Assembly: GCA_021822495.1 (NCBI GenBank)
Contig: JAKAQO010000001.1
Span: 124,001-188,000 of the forward strand
Reading direction: 5' to 3'
Length of the DNA stretch: 64,000 nt
Source of the DNA: a bacterium
GTDB lineage: Bacteria; Elusimicrobiota; Elusimicrobia; UBA1565; UBA9628
The translations under genes and the position numbers were made by a program. The first letter of the stretch is position 1. Every line of letters begins with the position of its first letter. Positions 1 through 64,000 of this stretch are shown here, one piece after another. The notes beneath the pieces are model-generated. The model saw only the letters and a list, made by a program, of their open reading frames with translations, searched no databases and was not told where the DNA came from.

Positions 1-857
1 TCGGAAATTTCCGCACTGATCTCAGCCGCCCAGGATCCGGAATTAGGAGCTTCATGGGCGATCAGCGCTCGACCGGTTTTAGAAACGCTTTTGAGAATGG
101 CGTCTAAATCAAGCGGAGTGAGAGTTCTTAAATCCAAAACTTCAGCCGAAGTTCCATTTTGAGACAAACGCTCGGCAGACTTAAGACAGGTCCCAACCAT
201 CGCCCCCCAAGAAATCATCGTCAAATCCGAGCCTTCCCGGCGCACGCGCGCGCTTCCAATTTGAATCTCATAGGGCTCTTCCTGAACCGGCCCGCGAGCC
301 GCCCGGTAAAGAGCTTTGGGTTCAAAGAAAATGACGGGATCCGGATCTCGAACGGCGGCAATCAAAAGCCCCTTGGCGTCTTCTGGAGTCGACGGGCAAA
401 CGACCTTGATTCCCGGGGTGTGGCAAAAATAAGCCTCTGGAGATTCCGAGTGATGCTCAGGGGCATGAATAAGCCCGCCGTGAGGCGAGCGAATAACCAA
501 AGGCAAGGAGTAGCGTCCGCGAGTCCGGCTTCGAATTCTCCCTAAGTGAGAAACGACCTGATCAAAAATAGAGGGCGTAAATCCGTCAAATTGAATTTCA
601 CAAACCGGCCGATACCCGGCAATGGCCAGCCCCATCGCCGAACCGATGATGCCTAGTTCTGCCAAGGGAGTGTCAACCACTCTTTCACTTCCAAAACGGT
701 CAAACAAGCCTTCAGTCGCGCGAAAAACGCCGCCATTTTTGCCGACATCTTCGCCCAGAATAATCACGCGCTCATCTTTTTCCATCTCCTGGCGCAAGGC
801 CTCGTTGATGGCCCCAACCAAATTGAGTTCTCGGGTTTTCACCACCGTCTTTGTCAT
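1..857 (-). CDS. pdhB: Pyruvate dehydrogenase E1 beta subunit (partial, 3' end outside window)
   Basis: Beta chain of the thiamine-pyrophosphate-dependent E1 of a 2-oxo acid (most likely pyruvate) dehydrogenase complex in the cytosol. With the alpha chain it decarboxylates the oxo acid and hands the acyl group to lipoyl-E2. The reverse-strand frame starts MTKTVVKTRELNLVGAI and continues with family-typical ILGEDVGKNGGVF, DTPLAELGIIGSAMGLA and HAPEHHSESPEAYF. About 285 codons are present against a usual 325, so the C-terminus runs off the window edge. The ATG at 857 follows a GGAAGGAG ribosome-binding site. It is separated from pdhA by two unrelated genes. Pyruvate versus branched-chain substrate cannot be settled from sequence alone; the nearby lipA supports a lipoyl-dependent complex. 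Confidence 0.93.
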   Translation of the reverse strand, partial: MTKTVVKTRELNLVGAINEALRQEMEKDERVIILGEDVGKNGGVFRATEGLFDRFGSERVVDTPLAELGIIGSAMGLAIAGYRPVCEIQFDGFTPSIFDQVVSHLGRIRSRTRGRYSLPLVIRSPHGGLIHAPEHHSESPEAYFCHTPGIKVVCPSTPEDAKGLLIAAVRDPDPVIFFEPKALYRAARGPVQEEPYEIQIGSARVRREGSDLTMISWGAMVGTCLKSAERLSQNGTSAEVLDLRTLTPLDLDAILKSVSKTGRALIAHEAPNSGSWAAEISAEIS

Positions 858-926
858 GGTCTCCTTCCGTACAGACTCTGGCCGTTCTCCAACGAATCTG
901 GAAACGGCACTTCCTCGCCTATGCTC

Positions 927-940
927 GGTCGGAGCCGACC
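927..940. other. Short perfect dyad in the ParA-pdhB gap
   Basis: A 6-bp inverted repeat (GGTCGG, two-base centre, CCGACC) lies in the 157-bp gap between the ParA-like gene and pdhB. Neither side has a T-run, so it is not a convincing terminator. It could be an operator or an mRNA-processing hairpin. Apart from this and the pdhB ribosome-binding site I see nothing in the gap. Confidence 0.35.
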
Positions 941-1014
941 ATTTCTGACCGAATATAAATGAGGGAATGCCGCTTCCAAATTCCGTTTAAGATAGCGACC
1001 TCGCTTAAGCTCAG

Positions 1015-2007
1015 TCATGAAATAGAAATCCCCATCTTATTGACAATCTTGTTCGCCATATTCTTAAAATCCTCACGGGCGTCTTGCGCCGCCAGAGCGT
1101 GGGATCCAATAGCGCCATCGGCCGGCTTGAGTAAAAACATAGGCTTACGCGCCTCCTGAGCCATGGCCATGAGACTTCGATAATGCTTGAGAAGGCCAAA
1201 ACAATGCGGATCCTCGGAAACCGTGTAGTCGCCCTCTATCTCCTCAAGCACGTATTTTCGATAGGCGCCAGGCATACGATGAATCCATTTTTCATAGGAT
1301 TTAGCGGGACGATCCTGGCGGATTGAATGTTGCATGACAATATAGCCGATGGGACTCATCTCGCCTTGCGGCAATTGGAGCTGGGGATCGGGATTTTTTT
1401 TCAATCGCTCACCCCACTCTTTCCGCCATTTTCTCAGAGTCGGGCCTAAATTTCTCAACCCTTGGAGAGAAAAGAGATCGGGCGCCAGCGGCACGACCAC
1501 ATGGCTTGATGAAATTAAGGCGGCTCGATTAATGGCGCCGAGATTAGGACCAATATCTACAAGCACGATTTTTGCCTTCTGCCTTTCAGCGGCTTCTTGG
1601 ATGACCCGCCAGAATGCCGATATCACCCGAAACGCGCGTTCCTTGCTGTCCAGACATTCAGGCCAAACCTGGGAAAGGTCATCCTCAAAACCGCTCAACG
1701 CCATATCTCCGGGAACAAGGAAAAGCGTATCGCTAATTTTTTGAGTCTCGGGAGTTTTAATATCGCCAACCCCGCGCCTAAGAGGCTCAATCGCTCCAAA
1801 AATCGTCCGCGAACTCCCATTCTCCGGCCATAATTTTTCTAATTCTTCATCATCAAGGAAAGCGGCGGAGAGGTTCCCCTGGGGATCAAGATCGGCGGTT
1901 AAAACGCTCAACCCCATATCTGAAAGCATCCATGCGACATGATAGATGAGAGACGTCTTGCCGACGCCGCCCTTGTTATTAAAGAATGTCAATACGGGAA
2001 CGCTCAT
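1015..2007 (-). CDS. ParA/MinD-type ATPase (accessory module with AlbA_2 protein)
   Basis: Deviant-Walker-A ATPase of about 330 aa. The N-terminus carries FFNNKGGVGKTSLIYH (Walker A with the signature lysine), then LTADLDPQGNLS (A' box) and IVLVDIGPNLG (Walker B). The C-terminal part has LLKHYRSLMAMAQEARKPMF, which I recall as typical of a solitary, non-plasmid ParA clade of unknown function. I prefer ATG 2007 over the in-frame ATG at 2019: 2007 gives an ATGA overlap with the upstream stop, has GGAG just upstream, and leaves a short N-terminus before the P-loop. No parB or parS is present, so DNA segregation is unlikely. The tight coupling to the AlbA_2 gene suggests the two proteins work together, possibly in defence or stress; this is inference. 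Confidence 0.85.
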   Translation of the reverse strand: MSVPVLTFFNNKGGVGKTSLIYHVAWMLSDMGLSVLTADLDPQGNLSAAFLDDEELEKLWPENGSSRTIFGAIEPLRRGVGDIKTPETQKISDTLFLVPGDMALSGFEDDLSQVWPECLDSKERAFRVISAFWRVIQEAAERQKAKIVLVDIGPNLGAINRAALISSSHVVVPLAPDLFSLQGLRNLGPTLRKWRKEWGERLKKNPDPQLQLPQGEMSPIGYIVMQHSIRQDRPAKSYEKWIHRMPGAYRKYVLEEIEGDYTVSEDPHCFGLLKHYRSLMAMAQEARKPMFLLKPADGAIGSHALAAQDAREDFKNMANKIVNKMGISIS

Positions 2008-3221
2008 GGCGCTCTCCAAACTGTCACGAGTATATAGTTATGTTCAACGTTAAAAACCGGCGCGGGATTTCCATTATCGGCAAGCGCTTTTCGGGCTATC
2101 TGAATGCCTACTCCAAATTTCTGAACGAATCCGAGATTACGCATGACCTCGGCTACGTTGGGATTGCGATAATCCGTAATCCCCGGCTTGCCGAAATTTT
2201 CGAGAGTCACCTGACCGAACGGCCCTCCTGGATTTTGCATCTCGATACGGTCTGAAAACCACGTGACCCTAACCGGGGCATTGGAATTCGCGTAATCTCT
2301 ATGCATAACGGCATTCCGGACGAGTTGCTGAAGGGCGTCCAGTGGATAATCACGCCACTGTATTTCCGTTGAGGCCGATCGAACATCCGTCGCAATTCGT
2401 ATATTCGCGCGAAAAATTTCATCTATTTGGCGCATCAAGTCGGGAATAGGACCCTGAATCAGCTTTTGATCCGCGATTGGGTCCGCCAGGGTTGTTCCGT
2501 TTATTCTGAGAAATTGGATATAGGCTCCAGGCAGAAACGATTCGGGCCCTTTTCCGATGGCAATAATTCCCACAACCGTCGGCAGCGACTTATCTCCCAA
2601 GGTCAAAAACCGCAAAGAGGCCATCTGTTGCTCCAATGTCCTCCCATTTACCCGCAAAACCTCCGGGGCAATGGCCGAAGGCAGATAAACGCGGCGAAAA
2701 AAATCCTCATCCAAATCTTTTATGGAGGCGCTCGTGATTTGACGCAAATCATCGGGCAAATCGGCGGCCTTGCGCCTCTCGTTCAGTCGACGCTCTTCTT
2801 CCATTGAGGCAACAGCCCTTCGAGGTCCAACTCGTATCCAAACCTGACCTTTATAGCGAACCGGCGGAAAAAGAGACGGCCAGACGATAACAACAGCAAT
2901 CTCGCAACCATTCAACACGCGCTTTTCAACGGACATTGTGGGCATCGAAAGGATATTCCCGTTTGAACGCATATCGGAAAGTTGAATAAGCAACTCTTCT
3001 GTCACTCGCAACCCGGCACAATTACCGTCATCCCGTACGCCGATAAAAATGACGCCGGGCAGATTATGCCCCGGCATATCGTTGGCAAACGCGCAAATGG
3101 CCTTACACACATCGCCAGGGTTGGCAAGCGAAGCTTTTCTCTCAACACGATCTGACTCAATCTCTTTCAAGAGCGTTATGAGTTCGCTGTCATCCATGGA
3201 TTTCACCGCAGTCCCTGTCAT
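2004..3221 (-). CDS. AlbA_2 (Schlafen-like) / GHKL-ATPase protein
   Basis: A 405-aa protein of the COG2865 type. The N-terminal AlbA_2 nucleic-acid-binding domain (about residues 10-140) includes the E-x-K type segment ESDRVERKAS and VIFIGVRDDG. The C-terminal half contains a degenerate GHKL ATP-binding domain with LQQLVRNAVMHRDY and IEMQNPGG. Such proteins are often annotated as putative transcriptional regulators or RecG-like helicases, and some act in defence; no specific role is proven. The ATG at 3221 overlaps the pdhA stop as ATGA, with GAGGGG upstream, and its own stop overlaps the ParA start as ATGA. The two-gene module is therefore transcribed and probably translationally coupled inside the pdhA-pdhB operon, which is odd for a housekeeping locus and suggests insertion. 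Confidence 0.85.
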   Translation of the reverse strand: MTGTAVKSMDDSELITLLKEIESDRVERKASLANPGDVCKAICAFANDMPGHNLPGVIFIGVRDDGNCAGLRVTEELLIQLSDMRSNGNILSMPTMSVEKRVLNGCEIAVVIVWPSLFPPVRYKGQVWIRVGPRRAVASMEEERRLNERRKAADLPDDLRQITSASIKDLDEDFFRRVYLPSAIAPEVLRVNGRTLEQQMASLRFLTLGDKSLPTVVGIIAIGKGPESFLPGAYIQFLRINGTTLADPIADQKLIQGPIPDLMRQIDEIFRANIRIATDVRSASTEIQWRDYPLDALQQLVRNAVMHRDYANSNAPVRVTWFSDRIEMQNPGGPFGQVTLENFGKPGITDYRNPNVAEVMRNLGFVQKFGVGIQIARKALADNGNPAPVFNVEHNYILVTVWRAP

Positions 3222-4408
3222 GGAAAGCGCCCCTCAAGAGGCGGGATCTCGACGATTTCCCCCAAACGCATTTTTCTCTCAAGCAAAGCTTCGAGTTCGG
3301 CTCTTTGTTCGATTAAAGCTCGTGGCGCGCTCGCATAATTGTTGGCGAACATATCCAAAGGGTTCGGCTCAGGGAAAGACTCATAGGCCTTAATCTCCGC
3401 ATCCACCAGGGCCTCCGCGTTTTTGAGGAGTTCTTGATGCCGCGCTTCATCCATGAGTTTGAGCGTCTCCAAATATCGCCTAAGACGTAAAAGCGGATCG
3501 CGTTTGGCCCATTTCTCCACGTCTGTTTTCTCTCGGTAGCGGGAAGCGTCATCCGCAGTTGTGTGATTGGCCATGCGATAAGTCTCAAGCTCAAGAAGAG
3601 TCGATCCCCGGCCTTCCCGCCCGCGAGAAATGGCCTGCTGCATAGCGGAAAAAACTGCCAAGGCGTCGTTTCCGTCTACCTGAAGGCCAAACACTCCATA
3701 CCCATGGGCCTTTTGAGCGAAAGTCTCGGCTGCGCATTGCGTTCGCCTTGAAACCGAAATGGCCCATTGATTGTTTTCTATGAGGAATATCACGGGCAAT
3801 TTCATTGTGCCTGCAAAAGTTAAAGCCTCGTGCAAATCGCCCTTGGAACTGGCGCCGTCCCCCAAATAAGCCAAGACGACCGCGCCATCATCGCTAACGC
3901 CTTTCCCAAAGCGCGACAAGGACGCTCGGCCTTCGGCCTTGACCGCGCCTTTTTTTTCGAGTTTCGCGCCCCAGGCGAGCCCCGCAGCCAAGGTCAAATG
4001 CCCGCCGACTGTGATTGAAAACGTCATATCACGGTTTTCTTCCGGGAAAACGGTCCCACGGTCATCGCCCGCCCAGACTAAAAGCGAATGGCGAAATTTC
4101 ATTCCACGCCCGTAATACGCCCCGGTTCCGCGATAAGTGGGAATCATCCAATCCGAGGGTTTGAGGCAAAAAGCGGGAATAAGTTGGCTCGCCTCTTGTC
4201 CCAAAACCGAAGGATAGGTGCCTAAGCGGCCTTGACGCTGGAGCTTAATCGCGCGTTCATCGAATGCGCGGAGTTCAATCATTTTTTGGTAAATTTCAAG
4301 CAAGGTCTTGGAGTCAATGTGCGGATCAAGAGTGGAATCAACAGAGCCGTCTGGACTTAAAATCTCAAGACGCTGGGTTTCGTGGCGAACAACGGTTTCA
4401 AGAGGCAT
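3218..4408 (-). CDS. pdhA: Pyruvate dehydrogenase E1 alpha subunit
   Basis: Alpha chain of the E1 component (396 aa, normal for the heterotetrameric alpha/beta form). The thiamine pyrophosphate and Mg-binding motif is visible as GDGASSKGDLHEALTFAG followed by FLIENNQWAIS. It also shows YRGTGAYYGRG near residue 90 and the phosphorylation-loop-like segment RMANHTTADDASRYR. The N-terminus overlaps the lipA end by 11 bp and its stop overlaps the next gene as ATGA, so trxB-lipA-pdhA form one reverse-strand transcription unit with the accessory pair. pdhB follows only after those two genes. E2 and E3 are not in the window and may lie to the left. Confidence 0.94.
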   Translation of the reverse strand: MPLETVVRHETQRLEILSPDGSVDSTLDPHIDSKTLLEIYQKMIELRAFDERAIKLQRQGRLGTYPSVLGQEASQLIPAFCLKPSDWMIPTYRGTGAYYGRGMKFRHSLLVWAGDDRGTVFPEENRDMTFSITVGGHLTLAAGLAWGAKLEKKGAVKAEGRASLSRFGKGVSDDGAVVLAYLGDGASSKGDLHEALTFAGTMKLPVIFLIENNQWAISVSRRTQCAAETFAQKAHGYGVFGLQVDGNDALAVFSAMQQAISRGREGRGSTLLELETYRMANHTTADDASRYREKTDVEKWAKRDPLLRLRRYLETLKLMDEARHQELLKNAEALVDAEIKAYESFPEPNPLDMFANNYASAPRALIEQRAELEALLERKMRLGEIVEIPPLEGRFP

Positions 4409-5300
4409 GGACTTTTGAACCTTTCATGAATAATTCTCCAGCATGATAAGAACTGCGAACCAAGGGGCCGGAAGCAATTTCAGCAAACCCCATTTCTCTG
4501 GCGCGCTCAGCGTAAAAATCAAAACGCTCGGGACTTAAAAATTCCCGCACCGGAACATTCCGGCCGGATGAATCAGGCCTTAAATATTGTCCCAAAGTCA
4601 CAATCGAAACTCCCGCCGCGCGCAAATCCCGCAAAGACTCTAAAACTTCCTCTTCCGTTTCGCCAATTCCCAAAAGAAGCGAAGATTTCGCCGGAGTATC
4701 GGGCAAAACTTTTCGAAAATGAGCGAGAACGGCCAAAGATTGATCATAGCCCGCTTTTGAATCTCGAACCGCGGGAGTCAGCCGCCGCACGGTTTCAAGA
4801 TTGTGGGCCGCAACATCCGGCCGAACTTCTAAAACTTTCTCAATCAGATTTGTGTCCCCGCGAAAATCCTGCATCAAGACCTCGATTTTGGTCGTGGGAC
4901 AATTTTGCCGAATCGCTTTGATGCAGGAAGCGATATGAGAGGCCCCCTGATCCGGCAAATCATCCCGGCATACCGTAGTTAAAACAATATAGTCCAATTT
5001 CATCTCTTGAATAGTTTGGGCGAGTTTTTGCGGCTCAAGCGGGTCGGGCAGCGGAGGTTTTAAAGCGGAACTGACCGAACAAAAGCGGCAACCACGCGTG
5101 CATAATTCTCCCAAAACCATGAAGGTGGCTGTTCCCGCGCCCCAGCACTCGGCAAGATTAGGGCACCGGGCCTCTTCACAAACGGTATGAAGATTACGGG
5201 AAGAAGAAATTTTTTTAATGCGCTCGTAATTTTCTCCCGTTGGAAGCTTGACGCGAAGCCAAGCAGGAAAACGCGAAAGAGAAGCCTCCGCCACCGGCAT
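4398..5300 (-). CDS. lipA: Lipoyl synthase
   Basis: Radical-SAM enzyme that inserts two sulfurs into octanoyl-E2/GcvH to make the lipoyl cofactor. At 300 aa it has the usual length. The auxiliary iron-sulfur cluster cysteines are in CEEARCPNLAECW, the radical-SAM CX3CX2C motif is CTRGCRFC, and the C-terminal RSSYHAGE supplies the conserved serine ligand region. The start overlaps the trxB stop by one base (TAATG), and its end overlaps pdhA. Its position next to E1 of a lipoyl-dependent complex fits its function directly. Confidence 0.96.
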   Translation of the reverse strand: MPVAEASLSRFPAWLRVKLPTGENYERIKKISSSRNLHTVCEEARCPNLAECWGAGTATFMVLGELCTRGCRFCSVSSALKPPLPDPLEPQKLAQTIQEMKLDYIVLTTVCRDDLPDQGASHIASCIKAIRQNCPTTKIEVLMQDFRGDTNLIEKVLEVRPDVAAHNLETVRRLTPAVRDSKAGYDQSLAVLAHFRKVLPDTPAKSSLLLGIGETEEEVLESLRDLRAAGVSIVTLGQYLRPDSSGRNVPVREFLSPERFDFYAERAREMGFAEIASGPLVRSSYHAGELFMKGSKVHAS

Positions 5301-6226
5301 TATTTTTCCCCGGCCAGAAACCGTTCGGCTTCAAGGGCGGCCATGCAGCCCGTTCCGGCGGCGGTGACAGCCTGACGGTAACGGGAGTCCATCACGTCTC
5401 CAGCGGCAAAAACCCCGGGGATGGAAGTTCTTGTTCGCCCATCGGTCACGATATAGCCGTGATCGTCAAGTTTGAGCTGGCCGCCCAAAAAATTAACCGT
5501 CGGCTTGTGGCCAATGGCGACAAAAAACCCATGACAGGAGATATCCGAAAATTTTTCGGTCTTCAAATTTTTAACGCGAACGCCGGAGACATGCCCGTTT
5601 CCCAAGACCTCGGAAATAGCCGAATCCCAGACAAAAGAGAGTTTGGGGTTTTTAAAAGCCCGGTCCTGCATGATTTTGGAAGCGCGCAATTCATCTCGGC
5701 GGTGAATAATGATAACCTTGCTTGCGAACTTGGAAAGAAATAAGGCCTCCTCCAAAGCCGTATCTCCGCCGCCAACGACGACCACATCCTTTCCTTTAAA
5801 GAAAAACCCGTCGCAAGTGGCGCAAGCGCTGACCCCATGCCCCATTAATTTTTTCTCAGATTCCAAGCCCAGCCATTGGGCCGTGGCGCCAGTGGCGACA
5901 ATGACGGTTTCGGAGGCAAAGGTTTTTCCTTCCGTCGTTTCAAGTTTAAAAGGACGCGAAGATAAATCAATTTTCGAGACATCTTCCGAAACGATGGAAA
6001 CCCCCAGGCGTTCGCACTGTTTTTTCATGCGCTCCATGAGTTCCGGGCCTAAAACTGGCTCCGGAAAACCGGGAAAATTTTCGACTTCGGAAGTCAGCAT
6101 CAGTTGTCCGCCAGCGGCCATTCCGCCGATGATCAAGGGGTTTAAATCGGCCCTGGCGGCATAAATCGCGGCGGTATAGGCTGCGGGACCGGATCCAATC
6201 ACGATAATTTTTCTGGAATTACTCAT
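5300..6226 (-). CDS. trxB: Thioredoxin-disulfide reductase
   Basis: NADPH- and FAD-dependent flavoenzyme that reduces thioredoxin. It shows the FAD-binding GSGPAAYTAAIYAARA at the N-terminus, the redox motif CATC in ACATCDGFF, the NADPH-binding VVGGGDTALEEALFLS, and the C-terminal FAD motif GVFAAGDV. I place the start at 6226 (MSNSRKIIVIGSG) rather than the in-frame ATG at 6235. The family normally starts there, and a TATAAT box at 6234-6239 overlaps the upstream ATG, leaving 7 nt to the 6226 start (probably leaderless). It is the first gene of the trxB-lipA-pdhA run. Confidence 0.95.
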   Translation of the reverse strand: MSNSRKIIVIGSGPAAYTAAIYAARADLNPLIIGGMAAGGQLMLTSEVENFPGFPEPVLGPELMERMKKQCERLGVSIVSEDVSKIDLSSRPFKLETTEGKTFASETVIVATGATAQWLGLESEKKLMGHGVSACATCDGFFFKGKDVVVVGGGDTALEEALFLSKFASKVIIIHRRDELRASKIMQDRAFKNPKLSFVWDSAISEVLGNGHVSGVRVKNLKTEKFSDISCHGFFVAIGHKPTVNFLGGQLKLDDHGYIVTDGRTRTSIPGVFAAGDVMDSRYRQAVTAAGTGCMAALEAERFLAGEK

Positions 6227-6233
6227 AAGAATC

Positions 6234-6239
6234 ATTATA
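6234..6239 (-). promoter_or_regulatory. Extended -10 box of trxB
   Basis: Reverse strand reads TGATATAAT, an extended -10, only 7 nt before the preferred trxB start. There is no good -35 and no Shine-Dalgarno, as expected for a leaderless transcript driven by an extended -10. Confidence 0.5.
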
Positions 6240-6320
6240 TCATTTAGTCCTTATGCCTATTCTCATGAACCCCAAAGAGGGCATTGTCCCATCCTTGGAA
6301 CTTCATCAAGAGAGGGACTT

Positions 6321-6707
6321 ATGAGCTCTAAAATTGAAATTCTGGGAATTGAGTGCGAAAGCCGCTTGGGCATCACCTTGGAAGAGAGAAAAAAGCCGCA
6401 AAAGATTACTCTCGATTTAGTTTTGACCCTTGATTTAACCGCCGCCGGCCGCCATGACAGCCTAAAATTGAGCGCGAACTACTTTAAAATCGAAAGGCTG
6501 GCCCGGGCGCTCGCCGAAAAAGGAGAACGTCTTCTCATTGAGCGCCTGGCCTGGGAGATCGCCCTTCACATCTTGGACGAAGAGCCTCGCCTAGATGCGG
6601 TTTCGGTCCGGGTCCACAAAAAGCCAGCCTCCATGCCCAAAGCCCGGGAAGTCATCGTTGAAATGACGAAGACCCGTAGCCCTCGCAAGAAATCCAGATC
6701 ATCCTAA
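6321..6707 (+). CDS. folB: Dihydroneopterin aldolase
   Basis: Cytosolic folate-pathway enzyme that cleaves 7,8-dihydroneopterin to 6-hydroxymethyl-dihydropterin and glycolaldehyde. The 128-aa protein begins with the family pattern IEILGIECESRLGITLEER, has DLTAAGRHDSLKLSANY, LIERLAWEIA and ends with VRVHKKPASMPKAREVIVEM. A basic tail (TRSPRKKSRSS) extends beyond the usual end. The ATG follows an AGAGAGGGA ribosome-binding site. It is a lone forward gene, divergent from trxB and convergent with groEL; no other folate gene is nearby. Confidence 0.92.
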   Translation: MSSKIEILGIECESRLGITLEERKKPQKITLDLVLTLDLTAAGRHDSLKLSANYFKIERLARALAEKGERLLIERLAWEIALHILDEEPRLDAVSVRVHKKPASMPKAREVIVEMTKTRSPRKKSRSS

Positions 6708-6714
6708 AAACAAA

Positions 6715-6744
6715 AAGCCCCCGGACCCGAAGGCCCGGGGGCTT
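6715..6744 (-). terminator. Terminator of groES-groEL
   Basis: A GC-rich stem (AAGCCCCCGG pairing with CCGGGGGCTT around a 10-nt loop) lies between the convergent ends of folB and groEL. On the reverse strand it runs into TTTTTG, a Rho-independent terminator for the chaperonin operon. On the forward strand no T-run follows, so folB may only be partly terminated here. Confidence 0.75.
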
Positions 6745-6750
6745 GTCTCA

Positions 6751-6773
6751 AAAAAGGGGACAGTCCCCTTTTT
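6751..6773. repeat. GGGGACAGTCCCC palindrome, copy 1
   Basis: A perfect palindrome with 11-bp arms (AAAAAGGGGAC, A, GTCCCCTTTTT), 5 bp beyond the groEL stop codon. A near-identical copy is at 30490-30512 and a variant with the same GGGACAGTCCC core at 62883-62903, each at the 3' end of a gene. The A/T flanks let it act as a bidirectional terminator. It also resembles REP-type elements spread by Y1 (RAYT) transposases, though no such transposase is in the window. Confidence 0.8.
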
Positions 6774-6778
6774 ATCGA

Positions 6779-8410
<1,632 letters not shown>

Positions 8411-8422
8411 TTATTCCTCCAG

Positions 8423-8734
8423 TTATTTCAGGATTCCGAGAATGTCGTCCTGGTGCATGATCAAATATTCTTGATCGTCGAGTTTGATTTCAGATCCGGA
8501 GTATTTTCCGTAAAGGATCTTATCTCCGGCTTTAACGTCCATCGGGAGAACCTTGCCATCTTCGGCGGTTTTTCCTTTTCCGCAAGCGATGATCTCGCCT
8601 TCCTGCGGTTTTTCCTTCGCGGTGTCGGGAATAATGAGCCCGCCGCGTTTGGTTTCCTTGGCCTCGATCGGTTTCACTAAAACGCGATCGCCGAGAGGCT
8701 GGATTTTCACTTTCGTCAGAGTCGCTTCTGCCAT
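8423..8734 (-). CDS. groES: Co-chaperonin GroES
   Basis: 10-kDa lid of the GroEL chamber; 103 aa. The family starts and motifs are clear: [22 protein letters not shown], then the mobile loop [15 protein letters not shown], and the end [13 protein letters not shown]. There is a strong AGGAGG ribosome-binding site upstream of the ATG. A sigma70-type promoter and an inverted repeat lie just upstream; the canonical CIRCE (TTAGCACTC-N9-GAGTGCTAA) is absent. Confidence 0.97.
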
Positions 8735-8760
8735 ACCTTGAATCCTCCTAATCTTTGATA

Positions 8761-8781
8761 GAGCGAATCTAGCGCTCGCTC
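8761..8781. promoter_or_regulatory. Inverted repeat in groES leader (possible heat-shock operator)
   Basis: GAGCGA and TCGCTC flank exactly 9 nt between the groES promoter and start codon. The 9-nt spacing matches that of the HrcA operator CIRCE, but the arm sequences do not. It may be a divergent operator or only an mRNA hairpin. Confidence 0.35.
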
Positions 8782-8794
8782 ACCTTCTCTGCTA

Positions 8795-8825
8795 ATTATA
8801 GCACAAAGAAAGGCAGAGTTGTCAA
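8795..8825 (-). promoter_or_regulatory. groES-groEL promoter
   Basis: Reverse strand shows TTGACA (8820-8825) and TATAAT (8795-8800) separated by 19 nt; the -10 is extended (TGCTATAAT), which compensates for the long spacer. This is a housekeeping sigma70-type promoter. Confidence 0.65.
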
Positions 8826-8845
8826 TCGAGGGCTTTGACTGCTAA

Positions 8846-9808
8846 TTAATCCCGAATGCTCTTTTTGAGTTGCAGAAGGGATATGGAGGCAGAATTAGAG
8901 GGAGATTGGTTGCGATTCTTAAAGAAAAATCCGCCCCTTTTGCCAACGCCAGATTCGCCAGAAGAAACAATAGGAGCAGTAATTTTTTGAGATGAGGAGC
9001 TATTTTCCACCGAAGGCAAGGGACGCTCTTCAGAAGCATCGGCTTCGGAAATCTTGATGGACGACGCCCCCTTCTGCGCCAACTGAATAGATGGAATTGA
9101 GCGCAACTCTTCCTCCAGTCTTCTGATGAGCCCGAGAGATTGCGCTAAACTTTTCTCCTTTTCCGCCAAATCTTTAGCCAAGCGGTCGACCAATCCATTT
9201 CGAATCGTCAAATCCTCGTAAAGTTCCTTCACCTGATCCTTGAGGCGATCGGATTGAGAACGCTCTTTCTCCAATTCGGTTTTGACCAAGGCCAAGGCTT
9301 CTTCCTTCCCTTTTAAAAGAGCGTTAAGGCGCTCAGAACTTTCTTGAGCTTCCTTATTAATATGCGATAAATCTTTTTCCAGCGCCGCAACTTTTTTCTC
9401 AAGAGATGATTTCTCCTCCGACTCCTGCTTCAAATCCCGGCTCATCCCCTCCACTTGGTTTTGCAAGGAAATGAGAAGATTTTTTTCGTGACGGGCGTTT
9501 TCGATCTCCGACATTAATTCTTTAACGTGGAGAAAAATCTTGGCTTCGGCCGATTCAAGGGCTTCCTTTGGGTTTTCAGCTCCCAAAAGCCCATTTTGAG
9601 CCGACGGAGGAACCGGCGGACGGGAAGTTTGTTTATTTCCTGCCCCAACAATCTCGGAAAATTCTCCGGCATAACGCCAATTTTTGTCCTGGATTTCCCC
9701 CTCCGCCGAACAAACCAAGGTGGTCGAGGAAAAACCGGAAAGCCGCCACAATTCATCCGCCGAATAAGCCCCGGGAACCTTGCCGTCAATATAAACCCAA
9801 TATTTCAT
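8846..9808 (-). CDS. GYF_2-domain protein with long coiled coil
   Basis: A 320-aa protein of unknown function. Residues 1-55 (MKYWVYIDGKVPGAYSADEL through WRYAGEF) match the GYF_2/DUF4339 domain, a small module thought to bind proline-rich peptides or tether proteins. Residues about 85-245 are a continuous charged coiled coil (for example LKDQVKELYEDLTIRNG), and the C-terminus is Ser-rich and basic. I use ATG 9808 because a GGAGGA site sits just upstream and the GYF_2 domain starts there; the ORF is open further upstream. No signal peptide or membrane segment is seen. Probably a cytoplasmic scaffold; function not inferred further. Confidence 0.75.
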   Translation of the reverse strand: MKYWVYIDGKVPGAYSADELWRLSGFSSTTLVCSAEGEIQDKNWRYAGEFSEIVGAGNKQTSRPPVPPSAQNGLLGAENPKEALESAEAKIFLHVKELMSEIENARHEKNLLISLQNQVEGMSRDLKQESEEKSSLEKKVAALEKDLSHINKEAQESSERLNALLKGKEEALALVKTELEKERSQSDRLKDQVKELYEDLTIRNGLVDRLAKDLAEKEKSLAQSLGLIRRLEEELRSIPSIQLAQKGASSIKISEADASEERPLPSVENSSSSQKITAPIVSSGESGVGKRGGFFFKNRNQSPSNSASISLLQLKKSIRD

Positions 9809-9948
9809 ATCTTCCTCCAAAATAAACGCGCACAAACCTAAAACAAGGATAATCTCCGGAACAAATTATTTCAAGGGCTTTTTTGTTACAGGGTTTACCT
9901 GAAATATACCGGCGACCTTACTTTCAGGTTCATCTTGAACTTGGACTG

Positions 9949-10094
9949 AAAGGTTGCGAGTAGGATTAGATAAGATGAATGCCTTAATCCATCAAACTCC
10001 TGGAGAAGATTTAAACGCGTGTATTTCTCCCCAACCTGCTTTGACTGGGGATATTCTGCCACAGGAAAATGCCATCGTTCCTAGTCAGACTAAA
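9949..10094 (+). pseudogene. Integrase 3'-end remnant (copy A)
   Basis: This stretch is about 90% identical to the last 145 bp of the tyrosine recombinase gene at 12990-13135. Both encode RVGLDKM, then DALIQQT/NALIHQT, and ISPQPALTGDILPQENAIVP. The rest of the integrase is missing; the preceding 140 bp (9809-9948) show no gene. It marks an older unit of the same element family, whose cargo slot now holds hicBA. Confidence 0.8.
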
Positions 10095-10118
10095 AATGTA
10101 GAGAGCCTAAAGGCAGAG

Positions 10119-10352
10119 TTAGAGTTTACGGCGTAGGCGCGCGTATTCTTCCAGAGACAAATCAATGTCCCTAAGGATGGCGCGAATGAGCCCACGGCCT
10201 AAATCCTCGCCTTTGTGAAATGGGACAACCGTCGCGCGTCCATCGGGATGATGAAAATAGGCATGACTGCCTTTTTGACGGATGAGAGCGAAGCCCAAAT
10301 GGTTGAGAATTTTTCCCATCTGGGACGCCGAGATAATCGGCAACTTGCTCAC
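10119..10352 (-). CDS. hicA: HicA-type mRNA interferase toxin
   Basis: Toxin of a type II HicAB system, a small dsRNA-binding-fold ribonuclease that cleaves mRNA. The 77-aa protein starts MSKLPIISASQMGKILNHLG, typical of YcfA/HicA, and has the catalytic histidine in GSHAYF followed by HHPDGRATVVPFHKGEDLG. The start is GTG, overlapping the hicB stop as GTGA. It sits in the cargo slot of an integrative unit, directly after an integrase remnant and in the opposite orientation. Confidence 0.92.
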   Translation of the reverse strand: MSKLPIISASQMGKILNHLGFALIRQKGSHAYFHHPDGRATVVPFHKGEDLGRGLIRAILRDIDLSLEEYARLRRKL

Positions 10353-10567
10353 GCGGCTATTTGAACCTGATGCACCCCGACAAAAGTATTCTGAGAAACT
10401 TGGCTTTTATCGGCCTCAAGACATACCTTGATGGCTTCTTTCAGTCGTTTGTCAAGTTCGCTTAAGGTTCTGGCTTGGGTATGGCAACCTTTGATGTCTG
10501 GAACGATGCCGACATACCAACCATCCTCGTCTTGTTCGATAATGATGGGGAAAGTGTATTTTTTCAT
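10349..10567 (-). CDS. hicB: HicB-type antitoxin
   Basis: Antitoxin partner of HicA; 72 aa with the degenerate RNase-H-like HicB fold (FPIIIEQDEDGWYVGIVPDIKGC, then TLSELDKRLKEAIKVCLE). The short form lacks a C-terminal HTH or RHH domain. I use ATG 10567 instead of the in-frame GTG at 10585. An extended -10 (TGTTAAACT, box at 10576-10581) lies 8 nt before that ATG, which suggests a leaderless message. Gene order antitoxin-toxin with a 4-bp overlap. Confidence 0.9.
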   Translation of the reverse strand: MKKYTFPIIIEQDEDGWYVGIVPDIKGCHTQARTLSELDKRLKEAIKVCLEADKSQVSQNTFVGVHQVQIAA

Positions 10568-10616
10568 ACAACCATAGTTTAACACGATCTATCGGCTTCC
10601 GCAAGAGCCTTGAAAA

Positions 10617-10872
10617 TGTTTGTCAAGAACCTTTAGAAATGTCCTGCATTTAACAAGTACGCCCCTCAAACTCCTGGAGAAGATTTAAACGCGCTCAATT
10701 CCTCGCGGCCTTTTGCCCCAGTTTGCCTGAGTTTGCCAGAGAGATATCCCGATAGAATTAGCCACCCATTAGCCACCGCGCAGGTTTTTTTAAATTCGCA
10801 AAATAGCGAAAATGCTTTGTAGAATAAGCGGAGCGGGCCTGTAGTTCAACGGATAGAGCGCGTGGCTTCGAA
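10617..10872 (+). repeat. Element right-end repeat, copy A, with tRNA-Arg 5' half
   Basis: 256 bp that recur with small indels at 13648-13886. It holds a reverse-strand TTGACA (10621-10626), a 22-27-nt fragment of the integrase 3' end (around 10670-10693, CTCCTGGAGAAG core), the motif ATTAGCCACC twice, and the 5' half of tRNA-Arg. Similarity stops immediately after TTCGAA of the anticodon loop at 10872, which marks the recombination point. The rest of the 466-bp gap to the DUF3800 gene (10873-11051) holds no gene that I can see. Confidence 0.85.
10835..10872 (+). pseudogene. Truncated tRNA-Arg(TCG) 5' half (attachment site remnant)
   Basis: The 38 bases match positions 1-38 of the intact tRNA-Arg at 13849-13920, ending in the anticodon loop. 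What follows cannot complete the cloverleaf. This is the expected left junction of a tyrosine-recombinase element that crossed over in the anticodon loop and restored the gene with its own 5' half on the other side. Confidence 0.85.
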
Positions 10873-11051
10873 GGACTCCAACCTGTATTTCTCAAGATTT
10901 CTTTCATTGATTCTCATCGGAAAAATGAAGATTAAAAGTTGTCTGAGTTTGCTGCGTTTATCCCGAGTTTGTCCCAAATTGGACACCCCCTAACCACCGA
11001 GTTCATCAAAAATAGGAATCTTATGATTAGGGCAAATTGATAGAATGACGG

Positions 11052-11918
11052 TTGTCAAGAAAGCCTATGGCCTATTTTTTGTTTATCGATGAATCTGGAC
11101 AAGATCAACAGGAGTCGCCTTGTGAAGTTCTAGCCGGAATTGCTCTGAGGGATAAAACGCTGTGGCCTTTCATAAAAAGGGTCCACGAAACCGAGGAAAA
11201 CTGTTTTGGAACGCGCTATTCCAAAGACTCCCGCGAACTTAAAGGAACTAAACTCTTAAAAACAAAAGTTTTAAAATTGGCTAAGAGTCGTCCAAATTAT
11301 CCTGAAAGCGAGAGGCGTGGGTTGGCCAAAGAGGCGCTCCAAAACGGGGCAGGAGCGACTCCAGCCCAATACATCGCCTTGGCCCAAAGTAAAATCGAAT
11401 TTACACGCAAGATTATTTTTCTTTGTCAAGAATTTAAATGCGTTCTTTTCGCCTCATTAGTCCCCCAAAATACTCCGAGACCGGAAGATGGCGATTTCTT
11501 GCGAAAGGACTATTCCTATTTATTTGAAAGATTTTTTTATTTCTTGGATGAAAAACGCGAATCGCGAGGATCTGGAGCGATTGTTTTTGATGAGTTGGAG
11601 AAATCTAGAAGTCATGTCCTGATAGCTCAGATGGACCGATATTTTAAGCGCACGCGAAAAGGTCGCGATCGTTCGACTCTTGTGATTCCTGAACCTTTCT
11701 TCGTGCACAGCGATCTCAACACCGGCATTCAGATCGCCGATATAGCGGCTTACCTTCTTAGTTGGGGTTACTACTCACCTAATAAGGGCACGCAACCCAA
11801 ACGCCCGGAGCTAATGGAATTGGCCAATGATCTCAGGAAATTGACCTATCAATCCCCAGGAAAGCCGTCTGGACTCAAGGTCATAAAAGATTTGCGGTCT
11901 TCCAGTGGGGAGAAATAA
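11052..11918 (+). CDS. DUF3800 domain protein
   Basis: A 288-aa protein of the DUF3800 family, often found in mobile and defence contexts; biochemical role unknown. Conserved acidic motifs are FIDESG near the N-terminus, IVFDELEKS in the middle and IQIADIAAYLL near the C-terminus, an arrangement that could form a metal site (inference). The start is uncertain. TTG at 11052 follows an extended -10 (TGATAGAAT, 11041-11046) by 5 nt, the same spacing as other likely leaderless starts here; ATG at 11067 would give MAYFLFIDESG. It is the main left-hand cargo of the tRNA-Arg element. A second, distant DUF3800 gene lies at 51716-52426. Confidence 0.85.
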   Translation: MSRKPMAYFLFIDESGQDQQESPCEVLAGIALRDKTLWPFIKRVHETEENCFGTRYSKDSRELKGTKLLKTKVLKLAKSRPNYPESERRGLAKEALQNGAGATPAQYIALAQSKIEFTRKIIFLCQEFKCVLFASLVPQNTPRPEDGDFLRKDYSYLFERFFYFLDEKRESRGSGAIVFDELEKSRSHVLIAQMDRYFKRTRKGRDRSTLVIPEPFFVHSDLNTGIQIADIAAYLLSWGYYSPNKGTQPKRPELMELANDLRKLTYQSPGKPSGLKVIKDLRSSSGEK

Positions 11919-11948
11919 AAAAGGCAATGCGGCTTTCGCCGCAAAGCC
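11917..11948 (-). terminator. Terminator for the CopG-type antitoxin transcript
   Basis: On the reverse strand GGC-TTT-GCGGC-GAAA-GCCGC-ATT-GCC forms a two-part stem with a GAAA loop followed by six T residues, a Rho-independent terminator. It sits at the end of the DUF3800 gene and would stop transcription coming from the antitoxin gene. The remaining 177 bp up to that gene hold no feature I can support. Confidence 0.75.
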
Positions 11949-12125
11949 TCCAGTATTATGGTAGCACCTCTCAATTAATTTGTCAATATTTGAGCTGATT
12001 TTTTAGAAAAAATCGGCTTTATTACTGAAAATTAGACCGCGTTATTTTGTTTGCGATAATGGCTCTTAAAGCAAACATCCACGGAAGCCTTAATAAAACC
12101 TGCATCATTTCGCTTCTCAAGCCTT

Positions 12126-12374
12126 CTAATACTCATCCACATGCTCATGGATGATGATTTTGAGCATGGTCTGATACCCTATTCCGCGTCCCCCGGCCTT
12201 AGCCTTTAATTTTTCTATCAAGACCGGATCAAGCATGATGGAAGTCGGCATTTGACGGATTTTGGGCCGAAGGACAACAGCAGATTTCCCACGTTTTAGG
12301 TCTTCGCCCAAATCGCGCTTCTCGAATTCCTCAAGTTGCTTATCTTTATGAATGATTTTCGATAACCGTTTCAT
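12126..12374 (-). CDS. CopG-type antitoxin, apparently orphan
   Basis: An 82-aa protein whose second half (PTSIMLDPVLIEKLKAKAGG, then RGIGYQTMLKIIIHEHV) matches the ribbon-helix-helix CopG_antitoxin/BrnA-like family; the first half is the charged toxin-binding part. A GGAGG site precedes the ATG. In such loci the toxin (BrnT-like) normally lies immediately upstream. Here that position is occupied by the truncated integrase gene on the opposite strand, and no toxin is seen, so the antitoxin seems to have lost its partner. It may act as an anti-addiction factor or be a leftover. Confidence 0.8.
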   Translation of the reverse strand: MKRLSKIIHKDKQLEEFEKRDLGEDLKRGKSAVVLRPKIRQMPTSIMLDPVLIEKLKAKAGGRGIGYQTMLKIIIHEHVDEY

Positions 12375-12437
12375 AAAACCTCCGTTAACGAACGTCTTAA
12401 GGTCTGTTCCCCCTCATCAGCTAATCGTTGGCTCTCG

Positions 12438-13160
12438 GTGATTAAATCTGTCATTAACCGCGCTCGTGACTGGGATGATTTTAATGGAAACAATCCCGCT
12501 TCCAAGGTGAAGCGCAGTCCCAATAATGCTTCCCGCACCCGCTACTTAAACAGCGAAGAAATCCGCCTTTTTCTTGAAAATTGTGACACTCGCCTTAAAC
12601 CCCTGATTATCTGTGCTCTGTTGACAGGAATGAGGCGAGGAGAGATATTGGGAATCAAGTGGGATGATATTGATTGGGGACAATCCCTTATTTTTCTTCC
12701 CAAGACTAAATCCGGTCAACCCCGCTGGATACCGCTATCACCCCTTTTACGGGATTTGCTATCACGTTTGCCCAGAGATTCGGAGCGGGTCTTTCCTCTT
12801 TGCATGATCACCTTCCGAAGATTGTTTGATAGAGCCCGGAATGCTTCAGGACTTCCCCCCTTTCGGTTTCATGACCTAAGAAGAACTTTCGCCACGCACT
12901 ATCACTCAAAAACCTACGACCTCGATAATACGCGGCGAATTCTGGGACATTCAACGCTTCTTATGACGCAAAGATATCTAGGTTTTCAAGCTGAAAGGTT
13001 GCGCGTGGGGTTAGATAAGATGGACGCCTTAATCCAACAAACTTCTAGAGAAGACTTAAATGCGCGTATTTCTCCACAACCTGCTTTGACTGGGGATATT
13101 CTGCCACAGGAAAACGCCATCGTTCCTAGTCAGGGGTATGCCTCGGGTTTGTCCAAATAA
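12438..13160 (+). CDS. Tyrosine recombinase/integrase, N-terminally truncated
   Basis: Catalytic domain of a phage-type integrase. All active-site residues are visible: Arg in TGMRRGEIL, Lys in TKSGQPR, HxxR in FHDLRRTF, His in LGHSTL and Tyr in MTQRYLGF. The frame is open from 12366 and encodes the end of the core-binding domain (PSSANRWLSVIKSVINRA). Roughly the first 80-150 residues are missing, and the only start inside the frame is GTG 12438 without a ribosome-binding site. The break coincides with the divergent CopG antitoxin gene. Its last 145 bp are duplicated at 9949-10094. Probably inactive for integration, but the catalytic core is undamaged. Confidence 0.88.
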   Translation: MIKSVINRARDWDDFNGNNPASKVKRSPNNASRTRYLNSEEIRLFLENCDTRLKPLIICALLTGMRRGEILGIKWDDIDWGQSLIFLPKTKSGQPRWIPLSPLLRDLLSRLPRDSERVFPLCMITFRRLFDRARNASGLPPFRFHDLRRTFATHYHSKTYDLDNTRRILGHSTLLMTQRYLGFQAERLRVGLDKMDALIQQTSREDLNARISPQPALTGDILPQENAIVPSQGYASGLSK

Positions 13161-13176
13161 AAGCTCCATTTTTTGG

Positions 13177-13614
13177 TTATTCTCCATTAGAAGGATGAGC
13201 GATTTCTTGATAGATAGTCTTCTCAACCTCCTCAAAATTCTTTTCTCTTTGCTCCGGTGAAACCTGTTGAGGCTCTTGGCCTGAAGAATCTTCCTTTTCT
13301 TTAGAAAGGAAATCGAGAGCACGCTGACGCATTTCTCTAGTCATTCTGGCGAGTTCTATATCTTCCTTTAGCATAATATTTTCTCTTTTCAATCTTGCAA
13401 ACTTCAATTTCAAAGCATGATTCCGTGCCCTTAAGGCAACATTTTCAGCCTTGTATTTTTCTATTCTTAAGTCTAAATTTAAATAGGTGATGCAACCCCA
13501 TCCCAGAATAATAAACATAACGATTTCCGCTAAATACCATTTCTTCTTCTTTTCCCATTGCCACCAATCCCGGTTCCAAGGGCGAAACCCGCGTCGCAAG
13601 TCAGACTCATTCAT
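13177..13614 (-). CDS. Small single-pass membrane coiled-coil protein (cargo)
   Basis: A 145-aa protein I do not recognise. Residues 1-25 are basic and Trp-rich, about 28-46 form one transmembrane helix (LAEIVMFIILGWGCITYL), and 50-105 form a coiled coil; the tail is acidic. The layout resembles FtsB/FtsL-type division proteins, but no family signature supports that. GGGAG precedes the ATG and a TTGACA/TCTAAT promoter lies upstream, with its -35 inside the element right-end repeat. It occupies the same slot and orientation as hicBA in the neighbouring unit. Confidence 0.65.
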   Translation of the reverse strand: MNESDLRRGFRPWNRDWWQWEKKKKWYLAEIVMFIILGWGCITYLNLDLRIEKYKAENVALRARNHALKLKFARLKRENIMLKEDIELARMTREMRQRALDFLSKEKEDSSGQEPQQVSPEQREKNFEEVEKTIYQEIAHPSNGE

Positions 13615-13627
13615 ATCAATCTCCCAG

Positions 13628-13657
13628 ATTAGACCAGTCCAGTAAGTTGTTTGTCAA
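13628..13657 (-). promoter_or_regulatory. Cargo promoter with -35 in the element end
   Basis: Reverse strand has TTGACA (13652-13657) and TCTAAT (13628-13633) with an 18-nt spacer, directed into the 13177-13614 gene. The TTGACA is conserved in the copy-A repeat (10621-10626), so the element end appears to supply a promoter half to whatever lies in the cargo slot. Confidence 0.55.
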
Positions 13658-13886
13658 GGACTTTTAGAAATGTCCTGCATTTAACAAGTATGCCCCACCT
13701 GGAGAAGATTTAAACGCGCTCAATTCCTCGCGGCCTATTGCCCCAGTTTGCCTGAGTTTGTCAGAGAGATATCCCGATAGAATTAGCCACCACGAAGGTT
13801 TTTTTAAATTCGCAAAAGAGCGAAAATGCTTTGTAGAATAAGCGTAACGGGCCTGTAGTTCAACGGATAGAGCGCGTGGCTTCGAA
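13648..13886 (+). repeat. Element right-end repeat, copy B, with tRNA-Arg 5' half
   Basis: Second copy of the repeat described at 10617-10872, shorter by 17 bp through two small indels. It ends inside the intact tRNA-Arg at the anticodon-loop core TTCGAA. It too contains a fragment of the integrase 3' end (ACCTGGAGAAG at about 13688). The whole stretch between the cargo gene and the tRNA is this repeat; no gene lies in it. Confidence 0.85.
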
Positions 13887-13920
13887 CCACGAGATCCGGG
13901 TTCGATTCCTGGCGGGCCCA
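13849..13920 (+). tRNA. tRNA-Arg (anticodon TCG)
   Basis: Complete cloverleaf: acceptor GGGCCTG/CGGGCCC with discriminator A; D stem GTTC/GAGC; anticodon stem CGTGG/CCACG with loop CTTCGAA (anticodon TCG, Arg CGA and related codons); T stem CCGGG/CCTGG with loop TTCGATT. CCA is not encoded. It is the attachment target of the integrative elements to its left, which donated its present 5' half. Confidence 0.95.
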
Positions 13921-13935
13921 AATGACTCAACTTAA

Positions 13936-15402
13936 TTAGTTTAAGAAAAAAAATCCCAGCATCTTTTTGAACGCGGATTTTTCTTCTTGATTTAAAAAGC
14001 CGGTCAGGCAGAGACCCGCGGGGAAAGAGACGAGGAAAAAAATCCGCAACCCCAAATGCCCTTCTCCCACCCCAACCCCCAAAAGTTTGGCCGCAATCAA
14101 AATAGCGGCGACTAAACCCGACAGATGTAAAAGCCTTTTCCATTCATATGGAATTGGATAAAGCCGACGACCTAAAAGAAAAAGAAACGCGGCCATCGCG
14201 GCGTAGGCCGCTAAGGTCGCAAAAGCCGCGCCCATCATGCCCCAGCGGGGAATCCACAATAAATTGGTTCCCACATTCACCAGCGCCCCCAAGGCCGCGG
14301 CATAGGCCACGTATTCGCTTTTTTCCGCTAAAGTAACTGGCGCCAAGAAATTAATATAAATCCCGTCAAAGAGATATCCCAAGGTCACGACCGGAACCAA
14401 GGACAACCCCGCCCAATAGGCGGAGGGAATGAGGGACTTCCCGCCAAAGACGCGCGGCATGACCAGATAAGCGATAAAGAATGTAATCCCCAAAAAAATA
14501 ATAGACGCCCCGGCAACGAAATAAGTCAAAATTCGGGCGAACAAACTTCGCGAATTGGGGTTTGCCGCTCTTTGGAGAAAAAATGGCCGCCAAGCCGAAT
14601 CGAACATATTGACGACCATCATCATGAAAATGCCCAGACGGTAATTGGCCTGATAAATTCCCACCGTCCTATCATTAGTCATGAACTTGAGGATAGGGCG
14701 ATCAATGACCTGAACCATCATCGCCGAGAGCCCCGCCGGCAAAAGCGGAAGCCCAAAACGCAAAAGCTTCATCCAGATATCGCCTGAAAATTTAATCCGC
14801 AATTCAGACCAGGAGAAAGGAAAAATCAAAATGAAGGTTAAAACGGAAGAAATAAGCCCAGCCCAAAAAACGCCTTCAATTCCTTTTTTCAGAGTCACCA
14901 GGAAAATATAGCTAAGAACGATATTAAGGGCGATATTGACGATTTTAAGCCCGGCGTAAAGGCCCGCGCGGTGATTCATTCTCAAGCGCGCAAACGGGGT
15001 CAAGGCTAAGGCGTCGAAAGCCAATATCCCAGCGGAAATTAAAATAAGACGCCGATCGGGAATTTGAATGAGACTTGAAATCCAGACCGATTTTCCAAAA
15101 AGAAAAGCGGAAAAGAAAAGACTCGTTATTAAGACCGACCAAAAAGCCGTCGAGAAAACCTCGGCCCCGTTTAATTTTTCATCGGTCTTATAATAGCGCA
15201 TAAACGCGAAAGAAATCCCGTAGCCATAAAGAACGTTGAGAAAAGCTAAATATGAAAACAAGGTCGCGACAACGCCGTAATCCGCCGGAGACAAAGCGTG
15301 CGTGTAGAGAGGCAAGAGAAAAAAGTTGAGAAGCCGCCCCATGACAGTGGACAAACCGTAGATCAAGGTCTCCCGGCTTAAGGCCTTTAATTCTTTCAGC
15401 AC
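13936..15402 (-). CDS. Polysaccharide flippase (MOP superfamily, Wzx-like)
   Basis: A 488-aa inner-membrane protein with about 14 predicted membrane spans, of the oligosaccharidyl-lipid/polysaccharide exporter family. The N-terminus (LSRETLIYGLSTVMGRLLNFFLLPLYTH split over the first helix) and PADYGVVATLFSYLAFLNVL are characteristic of Wzx/RfbX-type flippases, which move lipid-linked glycans across the membrane. No glycan-biosynthesis cluster surrounds it, so its substrate is open. Its 3' end lies 16 bp from tRNA-Arg on the opposite strand. Confidence 0.88.
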   Translation of the reverse strand: MLKELKALSRETLIYGLSTVMGRLLNFFLLPLYTHALSPADYGVVATLFSYLAFLNVLYGYGISFAFMRYYKTDEKLNGAEVFSTAFWSVLITSLFFSAFLFGKSVWISSLIQIPDRRLILISAGILAFDALALTPFARLRMNHRAGLYAGLKIVNIALNIVLSYIFLVTLKKGIEGVFWAGLISSVLTFILIFPFSWSELRIKFSGDIWMKLLRFGLPLLPAGLSAMMVQVIDRPILKFMTNDRTVGIYQANYRLGIFMMMVVNMFDSAWRPFFLQRAANPNSRSLFARILTYFVAGASIIFLGITFFIAYLVMPRVFGGKSLIPSAYWAGLSLVPVVTLGYLFDGIYINFLAPVTLAEKSEYVAYAAALGALVNVGTNLLWIPRWGMMGAAFATLAAYAAMAAFLFLLGRRLYPIPYEWKRLLHLSGLVAAILIAAKLLGVGVGEGHLGLRIFFLVSFPAGLCLTGFLNQEEKSAFKKMLGFFFLN

Positions 15403-15507
15403 TTTTGGATTTTAGCAAAAGGGGGGCTTGACGCAGAGGCGGTATTTGAGCAAAGATATGAGGACGCAAATAAAAACTAGCACAAATTAGACGAATAAGG
15501 ACAAACC

Positions 15508-16356
15508 ATGAAAAAAACATACGCGCTTGTTTCAAGCCTTCTCATCGGAAGCCTTTCACTCCCCGCTTTCTCCGGCGTCTTTAGTTCTCAACCTTCGGAT
15601 AAGGAAATCGAGGACGTGCTCAAAGCCCATCCGGATCTCATCTTGAATGTTTTGCGCGATCATAAGTCCGAGCTCTATGACATCGTCAGCCAGGCCTTCC
15701 AGGAAGAACAAGTCAAACGCGAAAAAGACGCGGAGGCTCAAGAAAAAAAAGAAGAAGACGAAGCTTTTAAACATCCCTATCAACCCGTCATCGACAAAAA
15801 TACGATGATTCGCGGAAACAAAAATGCGAAATATACGCTCGTTGAGTATTCCGATTTTCAGTGTCCCTATTGCGGCCGTGCTTTTCCCACGGTTCAAGCG
15901 CTAAGAAAAAAATATGGGTCGCAAATGTGCTTTATCTATAAAAATATGCCGCTTCCCATGCACCCGCAATCCATGCCGGCAGCCGAATATTTCGAGGCCG
16001 TCGCCCTTCAATCCCGCAAAAAGGCTTGGCTCTTTAACGACAAGATGTATGAGAACCAATCGCGACTCGGACCAGCTTTTTACAAGCAGACGATTAAAGA
16101 ACTGGGCCTCAACGTCAAGCAAGCGGAAAAAGACGCCAAATCCAAACGCGTCCAAGACATCATTCAAGCCGAGATCAAGGAAGCGGAAAAATTCGGCTTT
16201 ACCGGCACCCCTGGGTTTCTTTTAAACGGAATTCCCGTTCGCGGCGCTTACCCCGAGGAAAAATTTATTTCCATTATCGACCGCCTCAATCACAAAGGCG
16301 AGAAACCAACGTCCGCGAAGAAAACCGCCGCCACGACGGCTAAAACGCGGAATTAA
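15508..16356 (+). CDS. Secreted DsbA-like thiol oxidoreductase
   Basis: A 282-aa periplasmic thioredoxin-fold protein of the DsbA/Thioredoxin_4 type. It has a signal peptide (about residues 1-22, ending LPAFSG), a charged helical segment rich in Glu/Lys (about 45-90), the redox motif CPYC at about 119-122, and the cis-Pro loop GFTGTPGFLLNG near 230. The C-terminus is Lys/Thr/Ala-rich. AAGGA precedes the ATG. Possibly a disulfide oxidase or isomerase for secreted proteins; no DsbB is visible nearby. It ends convergently with the next gene, overlapping 4 bp at the stop codons. Confidence 0.88.
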   Translation: MKKTYALVSSLLIGSLSLPAFSGVFSSQPSDKEIEDVLKAHPDLILNVLRDHKSELYDIVSQAFQEEQVKREKDAEAQEKKEEDEAFKHPYQPVIDKNTMIRGNKNAKYTLVEYSDFQCPYCGRAFPTVQALRKKYGSQMCFIYKNMPLPMHPQSMPAAEYFEAVALQSRKKAWLFNDKMYENQSRLGPAFYKQTIKELGLNVKQAEKDAKSKRVQDIIQAEIKEAEKFGFTGTPGFLLNGIPVRGAYPEEKFISIIDRLNHKGEKPTSAKKTAATTAKTRN

Positions 16357-16961
16357 TTTTTAACGCCGCACAACAAGGCGTAGTGATAGGGAAAGTTCTG
16401 TTTTTTGGAAACAGAAAATCCAAAGTTCTGGACGCGCGCAAGTCCTTCTTCAGGCGAATAAACATGATCGCGGGGCGGCCCGACCGGGCGTTCAATAGCG
16501 GAACTCCAATCCACGAAAAGAACCTGCCCCGAAGGCTTAAGAAGGGCTTTAATTTCCGCCATCGCCCCATCTCCTAATTCGTGAAGAACGTTTAAAGCCA
16601 AAATGCGATCTATAGTTCCTTTAAGCCTTAAATAACCCTCGTCTTTTGACCAGAAGGAACTTAGGTTTTTGAGCGGGTTCCGGGAATAGTTTTCAGCAAA
16701 AAACTCGAGCATCTTTTTTTGCTCGTCTACCCCAATCACCCGAATATCCGGACGCAAGGCGGCCATTTCGATGGCATAAAGCCCCGTTCCCGCTCCAAAA
16801 TCGACCAAAACCCCTTGAGGCGGAACATCCAGAAGGGAAATGAGTTCTTTGGGCGGTAAATAATCAAAACGCGCGCGGTCGTTTAAGCCCGCGGCGCGCT
16901 CCGGATTAAAACGTTCCGGCTGGCGAGCTCCGTGCCTATCGTGTTCCACGCTATTTTCCAA
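16353..16961 (-). CDS. Class I SAM-dependent methyltransferase
   Basis: A 202-aa methyltransferase with motif I GVLVDFGAGTGLYAIEMA near residue 50, the acidic loop IRVIGVDEQKKM, and a post-motif-I region ILALNVLHELGDGAMAEI. The N-terminal HDRHGARQPERFNPERAAGL is reminiscent of UbiE/arsenite-methyltransferase-like small enzymes, but the substrate cannot be told. It overlaps the DUF2892 gene start region by 11 bp in the same direction, suggesting cotranscription. Confidence 0.85.
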   Translation of the reverse strand: MENSVEHDRHGARQPERFNPERAAGLNDRARFDYLPPKELISLLDVPPQGVLVDFGAGTGLYAIEMAALRPDIRVIGVDEQKKMLEFFAENYSRNPLKNLSSFWSKDEGYLRLKGTIDRILALNVLHELGDGAMAEIKALLKPSGQVLFVDWSSAIERPVGPPRDHVYSPEEGLARVQNFGFSVSKKQNFPYHYALLCGVKN

Positions 16962-17139
16962 GCGTTGAAATCTTGCACACGGTATAAGCCGGGCAATAAC
17001 GGAAAATTCCGGTTAAAACCGGAACAATCCCGATTAGCCCCCACCAGGTTTTAGGCCCCCAGAAAACAAGCGAGATTAAAACCAGCCCCACGATAATTCT
17101 CAAGTAACGATCCCAAGTTCCGACATTGATTTGAATCAT
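16951..17139 (-). CDS. DUF2892 inner-membrane protein (YgaP-like)
   Basis: A 62-aa protein with two transmembrane helices, matching the DUF2892 family (N-terminal NVGTWDRYLRIIVGLVLI, C-terminal CPAYTVCKIST). In YgaP this module anchors a rhodanese domain; here it stands alone and precedes a methyltransferase. The ATG follows AGGAGG. Sulfur or thiol metabolism is sometimes suggested for the family; nothing here proves it. Confidence 0.88.
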   Translation of the reverse strand: MIQINVGTWDRYLRIIVGLVLISLVFWGPKTWWGLIGIVPVLTGIFRYCPAYTVCKISTLGK

Positions 17140-17184
17140 AAGTTCCTCCTCTTATTCTTTAGATACAATATCTCCAAAAAGGAT

Positions 17185-17526
17185 TCATCTCCGCGGAGGC
17201 CGCCCAATGACGACTGCTCCTTGAACGCGGGAAAAAAACACAATCACGGCCAACACGCACGCAAAGAAACCGATCCCTAAAAGCGGAACTCCAAAGGGAA
17301 GGCCAATCACCGTCAAACTCAAAATAAGGCCGGCCCCCATCATCCCCAAACCAATAAGCCCCAAAAAAAGACTCAAGGCGGCCTTGGACAAAAACCGGCG
17401 TAAAAAAGAAACCTGAACGAGCCTTTCCTCAAAAAAAGCTTCCTCGCTCTGATTTTCCTCGACGATTTCAGCTTCGACAATCCTTGGAGGCGGCTCGTCA
17501 CCCGACGGCTCGGGAAAATAGTTCAT
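17185..17526 (-). CDS. Two-span membrane protein of unknown function
   Basis: A 113-aa protein. An acidic N-terminus (PPPRIVEAEIVEENQSEEAF) is followed by two hydrophobic helices at about 50-73 and 76-98 and a short basic C-terminus. No family is recognised. Its start overlaps the upstream metallopeptidase stop by 4 bp (ATGA), so the two are probably cotranscribed. Confidence 0.7.
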   Translation of the reverse strand: MNYFPEPSGDEPPPRIVEAEIVEENQSEEAFFEERLVQVSFLRRFLSKAALSLFLGLIGLGMMGAGLILSLTVIGLPFGVPLLGIGFFACVLAVIVFFSRVQGAVVIGRPPRR

Positions 17527-17990
17527 GAAATTATCAGCGTATGCCCGTTTTCTTTCAGCCAGCGGCGACGGGTCTTATACTCCGGGCAAAACTCCGCGAC
17601 CTTATTCCAAAATTCTCTCGAATGATTGAGATGGGCCAAATGGGAAAGCTCATGGATGACGACATAATCTCGAATCTCGGGCGGCGCCAAAACCAAACGC
17701 CAGTTAAAGTTGAGATTTCCTTTTTCAGAACAACTTCCCCACCGAGTTTTCTGCTCCCGAATGGCGATTCGCCCGTAGCGCACACCCATTCGGGAAGACC
17801 AATAAGAAACGGAAGAAGAAATAATTTCCCTGGCCTTAGCGCGCGAGACAAAATCCCCGTTTCTTCGCGCGGGAGCCTTTGGCGCAGGGAAAAAAATTTC
17901 GCTGAGGTCTTTTTTCAAAAGGTCGAGGAAATCGCGCGCCTCTTGAATTGAAGGCAAAACATCAGGAATGGAGAAACCCATTATTTCCAA
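17523..17990 (-). CDS. YgjP/SprT-like zinc metallopeptidase
   Basis: A 155-aa protein of the YgjP (DUF45) metallopeptidase family. It shows the typical QKTRWGSCSEKGNLNFNWRL followed by the zinc motif HELSHLAHLNHSREFW (HExxH plus third His). The N-terminal part is shorter than in full-length YgjP (about 230 aa). No signal peptide, so cytoplasmic. A second, shorter member lies next to hsdR (48388-48678). The cellular substrate is unknown. Confidence 0.88.
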   Translation of the reverse strand: MEIMGFSIPDVLPSIQEARDFLDLLKKDLSEIFFPAPKAPARRNGDFVSRAKAREIISSSVSYWSSRMGVRYGRIAIREQKTRWGSCSEKGNLNFNWRLVLAPPEIRDYVVIHELSHLAHLNHSREFWNKVAEFCPEYKTRRRWLKENGHTLIIS

Positions 17991-19420
17991 TCATACTCCA
18001 CGAGGTAGTTAATTTTTGACGAGGAATTTGCCTTGACGGGGATTTCAAAGGCAATGGTTTGGGCGTCTTTTTTTTTCCATTTCTCGCTTGCGGAAACAAT
18101 TTTCCATTTCGACCAGCGGTACAAATGTTCGACGACTTGAACCGTCACAGCGGATTTTTTGCGATTGGAAAGCGTAATCTCAAAACCTTCCCGCGTATTT
18201 TTAGACCCGCGTTCAAAACTCATGCGCGTGCGGCGGCCGAGAACGTCAAAAGCCCTCCCCGCATGAATAACGAGCTTCTCATTTCTGGGAGTGGCGGGCA
18301 AAGAATCAGACCCTATCCATTCCAAGGCCCCATTTTTGTCTTTCTGGTACATCCGAATCTTTCCCGGGGGCAAGGGAAAACCCAGATGGGAATCTTTTGA
18401 ATTTTTGAGTTTAAAAACCACTTTCACTTCTCCCTGGCTTTCCGCCCCATAATCAGGGTTGACCCGGGTGTAGACGCTAAAGTCTCCCCCAAAATCGGAG
18501 GCGTCATAGAGATATTCTTTTTTTACGGGAATGCCCGAGGCTTCTCCCATTGAAATGCGAACGCTCCCTTCGCCTAAATTGACGAGACCCGGCAACGGAT
18601 AAAGATGGTATTCAAACAAATCTTGGCTTTTCTCGATGATCTGTTGAGCAGCCGCCGCCATCGCCCGAAATAATGGATGGGGGTTTCCCACAGCCGCCAA
18701 GGATTGATGGGGGTTTCCGGCGACTAAAAGAACGCGAGCCTTTTTGAAATCTACGCCGGACTGATTGTTTAAATTAGCCCAAATCCGAAGCTCCATTAAA
18801 TTTGAGGATGAATTAATCATCGCGGCATAACTTGCCTTCCACGTCAGATCGCCGGTTAAATAGCTGATCTTAAACGGGTAAGCGCCCGGTTTTTCCGCTT
18901 TTATTTTCCAAGAGATGGACGGCTTAAAACTCGCTTTCGACAGCGAGGGCGCGCTCAAGGCCGAAGACCGAGCGTCCTTGCCGCGCTTTTGAAAAGGCGT
19001 CAGCGGCAAGGGAAGAACCCATGTCCCTTTTGGATTTAAATAGACCTGGTTTTGAACCTTGAGCGCCGTGAGATGCTCCTCCGCTTCCAACAAAACGCCC
19101 TTAATCAACGCGGGAGTTTTCTCTTCCCTCAATTCAACTTCCTTGCCGACAAAATTTTTGAGAATCTGAGATTGGTCCGTCCAGCCGCCGAAAAAATCTT
19201 GTTCCAGGACCGACGCCTTATCTTTCGGATTGGCCGGAGAGATTAAGACGCTGGCGGGTTCAAAGCCCCACGGCACGGGCATCGGCGCGGTTTTGGAGAT
19301 TCCCGCTTTAAGCGGGAAAGTTATTTCTTCTTTAATCAACGCGCGCTGATCCTGGTAAATAGTGATTTCAACCGCCTGAGCGCGAACGCCTAAGAAAATA
19401 AACGGCAAGGCCCAGAGCAT
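17981..19420 (-). CDS. DUF4139 domain secreted protein
   Basis: A 479-aa protein of the DUF4139 (mucoidy-inhibitor-like) family. It starts with a short export signal (LWALPFIFLGVRAQA) and continues with the family feature of an early ITIYQDQRALIKEEI strand, then VLISPANPKD and a long beta-rich C-terminal domain ending YLVEYDW. The signal peptide lacks an obvious basic n-region, so the true start could be further upstream, though no better start codon was found. It overlaps YgjP by 10 bp. Function unknown. Confidence 0.8.
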   Translation of the reverse strand: MLWALPFIFLGVRAQAVEITIYQDQRALIKEEITFPLKAGISKTAPMPVPWGFEPASVLISPANPKDKASVLEQDFFGGWTDQSQILKNFVGKEVELREEKTPALIKGVLLEAEEHLTALKVQNQVYLNPKGTWVLPLPLTPFQKRGKDARSSALSAPSLSKASFKPSISWKIKAEKPGAYPFKISYLTGDLTWKASYAAMINSSSNLMELRIWANLNNQSGVDFKKARVLLVAGNPHQSLAAVGNPHPLFRAMAAAAQQIIEKSQDLFEYHLYPLPGLVNLGEGSVRISMGEASGIPVKKEYLYDASDFGGDFSVYTRVNPDYGAESQGEVKVVFKLKNSKDSHLGFPLPPGKIRMYQKDKNGALEWIGSDSLPATPRNEKLVIHAGRAFDVLGRRTRMSFERGSKNTREGFEITLSNRKKSAVTVQVVEHLYRWSKWKIVSASEKWKKKDAQTIAFEIPVKANSSSKINYLVEYDWK

Positions 19421-19428
19421 GGGAAAAC

Positions 19429-20238
19429 TTAACGCAACGAAATTACGGAAATGGGAGTTGCCTTTATAAACTGCTGCCCAAAGTCCGTGTCGATCTGCAA
19501 ATACCCATTATGGGGGTCTTCGATGTCTTGAATGGTCGCATGAACAATGCCTGCATCGGCTAGAATCCCCGAAACCCCCAGGTCGCCGGGCCCATTGATG
19601 GTGTAGGTCACAATGCGGCTTAAAATAAAGGGGTATTGGGGATATTGAGGCTGCGTGAACTCAAAATGGTCAATATTATAGATGACGTAAATTTTATTAT
19701 TTCCAACCACCATCGCCTGAATTTGAAACTTTTGGCCATTTTTAGAAACTCCAGAATCAAGAGTAATTTCGCCAAAATCATACTTGGAGAAAAGCGCCGC
19801 GCACACGCCGCGAGATAAATAGAAGATATGCGGGGTGGTAAACCCGGGATCGGTCATGAAGGTCAAGGAATTATCCTTAGCCTTGACCGCCGTTTGAGCG
19901 ATTTTCTCAATAGTGGATAAGGGAATCATTCTCACTTGAGAAATATCTAAATTTAGAGATTGGCTGGAGAGCCACTCGGCAATGACAGAAGGCACAGGCT
20001 TAAGAGAACTCCACAACTTGGGGCTGATCAGCGGCTGGTCTTCTTCCCCGGCCGAATTTGTGTTTTGACTCACCCACACTGAATGGGGAACGGAAAGAGG
20101 GGCGCTAATCTCAAGCCGGGAGGGAGACACGCCGGATTCTAAAACAAGCGGGGCAATTTTCTCTAAAATCGCCTGGGAATTGACCACGTTCTGAGCCATC
20201 GCCGGAACTGACAGCAACATCAGTATTAAGTTGATCAT
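19429..20238 (-). CDS. Secreted protein of unknown function
   Basis: A 269-aa protein that I do not recognise. I start it at ATG 20238 because this gives a clean signal peptide (MINLILMLLSVPAMAQN); the frame is open 21 codons upstream. The mature part is beta-rich, with YTINGPGDLGVSGILADAG near the C-terminus, and has no cysteine pair or catalytic motif that stands out. It precedes the DUF4139 gene by 8 bp and is probably in the same operon. Confidence 0.65.
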   Translation of the reverse strand: MINLILMLLSVPAMAQNVVNSQAILEKIAPLVLESGVSPSRLEISAPLSVPHSVWVSQNTNSAGEEDQPLISPKLWSSLKPVPSVIAEWLSSQSLNLDISQVRMIPLSTIEKIAQTAVKAKDNSLTFMTDPGFTTPHIFYLSRGVCAALFSKYDFGEITLDSGVSKNGQKFQIQAMVVGNNKIYVIYNIDHFEFTQPQYPQYPFILSRIVTYTINGPGDLGVSGILADAGIVHATIQDIEDPHNGYLQIDTDFGQQFIKATPISVISLR

Positions 20239-20319
20239 AAACGCATTATTACAAAGCTTAAGTTTATTGTCAAATAAAAAACGAGCGCTGGCCAGGGCCA
20301 AAAGGCCTAGAAGGTCCCA

Positions 20320-21534
20320 TCACCCGACGATTTCAAGCAAGGCAAAATGAAGATACTCAGTCTCCGGCATAGCCAAAAGAATCGGATGATCCTGGGCTTG
20401 GGTTCTTAGGCTCAAAAGTCGAACGGTTTTTTTAGCCATTCCCGCGGCCTTGCGTACAATGGAGACAAAAAGCTCGCGGCTGACATGATGGGAACAGGTA
20501 CTCGTCGCTAAAAGCCCGCCCGCGGGCAAAGCCTTCAAAGCGAGGCTGTTAAGTCTTACGTACAAACGTTCCGCCTTCGGAAGGTCTTTGCGGGACGGGA
20601 CCAAACTGGGAGGATCCAGCAAAATCATATCCGGTTTAAAGCCTAAGCGGTTTTCCGCCGCTAAGGCCAAGGCCTCCTCGGCATCTTTTTTCTCAAACCT
20701 CGCAATGGAAGAAACCCCGTTTAAGCCCGCATTTTGATTGGCCAGACGCGCAGCATCTTCCGAGCTGTCAAAACCCAGAACCGCTTGGGCCCCGAATTTA
20801 GCGGCGTTGATTCCAAAGGTTCCAGTATAAGAATAAAGATCAAGAACGGTTTTACCGGAGAAATGTGGTCTTAGAAAAACCCGGTTCTCCGATTGATCGA
20901 AATAAAAGCCAGTTTTTTGCCCGGAGGCAATCGGAGTCAAAAACTTAAGTCCAAAATCATCAACCTCAAGGAGCGGGGGAATGGTTCCGTAATGAATTTT
21001 TTCCTCACTCTTTAGGCCTTCAAGCGCGCGGCTCTTATGATCATTTTTAAGATAAATGCCGGAAGGCCGGGTTAACTTTAAAAGCGCCTCCGTAATTTGA
21101 GGTAGATGTTTTTCCATTCCCGCTGACAGAATCTGAAGAACCAAGACCGAATCATAGCGATCAATTACGAGTCCCGGAAGCCCGTCTGATTCCCCAAAAC
21201 AAAGCCGGTAAAACGGCGCGCGCCCGGGATAAGTTCTCTCCCGATAACCAAGAGCCGCGGACAAGCGCTGGTGAAAAAAATCAAAACCCGCTGCATCCAA
21301 GCGTTCCTTGGAGAGAATGCGAACGGCAATCAAACTATGAGGATTATAAAACCCCGCTCCCAAAAACTCGCCGGAAGCTGAAAAAACTTCTCCCAAATCC
21401 CCGCTCTCAAACTTTCCACTGACTTCCGCGATTTCATTGGAAAAAACCCAGGAATGTCCGGACAAGATTCGTCTCTCCTCATTTCTTTTAAGACTGATCT
21501 TAAGTTTCGTCTCGCTTGATGATTCTATCGGCAT
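20320..21534 (-). CDS. rlmI: RlmI-like 23S rRNA (cytosine-5) methyltransferase
   Basis: A 404-aa class I methyltransferase of the RlmI/COG1092 family. An N-terminal PUA domain (KISLKRNEERRILSGHSWVF) is followed by a Rossmann fold with TVLDLYSYTGTFGINAA (SAM motif), the catalytic MILLDPPSLVPS, and TSTCSHHVSRELF, the cysteine loop. The start at 21534 (MPIESSSETK) is chosen because the PUA domain begins there; the ORF is open 44 codons upstream into the preceding gene. It overlaps that gene by 10 bp. Confidence 0.88.
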   Translation of the reverse strand: MPIESSSETKLKISLKRNEERRILSGHSWVFSNEIAEVSGKFESGDLGEVFSASGEFLGAGFYNPHSLIAVRILSKERLDAAGFDFFHQRLSAALGYRERTYPGRAPFYRLCFGESDGLPGLVIDRYDSVLVLQILSAGMEKHLPQITEALLKLTRPSGIYLKNDHKSRALEGLKSEEKIHYGTIPPLLEVDDFGLKFLTPIASGQKTGFYFDQSENRVFLRPHFSGKTVLDLYSYTGTFGINAAKFGAQAVLGFDSSEDAARLANQNAGLNGVSSIARFEKKDAEEALALAAENRLGFKPDMILLDPPSLVPSRKDLPKAERLYVRLNSLALKALPAGGLLATSTCSHHVSRELFVSIVRKAAGMAKKTVRLLSLRTQAQDHPILLAMPETEYLHFALLEIVG

Positions 21535-22313
21535 ACTATTTTTTCTCCAATTTTGACTTCGGATTTTTCGGCGAAACTCCCGTTGCAAACGGCTAATTCT
21601 AAAAGCCCAAAAGAGCTGGTTAAGGCCAGGGGACGATTTTCCTGAACCTCCGAGTAACAATTCCAAAGCGGACCCAGACTTTTTCCTCTAAAAAAAATTT
21701 CGGGACGGCGCTTAAAATTGCGTTTTTCTAAATCCCCTTGAGTGATATTACTGACGCAGTTTCCAAACCGGTCCACAAAGATAATCTCGCCCTCCACGCG
21801 GTCCCGCCTCCAAAAAGGACTGGGCCATGGGACATGAGCTCGCTTCTCAGTCCTTGGCCCGAGAAGCTTTGGGGAACTTCCATTAAATAACTTCGCCGCG
21901 ACGGGAGCAAAAATATCCCGGCCATGAAAGGTCGAAGAAACCTCCCTTCTCATCCAGGCGCGATTAGATACAATCCGGCATTCAACTAGGGGCTCTTGAA
22001 TCCAACTTAAGAGGCCGTTGTCGGGAGCCAAAAACTGATGATTTTTAGTTTTGGCCCACAGGATATTTCTTTTTGATCCAACGCCCGGGTCGACAACGCA
22101 GACAAAAAGAGAATTTTTTGGAAAATACGCGGCCGAGAAACGCAAGAAAAAAGCCGCTTGCCACACGTTTTGAGGCGGGATTTCATGCGACAAGTCAATC
22201 AAGCGCGCCTTGGGGGCTTGAGAAAAAATGACCGCTTTCATAATGCCGACATAAGGGTCAGAGGTTCCAAAATCAGTCAATAGAACAATCGGCCCAGGAG
22301 AAGTCGCGACCAT
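21525..22313 (-). CDS. SAM hydroxide adenosyltransferase (DUF62 family)
   Basis: A member of the fluorinase/SAM-hydrolase family, which attacks S-adenosylmethionine with water to give adenosine and methionine. Family motifs are VLLTDFGTSDPYVGIMKAVI at the N-terminus, IDLSHEIPPQNVWQAAF, VCVVDPGVGSKR and FLAPDNGLLSWI. About 262 aa, usual length. ATG 22313 overlaps the purB stop by one base (TGATG); an alternative GTG is three bases upstream. Its physiological role in bacteria is unsettled. Confidence 0.9.
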   Translation of the reverse strand: MVATSPGPIVLLTDFGTSDPYVGIMKAVIFSQAPKARLIDLSHEIPPQNVWQAAFFLRFSAAYFPKNSLFVCVVDPGVGSKRNILWAKTKNHQFLAPDNGLLSWIQEPLVECRIVSNRAWMRREVSSTFHGRDIFAPVAAKLFNGSSPKLLGPRTEKRAHVPWPSPFWRRDRVEGEIIFVDRFGNCVSNITQGDLEKRNFKRRPEIFFRGKSLGPLWNCYSEVQENRPLALTSSFGLLELAVCNGSFAEKSEVKIGEKIVCR

Positions 22314-23623
22314 CACTCAATTCCCGCGCGCGCTAAAAGACTCTCAACCGAACCTTGATAGCTGGAAAGATCAAAACAGCGGTCCAAATCTTTTTTAGAA
22401 AGCCTCTTATTCACGGCAGGGTCCGAGGCGAGAACCGAGCGAAACGGCTCTTTCGTTTGCCAACACTTCATCGCGTTTTTCTGGACCACCTCGTAGGCCC
22501 TGAGGCGTTCCATCCCGGAATCAATCAAGGCTAAAAGGACGCGCTGGGAAAACATGAGGCCGTAAGAGCGGTCCATATTTTCTTTCATTCTCTCGGAATA
22601 GACCAAAAGCCCGGCCAAAACGCCTTTAAAGCGCGTAAGCATAAAATCAAGGAGAAGACAGGCATCCGGCAAAATCACGCGCTCAACGGAAGAATGGCTG
22701 ATGTCTCTCTCGTGCCACAAGGCGATGTCTTCCACCGCCGCCTGTCCATAGGAGCGAATCAGCCTGGACAAACCAACCAGGTTCTCGCAGAGGACCGGGT
22801 TCCTTTTATGAGGCATGGCGGACGAACCCTTTTGTCCGGCGGCAAACGGCTCTTCAAGCTCCAAAACCTCGGTCTTTTGCAAATGGCGAATTTCGGTCGC
22901 CCAACGCTCGATTCCGGCCGCAATCAAGACTAAGGCCTGGATAAATTCCGCATGGCGATCCCGGGGAATGACTTGCGTTGAAACCGGTTCCGGGCTCAGC
23001 CCCAATCGGAAGCACGCCTCTTTTTCTAGGGTTTCAGTAATTTGAGAGAAATTTCCCACCGCGCCGGAAAGCTTGCCATAAGAAATGCCTTCCCTAACGC
23101 GCAAAAGCCTTTCTTTCCCGCGCAAGGCCTCCGCGTGCCAAGAGGCGAATTTAAGTCCCAAGGTCATGGGTTCCGCGTGCACCCCATGGGTACGGCCCGC
23201 CATCCAGACTCCGGCATATTTTTTCGCCGAATTTTTAAGTTCCGCCAAAACGGAATCCATGTCTTTTAAAAGCAAATCCGCCGATTCTCTCATTTGAAGG
23301 GCCAAGGCCGTGTCTAAAACATCGGAAGAGGTGAGCCCGTAATGAAGATAGCGCAAAAGATTCGGGGCCTTGCCGTTAAGTTCGGAAGCGATCGCGGAAA
23401 TAAGAGCTACGACGTCGTGATTGGTTTTGGCTTCGATTTCTTTTGTTTTCTGAAGAAGTCTGGCGCTTTTAAGAGAGGATAAGACTGCGATTTCGGACTT
23501 ATCAAGGCCTTTTTCCCTGGCTAAGGCGAGGACAAATTCTTTCTCGACCTCAATCATGGCCTTAATCCTGTTTTCCTCGCTCCAAATAAGGCTCATCTCG
23601 GGACGGCTATAGCGTTCAATCAT
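22313..23623 (-). CDS. purB: Adenylosuccinate lyase
   Basis: Fumarase/aspartase-superfamily enzyme that releases fumarate from SAICAR and adenylosuccinate in purine synthesis. The superfamily signature GSSAMPHKRNPVLCENL is clear, as are TSSDVLDTALALQ and GRTHGVHAEPMTLGLK. At 436 aa it matches the usual length. It starts MIERYSRPEMSLIWSEENR, typical of the bacterial enzyme, and leads a reverse-strand run purB, SAM adenosyltransferase, rlmI. Confidence 0.96.
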   Translation of the reverse strand: MIERYSRPEMSLIWSEENRIKAMIEVEKEFVLALAREKGLDKSEIAVLSSLKSARLLQKTKEIEAKTNHDVVALISAIASELNGKAPNLLRYLHYGLTSSDVLDTALALQMRESADLLLKDMDSVLAELKNSAKKYAGVWMAGRTHGVHAEPMTLGLKFASWHAEALRGKERLLRVREGISYGKLSGAVGNFSQITETLEKEACFRLGLSPEPVSTQVIPRDRHAEFIQALVLIAAGIERWATEIRHLQKTEVLELEEPFAAGQKGSSAMPHKRNPVLCENLVGLSRLIRSYGQAAVEDIALWHERDISHSSVERVILPDACLLLDFMLTRFKGVLAGLLVYSERMKENMDRSYGLMFSQRVLLALIDSGMERLRAYEVVQKNAMKCWQTKEPFRSVLASDPAVNKRLSKKDLDRCFDLSSYQGSVESLLARAGIE

Positions 23624-23640
23624 AATTTCTCCCTGTCTGA

Positions 23641-25917
23641 TTAAAATTTGAGTCTTCTCAAGGACCTGAAGCGAATCCGCTCTTCCCGGCGACCGCGCTT
23701 AACATCTCCTGAAATCTCCCCGGCCTTGATCTTGCTCAACCTGGGTTCGACGTCTGGATGGTTGAGATCCCCGGTCACGCGAAAACCAATAGCCGGACGT
23801 CCCAATTCATCCACCCACCATTCCGGCAACGGCGCCCCGTAGTGAGTGAGACGAGTCAAAACGCTCATGTCGATTTTTTCCTTGGCAAAATCCGCTTTTC
23901 CTTCCGCGTAAGCGACCAGCTCCGGGCCGTTCACGTAAGAAAACCGGGTCGTGATGACTCCGTTTCTAATTCCGTATTCCCCTTGGATTTCATTAAAGTC
24001 GAGAGTCTTAGGATAGGCTTGCGCCGCGCTCAGGACCGAGAAACTATTCATCTTGTGCATATAAACGTAGGGCAAAAAAATAATTTTAAGCAATTTGTGG
24101 GATTTCTGGAGGGTTTCGATGTCCTTGACCTCCCCTTTTCCCAGAGTAATTGCCGCCTCCCCGCTCAAATGATTGAGGCGCGGAGTGACTCCCTTAAGCT
24201 TCCAAAGCAAATTGACGTTTTTAACGAAGAAATCATCTTGAACAATTTCCCCAATATGAATGCCTCCCATGGTATTGGGAAACTGTCGCGGAATATAACT
24301 CTTGAATTTTCTGACCCAGCGCTTTTGCCAAGGTTCGTTCAATTGAGAATCTTTCCGAGGATGAGCGCGCGCCGCTTTGGAATCTAGATTTTGCATTTGT
24401 CTCAGGAAATCTTCCACTTCCTCGTAATTAATTCTATTAATTGAACCCGCAATCGCGACTATCCGCGGCTTTGGCAATGGGAAAATATGCCCCTTCGCCC
24501 TAAAAATAGAACCATGCCATTTAAAATAGAGAGAGCGGATGAACAAATCGCGCTTCTTGTTCAGAAAAAAATCGCCGCTAAGCCTTGAAAACGTGTTCGA
24601 CGCGGTTCGCACCTCGGCTCCCTTCGCGTTAAAAGACATTTTGGCAAAATCGTTTTCGGAAGAAAAATCAAGATGGCCGGCCTTTTCCCTGGCTCCAAAA
24701 ATACGAGCGCTGAACTGCTCCGCGGAAAAAGTCGAGTTTTCGATCTTCATCTTCGCCAAATCTCCGGCTATTCGCGCAGACGCATTAGCCGTCCCATGTA
24801 ATTGATAGACCTTGACCGGCGGGAAAATAGACGCCGCAGCGTCTAGCGGAAAGCCGTTGACTTTGACCGCCAAAATCGCCCGGGGCGGAAAACCCGGGGA
24901 AAGAAAAACATTTCCCTCCGCCTCCGCGTTCAAGGCTCCGGAAACAATCGCGAAATGGCGGACATGAATGACCGAGCTTGAAAAGTCGGCGTCAAAATCG
25001 CAAACGCTCGAGGCAAGGCGAACATTCCATTGACGACCAAAAATATTTTTCCAGTCGCTCGGCCTTAAAACCGGGAGTTGGATCGAAGCGTCAAGATTTG
25101 GTTCTTTAAATCCAACTAACCGAAAAGACCCGGAAACGGAGTAGCTGGAACACTGAAGGGTAAACTTTTCGGCTCTTAAGAAGGCCCGATCCATATTAAA
25201 TGAATCAAAATCGGCGACCCCCTGAAAACTTAAGGAAGCCTTAAGAGAGCGCCCACGGATAAAGCCATCCACGTCTCCGCTTAAATGGAGAAACGTCGGA
25301 TGAGAGAAGTCAAGAGGCTTGACGTCTCCTTCCACCACGTGAACGTTGAGAGTCGTAGTCGACTGGGCATCTTCGATTTGAATATGACCATCTTCAATGG
25401 ATAGGCCCGAGGGAGAGACAACCACGGAAAGGGGAATTTTTCCAAAAATATTGATTTCTTGTTTGCGCGATTGGGCGGAGGAAAGAATAGAGACGATATT
25501 CCAGGGACCGGAGGCGCCTCGCCGAAGATTTAAGCGAAGACCCCTTAAATGAATCGCTCCGACTCCCACCTGTTTTTTCAACAAGTGCGTTAAATCAATA
25601 TCTAAAACGGCGCTCTGGGCTTTTAATAGGATTCCAGGGTCTTGCGCCGTCCCCCCAATTGAAATATCCCCTATTTTAAGCCCGTTAAAAGTCGCCCAAA
25701 TGGAACCGATGGAGACCGGGCGATTAAGTTTTTCTTGAAGCGCTTCCGTTAAAATCTCGCGAGTCCGAACTCCGTTCATTAAATGCGGTAAATAAAAGAA
25801 AAAACCCAGCAAAACGGAGACAAAAATTAATATTCCTAAAGCGAAACCTTCCAACAAGAGTTTGACGACTCTTAAGGCAAAATGAGATTTTTTTCTACTA
25901 TTTGGATGCGCAGACAT
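23641..25917 (-). CDS. AsmA-family envelope protein
   Basis: A 758-aa protein with one N-terminal membrane anchor (LLLEGFALGILIFVSVLLGF) and a large beta-rich periplasmic region. The AsmA pattern is seen at both ends: LQEKLNRPVSIGSI after the anchor and the C-terminal FRVTGDLNHPDVEPRLSKI. AsmA-like proteins are thought to move phospholipids between inner and outer membranes. I choose ATG 25917, preceded by GAGGAA; ATG 25938 in frame is possible. It fits a diderm envelope. Confidence 0.82.
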   Translation of the reverse strand: MSAHPNSRKKSHFALRVVKLLLEGFALGILIFVSVLLGFFFYLPHLMNGVRTREILTEALQEKLNRPVSIGSIWATFNGLKIGDISIGGTAQDPGILLKAQSAVLDIDLTHLLKKQVGVGAIHLRGLRLNLRRGASGPWNIVSILSSAQSRKQEINIFGKIPLSVVVSPSGLSIEDGHIQIEDAQSTTTLNVHVVEGDVKPLDFSHPTFLHLSGDVDGFIRGRSLKASLSFQGVADFDSFNMDRAFLRAEKFTLQCSSYSVSGSFRLVGFKEPNLDASIQLPVLRPSDWKNIFGRQWNVRLASSVCDFDADFSSSVIHVRHFAIVSGALNAEAEGNVFLSPGFPPRAILAVKVNGFPLDAAASIFPPVKVYQLHGTANASARIAGDLAKMKIENSTFSAEQFSARIFGAREKAGHLDFSSENDFAKMSFNAKGAEVRTASNTFSRLSGDFFLNKKRDLFIRSLYFKWHGSIFRAKGHIFPLPKPRIVAIAGSINRINYEEVEDFLRQMQNLDSKAARAHPRKDSQLNEPWQKRWVRKFKSYIPRQFPNTMGGIHIGEIVQDDFFVKNVNLLWKLKGVTPRLNHLSGEAAITLGKGEVKDIETLQKSHKLLKIIFLPYVYMHKMNSFSVLSAAQAYPKTLDFNEIQGEYGIRNGVITTRFSYVNGPELVAYAEGKADFAKEKIDMSVLTRLTHYGAPLPEWWVDELGRPAIGFRVTGDLNHPDVEPRLSKIKAGEISGDVKRGRREERIRFRSLRRLKF

Positions 25918-25986
25918 GGGACAATTTTCCTCATTCATTGTAACAGTTTTGCCCGAAGCAGTTCCGAACTCTCAAGAAGCATTTGT

Positions 25987-25992
25987 TATACT
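25987..25992 (+). promoter_or_regulatory. Extended -10 box for the PLD-family gene
   Basis: TGTTATACT forms an extended -10 only 5 nt before the GTG start at 25998, with no Shine-Dalgarno between them, so the transcript is probably leaderless. No clear -35 is present. Confidence 0.45.
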
Positions 25993-25997
25993 GACAG

Positions 25998-27158
25998 GTG
26001 TCGCTTAAAGAAATCAGAGAACGCTGGAAAAAAGGCAAAAGCCTTTATCGCCACCTTGACCGTTATTACGAAGGCAATTACCTCACTCTTCTCACCCGCG
26101 GAAAAGACGTCTATGATGAAATGTGGCGCTCCATTGAAGAAGCCAGGGAGTCCATCCATTTAGAGACTTATCGCCTGCGCGCCGATAAAACCGGGCGGGA
26201 ATTCGCCCAAAGGCTTCAAGCTCAAGCGCGAGCGGGCCTTCAAGTCCGGGTGATTTACGACGCGATCGGGTCTTTCGATCTTGACCCAGTCTTTGTCAAT
26301 CGCCTGAGAAACGCGGGAGTTCAGGTCTTGGAATATCATCCCCTCGCTCCCTGGCGGCCCCGCTGGGGCATCAACCGGCGGGATCACAGAAAAATCCTGG
26401 CTATTGACGGAAAAATCGCCTTCACCGGAGGCGTCAATATTTCCGACGATCACGCGCCTGTCGAGGAAGGCGGCAGCGATTGGCATGATGTTCACGTGAA
26501 AGTCGAAGGCCCCGCCGCCGCCGAAATCGACCGTTTATTTAGAATCGTTTGGAGTAAGGAAACCAAACGTCCTCTTTCCTTTCCTCAAACTTTCGATATT
26601 AAGCCGGGCGCTTCCAAAGTATGGGTCGCGGCCAATCAAGAATTTCTCCACCGAATGCGCATTCGTTCGGCTTACTTGAGATCAATTCGCGCGGCCAAGC
26701 ATGAGGTAATCATCGCCAACGCCTATTTCGTACCAGATTTTCGCATCACCCACGCCTTGGCTGCGGCAACGCATCGGAAAGTCGCGGTTAAAATCATCGT
26801 TCAAGGCGCCTCGGACCTTCCCTGGGTTCAAAAGGCTGGGCGCTATCATTTCGACTATCTTTTAAGACATGGCGTCCAAATTTATGAATGGCCGGGGCCC
26901 ATTCTCCACGCAAAAGTCGCGGTCGCCGATAGAACCTGGAGCTCCATCGGCTCCTACAACCTCGATCACCGAAGCTTGCTGTCCAATCTGGAATTAAACC
27001 TCAATATCCTAGATGAGGAATTTTCCGGAAAATTGGCCGCAGCGCTGGAAAGCGATATCGCCCGCTCCCGTGAAATAACTCTTAATTTTTGGCGAAAGAG
27101 ACCTCTCTCTGATAAAATAGTTGAAAGATTTTGGTATTCGTTTCGTTCCTTTTTTTAA
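25998..27158 (+). CDS. Cardiolipin synthase-like phospholipase D family protein
   Basis: A 386-aa protein with two HKD motifs: HRKILAIDGKIAFTGG at about residue 129 and HAKVAVADRTWSSIGSYN at about 303. Two such motifs and the SYNLDHRSLLSNLELN segment are typical of bacterial cardiolipin synthases (ClsB-like, without membrane helices), which condense phosphatidylglycerol or transfer phosphatidyl groups at the inner membrane. The start is GTG, just after a strong -10. The stop overlaps the sixA start (TAATG). Confidence 0.9.
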   Translation: MSLKEIRERWKKGKSLYRHLDRYYEGNYLTLLTRGKDVYDEMWRSIEEARESIHLETYRLRADKTGREFAQRLQAQARAGLQVRVIYDAIGSFDLDPVFVNRLRNAGVQVLEYHPLAPWRPRWGINRRDHRKILAIDGKIAFTGGVNISDDHAPVEEGGSDWHDVHVKVEGPAAAEIDRLFRIVWSKETKRPLSFPQTFDIKPGASKVWVAANQEFLHRMRIRSAYLRSIRAAKHEVIIANAYFVPDFRITHALAAATHRKVAVKIIVQGASDLPWVQKAGRYHFDYLLRHGVQIYEWPGPILHAKVAVADRTWSSIGSYNLDHRSLLSNLELNLNILDEEFSGKLAAALESDIARSREITLNFWRKRPLSDKIVERFWYSFRSFF

Positions 27159-27640
27159 TGAAACTTTACATCGTTCGACATGGTCATTCGCCTTCCGCTA
27201 AGGAAGCGGGAGTCGCTTCTGATTTTGATCGTCCCTTATCAGAAGAAGGAAAAGTAGCGGCTTTTAAAGCGGGCCTGACAATCAAGGACGCGGGAAAAAT
27301 TCCTGAAATCATCTTTCATAGTCCTTTGAAACGCGCCCATGAAACGGCGCTTCAGATTCACTCTGCGCTCAGTTGTCCCGAAGGCGTTAAATCTTTCGAG
27401 CCGCTTGCGAACATCTTGACCGCGCCGGAATTATTCAATGAAGTTAAGCCTTGGGCTAAGCGCTACGAAGCCTTGGTTTTAGTCGGACATCAGCCACAGC
27501 TGGGAGATATGATTTACTTTCTCTGCGGTAAAAACATAGGGCTTCAGCCCGCTCAAGTTGTGGCGATAGAACTCAATTCCATCCAAAATTTAGAAGCTTC
27601 TTTTCTTTGGTCGTCTGATTTCCTTGGACACAGGTTTTAG
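27158..27640 (+). CDS. sixA: SixA-type phosphohistidine phosphatase
   Basis: A 160-aa histidine phosphatase. The catalytic motif is KLYIVRHGHSPSAKE at the N-terminus; the second arginine lies in HSPLKRAHETA and the second catalytic His in LVGHQPQLG. SixA removes phosphate from histidine of phosphorelay or PTS proteins. The start at 27158 overlaps the last base of the upstream stop; an open frame continues 9 codons upstream but lacks the family N-terminus. Convergent with rsmD, overlapping 4 bp. Confidence 0.88.
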   Translation: MKLYIVRHGHSPSAKEAGVASDFDRPLSEEGKVAAFKAGLTIKDAGKIPEIIFHSPLKRAHETALQIHSALSCPEGVKSFEPLANILTAPELFNEVKPWAKRYEALVLVGHQPQLGDMIYFLCGKNIGLQPAQVVAIELNSIQNLEASFLWSSDFLGHRF

Positions 27641-28212
27641 GCCTTAAGCCGCATAAAACTCAAAAGAGTATCGCCGTATTTCGTTTCCTTGACGACTTTT
27701 AAATCTCCAGGGATTTCTACTTTTTCCTTGATATGCCGCTGGGAAATGACAAGTCCCTTTGGGGCAATCAGACGGGCTTCGACAACTCGCTCCAAGGCTT
27801 TAGTAGTCAAAGACAAGGGAGTATTTTCAACATCGCGGTAAGGAGGACCCAGAAAAACGATGTTGAAGGACTCGATTTGAGATCGAAAAGAAATCCAGGA
27901 CAAATCCTCAAGGACGTTTCCCTCGAGAACCTTGGCCCGTTCGCCGAAACTGAGAGACTTAATATTTTCATCAATAGAGCGGGCGCATCTCTTATTTTGC
28001 TCGATAAAGACAACCGCCCCCGCGCCGCGGGACAAGGCCTCAAAGCCAACAGCTCCGGTGCCGGCGAAAAGATCCAGAAAACGAGCGTCTTTGATGACCG
28101 GTGCGAGGATATCAAACAAAGACTGTTTAATCCGCCCGGAAATAGGCTTGACCCCTTTTTCGGAATGAGCCGATAATTTTTTCCCTCGTAACAATCCTGC
28201 TATAATTTTCAT
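27637..28212 (-). CDS. rsmD: 16S rRNA (guanine-966 N2)-methyltransferase RsmD
   Basis: A 191-aa methyltransferase. It begins with the typical KIIAGLLRGKKL, has GRIKQSLFDIL, the SAM motif FLDLFAGTGAVGFEALSRGA and DENIKSL. The catalytic (D/N)PPY motif reads GPPY in VFLGPPYRD, because a GGT codon stands where GAT would be expected. Unless this is a sequencing or assembly error, the substitution is unusual. An AT-rich inverted repeat separates it from the divergent receiver-MBL gene. Confidence 0.9.
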   Translation of the reverse strand: MKIIAGLLRGKKLSAHSEKGVKPISGRIKQSLFDILAPVIKDARFLDLFAGTGAVGFEALSRGAGAVVFIEQNKRCARSIDENIKSLSFGERAKVLEGNVLEDLSWISFRSQIESFNIVFLGPPYRDVENTPLSLTTKALERVVEARLIAPKGLVISQRHIKEKVEIPGDLKVVKETKYGDTLLSFMRLKA

Positions 28213-28213
28213 C

Positions 28214-28245
28214 TATATGACTATATATTTATATATAGCCATATA
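28214..28245. promoter_or_regulatory. Long AT-rich inverted repeat between rsmD and receiver-MBL gene
   Basis: Two 15-base arms (TATATG-A-CTATATAT and ATATATAG-C-CATATA) with a two-base centre and a single mismatch pair. It overlaps the TATAAT (28242-28247) of the forward gene and abuts the rsmD start, so a dimeric repressor binding here could control both. It could also simply reflect a low-complexity AT spacer. Confidence 0.5.
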
Positions 28246-28260
28246 ATATAAAATACATTT

Positions 28261-29541
28261 ATGCTCTCGGTTTTGGTGGTCGATGACGACGAACTCACGG
28301 GAAGCCTTTCCAGCGATCTGTTGCGGGAAGGCGGTTTTGACGTTGATCTCGTCTCTGACAGTCTTCAAGTCATCGATACTCTCCGAAAAAAGACCTACCA
28401 GGGAGTCGTTTTAGATATTTTGATGCCCGGAATTGATGGTCTCACCTTATGCCATAAAATCAAGACCGACCCGGCGCTCAAAAAAATCAAGGTCGTCATG
28501 GTTTCAGGAAAATCTTTTGAATCGGAACAACAAAAAGCCAAGCAATTAGGGGCGGCCGGCTTCATCATCAAACCTTACGACGTTAACGCCTTCGCGAAAG
28601 CCATCGCTGAGTTCATCGGAGAAAGCGCGGCTCCGCCTCATGCCGAAATCGCGCCCAAACCAGAGCTGGCGCCCGCTACTTCCGCCTCTGAATCGCCTAG
28701 TTTAGCGGCGGCGGCTCTGAGCGTCAAAATTTTAGGCTCTCGAAGTCAAAATCTCTCCACGCCTTCCCAATACGGAACTCATACTCCCTGTATCGCCCTC
28801 TCTTACAAAGACCAGCGCCTCATTTTTGACGCCGGAAGCGGACTTAACATTATCAACGATGAATTTAGAAACCGCGGGCTTCGGGAAATCCGTCTTTTCT
28901 TGACCCATTTTCACCCCAATCATGTGGAGGGGCTTGTTTCTTTTTCTTCCACGCAGAGTCAAGACACCTTGCTTCATATCGCGGCGGCGCCGGAACCGGA
29001 AAAAAACTTGCCGACGCTGCTCCAAGAAGTTCTCAAAGTCCCAGGAAAACCTCTCCCCAAGGTGCACTTTGAGCTTCATGAACTGAGAGAGCGTTCTTAT
29101 AGGATTTTGCCCGGCCTCATCGTCCGCGCCTTTCACGCGAACCATCCCGGGACGAGTCTCGGATTTTCAATTGAAGCGGATGGGCGCAAGATCGTTTATT
29201 CTCCGGACGCCGAGATTTACGGACCCGAGGTGACCGCTTTTCAAGACTATGACGAAAAATTTTCCGGTATTTGCCGCGGAGCCGATCTATTGATTCACGA
29301 CGCCCATTTTACTCAGGAAGACTACGAAAAGAACAAAACCCTCGGGCATTCCGGTTGCCTCAACGTCGTGGATATGGCCATCAAAGCCGAGGTCAAGCGT
29401 CTGGTCTTATTTCATCAAAATTCCCTCTACGCAGACTCAATCATCGATGGGATGGCCGAAAAAGCCAATCAACTCATCTCGCAAAAATCCTCGTCCTTAA
29501 TTTGCGAGGCGGCAAAAGAGGGAATGGAAATATCAGTCTAA
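28261..29541 (+). CDS. Response-regulator receiver fused to a metallo-beta-lactamase-fold domain
   Basis: A 426-aa fusion. Residues 1-120 form a CheY-like receiver (VDDDE, phosphoacceptor Asp at about 52 in VVLDILMPG, Lys in FIIKPYD). A Pro/Ala-rich linker (about 125-158) leads to an MBL domain similar to RNase Z/cyclic-nucleotide-phosphodiesterase-type hydrolases (FDAGSGLNIIND, GHSGCLNVVDMA, VKRLVLFHQN). The metal motif HxHxDH reads HFHPNH (about 216-221), with Asn for Asp, and the final ligand motif is FHQN rather than FHHD, so catalysis is uncertain. TATAAT lies 13 nt upstream of ATG. No histidine kinase is adjacent. Confidence 0.88.
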   Translation: MLSVLVVDDDELTGSLSSDLLREGGFDVDLVSDSLQVIDTLRKKTYQGVVLDILMPGIDGLTLCHKIKTDPALKKIKVVMVSGKSFESEQQKAKQLGAAGFIIKPYDVNAFAKAIAEFIGESAAPPHAEIAPKPELAPATSASESPSLAAAALSVKILGSRSQNLSTPSQYGTHTPCIALSYKDQRLIFDAGSGLNIINDEFRNRGLREIRLFLTHFHPNHVEGLVSFSSTQSQDTLLHIAAAPEPEKNLPTLLQEVLKVPGKPLPKVHFELHELRERSYRILPGLIVRAFHANHPGTSLGFSIEADGRKIVYSPDAEIYGPEVTAFQDYDEKFSGICRGADLLIHDAHFTQEDYEKNKTLGHSGCLNVVDMAIKAEVKRLVLFHQNSLYADSIIDGMAEKANQLISQKSSSLICEAAKEGMEISV

Positions 29542-30380
29542 ACCAAAGAGTTAAGCCGCTGAAGTTCCTTAAAATTAAGGCGTTCCGCCTCGTCCGGTTT
29601 AGGGCTTTCCAAAATTCCGGAACAATCTAAAAAATCTTTCGCCGCCAAAAGAAAGCGAAGCCCTTCAAGTCCTAAAACTCCCCGCCCCCACAAGCTATGG
29701 CTTTCGCGATGGGAATTAAACTCGGCCCGCGTGTCATTGAGATGAAAGAGACGGATATTTTCTTTCCCCAAAAAAGCCGCGGCTCTTTCTAAAAAGCGGG
29801 ACATCCCTTCCGCGTCGGAAATGGAATATCCCGCCGCCCAGGCATGAGCGGTGTCAAGACAAAAAGAAAGGGAAATTTTAAAATTTTCCCGTTGGAGGGC
29901 TTCCGCGAAAGAGGCTAATTCTTCCAGCGTTCCGCCGAGCCGTCTTCCCCCACCGGGAACGTTTTCCACGCACAAGGGAATCGTTTTCTCTGCCTCGCGA
30001 TAAGCTTCGGAAATGGAACGCGCGACGAGAGATATTCCCGAGAGTGCGCTTTCTCCCTCAGAATAAGCGCCTAAATGCAAAATAAAAGCCTCGGCCTGAA
30101 GACGCGCGGCAAGGCTCAGTTCACGACTCAAACGCGCGGATGAAGAAAGCCTTTTTTTCTCATCCCTGAGAGCCAGATTGGGAACAAAGCGAGAATGGAC
30201 GTAGATTTTCTTAACGCAACTATTTTGCAACTGCCGCGCAAAGCCCGCATAATCTTCTTCCTCGGGATCGACATGGCGGCGATAAGGGAGAATTTGAAGA
30301 GCCTGGGCTTTTAAGGACTCGGCATAGCGAAGAGCTTCCAAGAAACCTTGTCGAACCGAACAGTGAAGACCTAGGAGCAA
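29538..30380 (-). CDS. nfo: Endonuclease IV (AP endonuclease)
   Basis: A TIM-barrel zinc endonuclease acting on abasic sites in base-excision repair; 280 aa. Zinc ligands and family motifs are visible: IYVHSRFVPNLA, ILHLGAYSEG, LCVENVPGGG, FCLDTAHAWAAGY, FHLNDTRAEFNSHRESH and the closing ILESPK. The end overlaps the receiver-MBL gene convergently by 4 bp. Confidence 0.92.
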   Translation of the reverse strand: MLLGLHCSVRQGFLEALRYAESLKAQALQILPYRRHVDPEEEDYAGFARQLQNSCVKKIYVHSRFVPNLALRDEKKRLSSSARLSRELSLAARLQAEAFILHLGAYSEGESALSGISLVARSISEAYREAEKTIPLCVENVPGGGRRLGGTLEELASFAEALQRENFKISLSFCLDTAHAWAAGYSISDAEGMSRFLERAAAFLGKENIRLFHLNDTRAEFNSHRESHSLWGRGVLGLEGLRFLLAAKDFLDCSGILESPKPDEAERLNFKELQRLNSLV

Positions 30381-30400
30381 GAAATCGCCTCAAAAAAATG

Positions 30401-30473
30401 TGGACGTGAGCGGGATCGAACCGCTGACCTCCTCGATGCCATCGAGGCGCTCTCCCAGCTGAGCTACACGCCC
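30401..30473 (-). tRNA. tRNA-Ala (anticodon GGC)
   Basis: Reverse strand folds as a full cloverleaf: acceptor GGGCGTG/CACGTCC with a G-T pair and discriminator A; anticodon stem CCTCG/CGAGG with loop ATGGCAT (anticodon GGC); standard T loop TTCGATC. CCA is not encoded. It lies between nfo and the M48 peptidase gene. Confidence 0.95.
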
Positions 30474-30489
30474 GTGAAGAGATTATACA

Positions 30490-30512
30490 AAAAAGGGGAC
30501 TGTCCCCTTTTT
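30490..30512. repeat. GGGGACTGTCCCC palindrome, copy 2
   Basis: Same 23-bp palindrome as at 6751-6773, differing only at the central base. Its right end overlaps the stop codon of the M48 peptidase gene. Likely serves as that gene's terminator and/or is a dispersed REP-type repeat. Confidence 0.8.
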
Positions 30513-33501
30513 AATTTCCCGCCATGGGAGCCGGGGGAATGCCCTGGGCTTTTAAAGCCTCGGACATTTGCCAAAGCTCCTTTATGCGAGCGGGAGTTTC
30601 CGGGTGATTCATGATCATGAGATAAAAAAGCCAGTCATCTCCGCGAGTCAAGGCCGGACCCTTTTGAGCGTTCGCTTGCGCCATGAGACCGGCATTGTTT
30701 AATTGTTCAGCCGGGCTCACGGTAAACAGATGAGAATCCATCGCGAGTTTCAGCGAGTCCTCTTCGCTCAGTTTAAACTTGGAAGACGGTCGCCAATTCG
30801 TCAAGAGGACCAAGGCCGCCGCTAAAGCCTGCGGGTCTTTGACCAGGCGAGCGCCACCTTCATCGGCCTGAGCCTCATTATTGCGGGACGCCGCGATTTG
30901 AAGCATGCCCAAAAACACCGGCGCCCACAGGGCCAGGAAAAGTCTCACCAAGGCCGGAAGAGCCGCAATGGCAGGAACCGCCAAGGGCGCAAAATGTTCG
31001 TCCTTGGGGCCTAAAGCGGAATTAGAATCTTCTTGGGCATTCTGTTTCTTGGGAAGAATGCTCTTAATGATCCGATGTCCGACCACGACCGACCACATCA
31101 AGGAATAGGCCGCGAAATTAATCGCGCTGAGCACGCTTCCAATGACGAAATTGTCGAGCATATGGCGATCCATGACATGGGTAAATTCATGGGCTAAAAC
31201 GCCACGAAGATATCTCTCGCCCAATTTCTCAATATCGGAAGCGTTCGCCTTTGAGACGACATTAGATAAAGTCTCCGGAGAATCTTGTTCGCTGGCTCCT
31301 GGAATAGTTTCCGCGATCGTTCTTCTGAGAACTTTAAAAGCGTCTCCTTCCGGATTTGAGGCCGCAATGGCGTTGATGAGATTTTTTCTCAAATTCTCCG
31401 GAGTTAAAAGCATCTCTTTTGTTCCCTGGGTCACGCCGACCATCGCGTGAAACGGGCTTGGACCGGTCGCAAAGGCGTTCGGAAGTTCCGTCGGCAAAAT
31501 GACGACCTCGGGAACGGGAATCGGCTTTTTTCCGGGGCGATTCGCATTCTCCAAGGCGCGCAGATTGTCCACCACACGATATATCGCCGGGTCCTGGGCA
31601 CGAGTTGTATCGGTCGCATTTTGCATTTTTTTAATCAGCGGCGCCGAAAACAAAAACGGAATCGCGGAGAGAACAATCGCCGCGACCGAAACTTTAAGAA
31701 GTTGGTGAATGCCAAAGACCCCAAAACCCATCACCCCCGCCGCGCCGAGCATGAGCCCGATAAAGGTCGCCGTTCTCAACCAACGGTTGACGCTAGGCAT
31801 TTTGGCGGCCACTTTCTCGCTCAAAGTTTGAGGCGCCGCCTGGGCAGGCGAACTTGAAACCGTAGCCGCAGACGCGGGAAGAGACTTTTGGAGCAAAAAC
31901 TCCGTCAAATGGGCGATGCGCTCGGGCAAGAAGGCCAGGACCAGGAAAGTCGCCGGAGCGGTGAAACCGGTTGCCGCCGCGAAGAGAAAGAGCCCCGCGT
32001 AAATCACATTAAAATTCGTGAGAACAACAGGAAGGTTTTTAAACCAAGGTTTGGTTTTATCCCAATGGACTTTAGGATCGCCAAACATATTCCAAGCGAA
32101 AAAGGCGATGTTCTCATGCCACGGAGTAAATCCGCTTAAAAGCGCGAAGACGACTCCAGTCATGACCCAGGTAAAGGTCGGAAAGCGCATTTTTGCGCCC
32201 ATCAAGGCTCCAGGGATTGTAAAGGGCTGTCCCGTTTCGGCGGCATTGATTAAAAATCTTAAGAAAAATGAAACGGTCGCAATCACGGGAAGAGCGGCCA
32301 TCCCAAAAATCGGACCAAGACTCAAAGCCCCCAAGGCGCCGACGCCGATGAGATGACTCAGATAACCGCTCCCAAACAAGGCCGCCCCGCCCAGGAGGAA
32401 ATTCAAAGGGCTTCCGCCGCCGGCCATGGTCATCAAAACGCCGACTCCGGACAAAGCGGCCAAGCTCATGAGGGCAGGCAAGACGGGCGCGGAAATAGCG
32501 GTTGCAAGCACCGGAAAAGCCAGAACGGAAGCGCCGATAAGACCGCCGATCGCCGCGTCTAAAATCCATTTCACCTTATTAAGGCGCGGCGCGTCATGAC
32601 GGGAAAGACGGTATCGCGTGTACAAAGCCGCGGGCATTGCTAACAGGCCGCCCATCACCGCCCAAACAGAAGCGACTCCCACAAGGCCAAAAACCGCCGG
32701 CAAAAAGTGAACGGCCATGACTTGAACGGCGATCACCGCGGCAGCCGAGAAGATGACCCGAGCGGAACTAAGGGCAAAACCCGCCGCAAAAGATTTTTGA
32801 GGATTTGTGGGACCCGTCGGAGTCTGCGAAGAAGGCGCAGGAACTTGGGAAGGAGAAACGCTTTGAACGCGATAAGAAACGCTGGGGCTTAAACGTGAAC
32901 TTGAAACGGCGGAACGCTCAATGACGGCGAAGGAACGCCCATCCGGGCCCGGCAAAATTCTTGAAGCGCCATTTTCTCCGTCAAAAATTCCAGATAAGGT
33001 CTTTCGCGCTTTTGAACCAAAATTCTTAAGAGAGGAAGGAGATAACGCTTTTTTGAGCGCCGGAATGAACTTCGCGCTAAAAAATCCGCCCGAGGTCTTT
33101 TGACTGGCCGCGTTCTGTTGAACCAAAGCCGTGGTTCTTAAGACCGCGTCATAAACCAAGGCCGGGCGGTTTTGAGTTTTTTCCGAGGCTCCTGACAATT
33201 TCGCCTGAAGTTGTTGCCTCGCCACGGCGGTTTCAAGGGTTTGGCGCGCTTTTTCTTGCGGGGTTAAAGACAAACCATAGGCTTGAATCTGGGATGCGGG
33301 AACCAAATTGTCCGCGGGATTAACAGAATCCGTATTAAAGGAAAGCGGCGCTTCAATTTTCCCAAGAGGAGCGGCGGATTCTCCGCCGGGATTACTCATT
33401 TCCCCCATCGCGGCATAGGCCCGAAGCCCGGGGGCTTCAAGCAAAAGCGCCAAGGCGATTCCCGCCGCGGTTATTTTTTTCACGAATTCTAATTTTTTCA
33501 T
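30511..33501 (-). CDS. Very large membrane M48-family metallopeptidase
   Basis: A 996-aa protein. It has a signal or anchor sequence (about 8-30), a long Ala/Ser/Pro-rich region (30-230), some eight or more hydrophobic helices (about 235-550), further helices near 575-620, then an M48 (HtpX/Ste24-like) zinc protease domain. The catalytic site is LAHEFTHVMDRHML near 770, and the third ligand is in NNEAQADEGGARL near 875. Ordinary HtpX proteins are about 300 aa, so this is three times longer. I recall similar long forms in Elusimicrobiota. Probably membrane-protein quality control; exact substrates unknown. It ends at a REP-like palindrome. Confidence 0.88.
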   Translation of the reverse strand: MKKLEFVKKITAAGIALALLLEAPGLRAYAAMGEMSNPGGESAAPLGKIEAPLSFNTDSVNPADNLVPASQIQAYGLSLTPQEKARQTLETAVARQQLQAKLSGASEKTQNRPALVYDAVLRTTALVQQNAASQKTSGGFFSAKFIPALKKALSPSSLKNFGSKARKTLSGIFDGENGASRILPGPDGRSFAVIERSAVSSSRLSPSVSYRVQSVSPSQVPAPSSQTPTGPTNPQKSFAAGFALSSARVIFSAAAVIAVQVMAVHFLPAVFGLVGVASVWAVMGGLLAMPAALYTRYRLSRHDAPRLNKVKWILDAAIGGLIGASVLAFPVLATAISAPVLPALMSLAALSGVGVLMTMAGGGSPLNFLLGGAALFGSGYLSHLIGVGALGALSLGPIFGMAALPVIATVSFFLRFLINAAETGQPFTIPGALMGAKMRFPTFTWVMTGVVFALLSGFTPWHENIAFFAWNMFGDPKVHWDKTKPWFKNLPVVLTNFNVIYAGLFLFAAATGFTAPATFLVLAFLPERIAHLTEFLLQKSLPASAATVSSSPAQAAPQTLSEKVAAKMPSVNRWLRTATFIGLMLGAAGVMGFGVFGIHQLLKVSVAAIVLSAIPFLFSAPLIKKMQNATDTTRAQDPAIYRVVDNLRALENANRPGKKPIPVPEVVILPTELPNAFATGPSPFHAMVGVTQGTKEMLLTPENLRKNLINAIAASNPEGDAFKVLRRTIAETIPGASEQDSPETLSNVVSKANASDIEKLGERYLRGVLAHEFTHVMDRHMLDNFVIGSVLSAINFAAYSLMWSVVVGHRIIKSILPKKQNAQEDSNSALGPKDEHFAPLAVPAIAALPALVRLFLALWAPVFLGMLQIAASRNNEAQADEGGARLVKDPQALAAALVLLTNWRPSSKFKLSEEDSLKLAMDSHLFTVSPAEQLNNAGLMAQANAQKGPALTRGDDWLFYLMIMNHPETPARIKELWQMSEALKAQGIPPAPMAGN

Positions 33502-33546
33502 TTCTTGACCCCTTAAAAAATTTAGGCGGATATCTCCGTCTTTTTC

Positions 33547-33552
33547 ATCTTA
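33547..33552 (-). promoter_or_regulatory. Extended -10 box upstream of the M48 gene
   Basis: Reverse strand reads TGATAAGAT, an extended -10, about 45 nt upstream of the M48 start. No consensus -35 is visible. Confidence 0.35.
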
Positions 33553-33683
33553 TCACGATTCTTTAAAAAAGCGTATGGGTCTAAAGTCCTAGAACTTCTC
33601 CGGCAAAGGACCTAGTTTTGTGTCCCGAAAACAACTGGATGATTATGCGAGTTGTATTTATTCCATTGGAGATGATGTAAAAT

Positions 33684-33927
33684 AACTTCGTCGTAATAAG
33701 TTCTTGGCTGAAACTCGTAAGCCGTTCCTTGGGAACGGTTGAGCTGATACTCCAATAGGAGATCGGCACACGCCAGTATGAATGTTCAGCCGCTGGATAG
33801 CGCCGCCTTTGGCGGCGTGAAAGGGCGGCCGGACTATTCTGGGTTACTGGCGTGGCTCGGGATTGGACGTCCGCCTGACTTGTTTCTAGGCGTTCCTCCG
33901 CAGGCCGAGAACATAACGGAGAATCGC
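33684..33927 (+). other. Hairpin-rich leader upstream of the beta-barrel gene
   Basis: The 426-bp divergent gap between the M48 and beta-barrel genes contains no gene. Its right part holds a run of hairpins on the forward strand: GGCT/AGCC, CCGTTCC/GGAACGG, CTCC/GGAG, and CGCCGCC/GGCGGCG with a TTT loop. If a TAAAAT box at 33678-33683 is the -10, the mRNA would carry a leader of about 240 nt. I could not match it to any riboswitch class by motif. The left part (33575-33615) has a separate GTCCT/AGGAC hairpin in the M48 leader. Confidence 0.4.
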
Positions 33928-34602
33928 ATGAAACGAGTGATGGGAATGGCCGTTCTTTTAACGCTGGGAAGCTTTCTTTGTTCTCAAATAGCCCGCGCCG
34001 ATGATGCCGGAACTGGGACTTGGCATCCGTTTGGAAGTTTCGACTATTATGGGATTGGCAATAGCAAACAAACCGCCCAAGAAGCTTTAAATTCTATTTG
34101 TTCCGGCGCAAGCGGATGCGGATATTCCGCTAATGTCTACGGAGGATATGGAGCGCGAGCAGGAATCTTCTACAAAGAAAACTCAAACTTTGAGTGGGGA
34201 GGCAGCTTGGGCTATATTGATGGCGGTCCTGATATCTCAGGGAAGGGAACTATCTCGTACGCCTCGCCTGCCGGAAGTTTTTCAGACACTGTGACCAACA
34301 ACACCCTGAGACTCTTAGCCGAGGCAAAAGAATCATACCCAATCAATCAAGACTGGAAATTTAATATTGGCGCGGGCTTGGGGTGGGCCATGGATATGGA
34401 AAACGACAATTACTCAAGTTCTGGATCGCTTGCTTCCATTGGTTCTGGAACACCCACCTCAAATTATGGATGGGCGACCTGGGAAATCTCTCCCTCTTTT
34501 GCCTATCATCACGCGCAAATCGGAGTGCGCTATGTCGGTTTTGCTCGCGGGGGTTTTAACCCCTGGAATACCATCGGCGCGTTTCTGGGATACGAATTCT
34601 GA
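33928..34602 (+). CDS. Outer-membrane beta-barrel protein
   Basis: A 224-aa exported protein. Signal peptide MKRVMGMAVLLTLGSFLCSQ followed by ARADD cleavage region; the mature part has alternating amphipathic strands such as VYGGYGARAGIFYKEN, WKFNIGAGLGWAMDME and ending FLGYEF with the terminal Phe typical of barrels. ATG 33928 is chosen because GGAGA precedes it and the signal peptide starts there; the upstream open frame is coincidental. Probably an 8-strand barrel (OmpW/OmpA-like size); ligand unknown. Confidence 0.8.
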   Translation: MKRVMGMAVLLTLGSFLCSQIARADDAGTGTWHPFGSFDYYGIGNSKQTAQEALNSICSGASGCGYSANVYGGYGARAGIFYKENSNFEWGGSLGYIDGGPDISGKGTISYASPAGSFSDTVTNNTLRLLAEAKESYPINQDWKFNIGAGLGWAMDMENDNYSSSGSLASIGSGTPTSNYGWATWEISPSFAYHHAQIGVRYVGFARGGFNPWNTIGAFLGYEF

Positions 34603-34648
34603 TTCAATATTTTTAGCACCACAAGTTGGAAATCTTTTAGCATTGGCC

Positions 34649-34668
34649 ACCCCGGCGAAAGCCGGGGT
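34649..34668. repeat. REP-like hairpin (ACCCCGGC-GAAA-GCCGGGGT)
   Basis: Perfect 8-bp stem with a GNRA loop 46 bp after the beta-barrel gene, not followed by a T-run. The sequence is like REP-type palindromes common in many genomes. May stabilise the mRNA 3' end or act as a weak terminator. Confidence 0.55.
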
Positions 34669-34692
34669 CTAGGTTTTCCGTGATGAACTGGA

Positions 34693-34731
34693 CTGCCTAC
34701 CGCAGGCAGGCGACTTTCACCACTGCCTGCG
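34693..34731. repeat. Nested CAGGCAG inverted repeats
   Basis: CTGCCT/AGGCAG and, alternatively, CGCAGGCAG/CTGCCTGCG can form mutually exclusive hairpins between the beta-barrel gene and tRNA-Arg(TCT). Possibly a composite repeat element. Confidence 0.45.
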
Positions 34732-34795
34732 GAATTGCTGATGAGACGATGCGCTTGAATCTCGCGGGGCAGCCGTTTTTGTAAAATAAACCATC

Positions 34796-34867
34796 GTCCC
34801 CGTAGCTCAATGGACAGAGCTCCTGCCTTCTAAGCAGGCGATACAGGTTCGATTCCTGTCGGGGACA
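34796..34867 (+). tRNA. tRNA-Arg (anticodon TCT)
   Basis: Full cloverleaf: acceptor GTCCCCG/CGGGGAC with discriminator A; anticodon stem CCTGC/GCAGG with loop CTTCTAA (anticodon TCT); T loop TTCGATT. CCA not encoded. The queC-like gene starts 7 bp downstream. No integrated element is seen here. Confidence 0.95.
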
Positions 34868-34873
34868 AATCTT

Positions 34874-35497
34874 GTGCCTAAAAAATCGGTCTGCGTTTTA
34901 GCGAGCGGGGGCTTTGACAGTTCAGCCTTGATGGCGGATTTGCTCAGCCGCGGTCAAATCGTCCACCCGCTTTATATCCGTTGCGGTTTCCGCTGGGAAA
35001 AAGCGGAACTCTATTGGCTCAAGCGCTTATTAAGCGAAATCAAAAATCCTCGTCTTAAAACGCTCTCGGTTGTAGACTATCCAATGCGCAGTCTCTTGCG
35101 GCGGCATTGGGGTTTTTCCGGCCGCGCGATTCCCAAAGACACGGACCCAGACTCCAGCGTCTATCTGCCGGGAAGAAATATTATTTTACTGGGAGAAGCC
35201 GGGCTTTTCTGCGCCCAAAGAAAAATCCCGCAGATTGCTCTTGGCATACTCAAATCCAATCCTTTTCCCGATGCCACGCCTCAATTCTTAAGCTCCTTAC
35301 AGAAAGCGCTTTCCTTGGGACTTAATTTCAAAATCGAAATCATGACCCCTTATGTGCGCCTTGAAAAAAATAAAATTCTAAACCGCGTTAAAAATTTTCC
35401 CCGCCATCTTATTTTTTCTTGTCTTAATCCCTATGGGATAAAACCCTGCAACCGCTGCAATAAATGCGCGGAAAGACAAAAAGCGTTGAGCGTTTAA
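34874..35497 (+). CDS. queC: QueC-like 7-cyano-7-deazaguanine synthase
   Basis: A 207-aa PP-loop ATPase. The nucleotide motif is LASGGFDSSALMADLL, and the C-terminal zinc site is SCLNPYGIKPCNRCNKCAER with four cysteines, both characteristic of QueC, which converts 7-carboxy-7-deazaguanine to preQ0 for queuosine. The central VYLPGRNIILL also fits. The start is GTG seven bases after tRNA-Arg and has no Shine-Dalgarno; it may be made from the processed tRNA transcript. QueD/E/F are not in the window, so a related PP-loop role cannot be excluded. Confidence 0.82.
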   Translation: MPKKSVCVLASGGFDSSALMADLLSRGQIVHPLYIRCGFRWEKAELYWLKRLLSEIKNPRLKTLSVVDYPMRSLLRRHWGFSGRAIPKDTDPDSSVYLPGRNIILLGEAGLFCAQRKIPQIALGILKSNPFPDATPQFLSSLQKALSLGLNFKIEIMTPYVRLEKNKILNRVKNFPRHLIFSCLNPYGIKPCNRCNKCAERQKALSV

Positions 35498-35500
35498 GAT

Positions 35501-36883
35501 TTAATTTTTCTTGAGGGCGGAAGTAATGTCAGTGATGACTTTTTTGGCGTCGCCAAAGACCATCATCGTCTGGGGAAGGTAAAACAACTCGTTATCAACT
35601 CCGGCAAAACCGGGGTTCATCGAGCGTTTAATAAAAACAACCGAGCGGGATTTATCGGCATCCAGAATCGGCATACCGTAAAGCGGAGAATCGGTTTGAG
35701 TGCGGGCGGCAGGGTTGACAACGTCGTTAGCGCCCACCACAATCGTCATATCGGCTTCGGGAAACATGGGATTAACCTCATCCATTTCCAAAAGGTTGCT
35801 ATAGGGAATTTGCACTTCTGCGAGCAGAACATTCATGTGCCCCGGCATACGTCCGGCCACCGGATGAATGGCGTAGCGCACCTTGCAGTCGCGAGATTCA
35901 AGAATCGTCGCGAGATCCTTAACGGCGTGTTGAGCTTGAGCCACCGCCATTCCATAACCGGGAACTACGACCACCAAGCGCGCTCCGTCCAAAAGAGACG
36001 CGACATCTTCCGGTAAATAAGATTTAACGGAGCGTTGTGGATGATGAGACCCGGCTCCATTTGAGCCTCCAGCGGGCGCCGCGCCAAAACCGCCAAAAAG
36101 CACATTGATAAAAGAGCGGTTCATGGCCTCAGACATAATGATGGCGAGAACGAGGCCCGAAGCCCCGTCTAAGGTTCCGGCCACGACCAAAATTTTGCTG
36201 TTGAGGACAAAACCAAGCCCCGCCCCGGAAATTCCGGCGAAAGAGTTGAGAATCGCAATCACCGTCGGCATATCCGCGCCGCCAATAGACATGACCAGCA
36301 AAAACCCAAAGAGAAGAGCCAAAGCGATAATAGCCAGAATCAGGCTTTGACTTCCCGGATGCAAAACCAAATCCGCCGCCAAAAGAACGGCGGCGCCCAG
36401 AACCGAGAGACTGACGACGTTACTTCCTTTATAAACGAAAGGTTTACCAGGAATAATTTCTTGAAGTTTGGCAAAAGCGATGCAACTGCCGCTAAAAGTC
36501 AAAAATCCAAGAATAATTTCGGAAGACAAAACCGACATTGTAAAGGGATCGACATGGGGCGCCCGTTGATAATATTCCGCCACGCCCAAAAGCGCCACCG
36601 ATAACGACCCAAAGGCGTGAGAAATCGCGGTCTGTTGCGGAACCGCGGTCATGGGAACATTCATCGCAATCGGAATTCCAATCAAAGTTCCAATGACGGC
36701 GGCTCCAATCATAAGGGGAACGTGATCCACCGGAAAAGCGAGATAGGTCGCGATAATAGCCGTCACCATTCCCAAAATCGCCGACCAATTTCCGTAGCGG
36801 GAAGTCTTCACTTCTCCCATCCATTTTAAAGACAAAATAAAAAGCGCGGCGGAAAAAATATGGAGATACTGAGAGGAAAGCAT
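35501..36883 (-). CDS. pntB: NAD(P) transhydrogenase beta subunit
   Basis: A 460-aa subunit with 8-9 membrane helices in the first 260 residues and the NADP(H)-binding domain III at the C-terminus (VVVVPGYGMAVAQAQHAVKD, then VVGANDVVNPAA). Together with the alpha subunits it couples proton re-entry to hydride transfer from NADH to NADP+. Last gene of the split pntAA-pntAB-pntB operon, adjacent without a gap to pntAB. Confidence 0.95.
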   Translation of the reverse strand: MLSSQYLHIFSAALFILSLKWMGEVKTSRYGNWSAILGMVTAIIATYLAFPVDHVPLMIGAAVIGTLIGIPIAMNVPMTAVPQQTAISHAFGSLSVALLGVAEYYQRAPHVDPFTMSVLSSEIILGFLTFSGSCIAFAKLQEIIPGKPFVYKGSNVVSLSVLGAAVLLAADLVLHPGSQSLILAIIALALLFGFLLVMSIGGADMPTVIAILNSFAGISGAGLGFVLNSKILVVAGTLDGASGLVLAIIMSEAMNRSFINVLFGGFGAAPAGGSNGAGSHHPQRSVKSYLPEDVASLLDGARLVVVVPGYGMAVAQAQHAVKDLATILESRDCKVRYAIHPVAGRMPGHMNVLLAEVQIPYSNLLEMDEVNPMFPEADMTIVVGANDVVNPAARTQTDSPLYGMPILDADKSRSVVFIKRSMNPGFAGVDNELFYLPQTMMVFGDAKKVITDITSALKKN

Positions 36884-37189
36884 TTAACCTTTCTTGTCCT
36901 TTTTGAACATTTTAAGAATTCGCTCGGTAATCATGAACCCGCTGACTAAATTGACAAAGGCCAAGGCTGTCGCGACTGCGGTCAGGGCGACGATAAAATT
37001 GGTCTTTCCAGGCTCCGACATCACGATAAAGGCGGCGACAACTGAAACCGAGGAAATAGCATTCGTCAAAGACATGAGCGGCGTATGCAAAAGCCGAGAC
37101 ACATTGCGAATCAGCTCAAGCCCCAAAAACGCGGACAAGACAAAAACTAACAAATCAATGGCGATATGACTGGTGGGAAGAGAGTTCAT
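36884..37189 (-). CDS. pntAB: NAD(P) transhydrogenase alpha2 subunit (membrane part)
   Basis: A 101-aa integral membrane protein with three or four helices, carrying the conserved SRLLHTPLMSLTNAISSVSV of domain II. The separate alpha1/alpha2 genes show the three-subunit form of the enzyme. Its start overlaps the pntAA stop by 4 bp (ATGA). Confidence 0.94.
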   Translation of the reverse strand: MNSLPTSHIAIDLLVFVLSAFLGLELIRNVSRLLHTPLMSLTNAISSVSVVAAFIVMSEPGKTNFIVALTAVATALAFVNLVSGFMITERILKMFKKDKKG

Positions 37190-38334
37190 GCGGCTTTTCC
37201 TCCCGCAGCGACCGCGACAGGGGCGGGCTGTTTCGGAAATAAAACCTCTCCGTTATGGACGGCCAGGGAACCGGAAAGAAGATCATCTTTCAAGTCAATA
37301 TTCACTTTTCCATCTTTAAGCATCAAAGCCAGAAAAGCGCTGATGTTCCGTGAATACATCAAACTCGCCTGACCAGGAATCATCGCGGGCAGATTGAAAA
37401 GCCCGTGAATCGTCACGCCGTATTTCACCACCGTTTTTCCGGGTTCGGTCAGGGCGCAATTTCCCCCTTGCTCGGCGGCGAGGTCCACAATCACGGAAGA
37501 AGGCTTCATGCCCTTGACCGCGTTCTCAGACAAAAGAACCGGGGCGCGTTTTCCGGGAACCAAGGCGGTGGTAATCACGACATCGGCGTTCTGCGCGGTT
37601 TTGGCGAGAAATTCTTGTTGTTTGCGGTAGAACTCTTCCGATTGAGCCTTGGCATAACCGCCCGAGGTTTGAGCGTCCTGGGCTTCCAAGGGAAGACTGA
37701 CAAATTTGGCGCCCAGACTTTCAATTTGTTCTTTGACCACCGGGCGCAAATCATAGGCTTCAACCGAGGCTCCCATGCGATGGGCCGTCGCAATCGCTTG
37801 AAGACCGGCGACTCCGGCCCCGATAACAAACACGCGAGCCGCAGAGATAGTTCCAGCCGCCGTAATTAACATTGGAAAAATTTTAGGGAGAGAATCAATG
37901 GCTAGGACTGCCGCCTTATATCCCGCAATGGTCGCCTGGGAAGACAAGGCGTCCATGAATTGAGCGCGGCTCGTGCGGGGAATTAAGTCCATAGCAAACA
38001 CGCTGACCTTTTTAGCGGCGAGCGACTTTAAAAGCTCCGCATGAGAATGCGGATAAACAAAGGAAATCAAGACCGCGCCTTCTTTCATCCAGGAAGACTC
38101 GGAAATTTCAGGCGGCATGACTTTTAAAATGACGTCTGACTGCTCATAAAGGCTTTTCGCTTCCGAAACAATGACCGCGCCTTTTGCGCGATAAGCCTCG
38201 TCCGTAAACCCGGCCGCTTCTCCCGCGCCGGATTGAACATGAATCTCAAGGCCTTTAATTTTTGAAAGAGCCTCGGGAACCAGCGCGACGCGCTTTTCAT
38301 TTTCTAAGGTTTCTTTGGGAATTCCGAGGATCAT
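37186..38334 (-). CDS. pntAA: NAD(P) transhydrogenase alpha1 subunit (NAD-binding)
   Basis: A 382-aa soluble domain I, related to alanine dehydrogenase. N-terminal ILGIPKETLENEKRVALVPE, the Rossmann motif RVFVIGAGVAGLQAIATAHR, and TTALVPGKRAPVLL are clear. A low-complexity Ala/Pro tail (KQPAPVAVAAGGKAA) links to the membrane part. First gene of the operon; a weak stem follows the opposing lipoprotein gene upstream. Confidence 0.95.
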   Translation of the reverse strand: MILGIPKETLENEKRVALVPEALSKIKGLEIHVQSGAGEAAGFTDEAYRAKGAVIVSEAKSLYEQSDVILKVMPPEISESSWMKEGAVLISFVYPHSHAELLKSLAAKKVSVFAMDLIPRTSRAQFMDALSSQATIAGYKAAVLAIDSLPKIFPMLITAAGTISAARVFVIGAGVAGLQAIATAHRMGASVEAYDLRPVVKEQIESLGAKFVSLPLEAQDAQTSGGYAKAQSEEFYRKQQEFLAKTAQNADVVITTALVPGKRAPVLLSENAVKGMKPSSVIVDLAAEQGGNCALTEPGKTVVKYGVTIHGLFNLPAMIPGQASLMYSRNISAFLALMLKDGKVNIDLKDDLLSGSLAVHNGEVLFPKQPAPVAVAAGGKAA

Positions 38335-38381
38335 CTTACACTCATGCTATAAAATCCAAACGCCTCATTGTCAAATCTTAA

Positions 38382-38408
38382 GACGAGGCGGGAAAATCCC
38401 ACCTCGTC
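38382..38408 (-). terminator. Stem-loop after the lipoprotein gene
   Basis: GACGAGG and CCTCGTC with an inner GGGA/TCCC around AAA form an 11-bp stem with one mismatch, 18 bp past the lipoprotein stop and before the pntAA start. The T-run is weak, so termination may be partial. Confidence 0.5.
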
Positions 38409-38426
38409 CATAATCTCGAGTCTTGA

Positions 38427-38759
38427 TTAATAACGGTCCGGCCCGCGATCCTCGGAACTGCCGTGGCTGTAATTATAAGACTTGACGGTTCCATTCTTGG
38501 CGAAACGAACAAAGAAATAATCGGAAGTCCATCCGCTAAAGACATTGGCGTGGTAGCTGACGTAGGTCCAGGTCTCATCCCCGTCTTCCGTTCCCACGCT
38601 CACCGGCTGCTTGTAGGTCTTAAGAATGTCCATCTTGGTTGTTTTCCCCACCACAATCTGCGGGGGTTTATTATTTTTAATAAAACCCTGCCCGATGGTG
38701 ATACATCCGGCCGCCCCCAAAGCCAAAAACAACGACGACAACAAGAACGCTTTTTTCAT
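38427..38759 (-). CDS. SmpA/BamE-like outer-membrane lipoprotein
   Basis: A 110-aa lipoprotein: signal peptide with lipobox ALGAAGC (Cys at about 19), followed by IVVGKTTKMDILKTYKQP and DETWTYVSY, the typical SmpA/OmlA (BamE) pattern. BamE belongs to the machinery that folds outer-membrane proteins, but this family also includes unrelated small lipoproteins. An AAGGAG site precedes ATG. Confidence 0.8.
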   Translation of the reverse strand: MKKAFLLSSLFLALGAAGCITIGQGFIKNNKPPQIVVGKTTKMDILKTYKQPVSVGTEDGDETWTYVSYHANVFSGWTSDYFFVRFAKNGTVKSYNYSHGSSEDRGPDRY

Positions 38760-38772
38760 TTAAGTCTCCTTT

Positions 38773-40119
38773 TTACGCTTTATTTTCTATTTCCGAAAGA
38801 CAAACGTCTAAAATTTCAAGTCCCTGGTCCACGTCATAGGCATTTAAAACCAAGGGCGGCGCAATGCGAATGGTGGAATCTCCGCAACCTAAAAGTAAAA
38901 GCCCACGCTTAAAGGCTTCTTGTTCCAACTGCCCCATTTCCTGATGCGCGGGCTTTTTAGTTTTTCGGTCTTTGACGAGTTCAAGCCCAATCATCAGTCC
39001 AATTCCACGAACATCTCCAATCAAAGAATGCTTTTCTTTCAGCTTCAAAAGACCCTTGAGGATTCTCTCGCCCATTTCGGAAGCGTTTTTCATGTACCGA
39101 TCTTCGATAAGTTCCAAGGTTTTGAGCGCCGAAGCGCAAGCGACGGGGTTTCCCCCAAAAGTCGTGCCATGAGAACCCCTTGGCCAAGTCATCACGCTTT
39201 CTTTGGCGATAATGGCTCCAATGGGAAGCCCGGAGCCCAAGCCCTTGGCGCTTAAAAGAATATCCGGTTCAACTCCAAAATGTTCCGAGGCCCACCATTT
39301 CCCGGTACGCCCAACTCCAGATTGGATTTCATCAAAGATAAGAAGAATTCCGTTTTCATCGCAAATCTTTCGCCATGCCTTTAAAAATTCCGGACGCGGG
39401 AAAACGTATCCGCCTTCCCCCTGAACCGGCTCCATGATCACCGCCGCAATTTCCTTGGGAGAGACGCGACCGTGAAATAGCCTCTCGGCGGCTTCCAGCG
39501 CCGCGCCCTCATCCATCCGGTAGGGATTGTCAAACGGCAGATGATAAACCCCGGGCAAAAGCGGCCCAAAGTTGGCCCGGTATTTCACCTTGCTGGCCGT
39601 CAAACTAATCGCGGCATAACTCCGCCCGTGAAAAGCCCCCTCAAAGGCGATGAGATTTGAACGCTTCGTATGGCTTCGGGCGAGTTTCACCGCGCCTTCA
39701 ACCGCCTCGGTTCCGGAATTGGCCAAAAAGACCCGGCATTTTTCTTTCATCGGGGCAATGTTCCCCAATTTTTCAAGAAGCTTGGCCATCGCTTCGTAGT
39801 AAAAATCAGTCCCGCAAATATGCAGAAATTTCGCGGCCGCTTCCTGAACCGCGCGGACGATTTCCGGGTGATTGTATCCGGTGGAAGACACCGCGATGCC
39901 GGACATAAAATCAATATAACGGTTTCCATCGATGTCTTCCGCCATCGCGCCCTGCCCGCCGGCCATGACGAAGGGATACTCTTTAATATAAGAAGGAGAC
40001 GCCCATTTCTGATCGAGCTCGATGATTTTTCGCGCCTTCGGCCCCGGCGGAGAGACCACGATGCGCGGATAATCCGCCTTGACGGAAGAAACTTTTACTT
40101 CATCCAATAATTTTTTCAT
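38773..40119 (-). CDS. Class-III aminotransferase (4-aminobutyrate/acetylornithine type)
   Basis: A 448-aa PLP-dependent fold-type I aminotransferase. It shows FMSGIAVSSTGYNHPEIV, the PLP-binding LANSGTEAVEGAVKLAR, LIFDEIQSGVGRTGKWWA, the lysine motif DILLSAKGLGSGLPIGAI, and GGNPVACASALKTLE. Family similarity points to omega-amino acids such as 4-aminobutyrate or ornithine; the semialdehyde product would suit the dehydrogenase 9 bp upstream in the same operon. Exact substrate is inference. Confidence 0.88.
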   Translation of the reverse strand: MKKLLDEVKVSSVKADYPRIVVSPPGPKARKIIELDQKWASPSYIKEYPFVMAGGQGAMAEDIDGNRYIDFMSGIAVSSTGYNHPEIVRAVQEAAAKFLHICGTDFYYEAMAKLLEKLGNIAPMKEKCRVFLANSGTEAVEGAVKLARSHTKRSNLIAFEGAFHGRSYAAISLTASKVKYRANFGPLLPGVYHLPFDNPYRMDEGAALEAAERLFHGRVSPKEIAAVIMEPVQGEGGYVFPRPEFLKAWRKICDENGILLIFDEIQSGVGRTGKWWASEHFGVEPDILLSAKGLGSGLPIGAIIAKESVMTWPRGSHGTTFGGNPVACASALKTLELIEDRYMKNASEMGERILKGLLKLKEKHSLIGDVRGIGLMIGLELVKDRKTKKPAHQEMGQLEQEAFKRGLLLLGCGDSTIRIAPPLVLNAYDVDQGLEILDVCLSEIENKA

Positions 40120-40127
40120 GAAATCGT

Positions 40128-41711
40128 TTAGAGTTCCGCGACGGTGCGGCTCTGCTCACGCATGAATTGAGAGACGTAATAGGGTCCGCAACCGCCTTTT
40201 CCGGTTGTTCCAGAGCCTTTCCATCCGCCAAAGGATTGAACTCCCGGCCAGGCGCCGGTGGTCGCCCCGCCCTTGCGATTAGCGTAGCAAACGCCGGATT
40301 CGATATTCTCAAAGAAAAACTCAATCTCCTCTTTTTTAGAGCTAAAAATTCCGGCGGTGAGCCCGTATTCGACCTTATTGGCCTCTCTGACCGCTTCCGC
40401 TAAATTTTCAACTTCCGCAATCGCGGTGAAAGGAAGGAAGAGTTCTCTTAAGAAAAGCTCATGACCCAGGGGCAAATGGACAACGGTAGGCGCGACAAAA
40501 TGGCCTTTGGCGAATAGACTGTCGGTCATGCGGTTTCCCCCAGTCAAAATCTGACCGCCGTTTTTAGCCGACTTAACGGCTTCTTCATAACGCTTGGCCG
40601 CGCGCGCATTAATCACAGGACCCAGAAAAATATCTTTCTGCGTCGGATCTCCCATCATAATCTTCTTGGTCTTCTCAATGAGTTTCTGGGTGAATTTTTC
40701 GGCGACGCTTTTTTCGACATAAACGCGGGAACAGGCCGAACACTTTTGCCCTTGAAGGCCGAAAGCGGACCTCATGATTCCTTCCGCCGCCGCGTCGAGA
40801 TCGGCTGAAGCGCAGACAATCGCCGCGTTTTTACCGCCAAGCTCGGCCAAGGCTGGCTTCCAGAATTTTCCGGAGAACTCTCGCACCATCCGCATTCCCA
40901 CTTCCTTAGAACCAGTGAAAGCGAGACCATCCACGCGATCATCTTTCCATAAAGGATCGCCAATCACGGAGTCATCCCCAGTGATAAAGTTAAAAACTCC
41001 CGCCGGAAGCCCCGCCTGCTGATAAATTTCGTTGAGGAGGTATCCCGTCCACGGAGTTTCGGGCGAAGGCTTAAAGACAATGACATTTCCCGCAATCAAA
41101 GCGGCGGAAGACATTCCAGTCGCCAAGGCCATCGGAAAATTAAAAGGCGAGATGCAGGCAAAAACCCCGTAGGGCCTTAAAACTGATGAAGTCGTTTCTT
41201 TGTAGGACGGTCCCATGGGTTTAACATAACCCTTGTTTTCTTCCATGATTTTGGCGTAATAATCAATAAGATCAGCCGATTCCTCCACTTCCCCCATGGA
41301 TTCCATGCGGCTTTTCCCAACTTCCAAAGACATCGCCGCGCCCAATTCCCACTTTCTCTCCCGAATCAGGGATGAGGCCTTGCGCATGAGTTTAATTCTC
41401 TCAACCCAACCCAGGCGTTCCCAGTCTTTTTTCGCCTTTTGCGCCGCGTCCAAGGCCTGAGAAATATGGGAGACCTCCGCCACGGCGAAATGTCCGATGA
41501 CCCAGTCGGAATTAATGGGAGAATGGACGGTTTTGGGTTTTGAAGAAGGCCGCACCTCTTGTCCGCCGATGATAAGAGGATAGGTTTTTCCCATCTGCTC
41601 TTTGGCCCATTTAAGCCCTTCGTCGAAATACTGATGGAACAAATCCATGTCCGGAGCGGCGGCGGAGGTATAGGTAATTTTAAAGTCTTTTTTCGCTTGG
41701 GCTGTCGTCAT
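40128..41711 (-). CDS. pruA: 1-pyrroline-5-carboxylate (glutamate semialdehyde) dehydrogenase
   Basis: A 527-aa NAD-dependent aldehyde dehydrogenase of the RocA/PruA subgroup. Motifs are PFNFPMALATGMSSAALIAG, GLAFTGSKEVGMRM, the catalytic Glu in LAELGGKNA, and the nucleophilic Cys in GLQGQKCSACSRVYV, where the QGQKCSACSR block is specific for P5C dehydrogenases. It makes glutamate from glutamate-5-semialdehyde, from proline or ornithine. Two class-III aminotransferases flank it, fitting ornithine or omega-amino acid breakdown. Proline dehydrogenase is not present here. Confidence 0.92.
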   Translation of the reverse strand: MTTAQAKKDFKITYTSAAAPDMDLFHQYFDEGLKWAKEQMGKTYPLIIGGQEVRPSSKPKTVHSPINSDWVIGHFAVAEVSHISQALDAAQKAKKDWERLGWVERIKLMRKASSLIRERKWELGAAMSLEVGKSRMESMGEVEESADLIDYYAKIMEENKGYVKPMGPSYKETTSSVLRPYGVFACISPFNFPMALATGMSSAALIAGNVIVFKPSPETPWTGYLLNEIYQQAGLPAGVFNFITGDDSVIGDPLWKDDRVDGLAFTGSKEVGMRMVREFSGKFWKPALAELGGKNAAIVCASADLDAAAEGIMRSAFGLQGQKCSACSRVYVEKSVAEKFTQKLIEKTKKIMMGDPTQKDIFLGPVINARAAKRYEEAVKSAKNGGQILTGGNRMTDSLFAKGHFVAPTVVHLPLGHELFLRELFLPFTAIAEVENLAEAVREANKVEYGLTAGIFSSKKEEIEFFFENIESGVCYANRKGGATTGAWPGVQSFGGWKGSGTTGKGGCGPYYVSQFMREQSRTVAEL

Positions 41712-43123
41712 TTGATTTCTCCTGTGACGGTGATTTTTGAAGCCGTTTTTTCAAGGGCCTCTTTAAAAAAGCTGACGATTAGATCAATCTCAAATTCCGC
41801 GATGGTAAAGGGCGGGGCGATCATGACCAAATCTCCGCGGCCAAGACCAGCGGTCGAGCGTCCCGGGCGATCGGCGGCGTTTTCTCCATCTGCCTGCCCG
41901 ACATTCGGCCAAACAATCAGGCCCAAATCCTGGGCTATGGAGGTAAAGGTTTCGGCGAATTTAAGCCGGCGGGGAAATGGCTCTTTAGTTTTTACGTCGG
42001 ACACAAATTCAACTCCCGCCAACATCCCAATCCCGCGAACATCTCCCACAAACGGAAGTTCTTTAAGAGCCTCTAATTTTTTCTGAAGCAGATCTCCCAT
42101 TTTGGCCGCGCGCTCAATTAAGCCGTGTTTTTGAATATAGCGGATAGCCGCGAGACCGGCGGAACAAATAGAGGGCGCATGGGAAAAGGTTTGGGCATGG
42201 AGAAAAGAGCCGTATCCCTTGGCGATGGGATCAAGAATTTTTTCTCCCGCCACCACCGCTGAAAGAGGCAGATATCCGCCGGAGATTCCCTTGCCGAGAG
42301 TCATAATGTCCGGCAAAACTCCGTAATGCTCGGTCGCCAGCCATTTTCCAGTCCGGCCCGCGCCGGTTAAAACCTCATCGGCAATCAGTAAAACATCATG
42401 GCGATCGCAAATCTCCCGGACATTGCGAAGATAATCCGCGCGCGGAACCGACGCTCCGGTCGAAGACCCGCCCACGGGTTCCATAATAAAAGCCGCGACA
42501 GTGTCTGCGCCTTCTTTTAAGATGATCTCTTCAAGAATAGTTCCAGAACAAACCCGACAAGACAAATTCCCACCGCAATCGCAACGATAGGCGTAGGGAG
42601 CCGGAACCATCGCGCAATCCAAAAGCCACGGCTGATAAATTTTTTTGTAATGCCCGCGCGCGGAAGCCGACATCGCCAAAAGGGTGTTTCCGTGATATCC
42701 GGGGCTTTGGGAAATAATTTTATGCTTTTGTGGGCGATTTTTCTCAACCCAATAATGCCTGGAAAGTTTGAGCGCGGCTTCGACCGCTTCAGAACCGCTG
42801 GAGAGAAAATAAAATTTATCGAGCCCCCGCAAAGACAACTTGGCTAATTGAGCGGCCAGTTCCTCGGCTGATTCGGTCGTAAAAGCCGTCCCATTGACAT
42901 AGGCGACTTTTTCAAGCTGTTCGGAAACCGCTTTGGCAATTTCCGGAACCCCGTGGCCGATATTGGCGACAAAAGCCCCCGAGCAGGCGTCTAAGTAACG
43001 CTTTCCGGCGTCGTCAAAAAGCCAGACTCCTTCCCCGTGGGAAATTTTGGGGTAGACGCGGTTTAAATTTCGGTAGAAAACCGAGCTCTCCGGATAGCGC
43101 AATTTTTTTTCCGCGCGGCTCAT
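41708..43123 (-). CDS. Class-III aminotransferase (omega-amino acid/BioA-like)
   Basis: A 471-aa PLP enzyme: YLDACSGAFVANIGHG, FLSSGSEAVEAALKLSRHYW, LIADEVLTGAGRTGKWLA and the lysine motif DIMTLGKGISGGYLPLSA. Its closest general group is BioA-like or omega-amino acid:pyruvate aminotransferases. It shows the insert YRCDCGGNLSCRVCSG with four cysteines, which could be a small metal site and is also seen in some family members. ATGA overlap with the dehydrogenase downstream indicates one operon. Confidence 0.87.
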   Translation of the reverse strand: MSRAEKKLRYPESSVFYRNLNRVYPKISHGEGVWLFDDAGKRYLDACSGAFVANIGHGVPEIAKAVSEQLEKVAYVNGTAFTTESAEELAAQLAKLSLRGLDKFYFLSSGSEAVEAALKLSRHYWVEKNRPQKHKIISQSPGYHGNTLLAMSASARGHYKKIYQPWLLDCAMVPAPYAYRCDCGGNLSCRVCSGTILEEIILKEGADTVAAFIMEPVGGSSTGASVPRADYLRNVREICDRHDVLLIADEVLTGAGRTGKWLATEHYGVLPDIMTLGKGISGGYLPLSAVVAGEKILDPIAKGYGSFLHAQTFSHAPSICSAGLAAIRYIQKHGLIERAAKMGDLLQKKLEALKELPFVGDVRGIGMLAGVEFVSDVKTKEPFPRRLKFAETFTSIAQDLGLIVWPNVGQADGENAADRPGRSTAGLGRGDLVMIAPPFTIAEFEIDLIVSFFKEALEKTASKITVTGEIK

Positions 43124-43150
43124 ATCCCTATTGTAGAAAATTAGAAACTC

Positions 43151-43170
43151 AAAAACCCTTATTTTAAGGG
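43151..43170 (-). terminator. Terminator overlapping the ddpX stop codon
   Basis: On the reverse strand CCCTTA-AAA-TAAGGG is followed by TTTTT; the stem contains the last codons and stop of the dipeptidase gene. A compact Rho-independent terminator separating panD-ddpX from the aminotransferase operon. Confidence 0.75.
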
Positions 43171-43788
43171 CGTGGTCAGCGGAACGTCTTCAATGGGAAA
43201 TTTTTTCCAGCCCTTGGCGTCAAAGTGCCACCACTCGGTGGGAAGCCCGACAAATCCGTGCCGCTCCATGACCCGCTCAAGAAGTTTCATGTTTTTTCGC
43301 GCCAGAGGGCTTGAACCCTTAAAGTTTCGATGGGCGCGCTCGGTAAAATTATCAAAACCGGACGGCATCACGAGTTCCCGTCCCGAGGCGTCTGCCAGGG
43401 AGACGTCCACCGCCGCCCCCCGGTTATGCCGGGAACCCTGGGCGGGGTTGGCCACGTAACGCTCATCTGGAACCAAGGCCCAGAATTTTTTCTGGATAGA
43501 AAGCGGGCGATAGCAGTCAAAGATAACCAGGCGAAATCCCCGCGCTTCAAAATCCTTGGCGGCCGCAAGAAGTTTCCGGGCGACGCTTTTTCTTAAGAGA
43601 CACCTCGCCACGGGATAAACCGCCTGATGGGTAAAGTTGTTTTTGGTCGCGTAGCGAATGTCGAAAATAACGCGGCGATCAAGTTTCGAGAAATCAACGA
43701 AAGCGGACGCGTGAATTGTTCCGGAAGAAGAGGCAAAAGCGCCCAAGGGAAAAAGAAAAAACAAGAGCGAAAAAATTCCGGTTTTCAA
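43159..43788 (-). CDS. ddpX: D-alanyl-D-alanine dipeptidase (VanX/DdpX-like)
   Basis: A 209-aa exported zinc dipeptidase: signal peptide about 1-19 (LLFFLFPLGAFA), zinc motif SRHNRGAAVDVSLAD, and EWWHFD near the C-terminus containing catalytic Glu and third ligand. Such enzymes release D-alanine from D-Ala-D-Ala in peptidoglycan turnover; no vanHA ligase genes are nearby, so resistance is not implied. Overlaps panD by 4 bp. Confidence 0.9.
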   Translation of the reverse strand: MKTGIFSLLFFLFPLGAFASSSGTIHASAFVDFSKLDRRVIFDIRYATKNNFTHQAVYPVARCLLRKSVARKLLAAAKDFEARGFRLVIFDCYRPLSIQKKFWALVPDERYVANPAQGSRHNRGAAVDVSLADASGRELVMPSGFDNFTERAHRNFKGSSPLARKNMKLLERVMERHGFVGLPTEWWHFDAKGWKKFPIEDVPLTTPLK

Positions 43789-44174
43789 AAACTTTGAATG
43801 AGTTCTTCGGGGGAGAGATGATCTTCTTTTGGAGACAAAAATTTGACGAAGCGGTTTTTGGAATCAAGAAGAATGGACGTCGGCTTAATGGGCTTATCCG
43901 ACAGTTCAAAACCCATGATGATAATCTCTTCCCCCGCCTTGATTAAATGCGCGGCCGCCCCGTTCATGGTAATGACACCGGAATCCCTGGGGGAAGCAAT
44001 GACATAGGTCTCAAGACGCGCGCCCGAGGTATTGCTGACCACCAAAACCCTTTCCCCAATCCAAAGTCCGGTTTTTTCAATGAGATTTTGATCGATGGCA
44101 ATGGAACCCACATAACTCACGTCCGCTCCTGTCACCGTGGCTTTATGAATTTTTGAACGCAAAACCCAGCGCAT
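43785..44174 (-). CDS. panD: Aspartate 1-decarboxylase (proenzyme)
   Basis: Pyruvoyl enzyme making beta-alanine for pantothenate. The self-cleavage site Gly-Ser is in SYVGSIAID (about residues 23-24), preceded by RSKIHKATVTGADV; Thr/Asn region ITMNGAAAHLIKAGEEII is conserved. 129 aa, usual length. The pairing with ddpX is not functionally obvious. Confidence 0.93.
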   Translation of the reverse strand: MRWVLRSKIHKATVTGADVSYVGSIAIDQNLIEKTGLWIGERVLVVSNTSGARLETYVIASPRDSGVITMNGAAAHLIKAGEEIIIMGFELSDKPIKPTSILLDSKNRFVKFLSPKEDHLSPEELIQSF

Positions 44175-44179
44175 ATTCT

Positions 44180-45877
44180 TTAGGCTCCGCGCGTCAGCTT
44201 TTTATAGTGAATACGCCGAGGAATCAAATCCCCCATGCGCTTTTTTCGGTCTTCTTCGTAGTCTGAATAATTGCCTTCAAACCAACGCACCTGACTGTCT
44301 CCCTCAAAGGCGAGAATGTGAGTCGCGATGCGGTCTAAAAACCACCGGTCATGGCTGATGACGACCGCGCAACCGGCAAAATTGGAAATGGCTTCTTCCA
44401 AAGCGCGCAGGGTATGAACGTCCAAATCGTTGGTGGGTTCATCCAGCAAAAGAACGTTTCCGCCTTCTTTGAGCATCCGCGCCATGTGAACCCGGTTTCT
44501 CTCTCCGCCGGACAAATTCTTGACGATTTTTTGCTGATCGGTTCCTGAAAAATTAAAGCGCGAGACGTATTGCCGGGAATTGACTTCTTTTTTCCCCAAG
44601 CTCACGACATCGAGCCCGCCCGTAATCGCCTCCCAAACATTGACCTCGGAACTTAGGGAATCTCTTTCCTGATCGACATAGGCCAGTTTTACGGTTTCGC
44701 CAACTTTAAAAGAACCGGAATCGGGCTTTTCCTTGCCGGTGATTAGACGAAATAAAGTGGTTTTACCGGCGCCGTTGGGGCCGATGACGCCGACCACGCC
44801 GTTGGGCGGAAGACTGAAGCTTAAATTCTCAAAAAGAAGCTTGTCGCCGTAAGCCTTGGATATCCCCTGGGCGGAAATGACGGTTTCTCCCAGGCGCGGG
44901 CCGGGTGGAATATAAATTTCCAGGGTTTCCGAGGTCTTTTCGGTTTGACCTTCTTCCAGCATTTGCTCATAGGCTTTGAGGCGCGCCTTACTTTTCGCTT
45001 GACGGCCTTTCGCTCCTAGACGCACCCAGGCCAACTCTTGGGCCAGGGATTTTTGATATTTGGACTCGCTTTTAGATTCCTGGGCCAGGCGATTTTGCTT
45101 TTGTTCCAGCCAACTCGCGTAATTGCCTTCCCAGGGAATGCCTTCCCCGCGATCTAATTCCAAAATCCAGCCTGCGACATTATCCAAAAAGTAGCGGTCA
45201 TGGGTTACCGCAATCACGGTTCCTTTATATTGCCGCAAGTGTTGTTCGAGCCACTCGACTGATTCCGCGTCCAAGTGATTGGTGGGCTCATCCAAAAGCA
45301 AAATATCCGGCTCCTGCAAAAGAAGACGGCACAAAGCGACCCGGCGTTTTTCTCCGCCGGAGAGATGTGCCACGTTTTGATCGGGCGGCGGACATCTTAA
45401 AGCGTCCATGGCTAGTTCCAGCTTATGATCCAATTCCCAGGCGCCGACGGCTTCGATTTTTTCCTGAAGTTTTCCTTGCTTATCAAGGAGTTTTTCCATC
45501 TCCTCCGGCGTTAAATTGGGATCGGCGAGTTTTTCTGAAATCGCGTTATAGTCGTCAAGAATTTTCTTGGTTTCGGCGACGCCTTCTTCCACAATCTGGC
45601 GCACTGTTTTAGAAGAATCCAGCTGCGGCTCCTGTTCCAGAAGCCCCACTGAATAGCCTTTTGAAATCGTGATTTGACCGGTATATTCCGTGTCCTTTCC
45701 GGCCATGATGCGAAGAAGGGTGGACTTTCCGCTGCCGTTATCTCCCAAAACGCCGATCTTGGCGCCGTAATAAAAGGAGATGTAAATTCCCTTGAGAACC
45801 TGCTTTTTTGGAGGGTGAATGCGGCCCACATCAATCATCGAATAGATGATTTGTTTGGTATCAACAGTAGTGGCCAT
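44180..45877 (-). CDS. ettA: ABC-F translation factor EttA
   Basis: A 565-aa ABC-F ATPase without membrane domains. Two nucleotide-binding domains: GVLGDNGSGKSTLLRIMAG with signature HLSGGEKRRVALC, and GVIGPNGAGKTTLFRL with NLSGGERNRVHMARML. The inter-domain arm and the IYIPPGPRLGE region match EttA, which binds the ribosomal E site and tunes early elongation by ATP level. It lies 14 bp from tRNA-Met on the same strand. Confidence 0.94.
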   Translation of the reverse strand: MATTVDTKQIIYSMIDVGRIHPPKKQVLKGIYISFYYGAKIGVLGDNGSGKSTLLRIMAGKDTEYTGQITISKGYSVGLLEQEPQLDSSKTVRQIVEEGVAETKKILDDYNAISEKLADPNLTPEEMEKLLDKQGKLQEKIEAVGAWELDHKLELAMDALRCPPPDQNVAHLSGGEKRRVALCRLLLQEPDILLLDEPTNHLDAESVEWLEQHLRQYKGTVIAVTHDRYFLDNVAGWILELDRGEGIPWEGNYASWLEQKQNRLAQESKSESKYQKSLAQELAWVRLGAKGRQAKSKARLKAYEQMLEEGQTEKTSETLEIYIPPGPRLGETVISAQGISKAYGDKLLFENLSFSLPPNGVVGVIGPNGAGKTTLFRLITGKEKPDSGSFKVGETVKLAYVDQERDSLSSEVNVWEAITGGLDVVSLGKKEVNSRQYVSRFNFSGTDQQKIVKNLSGGERNRVHMARMLKEGGNVLLLDEPTNDLDVHTLRALEEAISNFAGCAVVISHDRWFLDRIATHILAFEGDSQVRWFEGNYSDYEEDRKKRMGDLIPRRIHYKKLTRGA

Positions 45878-45891
45878 GGATTTTTAATTTC

Positions 45892-45963
45892 TGGCGCCGG
45901 GAGGACTCGAACCTCCGACATGACGCTTATGAAACGTCCGCTCTACCTCTGAGCTACGGCGCC
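45892..45963 (-). tRNA. tRNA with anticodon CAT (elongator Met likely)
   Basis: Perfect acceptor stem GGCGCCG/CGGCGCC with discriminator A; anticodon stem GACGT/GCGTC with loop TTCATAA. The full 1-72 pairing and D-arm exclude the initiator type. Distinguishing elongator Met from Ile(k2C) needs tilS-determinant comparison. Confidence 0.92.
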
Positions 45964-46003
45964 GACTTTTTTATTTTACTATATTTCAACTCCGAGGCAG
46001 TTC

Positions 46004-47017
46004 TCAAAATTTAAACGCCTCTTCAATGGCGGCAAAAACCTCTTCCGGGCTGATGGAGCCAAGACAAGAACAGGTTCCACGTCCGCATTCAGAACAAGAC
46101 CGCGAGGCTTTAAGGACCTTGACCCCCGGGCCCAAGGGCCCCCAACGCTCGGGATAAAGCGGACGCCGCGGACTAAAAAGCGAAAAGACTCGTTTTCCCA
46201 TGGCCGCCGCCAGATGGGCCGGCCCCGTCGCGGCAACGACCATGCCGTCCGAAGCATGAATCAAGGACAACAATTCCGAAAGCGTCGTCTGCCCCACGAG
46301 ATTGAGCGCGCCCGGCAGGCTTTTTAAAAGCGGCTGAAGGGTTTCCCGGCTTTGCTCATCTCCCGTGATAATAATCTGGTATTTTTCTTCGCTCAAAAGC
46401 CGCCCCAAGGCGGCGTAATGGGCGAGCGGCCAAAGAGGCGCGCTTCCAAGACCGCCGGGGTGAAAGAGAAGATGAATTTTTCCCGGCGACAAAAGCCCTT
46501 TAAAATTTTCGGCAAGCGGCGCGACCCGCGTCAGGGCATAAGAGCGGGCGATTTCTTCCCGCGAGGGAAGCGGAATACGCCAAGGTTTGAGGAGTTTAAA
46601 GTTGAGCTCGGCCTCATGAAGTTTTGAATTCTTCCGAGAAAAAAAGACCAACCGGTTGCAGGTCATCCAATGCCAGAGGCGATGACTCGTGCCTACGCGA
46701 AGAGGAATTTGGGCCGCCAAAGCCGCTTTTGCGATTTCGCGGTGAGGAAAAACATGAATCAAGGCTTGAGCGCCCAAATCCCGCAAAGCCTGAGCCCGCT
46801 TTTCCGCGTCTAAACGGGCCAGCGCGTCCCAATCGATAAACGCGTCAACAGCCGCGCAAGATTCAATAAGCGAACGGGTATAGGCGCGTCCAAGGAAAAG
46901 AAGGCGTAAGCCCGGGATATGCTTTTTAAGAACTGAGGCCATGGGTAAGGTGAGGACGACATCGCCTAAATGATCCGTGCGGCTCAGAATGAAGGTCGGG
47001 AAATCTGGCGATTTCAT
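46004..47017 (-). CDS. Glycosyltransferase family 9 (heptosyltransferase-like)
   Basis: A 337-aa GT-B enzyme. Family motifs are FILSRTDHLGDVVLTLPMAS at the N-terminus, the nucleotide-sugar region FHPGGLGSAPLWPLAHYAAL, and ATGPAHLAAAMGKRVFSLFS near the C-terminus. GT9 enzymes add heptose to lipopolysaccharide core or related sugars. A C-terminal cysteine cluster (SCSECGRGTCSC) is also seen in several heptosyltransferases. Supports a diderm envelope with LPS-like glycan. Confidence 0.9.
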   Translation of the reverse strand: MKSPDFPTFILSRTDHLGDVVLTLPMASVLKKHIPGLRLLFLGRAYTRSLIESCAAVDAFIDWDALARLDAEKRAQALRDLGAQALIHVFPHREIAKAALAAQIPLRVGTSHRLWHWMTCNRLVFFSRKNSKLHEAELNFKLLKPWRIPLPSREEIARSYALTRVAPLAENFKGLLSPGKIHLLFHPGGLGSAPLWPLAHYAALGRLLSEEKYQIIITGDEQSRETLQPLLKSLPGALNLVGQTTLSELLSLIHASDGMVVAATGPAHLAAAMGKRVFSLFSPRRPLYPERWGPLGPGVKVLKASRSCSECGRGTCSCLGSISPEEVFAAIEEAFKF

Positions 47018-47025
47018 AGCTCAAA

Positions 47026-47529
47026 TTATTTCGTTTGAAGCCCTAAAACCTCAAGCATGATTTTGGCGCAAGCCGTGGCATCAGACAGGGCGTCGTGATG
47101 ATTCAGCGGAATTTTCAAATGCCGGCAGACATCGGGAAGTTTGGTTGGAAAAATTCCCCACGCGCGGCGGGCTTCTTTAACCGTACAGCGAAAGACGTAT
47201 CTCGGACAATCCACCCCGGCTTGCCGGCAACAAGCCTCTAAAACCGAAGCGTCAAAAGCGGCGTTGTGAGCGGCCAAAAAATCGACCCCGTCCAATTGTT
47301 TTTTAAGCTCCGGCCAATAATCTAAAAACGTGGGCTGTTTAACCGCCATCTCCCAGGTAATGCCGTGAATAGAGGTAAATAAAAACTCCGAAGTCGGCGG
47401 TCTTAACAACTGCGCTTGGGCTTGAATCACGCGACCGTTTTCAACCCGGACCACCGCCACCGCGCAGGCGCTTGCGCGCGCGGGATTGGCGGTCTCAAAA
47501 TCAATGGCGGCAAAAGAAGGAAAGGACAT
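47026..47529 (-). CDS. DEDDh 3'-5' exonuclease (DnaQ-like)
   Basis: A 167-aa exonuclease of the DNA polymerase III epsilon type. Active-site acids: FAAIDFETANPARASACA (Asp/Glu), FLAAHNAAFDASVLE and HHDALSDATACAKI. It includes the TSIHGITWEMA segment typical of DnaQ relatives. No polymerase-binding tail is present, so a free-standing proofreading or repair exonuclease is likely. Confidence 0.88.
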   Translation of the reverse strand: MSFPSFAAIDFETANPARASACAVAVVRVENGRVIQAQAQLLRPPTSEFLFTSIHGITWEMAVKQPTFLDYWPELKKQLDGVDFLAAHNAAFDASVLEACCRQAGVDCPRYVFRCTVKEARRAWGIFPTKLPDVCRHLKIPLNHHDALSDATACAKIMLEVLGLQTK

Positions 47530-47561
47530 GGGCCTGAATTAATTATAGCAAGAGGCAGGCC

Positions 47562-47588
47562 TTGACAAAGTATATATTTTAGTATACA
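47562..47588 (+). promoter_or_regulatory. Promoter and operator of the PrlF-YhaV-type pair
   Basis: TTGACA (47562-47567) and TATACA (47583-47588) precede ATG 47597 by 8 nt. GTATA and TATAC at 47570-47574 and 47583-47587 form an inverted repeat across the spacer, a plausible autoregulatory site for the AbrB-fold antitoxin. The spacer is 15 nt to TATACA, or 17 to the alternative TACACT. Confidence 0.55.
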
Positions 47589-47596
47589 CTTTTTTT

Positions 47597-47887
47597 ATGC
47601 GAAAAACGCTTTTTAAACACGGGGGTAGCTACGCTGTCGACTTGCCGGCTTTTTTCGTCCGCGAGCTGGGCTCTAAAACCGTCACGGTCACGCGGGAAAA
47701 CGGCAAAATCATTATTGAGGCCCAAAGCGCTCCCGAAACCATAGAAAACGAACCCGAGTTCAAGATTTTCGCCGAGGTCCTCTTAAGCGACGCGCTCAAA
47801 AACCCCGCAAAACTCAAAAATACCGAGGACGTCTGGGACGCGGAGTGGGGTTCTCTGCTTAAGGACGCGCGGCGTGGAAAAAAATAG
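47597..47887 (+). CDS. AbrB-fold antitoxin (PrlF-like)
   Basis: A 96-aa protein with an N-terminal swapped-hairpin AbrB domain (KTLFKHGGSYAVDLPAFFV, then VTVTRENGKIIIEAQ) and an acidic C-terminal half that should hold the toxin. Together with the downstream gene it matches the PrlF-YhaV arrangement. Promoter with an inverted repeat upstream; likely leaderless. The 3' end overlaps the toxin gene by 14 bp. Located beside the restriction island. Confidence 0.8.
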   Translation: MRKTLFKHGGSYAVDLPAFFVRELGSKTVTVTRENGKIIIEAQSAPETIENEPEFKIFAEVLLSDALKNPAKLKNTEDVWDAEWGSLLKDARRGKK

Positions 47888-48320
47888 GCCCGCCTACCTC
47901 CTCAAATATCACGCCTTTTACGCCGAACGCATCGCCGAACTCAAAGCCCGCGTCCAAAAGCTCAAGGTCACTCTTTCGCCGGAGGAGTTTTCCCGCCATG
48001 AAACAGTAAAATTCGCCTTGCGCATTCAGGACGCGGAAAAGGAAATCGCCGCCAATCCCAAGGCGCGCGAATATCTTCTTCATGACGAGTTGCGCAAGTT
48101 CCGCCGCTATAAAAAAGGCATCGGGCGACACCGCCTTTTTTTCTGTTTTTCCGAAACCCCGCCTGTCATTATTTTCCTCTATCTGAATTCGGAAAGTAAT
48201 CTTAGGCAGGAGGGCGGCCGCCGCGACCCGTATGAGGAGTTTAAGTCAATGATCCGGCGCGGAGAAATTTCCCCGCGTCCGGATGATCCCAAAATCCAGC
48301 GCTGGATTAGGTCGCGGTAA
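47874..48320 (+). CDS. yhaV: YhaV-family ribonuclease toxin
   Basis: A 148-aa protein similar to YhaV: central RHRLFFCFSETPPVIIFLYL, then NSESNLRQEGGRRDPYEEF and MIRRGEISP correspond to the conserved YhaV blocks. YhaV is a RelE-fold, translation-dependent endoribonuclease neutralised by PrlF. Start is GTG 47874, overlapping the antitoxin. Complete length, no obvious damage. Confidence 0.82.
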   Translation: MEKNRPAYLLKYHAFYAERIAELKARVQKLKVTLSPEEFSRHETVKFALRIQDAEKEIAANPKAREYLLHDELRKFRRYKKGIGRHRLFFCFSETPPVIIFLYLNSESNLRQEGGRRDPYEEFKSMIRRGEISPRPDDPKIQRWIRSR

Positions 48321-48387
48321 AGCGGTTCGCGCGCGGGGCGACTCCTCGAAATGTTCTCGCGAGGTCGAAGTATCGCGAACGCCGGTT

Positions 48388-48678
48388 TCAATTTTTATGG
48401 ATGAAGGCGTCCAGAAAACTTTTAAACAGCGCTCCGTGGTTGGGAATCAAAAGGTGAAGGAGTTCATGGGCGATGACTTCATCTTGAAACGAGACGGGCT
48501 TTGACAAGAGACTCGCGCTGAAATAGACTCGTCCGCCGCTTGAACACGAAGCCCATTTATTTCGCATGGCCTGAACGTAAACGCGCTCAGGCTTGACCCC
48601 GATTTTCGCGGCCCAACGATTGACCCGCCGTTTAAAAAATGAAATGGATTTGGATTTTGCGCAAACAGTTTTCGTCAT
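48388..48678 (-). CDS. Short YgjP-like metallopeptidase linked to hsdR
   Basis: A 96-aa protein corresponding to the catalytic C-terminal half of YgjP/DUF45: MRNKWASCSSGGRVYFSASL and the zinc motif VIAHELLHLLIPNHGALF. ATGA overlap with the hsdR stop shows coupled expression. DUF45 peptidases commonly accompany type I restriction genes; their role there is unknown. Confidence 0.8.
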   Translation of the reverse strand: MTKTVCAKSKSISFFKRRVNRWAAKIGVKPERVYVQAMRNKWASCSSGGRVYFSASLLSKPVSFQDEVIAHELLHLLIPNHGALFKSFLDAFIHKN

Positions 48679-51557
48679 TTCGCGCGCAACTTGATGATTT
48701 GTTCCGCCGTCTCTTTCATCCGCTCAATTCCCACCGCGGGCCGCAAAATATTGTAGAGCTCGGCCTTGAGCCGCCGCATTTCCTCCGCGTTATCGGCAAA
48801 ATGGGGCAAGCGCTTAAAAACAGCTTCCGTCTTCTGGGCCAGGACATCGGCCTGACTCGCCTCGATTCTCTTGAGAACGCAAAAGACGGCGAAAGCCTCG
48901 GCGGAAAGCCCGGTTTTTTCAGCCTGGCGACTCCCGTCCTCATACTCCTTGAGCAAGGCTTCCAACTCTTTAAGAGCCTCTTCTGTCGCGAGAATCCGCT
49001 CCTCGTAATTCTTCAAGATTGCCTCGGCCCGTTCGCCGATAGGAATCAAAAACGGCTGTTTCTCTCCGCGCGCTTGAGCCAAATCCACAAGAGTTTTAAC
49101 CAGATTGATAATTTTAACCGCTGCCGGAGCCCGCTTTTTTTTAAGCGCCTCCAAAGCCGCTTCGTCAATAGAAACGGCCGGCAAAATAGCGCCAAAACCG
49201 TCAGCCTGGGCACATTCCCGAACGATGCCTTCTGTTTTCTTCATGATGTCGGCGTAAAGGCCGCGGCGCGGGTTGAGCGCGGCGCGGATGACCTGGTAGA
49301 GCCGGCAAAGATTGGCGTAATCTTCCATAAAGGGCCGCATCATGGGGTCGGGCGAAATAATCTCATAGAGGTTTTGAAGCCTTTTGAAGAAATCAAAAAA
49401 CTTGTCCCGTTTGGCGGGCTCACCCAGCTCGCTCATGGCCCGTTCCACGGACTTGTCATCCGTTCGCCCGCGGCACAGCTTCAAATAAGGCAAAGCTTCT
49501 TCCTTCATCATTCGGGCAAAAAGGTCCTTTAAGATATCCAGATTTTTGATGACGCCCTCGACGACGTCCGAGTCAAAAGACAGGGCTTTTTCCATGCGCT
49601 CAAAAATGCCGATAAAATCAATAATCAACCCGGCGGGTTTGAGGATTCCGGCATTCTCGTAAGGCCGGTTGACCCGCGCGACGGCCTGAAGCAAAACGTG
49701 GTCGCGCATGGGTTTGTCCAAATACATGCAGTAGAGTATCGGGGCGTCAAAACCGGTCAAAAGTTTTTCCGTGACGATCAAAATTTTAGGCTTTTCTCCC
49801 GGTTTGGTAAAAGCCTTGCGAACGCGCTTTTCCTCGTCTTCCCTGAGCCGGTATTGGGCCAAAAGAGGCTCGTCGTTATGCTTTGAGGTATAGACGACCG
49901 CGGAATATTCTTTCGGCAAAAGGCAGTCGAGCTCTTTTTTGTAAAGGGCGCAGGCTTCCCGGTCCACGCCGACCAAAAACGCTTTGTATCCCAGAGGCTC
50001 GACGTTTTCCCTAAAATGCTTGGCGGTAAATTCCGCCACGCGCCGGATATGGTCCTTGGATTTCAAAAACCCCTTGAGCTTGACAGCCTTTTCCAGAATG
50101 TCATTGAGCTCTTCGATGTCGCTGATTCCCTCGGCTTCGGCCAAGGCCCAAAATTCTTTCTCCAACAAGTCGCGATTCACCCGAATTTCATTGGGCGACA
50201 GGACGTAATGAAGCCTCAAGGTCGTCCCGTCCCGGATGGACTCTTGAACGGAATACTTGTCCAGATATCCTTGAAGATCGTCTTTCCCGAAAACCTTGAA
50301 CGTGCCCTTCCCGTAGGCGATTTTATCTATCGGCGTTCCAGTAAAACCGATGAAAGTCGCGCGGGGGAGAGCGGCCGTAAGATAATTTCCCAAATCGCTC
50401 CCGGTCGAACGGTGGGCCTCGTCCACCAAAACGAAAACATTCTCCCGGACGCAGAGGTCTTGATCCGTTTTCTCGAATTTATGAATCATGGAGACGACCA
50501 GCCCGCGGTAATCCGAGCGCAAAATGTCCTTTAAATCCTTCTTGTTTTGAACGACGCGCGCGGCGCCGTTTCCAAGAACGCTTGAAATCCAGCCGGAGAG
50601 CTGCCCTTCCAGTTCGTTGCGGTCCACCAACATGAGAACGGTCGGTTTTTCAATGGCGGAGCGTTCCAAAAGAATACGCGCGGCCGTGATCATGGTCAGG
50701 GTTTTTCCCGCGCCCTGAGTGTGCCAGATAAGGCCGGTTTTCTTGACTGGGTCAAGAGCCCGCTCCACGATTTTTTCGATCGCCCGCGCCTGATGCTGCC
50801 GCAAAACCGTTTTATGAAGTTCGTCATCCTTGAGATAAAAGACGATCCAGTCGCGCAGAAGTTTAAGAAACCGCTCGCGCGCGAAAAAGCGCTTGACCTT
50901 TCTCTCGAAGTTACCGGGCTCTTCTTCCTTCCAGTTGAAAATATTCTTTCTCTCAAGGCTCCAGGTCGCGCCGTAATAAAAATCTAAAAGCTGCGTGGCC
51001 TCAAAGACCTGGGGAAACGCCATCATTTCCGGAGTCTCCTCATGATAGCGGCGCAACTGAACGATCGCGCGGTCAATTCCGTCTTCATATTTCGCGCTTT
51101 TGGTTTCGGCGATGGCGACGGGAAGGCCGTTGATGAGAAAAACGATGTCCGCGCGATTAAGTTTCTGGCCGTTGGTGTAACCCCACTCATCGGTCGCTTG
51201 AAAAATATTGTTGGCCAAATGCTCAAAATCAACCAGGAGAACGTTTCTGCGGCGTTTTTCTTTTTCCAAATAAATCGACTGTTCGCCCCTGAGCCATTTG
51301 AGTATTTCGGCGTTGCCCTCAAGCGAAGAACGAACATTCTCGATGCGGGAAATGATTTCTTCCACATTTTTTTCATCCACAACGCCGGGGTTAAGCGCAA
51401 TCAGCTTTTCCCGCAAAACGGGATAAAGAAGGCATCCGCTTTCGCCGCGCCGCAAACCCAACGCCTCTTCGGGTGGAAGATAAGCCCAGCCAATCTCTTC
51501 GCAGTAGCGAATCAGCGGATTTTGGACGGAAGCGCGCTCGGAACCGAAATTAGACAT
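48675..51557 (-). CDS. hsdR: Type I restriction enzyme, R (motor/nuclease) subunit
   Basis: A 960-aa HsdR. N-terminal PD-(D/E)xK nuclease domain with RADIVFLINGLPVAIAETKS (Asp near 137, Glu-x-Lys at 151-153), then a superfamily 2 translocase: Walker A TQGAGKT (about 280-286), DEAH in LVDEAHRST (about 379-382), TFIGFTGTPI, and QAVARVNRPYE (motif VI). The C-terminal part is helical for docking to the methylase. It cuts unmethylated DNA after translocation. The first 41 bp are duplicated at the start of the DUF3800 gene. It has its own AGGA site and lies 158 bp from DUF3800. Confidence 0.96.
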   Translation of the reverse strand: MSNFGSERASVQNPLIRYCEEIGWAYLPPEEALGLRRGESGCLLYPVLREKLIALNPGVVDEKNVEEIISRIENVRSSLEGNAEILKWLRGEQSIYLEKEKRRRNVLLVDFEHLANNIFQATDEWGYTNGQKLNRADIVFLINGLPVAIAETKSAKYEDGIDRAIVQLRRYHEETPEMMAFPQVFEATQLLDFYYGATWSLERKNIFNWKEEEPGNFERKVKRFFARERFLKLLRDWIVFYLKDDELHKTVLRQHQARAIEKIVERALDPVKKTGLIWHTQGAGKTLTMITAARILLERSAIEKPTVLMLVDRNELEGQLSGWISSVLGNGAARVVQNKKDLKDILRSDYRGLVVSMIHKFEKTDQDLCVRENVFVLVDEAHRSTGSDLGNYLTAALPRATFIGFTGTPIDKIAYGKGTFKVFGKDDLQGYLDKYSVQESIRDGTTLRLHYVLSPNEIRVNRDLLEKEFWALAEAEGISDIEELNDILEKAVKLKGFLKSKDHIRRVAEFTAKHFRENVEPLGYKAFLVGVDREACALYKKELDCLLPKEYSAVVYTSKHNDEPLLAQYRLREDEEKRVRKAFTKPGEKPKILIVTEKLLTGFDAPILYCMYLDKPMRDHVLLQAVARVNRPYENAGILKPAGLIIDFIGIFERMEKALSFDSDVVEGVIKNLDILKDLFARMMKEEALPYLKLCRGRTDDKSVERAMSELGEPAKRDKFFDFFKRLQNLYEIISPDPMMRPFMEDYANLCRLYQVIRAALNPRRGLYADIMKKTEGIVRECAQADGFGAILPAVSIDEAALEALKKKRAPAAVKIINLVKTLVDLAQARGEKQPFLIPIGERAEAILKNYEERILATEEALKELEALLKEYEDGSRQAEKTGLSAEAFAVFCVLKRIEASQADVLAQKTEAVFKRLPHFADNAEEMRRLKAELYNILRPAVGIERMKETAEQIIKLRAK
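51517..51557 (-). repeat. hsdR start region, copy 1 of a 41-bp duplication
   Basis: The first codons of hsdR (ATG ... FGSER ... VQNP) recur at 52386-52426 with about 80% identity over 41 bp. See the second copy and the related finding. Confidence 0.7.
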
Positions 51558-51601
51558 GAGTTATCCTAGGCCTCGCACTATTAGGGCTCAAAATTTTCTC
51601 C

Positions 51602-51630
51602 TTGACGACGACGCTATTGACTGCTATACT
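51602..51630 (+). promoter_or_regulatory. Consensus promoter for the intergenic RNA
   Basis: TTGACG (51602-51607), exactly 17 nt, TATACT (51625-51630) on the forward strand, against the direction of the surrounding genes. Transcription would start near 51637 and read only into a structured, T-run-ended segment. Confidence 0.65.
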
Positions 51631-51636
51631 ACTAGT

Positions 51637-51717
51637 AGAGCAGTAAAGGTTCCGCCCTGATAACAAGAGCCCATGGGGCTCTCTCCGCAAGGAGTAGTCG
51701 GGGCGGTCGCTTTTTCT
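51637..51717 (+). ncRNA. Candidate small structured RNA between hsdR and DUF3800
   Basis: About 80 nt with an outer stem CCGCCC (51652-51657)/GGGCGG (51701-51706) enclosing two hairpins: AGAGCCC/GGGCTCT with a 3-nt loop, and CTCC-GCAA-GGAG with a GNRA tetraloop. UUUUU follows at 51711-51715. It has a 17-nt-spaced promoter and no ORF. Families of conserved RNA structures next to DUF3800 genes have been described (the DUF3800 motifs), so adjacency to the DUF3800 gene is notable; I cannot say which motif, if any, it matches. Transcription from the other strand as part of the DUF3800-hsdR mRNA is the alternative. Confidence 0.6.
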
Positions 51718-52426
51718 AGTAGTAGCGGATTGCGCCTTTTTTGAAAATTTCATATTCGCTTTGAATGCCTTTTGATATGAGATTATAGCTACGGCAATCA
51801 TTTCTTTCCCACTTCCGATAAATGGCCCAGTTGACGTAATCGGCGACTTGGAGATACAAGGACGCCTTCGATGAATGGTGTAGAAGACGATAGTGGGGAG
51901 CATTTGACGGCAACATACGCTGTAATGTAGTTTTTATGGCCTTTTCTATTGCGCGCCGTTTATGGCTTACCGGCAAAGAATCCGTAATGACCACCACCTC
52001 ATTGCAATTATTTATCGCGCTTCCATTGAATAGATATCGCAAGAGGTAGCCCAACATCTCCGGATAGAATCTTTCCAAAGCCCGCAGCGTCGGGCCGGTT
52101 TTGCTCTTCTCAACGATAAGAGAGTCAATCCGCAAGCGGGGTAGATTTTGGGACAGTTCGGCGAAAACCTTGTCTCTGACGGGTTGCCTGTCTTCAGTCG
52201 CGTGAAAAAATTCAAGATCGAGCCCGCCCTCGATCAAATCATAGCGCAGGTCGGACAAGGACCCGTAAAGAGAAAAAGGCCGACTGGCCGTTACAGTCGT
52301 CAGCGTGAAGTATTTTGTTCCAGTGGAAGAAAAATCGAGGTTGCCTCCTTCATCCAAGAAAATATATCGGTAATCCGCGGAAGGCGGATTCTGGACGGCG
52401 GGGCGCTCGGAACCGAATAACGTCAT
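51716..52426 (-). CDS. DUF3800 domain protein in the restriction operon
   Basis: A 236-aa protein. Family motifs: YIFLDEGGNLDF, KYFTLTTVTA, VVVITDSLPVSHKRRAIEKA and LQVADYVNWAIYRKW, with conserved aspartates in the same order as in the other DUF3800 gene at 11052. Its first 15 residues (TLFGSERPAVQNPP) are not part of the domain but copy the hsdR N-terminus (SNFGSERASVQNP). The gene start therefore seems to be a captured hsdR start. Start overlaps the previous gene as ATGA. Function unknown; probably an accessory of the defence island. Confidence 0.82.
   Translation of the reverse strand: MTLFGSERPAVQNPPSADYRYIFLDEGGNLDFSSTGTKYFTLTTVTASRPFSLYGSLSDLRYDLIEGGLDLEFFHATEDRQPVRDKVFAELSQNLPRLRIDSLIVEKSKTGPTLRALERFYPEMLGYLLRYLFNGSAINNCNEVVVITDSLPVSHKRRAIEKAIKTTLQRMLPSNAPHYRLLHHSSKASLYLQVADYVNWAIYRKWERNDCRSYNLISKGIQSEYEIFKKGAIRYY
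52386..52426 (-). repeat. hsdR start region, copy 2 (5' end of DUF3800 ORF)
   Basis: 41 bp matching 51517-51557, including GAACC/GCGCTCGG and GGATT-TGGACGG blocks. It keeps the ATGA overlap to the upstream gene, so it is probably the original hsdR start; the DUF3800 cassette was then placed behind it. Confidence 0.7.
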
Positions 52427-52890
52427 CTCGCGCTCAACTTGTCCTCGGTTCCCATTATTTCCAGCCGATCAAGGCCGTGCTGCTCGAATTCTTTTTCATA
52501 TTTTTCGAGAAAAGGAATTTGCTCGCGGTAAAAATCAGCGCCGTCCATTTTTTCAACGGCCTTCTCGCCGCATTTTCGAATCACGTCGCGCGTCGAGAGT
52601 TTCTCCAGAAGCTCATCCCAAAAAGTCTCCTCCTCGAATTCCAGCCTATATTTCGAGACCTCGGACTCCATTTCAAAATCCCATGCCAGAACAAACTCTC
52701 CCGACTCTTCATCGAATTCGAGCAGATCCTCCAAGTCCTCTCCCCTGGAAAACGAAAAAACATGCTGCTTGAGATCCTGGTATTTTTTTATGATTTCGTC
52801 GGGCTTGCGGCAGGCATTGACCATCCATTCGCCCAAATAGACCATCTCGATTAGCGTCTTATACTGCTCTTTTGTCAGCGTGATTTTCAT
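52423..52890 (-). CDS. 155-aa protein of unknown function in the R-M operon
   Basis: Acidic helical protein that starts ITLTKEQYKTLIEMVYLGEW and contains RKPDEIIKKYQDLKQHVFSF. I have no family name for it, although similar short proteins occur in restriction-modification operons. No enzymatic motif, membrane segment or HTH stands out. It overlaps the next gene as ATGA and is 27 bp after the HNH gene. Confidence 0.72.
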   Translation of the reverse strand: MKITLTKEQYKTLIEMVYLGEWMVNACRKPDEIIKKYQDLKQHVFSFSRGEDLEDLLEFDEESGEFVLAWDFEMESEVSKYRLEFEEETFWDELLEKLSTRDVIRKCGEKAVEKMDGADFYREQIPFLEKYEKEFEQHGLDRLEIMGTEDKLSAR

Positions 52891-52917
52891 GGATTCTCCT
52901 GTCGCAAAATCATGGTT

Positions 52918-53982
52918 TTAAAATTTAAACTGAGGCGTAGTCAGAATGAGACCGATCGGTTGCGAGTATTTCCCCAATTCGGAGATGGTATTGTTTCGAA
53001 CATCAAAGTGATGACCAGAACTAATAGGCAAGAAAATGGGGCCTGATAATCGAGGGCAAAGCAATATCTCATAGGTAATGGTATTGAAAAGCGAGACTCT
53101 TACAAGAATTTGCGTCCATCCTGTAATAGCATCAAGAGTTATCAAGTGGCCATCCGTCCGCCGCCATCTCTCTGAATCCGAAGCGAGAATTGGACGCCTC
53201 GATGGTCTAAAAATTCGATAGCCGGGTTCGGTTCCATTTCGGATAAATTCGCGCGCGGCGTCAAAATCCGGATGGAGACAGCGCTCCGCGCCCAAGACAT
53301 AGGCCATATAGTTGAAAGCGATCTTAGCAATGGTCCTCGCGGATATTCTATCGACGGTTCCCCGTATTTCCAGGGTTGTTTCCACGCCCATGGACTCAGG
53401 CGCCACAGCTTTTAATCCATTCTTGTATTTAATCCCAAGACGGCTAAATTCAGCAAGAATTTCATCTCTCTCATCTTGCGAATTGTCAATTAGAAGGATC
53501 GCCCGCGCCTCATTTTTAACGAAGCTATTGTTATCAAAAGAACTCATTCCTTGCAGTTCTCGAAGCAAAAAGAACTGCCGCCCAGCGCCCAATGCTCGTT
53601 TAAAACCCGCTTGGGGATGCCAGCGCATACAAGGCCGATCATCAGAACTCGCATCGAAATGCAGGCGCGCGCCTTTAAATTCCCCTTCCGGGATTACAAA
53701 TTCAACACGATCCCATCTTATTTCATCGCCTTTCGAATACTCCTTCAGTCCATGGTTAAACCTCTGTACGGCTTCATAACTGCCGCGACTGAAAGGATAC
53801 TCAAGCTCACGGCTGAAAAACGTGTTACAGTCTTGACAGACAGTGTCGTGAAGGACCAAGTTATTGCTGTCAAAGCGCCCAAACGCCTCGGGAATCACGT
53901 GTTCGCGGTTAAACGAGACTCCGCTTTTTTTACAATAAATACAAATTAGATTGGAAACACCATCGCGATTGGGGTTCATCAT
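52918..53982 (-). CDS. HNH endonuclease-type protein
   Basis: A 354-aa protein with an N-terminal HNH_5-like zinc nuclease motif: CIYCKKSGVSFNREHVIPEA then CQDCNTFF (about residues 14-56). The long C-terminal region is unlike known nucleases to my eye and may recognise DNA or a partner. It overlaps the stop of a hsdS remnant as ATGA, showing that the gene was originally coupled to hsdS. Could act as a modification-independent or methyl-sensing nuclease; this is inference. Confidence 0.8.
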   Translation of the reverse strand: MMNPNRDGVSNLICIYCKKSGVSFNREHVIPEAFGRFDSNNLVLHDTVCQDCNTFFSRELEYPFSRGSYEAVQRFNHGLKEYSKGDEIRWDRVEFVIPEGEFKGARLHFDASSDDRPCMRWHPQAGFKRALGAGRQFFLLRELQGMSSFDNNSFVKNEARAILLIDNSQDERDEILAEFSRLGIKYKNGLKAVAPESMGVETTLEIRGTVDRISARTIAKIAFNYMAYVLGAERCLHPDFDAAREFIRNGTEPGYRIFRPSRRPILASDSERWRRTDGHLITLDAITGWTQILVRVSLFNTITYEILLCPRLSGPIFLPISSGHHFDVRNNTISELGKYSQPIGLILTTPQFKF

Positions 53983-54081
53983 TCATTTCCCTCGACGCGA
54001 ATTTTCCCAGTCATAAGCAGATTCAACATGGAAGAAAAACCAGCTTGAAGAATCTCGGCGGTTTTGCGGTAGGTTTCGATG
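53979..54081 (-). pseudogene. hsdS 3'-end remnant
   Basis: About 84 bp closely match the 3' end of hsdS (55486-55570), including some 45 consecutive identical bases. The remnant encodes KTAEILQAGFSSMLNLLMTG and KIRVEGNE then TGA, which overlaps the HNH start. The present hsdS has a different tail. It is therefore the scar of a former hsdS directly upstream of HNH. The other 90 bp of this 188-bp gap hold no feature I can support. Confidence 0.85.
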
Positions 54082-54170
54082 TCATCTTTAATATTAGAGA
54101 TAACCACTACGACACAAACTTAAAGCCTTTTCCTGAGCGAGACGGAAGCAGTCGCCTATAGAAATATGAC

Positions 54171-55424
54171 TCATTTTACTTTTGTCAGGTTTTTGAGTAC
54201 GGATGACATAAGTTCGAATAGAGCATGTTTGGAAACCGCCTCTTCCTTTTCTCTCGGCTCCTCTCTCCCAAAGAATTTTTCCGTCAACTTCGCCTTAATC
54301 TCGTTTCGTTGAGTTTCAGGCAGCAGAACGAGGTAAGAGTCAATGGATGCAAGTTCGAGCTGAACCTTCCTTAGTAAATTCTCGCGGTCTCGATGTTTCG
54401 AGGATTCTTGTGCAGCGTAAACCGCTGGAATAGCAATTACAATCATCGTTCCAAATCTAAAAATAAAGGTATGCAAATTGACTTCATATTTCACACTCAA
54501 ATAAAATGAAAATCCAGCAACTCCAACCATGATTACCATTAAAAAGAATGCGCCCCGCCTAAGCCAATTGGCCGCTAGACGCTCATCATCAGCGGTTTTT
54601 TTGAAATGGCCAGCAAAGGCAGATGAACCAATGGCGCCGAATATGCGATCAATCTCTTCTTCTCGATGCTTCAAGCGTTGAAGATGTTGCTCTCCCTCCA
54701 CATTAATACTTTTATAAAATTCCTCAAACTGCTTTTTATTCCCCTCTTGCAATTTCTTTGCATCATCATCCGTTATTTTTAGAAACTGATTAAATTCATC
54801 TGCGCGCCTTTTAGAATCATTGATAAAAGCTGTTGCTCGGCCATTTTCTGTCGCCATGAATTGTTCCTGATACTTCGCGATAGAGTTATCAAGGCGACCT
54901 TTCTGTTGCTCAATCGAAGTTGTTAATTCTTTTAACCTTGCATTTTGATCTTCAATAGATTTATTAATAGCCTTAGCCGCTACTTTCTCATCGTCGAGGA
55001 TTTTTCGAGATTCTTCTAATTCTTCTGATATTTTTACCTGGTAAGACCGCACCGCTTCTACAATCGCTTTTACATCGTCTGCCATATTCCGCTCAATTGG
55101 GCGCAAGTTTCCCAATAATTGATCCGCCGTAGCATTCGCATTATTAAGAAAACCGGGCTGTGAATTTTGAGCAAATGTATTTATTTGGTTCTGGAGGGCA
55201 GTCATTTGTTGTCCTATGGATGCCCAAATATTTGACTGATAGAGTTCAGGATCCAAATGCTCCAATTGAGCCGCTATAACTTTGACGACTTTTAAAAGAC
55301 GAGCATAGTTAGCCAAATCGTTGGTATTTAATTTATCCGTCTTTGCGGAGTCCAAAAGTCTGGATGACTCTTTAATTTTTTGTATGAGTTGTTGCCCATC
55401 AAACCCACTACGCCATATAGACAT
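54171..55424 (-). CDS. Membrane-anchored coiled-coil protein in the R-M operon
   Basis: A 417-aa protein I do not recognise. Residues about 10-260 are helical and coiled (EESRKILDDEKVAAKAINKS; SIEQQKGRLDNSIAKYQEQF), two membrane helices follow at about 290-312 (GAFFLMVIMVGVAGFSFYL) and 322-342, then a cytoplasmic tail. Both termini should be cytoplasmic. It starts 3 bp after hsdS and is enclosed by hsdS and the hsdS remnant, so it moved together with this hsdS allele. A role as a membrane effector or anchor in defence is possible but unproven. Confidence 0.75.
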   Translation of the reverse strand: MSIWRSGFDGQQLIQKIKESSRLLDSAKTDKLNTNDLANYARLLKVVKVIAAQLEHLDPELYQSNIWASIGQQMTALQNQINTFAQNSQPGFLNNANATADQLLGNLRPIERNMADDVKAIVEAVRSYQVKISEELEESRKILDDEKVAAKAINKSIEDQNARLKELTTSIEQQKGRLDNSIAKYQEQFMATENGRATAFINDSKRRADEFNQFLKITDDDAKKLQEGNKKQFEEFYKSINVEGEQHLQRLKHREEEIDRIFGAIGSSAFAGHFKKTADDERLAANWLRRGAFFLMVIMVGVAGFSFYLSVKYEVNLHTFIFRFGTMIVIAIPAVYAAQESSKHRDRENLLRKVQLELASIDSYLVLLPETQRNEIKAKLTEKFFGREEPREKEEAVSKHALFELMSSVLKNLTKVK

Positions 55425-55427
55425 AAT

Positions 55428-56759
55428 TTATTCACGCTCCATTTTATTTTTCATTATATTAAGCTTCCCTAATTCCGAATCAACCCGAATTTTTCCAGTC
55501 ATGAGCATATCCAACATGGAAGAAAAACCAGCTTGAAGAATCTCGGCGGTTTTGCGATGGGTTTCGATGGAATGGTCAATTTTTGACAGCGTTGCCGCGA
55601 TAGCGCGTTGCTCAGCGAGCGGCGGCAGAGGACATTCAAACCGTTTTATGTCTTCCCAAGAAGTGCGCGGGTGATGCAATCCTTTTGTGGTTGTTACAGC
55701 GTGCTCGCGAAATCGGTTGGAATGGAGAAGAAAACTGATATAGCCCGCATCTATTTTATCTGTCATCGGTTGCAAAACAAGAATATCTGTTGAACATACG
55801 CCATCCGTTTGAATGAGTACAGATTTATCAAGATAAGGGCGAAGTTTCCCATACAGGATATCTCCAGGATAAAATCGCGCCTTTGTGCTCAAGAGTTCTC
55901 TTTCGCTTCCCCAACGGCGCAATTCGGAAATTCCAGAATCAATATGTTCCAAACCAACATAACATCGATTCCCATTAGGAGATGGTTGAGTAAGCTCGCG
56001 GCGAAGTTCGCAAAGTTTGCTTAATTGCGTTGTATCCCACCCCTCCGGCAAGGGGCCGATCTCGGTTTCCTTGAGCTTCTGACCCCGCAGTCCCTCGCGA
56101 AAAATCTTCTCCATCGTCGCGGATTTAAGTTCCTTGAGCGTAGAAACTATTTTACCCTGCGTTTCGGACGCGGACTGGATTTTGGAGAGAACCGCCGCGA
56201 TGGCGCGCTGCTCGGGAAGAGGAGGTAGTGGAACCACGAATTCTTTCAAGCGTGCTGAAGAAAGATTCGGTATGGTCGTCTTATTGGCCGCACCCTCATA
56301 AATATTTCGATGAAGAATCGCTTCCTGAAGCCAATACATGAAAAATCTTGGCTCTATATCGTCTGTAGCGCGCCGTAGCCGGTGAATGTGATTCTGATAA
56401 AGACATCCGAGAAGATCATTATTCCAGATAGCGGCCCGCCCGACTTCACCGCCTTCACAGACTAATAGATCTTCTGCGCGCAAAGCGTACTTCTTCGCTT
56501 CCTCTTCCGCAAAGTGCATGGTGTCAACCGTCAAAAGATCAATTTTCCCCCAGAGAACGTTCGATGTTCGCAGGAAAGGAATCTGAATGGGGCCCTTACG
56601 ACTTTCTTCCGACATCGCCTTGCCTTGTTGAATATCGAAAAGTTTCCCAAGAGAGGATACGCTCCACCCCTCAGGCAATGGGCCGATTTCGGTTTCCTTA
56701 AATCGCGTCTGATTAGAGACAGCCGGCATAGGAGCGTTCGACAGGGGTTTAACGGCCAT
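55428..56759 (-). CDS. hsdS: Type I restriction enzyme, S (specificity) subunit
   Basis: A 443-aa HsdS with two target-recognition domains and two conserved repeats: ETEIGPLPEGWSVSSLGKL with LPPLPEQRAIAAVLSKI, and ETEIGPLPEGWDTTQLSKL with PLPPLAEQRAIAATLSKI. The N-terminal half thus reads one half-site, the C-terminal half the other. The C-terminal tail (after LMTGKIRV) differs from that in the remnant at 53979-54081. A 315-bp gap with an RNA-like segment separates it from hsdM. Confidence 0.95.
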   Translation of the reverse strand: MAVKPLSNAPMPAVSNQTRFKETEIGPLPEGWSVSSLGKLFDIQQGKAMSEESRKGPIQIPFLRTSNVLWGKIDLLTVDTMHFAEEEAKKYALRAEDLLVCEGGEVGRAAIWNNDLLGCLYQNHIHRLRRATDDIEPRFFMYWLQEAILHRNIYEGAANKTTIPNLSSARLKEFVVPLPPLPEQRAIAAVLSKIQSASETQGKIVSTLKELKSATMEKIFREGLRGQKLKETEIGPLPEGWDTTQLSKLCELRRELTQPSPNGNRCYVGLEHIDSGISELRRWGSERELLSTKARFYPGDILYGKLRPYLDKSVLIQTDGVCSTDILVLQPMTDKIDAGYISFLLHSNRFREHAVTTTKGLHHPRTSWEDIKRFECPLPPLAEQRAIAATLSKIDHSIETHRKTAEILQAGFSSMLDMLMTGKIRVDSELGKLNIMKNKMERE

Positions 56760-56952
56760 GGATTCTTCCCCCAGGTTTTGCCGGCGAAGAATTTAGATTT
56801 GAGCGTTCTAAAAAAGATACCCGCCCAAAATGCGCATAAGCCCGAAGGCTTAGAGGCGTGGCGGGTGTGTTAAGATTAGAGTAGCAGTTAGGCTGATGTT
56901 TGTCAACACCTTGATCTGAAAAAATTTTTTTCAATTCTTTTGTTTTACCTGG

Positions 56953-57035
56953 TATAATAAAGTTAATCCGGTTATCCGGAGGTGGATGGCCCGCATGGGC
57001 CAGCGTGACAAGCCCGCGAAAGCGGGCTTCGTCAT
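56953..57035 (+). ncRNA. Candidate structured RNA between hsdM and hsdS
   Basis: In the 315-bp gap an extended -10 (TGGTATAAT, box 56953-56958) points forward into three hairpins: CCGG/CCGG, TGGCCC-GCAT-GGGCCA and TGAC-AAGCCCGC-GAAA-GCGGGCTT-C-GTCA. The last could terminate but is followed only by a weak T-run; the -35 is poor. The rest of the gap (56760-56950) shows nothing more than AT-rich sequence. The hairpins could instead be REP-like repeats or reduce hsdS expression from the reverse transcript. Confidence 0.4.
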
Positions 57036-57074
57036 TTGTATAGTAGTTTTCTGCCATAAGTATTTTGCTTCGCT

Positions 57075-58922
57075 TCACGAGTTGACCCAATGGTAGCCAA
57101 GCCCGGAAAATATTTTTTTAAGCTCCGCGTCCTGAGTCACGGTTTCCTTCTTTAGCCTGGACAAATCCTTTAAAATGTCTTGAACGTCCCGGCGCTCCGC
57201 CGCCGCGGCGGTTTCAATGTAACGGGACGGAGAAAGATTGAAATCATTTTTACCCGCGATGTCCTTAACCGAGACGAGTTTGGACAAACGCTCCACGTCT
57301 TTTCCGGCGCGAAACGCCGCCCCGACCTTTTCGATAGCCGTCTCGGGCAAGAAATTCTTGGGCCGGCTTTTCTCGAACTCGCCAGAAGCGTTAATCATCA
57401 AGACCTTGCCTTGACGCTCCTTGACCTTGGCGTTATTGAGAACCAGAATGAGGCCGGCGGCCGTCGTGTTATAAAACAAATTGTCGGGCAAAAGAATAAC
57501 GGCCTCAATCAAATCCCTCTCGACAAACCACTTTCGGATGGATTTTTCGCGATTATCCCCCTGGCTGCCGCTGCCGCGGCTGGCGGCTCCGGTGTCTAAA
57601 ACCACGGCGGCCCGGCCATCTTCCTTTAAAGACGCATGAATATGCTGGAGCCAGGCCCAGTCCGCGCTTTGTTGCGGAGCGTAGCCCCCGCGCCCCGAAA
57701 ATCGGTCCAAAGGATCTTTTTCGTAAGTTTCCGCCGGATCAAAATTCTTTTGGTTCCACATTGGATTAGTGACAATCAGATCAAAACGCTTAAGCCGCCC
57801 GCCCTCGCGGAATTTGGGGTTGGACATGGAATTGCCGCGCACGACTTCCCCTTCCATATCGTGAATCACCATGTTCATACGCGCGATGGCGAAACTTGAG
57901 CCCATCAATTCCTGGCCGTAGAGTTTCAAGGGCTTCGCCACGCGGCCCTCGCGCTCATTTAAGTCCAACTCGCATTTAATGAGGAGGCCTCCCGAACCAC
58001 AGCAGGGGTCATGGGCTTCTTCTCCCTGTTTGGGACGAAGAATTTTCGCCATCAACCGCCCAACTTCGCGAGGAGTAAAAAACTCCCCCGCGCTTTGGCC
58101 TTGCCCTTCCGCGAATTTGCGGAGTAAATACTCGTAAGCCCGGCCCAAAAAGTCCGGCTCGACGTCGTTTAAACCCAGTCGGTGGCGGCTCAAGGTCTCG
58201 ATAAGACGTGAAAGCGCGTTGTCGCTAATCTCGCGCTCGCCGTTTCGCGCTTCATTGTAATCGACAATGTCGATCACGCCTTGCAGGGATTCGTTGGCCT
58301 TGGCCACGGAGCGCATGGCGCTGGTGACGCGCTCGCCTATGGTTTTGGGCGCGCGGCCCGAAGGCCAGGAATAAGTTTTCCGGCCGCTTAAAACTGGCCA
58401 GCGGGCTTCGGCTGGAATATAAAAGCGCACCAGAGAATGATCAGCCTCCACATTTTCCAAGGCAGTCACCTCGTTGCTGAAGGTTTTAATCAGCCGGGAA
58501 ATTTCATCATCAAAAACATCCGAAAGGCGTTTTATAAAAATTAGAGGAAGAATATAATCCTTGAATTTCGGCGCGTCTTTCTCGCCGCGAATAGAGCAGG
58601 CGGCCCGCCAGAGCATTCCCTCCATCGTTTTTAAATCGAACGCGGCGGGAGCGATCGAATTTTCATCTCCCTCGGGCTCTTGGACTGAAACAGACGCGGT
58701 TTCTGGAAAAAAATCCGCCAGAATATCGGCGCAATCATGCCCTTTTCCGGCGATGAATTGGCGAATCAGATTGAGAATGGCCAAAGTGGGAACGGTTTTT
58801 TCGTTTTCCCAGCGGTTAATCGTTGGATAGGAAACGTGAAGAGCCTTGGCCAAATCCGTTTGCGTCATCTCCAGACGCTTGCGGAGAGTTTTTAATAATT
58901 GGGCGGTTTCAGACTTTTTCAT
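57075..58922 (-). CDS. hsdM: Type I methyltransferase (M subunit) with fused XRE-type HTH
   Basis: A 615-aa N6-adenine methylase. Residues about 5-65 are a helix-turn-helix of the XRE family (LRKRLEMTQTDLAKALHVSY, PTINRWENEKTVPTL), not part of ordinary HsdM (about 500 aa). HsdM_N domain follows (about 100-245), then motif I DPCCGSGGLL (305-314) and motif IV variant TNPMWNQ (385-391). HsdM with HsdS protects host DNA, with HsdR cuts foreign DNA. The HTH probably binds the inverted repeat that encloses its own promoter, as a restriction control protein would. The start codon lies in that repeat; the message is nearly leaderless. Confidence 0.95.
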   Translation of the reverse strand: MKKSETAQLLKTLRKRLEMTQTDLAKALHVSYPTINRWENEKTVPTLAILNLIRQFIAGKGHDCADILADFFPETASVSVQEPEGDENSIAPAAFDLKTMEGMLWRAACSIRGEKDAPKFKDYILPLIFIKRLSDVFDDEISRLIKTFSNEVTALENVEADHSLVRFYIPAEARWPVLSGRKTYSWPSGRAPKTIGERVTSAMRSVAKANESLQGVIDIVDYNEARNGEREISDNALSRLIETLSRHRLGLNDVEPDFLGRAYEYLLRKFAEGQGQSAGEFFTPREVGRLMAKILRPKQGEEAHDPCCGSGGLLIKCELDLNEREGRVAKPLKLYGQELMGSSFAIARMNMVIHDMEGEVVRGNSMSNPKFREGGRLKRFDLIVTNPMWNQKNFDPAETYEKDPLDRFSGRGGYAPQQSADWAWLQHIHASLKEDGRAAVVLDTGAASRGSGSQGDNREKSIRKWFVERDLIEAVILLPDNLFYNTTAAGLILVLNNAKVKERQGKVLMINASGEFEKSRPKNFLPETAIEKVGAAFRAGKDVERLSKLVSVKDIAGKNDFNLSPSRYIETAAAAERRDVQDILKDLSRLKKETVTQDAELKKIFSGLGYHWVNS

Positions 58923-58963
58923 ATATCAGAATTTATAATAACTGATATATTTTAAAAAGTCAA
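58921..58963 (-). promoter_or_regulatory. hsdM promoter inside a perfect inverted repeat
   Basis: Reverse strand: TTGACT (58958-58963), 17-nt spacer, TATTAT (58935-58940). Perfect 9-bp arms ATATATCAG (58921-58929) and CTGATATAT (58942-58950), 12 nt apart, enclose the -10. The ATG begins in one arm, 12 nt past the -10, so the 5' leader is about 5 nt. Strong candidate operator for the XRE domain of HsdM. Confidence 0.75.
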
Positions 58964-61683
58964 GAGAAAATCGCCTTACGCCCCTGGGCGAGAATTTGAT
59001 CCAGAACATAAGGCAAAATGCCGCCGGAGTGGTAGTAACCCAGCTCAACGGCAGTGTCAATGCGGGCTAAAACCTTAAATTCAGTTGTCTTCCCATTCTC
59101 CGCTTTCGCAACCACGCGCAATTCTTTCTTGGGCTTAAGGTCTTGAAGGCCCTCAATCGTAAAGGTCTCAAAACCGGTCAGCCCCAACGACTGAACGCTT
59201 TGGCCTTGAGTAAATTCCAGCGGCAAGATGCCCATGCCAACTAAGTTCGAGCGGTGAATGCGCTCAAAACTTTGGGCGATGACGGCTTTGACCCCCAAAA
59301 GAGCCGGGCCTTTTCCCGCCCAGTCACGACTGGAACCCGATCCATATTCTTTTCCAGCCAAAATGATGAGCGGAGTTTTTCTTTTTCGGTATTCTTCTGC
59401 GGCCTCGAAAATCGTCGTCTGCTTTTTTTCGGGCAATAAATAAGTATACCCGCCGGAAATATCGAGCATCAGGTTTTTAATGCGGGTGTTGGCAAAGGTT
59501 CCCCGCACCATGAGCTCATGATTGCCTCTACGAGAACCGTAGGAGTTAAAATCTTTCGCGGCGACGCCCTTTTCCAACAAATATTGCCCGGCCGGCGAAT
59601 CTTTTGGAAAAGAGCCCGCGGGAGAAATGTGATCAGTCGTGATGGAATCTCCAAAAACCGCAAGAGCCCGCGCGCCCGCAAGATCATCTTTTTTCTTTTC
59701 TTGTGCGTCCTCAAAATAAGGGGCCTTCCTAATATAGGTCGAACCCAGTTGCCAGGCGTAAACGTCTCCTTCGGCGATTTGAATCGAACGCCAGTTTTTG
59801 CCGCCCGCGAAAACATCGGCATAGGTTTTGGTAAAAAGATCCCGGCGCACAAAATCCGCGATGATTTTGGAAACTTCCTCATGAGTCGGCCAAATATCTT
59901 TCAGATAAACGGGGTTTCCGCTTTTATCTTTTCCCAAGGGCTCGGATTTTAAATCAAGTTCCATCGTTCCAGCCAAAGCATAAGCCACGACCAGGGGCGG
60001 GGACGCGAGATAATTGGCTTTCACCAGGGCGTTGACGCGACCTTCAAAGTTGCGGTTGCCGGATAACACCGCCGCGACAATCAGATTTTTTTCTGAAACC
60101 GCCTGGGCCACCGGCTCCGGCAAGGGCCCTGAGTTTCCAATACAGGTCGTGCAACCGTATCCCACGAGTTGAAAACCCAGCTCATCCAAGGATTTTGACA
60201 GGCCCGAGGCTTTGAGATATTCCGCGACCGCCTTGGATCCCGGAGCGAGACTGGTCTTGACCCAGGGTTTCACCGACAAACCTTTTTCAACCGCTTTTTG
60301 GGCAAGGAGACCAGCGGCAATAAGGACGGCAGGGTTAGAAGTATTCGTGCAAGAGGTAATCGCGGCAATGGCGACTGTGCCGTGAGAAATTTCGGCTGAT
60401 TTTCCATTTAAGTTCACTGGCACGCGGGTCCCCACCGGCGCGGGCAAATTTCCCTTTTTATCTTTTTCTTTCACCAGCGTTTCCAAGGCCCCTTTCCAGG
60501 ATGTTTTGACCTCGGACAACACCACGCGGTCCTGCGGCCTTTTGGGCCCGGCCATGCAAGGTTCAACCGTTCCCAAATCCAAGGAAAGCGTGCTTGAAAA
60601 ATGCGGTTCCGGAGAAGAGTCGTCTCTAAAAAGGCCTTGCCCCCGGCAATAAGCCTCGACCAAGGCAATTTCTTTTTCCGCGCGGCCAGTCAGATGAAGA
60701 TATTTAAGCGTCTGATCATCGACCGGGAAAAAACCCGCGGTCGCGCCGTATTCTGGCGCCATGTTGGCTAAGGTCGCGCGGTCGGCTACCGGCAAGGAAG
60801 AAAGCCCCGGCCCGTAAAACTCGACAAATTTCCCCACCACGCCTTTTTTGCGCAGCATTTCAGTCGCGGTTAAAACCGCGTCGGTAGCGGTGGCCCCGGC
60901 AGGCAAGCGCCCGGTGAGTTTAAAGCCAATCACTTCGGGAATAAGCATGGACAAAGATTGTCCCAACATCGCCGCTTCCGCTTCAATTCCACCCACTCCC
61001 CAACCCAAGACGCCAAGTCCGTTAATCATCGTCGTGTGGGAATCGGTGCCGACCAGGGTGTCGGGATAAATCCAGGCGTCTCCCTTTATTTCTCTTGACC
61101 AAACCACTTTCGCCAAATATTCTAAATTGACCTGATGACAGATGCCGGTTTCCGGCGGCACCACGCGAAAATCGCGAAACGCCTTTTGCCCCCATTTAAG
61201 AAAAGCATAGCGTTCTTGATTGCGTTCAAATTCAATTTCCGCGTTTTTAGACAAGGCATCCGCCGCGCCGTAAAAATCAACCTGGACCGAATGATCAATG
61301 ACCAAATCCACCGGAATGAGTGGGTTAATCGCTTGCGGGTTTCCGCCCCGCTTTTTAACGGCGTCTCGCATGGCGGCCAAATCCACCACCGCCGGAACGC
61401 CGGTAAAATCTTGCATGAGAACGCGCGCGGGCATGAAAAAAGTTTCCCGCCCCACCGGAGATTTTTTCTCCCAGGCGGCCAAGGCCTCGATATCGGAAGT
61501 CTTGACGTTTTGGCCGTCTTCAAAGCGCAAAAGATTTTCCAAAAAAACCTTGATTGAAAACGGGAGTTTCGATAAATCAAAGCCCTTTTGCTCCAAAACT
61601 TTCAGCGCGTAATAATGATATTTTTTCCCCTCGACGGTCAAAACGGAAGCGGTTTTAAAGCTGTCTTTCGATAATAAATTCAT
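58960..61683 (-). CDS. acnA: Aconitate hydratase A
   Basis: 907-aa TCA-cycle enzyme interconverting citrate and isocitrate. Iron-sulfur cluster cysteines are in ITSCTNTSNP and GYGCTTCIGNSGPLPEP; the swivel domain shows YGSGSSRDWAGKGPALLGVK. Length and order match AcnA/IRP1. GGGGGAAT precedes the ATG, with an extended -10 (TGATAATAT) upstream. Its stop codon lies inside the -35 box of hsdM, so the two genes are in the same direction with no spacer. Confidence 0.96.
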   Translation of the reverse strand: MNLLSKDSFKTASVLTVEGKKYHYYALKVLEQKGFDLSKLPFSIKVFLENLLRFEDGQNVKTSDIEALAAWEKKSPVGRETFFMPARVLMQDFTGVPAVVDLAAMRDAVKKRGGNPQAINPLIPVDLVIDHSVQVDFYGAADALSKNAEIEFERNQERYAFLKWGQKAFRDFRVVPPETGICHQVNLEYLAKVVWSREIKGDAWIYPDTLVGTDSHTTMINGLGVLGWGVGGIEAEAAMLGQSLSMLIPEVIGFKLTGRLPAGATATDAVLTATEMLRKKGVVGKFVEFYGPGLSSLPVADRATLANMAPEYGATAGFFPVDDQTLKYLHLTGRAEKEIALVEAYCRGQGLFRDDSSPEPHFSSTLSLDLGTVEPCMAGPKRPQDRVVLSEVKTSWKGALETLVKEKDKKGNLPAPVGTRVPVNLNGKSAEISHGTVAIAAITSCTNTSNPAVLIAAGLLAQKAVEKGLSVKPWVKTSLAPGSKAVAEYLKASGLSKSLDELGFQLVGYGCTTCIGNSGPLPEPVAQAVSEKNLIVAAVLSGNRNFEGRVNALVKANYLASPPLVVAYALAGTMELDLKSEPLGKDKSGNPVYLKDIWPTHEEVSKIIADFVRRDLFTKTYADVFAGGKNWRSIQIAEGDVYAWQLGSTYIRKAPYFEDAQEKKKDDLAGARALAVFGDSITTDHISPAGSFPKDSPAGQYLLEKGVAAKDFNSYGSRRGNHELMVRGTFANTRIKNLMLDISGGYTYLLPEKKQTTIFEAAEEYRKRKTPLIILAGKEYGSGSSRDWAGKGPALLGVKAVIAQSFERIHRSNLVGMGILPLEFTQGQSVQSLGLTGFETFTIEGLQDLKPKKELRVVAKAENGKTTEFKVLARIDTAVELGYYHSGGILPYVLDQILAQGRKAIFS

Positions 61684-61811
61684 AATTCCCCCTCTCTGCC
61701 GATATTATCATTTTTCCAGCAGGGATACCGGCCTAGGCCCTTTTTGGGTCTTGCGCAAAATGAGTTCGTGCATTATATTTTGAAAAAGAAGCGACACAAA
61801 GAGGTGAAGCG

Positions 61812-62126
61812 ATGAAAAACAAAACTAAAACCGAAAGCCGCGTAAAAAAAGAACTCAAAAAAACCACGCCGGAAATTCTCCCGAATTCAAACGGAAAGGT
61901 TCTCGAATCGGTTCTCGAAGAAATATCCACCCAATCGGGGGATGAGGTTTTGGAGCAGGACCTCGTCGTCGAATGCCCTTATTGCGACGAAAGCTTTGAA
62001 ATCAAGGTCTCTTCCGACGATGCGGGGCAAATCCTTTACGAGGATTGCCAGGTCTGTTGCCGGGCCTTGACCCTTCACGTCCACGAGGAAGACGGGGAAT
62101 TTGGAATCGAGGTCGAGCGCACCTGA
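61812..62126 (+). CDS. CPXCG-type zinc-ribbon protein
   Basis: A 104-aa protein. The C-terminal half (LVVECPYCDESFEIKV, then QILYEDCQVCCRALTLHV) matches the CPXCG domain with CxxC and CxxCC zinc ligands. The N-terminal 45 residues are a basic, low-complexity extension. GAGGTGAAG precedes the ATG. Function unknown; likely a small cytoplasmic metal-binding protein. Confidence 0.82.
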   Translation: MKNKTKTESRVKKELKKTTPEILPNSNGKVLESVLEEISTQSGDEVLEQDLVVECPYCDESFEIKVSSDDAGQILYEDCQVCCRALTLHVHEEDGEFGIEVERT

Positions 62127-62144
62127 TTTCGATTTTTGAAACTC

Positions 62145-62215
62145 AGCGGGCGAAGGGAATCGAACCCTCGTCTGATCCTTGGCAAGGACCCGTTCTACCA
62201 TTGAACCACGCCCGC
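62145..62215 (-). tRNA. tRNA-Gly (anticodon GCC)
   Basis: Reverse strand: acceptor GCGGGCG/CGCCCGC, discriminator T; anticodon stem GGTCC/GGATC (one G-T pair) with loop TTGCCAA (anticodon GCC); T loop TTCGATT. CCA not encoded. Confidence 0.94.
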
Positions 62216-62386
62216 GAAATTGGAGCCCACAACCAAAACGACTCTTTCATTATATAAAATAGAAACGTCGCTTCGCTGTCTTGGAAGCCGCCTAAAATGA
62301 AAAATCCGGGACAAAAAATAGGGCTTATGATTGGCGGCGCCGTCTTTGGAACGCGGGAACGAATCAGAAAAATACGGGGGCAAATC

Positions 62387-62884
62387 ATGGGCGAGAAAAC
62401 GGCGGAAGCGGGAAAAGTTTATGGTTTTACGGTTGACGCTATTGACGGACAGAAAAAAAGCTTGTCCGATTACAAGGGCCAGGTCCTTCTCATCGTCAAC
62501 GTCGCGTCTCTTTGCGGATACACCCCGCAATATGAAGGCCTTGAAAAACTCTACCGCCAATATTCCAGCAGAGGATTTAAAATTTTAGCCTTCCCCGCCA
62601 ATGAGTTTGGGAAACAGGAACCTGGAACCAATGCGGAAATCGCAAATTTTTGCCGGACGAAATACTCCGTCAGCTTCGATCTTTTCGCTAAAATCAAGGT
62701 GAAAGGGGAAGGCATTTGCCCTCTCTACCATTTCTTAACCACCGAATCGGGCCACAACGGAGACATCCCCTGGAATTTCACGAAATTTTTAATCGATCGC
62801 CAAGGAAACGTCGTCGCCCGCTTTGGGCCCCAAGTCGAGCCTCTGTCTAAAGAACTCACTCAGAATATCGAATCTCTTTTATAA
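62387..62884 (+). CDS. Glutathione peroxidase-family thiol peroxidase
   Basis: A 165-aa peroxidase reducing hydroperoxides. Motifs: LLIVNVASLCGYTPQYEGLE with active-site Cys in place of selenocysteine, FPANEFGKQEPGTNAEIANF with the Gln, and WNFTKFLIDRQGNVVARF with the Trp/Asn. Cys-type members usually use thioredoxin, and trxB is in this window. I start at ATG 62387, preceded by GGGGG; ATG 62297 in frame would add a basic 30-aa extension. Confidence 0.9.
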   Translation: MGEKTAEAGKVYGFTVDAIDGQKKSLSDYKGQVLLIVNVASLCGYTPQYEGLEKLYRQYSSRGFKILAFPANEFGKQEPGTNAEIANFCRTKYSVSFDLFAKIKVKGEGICPLYHFLTTESGHNGDIPWNFTKFLIDRQGNVVARFGPQVEPLSKELTQNIESLL

Positions 62885-62903
62885 TTAGGGACAGTCCCTA
62901 ATT
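62883..62903. repeat. GGGACAGTCCC palindrome, copy 3 (variant)
   Basis: AATTAGGGAC-A-GTCCCTAATT, perfect 10-bp arms, overlapping the gpx stop and the end of the convergent ClC gene. Shares the GGGACAGTCCC core of copies 1 and 2 but has AATTA flanks. Possibly a two-way terminator. Confidence 0.7.
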
Positions 62904-64000
62904 CTTGCGTGGGCGCTGACTGTCAATAAGGCCGATCTGGCTGGTTAAAAGCATCGCCACCATGACAGACAAAACCGTTGTCGGAAAAATCCGAAGTCCC
63001 GCCATCTCAGTGACAACCAAGACCGATCCCAAGGGGGTTTTTGTTACGCCTGCGTTTAAAGCCGCCATCAAAGAGGCCACCATTAAAATCTCCTGGCATC
63101 CGGGAAAGATGAGGTGTAAAAAACGCCCCAAAGCCGCGCCCATAAAAAAAAGCGGAATAATAAAGCCGCCTTTCCAGCCGGAGGAAAAAGTCGTCGAAGT
63201 CCCCAAGAACTTGAAGACAAAAGCGAGAAGAAAAAAAGAAGCCACAGGAGCGGCCGCGACCAGAACGTTGACCTGGCTTTCCCCAAAAGTCAGCGCATAG
63301 GGAGAAATAGACGCGAGCAAGGCGAGAATGAGCCCTCCGACAGCGCCGCGCGCAAGTAGCGGAAAAATTTTAAAGGCGCGGCTTAAAAAATGATTAGCGA
63401 AGATAAATGCCGCCGCGACCAGGGCGGCAACTATTCCGCACAAAAAAGAAAACGCAAAGTCCCGCAGATGAAAGCTCAAGACGGGATACGGGAAAGACCA
63501 AATGGGACTTAAGTTGAGATGAGTCAACCCCGCGTAGGCCACATAGCCGCACAAGGAACCCCCAATCGCGGGCAAAAGGGCTTCATAATATTCCATACCG
63601 CGCCGGTGAAGAATTTCAAGCGCAAACAAACTCGCCCCCAGGGGAGCGCCAAACAAAACGGTAAAACCCGCCGCCATTCCGGTAATCGTCAAGGTTCTTT
63701 TTTCCGACACGCTCAAATTCTTCAAGTCAGATACCCAGCTTCCCAAGGAACCGGTCGTTTGAACCAGCGGCGCTTCCGGCCCCATGGCTCCGCCCGAAGC
63801 GATGCAAATCAAGGAGGCGGGGATTAAAGACAAAAGATTCTTTCTTTCCTTATTTCCGCCCATCTCGTGGATATTATCCACAAGCCTCTCCACGTTTCCT
63901 GTTGGGCCAATTCCCCTTTCCAAAAGCGCGACGAGAAACCCCGCCGCAATCAAAACAAATCCATGGGATAACGAGCCGAAGAAAGATTGCGGTCCCAGCC
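62898..64000 (-). CDS. ClC-family chloride channel/antiporter (partial, 5' end outside window)
   Basis: At least 367 codons of a ClC protein; the frame stays open to the right edge, so the N-terminal helices are missing. The selectivity segment reads GGAMGPEAPLVQTTGSLGSW (GxEGP-like MGPEAP), followed by ITGMAAGFTVLFGAPLGASL and, near the end, FSSGWKGGFIIPLFFMGAAL and the NAGVTKTPLGS segment. Multiple helices; exchanges or conducts Cl- across the inner membrane. No CBS domains at the C-terminus. Confidence 0.9.
   Translation of the reverse strand, partial: LGPQSFFGSLSHGFVLIAAGFLVALLERGIGPTGNVERLVDNIHEMGGNKERKNLLSLIPASLICIASGGAMGPEAPLVQTTGSLGSWVSDLKNLSVSEKRTLTITGMAAGFTVLFGAPLGASLFALEILHRRGMEYYEALLPAIGGSLCGYVAYAGLTHLNLSPIWSFPYPVLSFHLRDFAFSFLCGIVAALVAAAFIFANHFLSRAFKIFPLLARGAVGGLILALLASISPYALTFGESQVNVLVAAAPVASFFLLAFVFKFLGTSTTFSSGWKGGFIIPLFFMGAALGRFLHLIFPGCQEILMVASLMAALNAGVTKTPLGSVLVVTEMAGLRIFPTTVLSVMVAMLLTSQIGLIDSQRPRKN

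Follow-up and report, generated by a model that had tools for sequence, protein, structure and literature searches.

The RNA gene and its host operon

The window, that is, the whole 64,000-nucleotide stretch of DNA analysed here, contains a type I restriction operon encoded on the minus strand, with the gene order hsdM-hsdS-p417-HNH-p155-DUF3800-hsdR. The operon comprises (i) hsdM (57075..58922), which encodes an N-terminal helix-turn-helix (HTH) domain; (ii) hsdS (55428..56759); (iii) three further cargo genes occupying positions 52423-55424 between hsdS and hsdR, namely p417 (54171..55424), with a weak LeoBC-like match, HNH_5 (52918..53982), and p155 (52423..52890); (iv) the DUF3800 gene (51716..52426; PF12686, 39.5 bits); and (v) hsdR (48675..51557). 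Between the last two, and on the strand opposite to both, lies the gene of a small structured RNA, convergent to the DUF3800 gene.

This RNA gene, which has a promoter and a U-tract of its own, is confirmed at the sequence level at 51645-51712 of the plus strand, where the structured core scores 85.8 bits with the covariance model R1. The promoter, TTGACG-17 nt-TATACT (51602..51630, plus strand), places TTGACG at 51602-51607 and TATACT at 51625-51630, scores 10/12, and includes an extended TG. Read 5' to 3', the RNA displays the architecture AAAGGUUCC-P1-GAUAACAAG-P2-P3-GUAG-P1'-UC, then UUUUU. The outer stem P1 pairs 51652-51660 with 51698-51706 (CCGCCCTGA/TCGGGGCGG, 9 pairs) and encloses two hairpins: P2 (51666-51672/51676-51682), with 7 bp and a triloop, and P3 (51683-51686/51691-51694), whose 4 pairs form the CTCC-GCAA-GGAG hairpin at 51683-51694. 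The U-tract TTTTT (51711..51715, plus strand) makes up a terminator together with the P1 stem and adjoins the DUF3800 stop codon. The calculated folding energy is -39.8 kcal/mol (z -4.8), a value equalled by 0 of 200 shuffles, whereas the opposite strand folds more poorly (z -2.6). The initial annotation had described the promoter opposite both neighbours, the outer stem, the 7-bp and CTCC-GCAA-GGAG hairpins, the UUUUU run, and the location inside a type I restriction operon, and each of these elements is found in the window.

The interval between hsdS and hsdR appears to be a cargo hot spot, because relatives carry different cargo subsets; in a same-genus site empty of the DUF3800-RNA cassette (G003:C91), p155 directly precedes hsdR. 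The DUF3800 ORF of the window opens with 43 nt (52384..52426, minus strand; ~14 codons) that form an in-frame fused segment resembling the start of hsdR, with 34 nt 88% identical to 51515-51548 of the resident hsdR start (51515-51557), as if this second hsdR start had been left by recombination; the native DUF3800 protein start lies near DYRYIFLDEGGN. The segment was rejected as a general mark of insertion, being unique to the window and not present in other homologues.

The DUF3800 protein

By sequence, the DUF3800 protein has no relatives in the PDB (best 0.14). The AlphaFold2 model (pLDDT 90.5) predicts an RNase HII fold, the best VIA-align match being RNase HII itself (1eke; Z 12.0, rmsd 3.5 Å, 168 residues), with Argonaute PIWI domains ranking below it at Z near 9. 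RNase HII displays its acids in the order DE...D...D; the DUF3800 proteins share this order, in that D11, E12, and D182 are invariant in 52/52 sequences and D135 is conserved in 51/52. The protein would share with RNase HII the class II RNase H fold and the DE..D..D acids, both as predicted in the model, but the two differ in that sequence identity is ~11%, each DUF3800 protein comes with an RNA of its own, and DUF3800 is sporadic and mobile whereas RNase HII is a housekeeping enzyme.

Conservation of the RNA and pairing with DUF3800

A protein search for homologues retrieved 60 genomic loci spread over many phyla, many of them from metagenome assemblies, and 2 loci from viral contigs. In 59 of the 63 sources, the covariance model recovers this RNA at an identical position next to the DUF3800 homologue (E 1.7e-22 to 6.7e-6), and in almost all loci it lies directly past the stop codon of DUF3800 and on the other strand; the four sources in which the model misses it are contigs ending at the gene (L041, L059) or fragmentary homologues (L065, L066). 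This recurrence, which far exceeds what chance would give, substantiates the earlier proposal of an independent RNA gene linked to DUF3800. The proposed location in a gap between hsdR and DUF3800 describes the window correctly and does not extend to the family as an hsdR-specific gap, the constant neighbour being DUF3800; most homologous cassettes are not adjacent to hsdR.

Across 54 aligned RNAs, 99.4% of stem cells are paired, double-sided compensatory changes occur at 16 of the 20 pairs (9+7+4), and the covariation score reaches 0.425, compared with 0.178 for shuffles, in line with the compensatory changes expected in homologous loci. The plus strand is favoured because G-U cells outnumber A-C cells by 18 to 1. 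Loop bases and 5' single-strand bases are conserved, the ends are constant (AAAGG at the start, GGUC at the end), and the leader from the -10 element to AAAGG varies between 5 and 24 nt from locus to locus. An upstream promoter scoring at least 9/12 is present in 42% of the loci; shuffled sequences give 4%.

These features bear on two simpler explanations of the locus. A simple terminator, or regulation of DUF3800 or hsdR by an antisense RNA, would account for an RNA placed between convergent transcription units with a U-tract at its end, but the conserved loop and 5' single-strand bases and the excess of G-U over A-C cells argue otherwise, and phage copies of the RNA without either gene, described below, contradict it, leaving this explanation extremely improbable; an antisense role on hsdR, raised by the initial annotation, is further disfavoured by the fact that hsdR is not a constant neighbour and that orphan RNAs sit in phage tRNA arrays. 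A guide RNA directing DUF3800 to foreign nucleic acid, also raised there, is suggested by an RNase H-like fold beside an RNA. It is nevertheless very unlikely, as a variable spacer is absent at both ends, the leader has no fixed length, the terminator follows straight after P1, and there is usually a single copy per genome, beside DUF3800. The combination of variable guide and constant scaffold typical of RNA-guided nucleases (TnpB/IscB-like) is not seen in this RNA, and we know of no CRISPR array paired with it.

Pairing between RNA and protein extends to the genome level. The RNA occurs in 6 of 340 genomes of the Elusimicrobiota phylum and in 6 of 394 genomes of the Nioella family, with DUF3800 adjacent in 6/6 cases in both, and 49 of the 50 genomes behind the loci carry the RNA, nearly always as a single copy beside DUF3800. 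It also adjoins gp54 of Gordonia phage Kenna, a DUF3800 homologue with 26% protein identity, as well as an 81%-identity relative of Kenna gp54. The protein is encoded on three plasmids, and the RNA is present on both plasmids checked of those three; a blastn search of plasmids and E. coli with the RNA returned no match. Ruegeria sp. TM1040 and Phaeobacter piscinae also possess both partners. No intact DUF3800 of this group was seen without the RNA. The RNA is retained beside a broken DUF3800 in L064 and G367:C216, and extra tandem copies follow the first one in L030 and L045. These second copies (L030, 6869-6942; L045, 6907-6982) are diverged, with their stems intact.

Relation to reported DUF3800-associated RNAs

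RNAs adjoining DUF3800 genes have been on record for years and, to our knowledge, have no known function. The RNA described here is, on sequence evidence, a conserved structured RNA beside DUF3800 and as such a DUF3800-associated RNA. The Rfam families RF02969 (DUF3800-I), RF02968 (IX), and RF03075 (VIII) are likewise structured RNAs reported beside DUF3800 genes, and DUF3800-VIII resembles the new RNA in its outer stem and in the GUAG that precedes the 3' strand of that stem; the new RNA differs from the Rfam DUF3800 RNAs in its two inner hairpins, the AAAGG start, the GGUC end, and the phage orphan copies. Identity with an Rfam DUF3800 motif, for which a covariance check had been suggested, was not borne out: the window RNA matches no family of Rfam 15, even at E<=10, and the RNA found no match in ten loci scanned whole against Rfam, where the sole DUF3800 match is a separate DUF3800-VIII in L022. 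RF02969 gave no match in the genomes of the phylum, nor in the control genomes. The novelty of the RNA rests on its absence from Rfam 15 families. At 2690-2829 of L022, the Rfam DUF3800-VIII RNA stands in tandem with the new RNA, with a shared promoter-like site upstream, and the pair is followed by an apparent remnant of a restriction gene start.

A mobile cassette

The sequence neighbourhoods indicate that DUF3800 and the RNA travel as a small cassette, often in type I restriction operons. The cassette is inserted between hsdS and hsdR in the window and several other loci, the immediate upstream neighbour encodes HsdS in 11 of 54 loci, HSDR_N or ResIII genes lie downstream in 8-10 of 54, and integrases are neighbours in 5 of 54, the remaining neighbours being mixed from locus to locus. 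In the phages Kenna and Lutum, the DUF3800-RNA pair is located between the immunity repressor and the integrase, adjoining the repressor. A nuclease gene between hsdS and hsdR of a type I restriction operon recalls cargo of the PrrC type; nevertheless, the DUF3800 fold is unrelated, many cassettes sit elsewhere, and no control by Hsd was seen here.

Orphan RNAs in phages

Viral contigs were scanned with patterns and then with the covariance model, and complete phages were retrieved afterwards by BLAST. The scans disclose the RNA without DUF3800 in 16 records, of which L138 and L142 share one RNA sequence, and BLAST places orphan RNAs in the complete cultured Mycobacterium phage Nebkiss and in the Corynebacterium phages phi16 (two copies) and PSonyx. 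A copy of the RNA without the effector gene, as expected of a phage mimic, is found by sequence in a total of 19 viral records, several of them contig fragments, with PF12686 matching 0/19, whereas paired records do match PF12686. BLAST matches in Pantoea phage PA1 and Bacteriophage sp. MT836071 were unconfirmed by the covariance model, and both were rejected as orphan carriers. The contig-search patterns demanded motifs such as AAAGGT and GAYAAG, and the occurrence of these two in the orphans is therefore selected; the features outside the patterns, including UAG, GGUC, and the pairing, are all kept, with P1 covariation of 0.71 versus 0.23.

Many orphans are associated with phage tRNA genes. 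The gaps span 0-6 nt over L175, L185, L192, phi16 (two), and PSonyx: the L185 orphan lies 5 nt from a tRNA gene and the others leave no gap or overlap the tRNA gene by 1 nt. In addition, the L177 orphan is embedded in a tRNA cluster and that of Nebkiss is 77 nt from a tRNA gene. The L138 orphan carries a near-consensus promoter (TTGACA-17-TATACT), and the Nebkiss RNA is 92% identical to the DUF3800-paired RNA of Kenna. The two phi16 (L197) orphans map to 3010-3074 and 3238-3302, each abutting a tRNA gene; the feature table of the public phi16 record lists neither the RNAs nor the tRNAs found by ARAGORN. In L139, an orphan (4621-4686) lies within a phage operon just before an 835-aa gene, portal-like by eye, with no tRNA beside it.

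The mobility of the cassette and the phage copies could also be understood outside defence, if a DUF3800-based mobile element used the RNA as its substrate or as a recognition end and the phage copies were leftovers or served RNA processing in tRNA operons. The cassette is indeed mobile; a same-genus genome has an empty site, integrases are among the neighbours of the cassette, and orphans adjoin tRNA genes. However, neither common ends nor target duplications of the cassette were seen across loci, and the orphans preserve a covarying structure with no DUF3800 remnant, one of them behind its own strong promoter; we regard this explanation as unlikely.

A proposed model of an RNA-restrained nuclease and its phage mimic

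From the RNA gene, its fold and strand, the strict pairing with the protein, the mobility, and the phage orphans without nuclease, all of which are established from sequence, we infer a model whose steps are binding, inhibition, trigger, and counter-defence. DUF3800 would be an RNA-restrained defence nuclease and the phage RNA a counter-defence mimic, to which we assign a probability of about 0.5. The RNA would be the dedicated partner of the RNase HII-like DUF3800, both forming a small mobile defence cassette, with DUF3800 transcribed from whichever operon the cassette joined. The convergent, independently promoted RNA of 65-80 nt would bind the nuclease and hold it inactive like an RNA antitoxin. 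Infection would disturb the RNA or its supply, and the freed DUF3800 would cleave RNA or RNA-DNA hybrids and block the phage. Phages would escape by producing the RNA themselves, in several cases within a tRNA operon, whose processing by RNase P would free the 3' end of the RNA.

Restraint of the nuclease is the simplest reading because the RNA occurs without the nuclease, and not the reverse, and because phages would gain from whole copies. It is supported by the persistence of the RNA beside broken nucleases or as extra tandem copies; the viral records without PF12686 and the close identity of the Nebkiss RNA to a paired RNA beside a repressor, that of Kenna, further support the mimic, and the HsdS and HSDR_N/ResIII neighbours support the defence setting. 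Several points count against it: many cassettes adjoin ordinary, not defence, genes; the orphan RNAs are also compatible with decoys that mimic a necessary cofactor; the RNA departs from type III antitoxin RNAs in the ways set out below; and several orphan records are fragments retrieved with patterns that demanded particular motifs.

The arrangement resembles type III toxin-antitoxin systems (ToxIN, AvcID), which also join an effector protein to a small structured RNA partner encoded by an adjacent gene. In type III systems the antitoxin RNA, as in the case of ToxI, consists of repeats transcribed together with the toxin. In contrast, the new RNA is single and convergent and has its own promoter, rather than forming upstream repeats on the same transcript, and DUF3800 is distinguished from ToxN and AvcD by its predicted RNase HII fold. 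Phage mimics of antitoxin RNAs, with which the orphans may be compared, are known from the pseudo-ToxI RNA that mimics the type III antitoxin ToxI (PMC3475682), and phage tRNAs act as counter-defence against defence nucleases (PMC11555353).

The same orphans could, somewhat less probably, be titrating decoys in the manner of RNA anti-CRISPRs, the RNA then being a required cofactor and the nuclease active only as an RNA-protein complex. The strict one-to-one pairing and the conserved unpaired bases agree with a cofactor, DUF3800 proteins occur alongside some Cas12a2 and VI-F systems (PMC10910872, PMC12669027), and solitary-repeat RNA decoys exist in phages (PMC10651486). Nevertheless, the orphans retain the elements conserved in hosts, UAG and GGUC among them, with no functional part lost, and loci with a broken nuclease still retain the RNA, so that we hold the cofactor role to be possible at well below even odds. 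RNA anti-CRISPRs (Racrs, solitary repeat units) are likewise isolated copies, carried by phages, of an RNA from host defence (PMC10651486), whereas the orphans described here are complete copies, several of them beside tRNA genes. Returning to the restrained nuclease, there is an even chance that the locus represents a new class of RNA-controlled defence nuclease, in which an RNase HII-like DUF3800 has its own non-repeat sRNA, and that the orphans are a new class of counter-defence RNA, produced in phage tRNA operons and freed by tRNA processing.

Implications

The phage copies may be the missing clue to the function of DUF3800-associated RNAs. If the model is true, it would provide the first function for these RNAs, add an RNase HII-like effector to the RNA-protein defence modules, and add an RNA to the means of phage counter-defence. 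Phages that infect two laboratory hosts, Mycobacterium smegmatis and Corynebacterium glutamicum, have the RNA alone, placed for co-processing with tRNAs, which suggests that further such RNAs may be hidden in the unannotated gaps of phage tRNA clusters. Through the phage orphans, the old puzzle of the DUF3800-associated RNAs becomes approachable by plaque assay.
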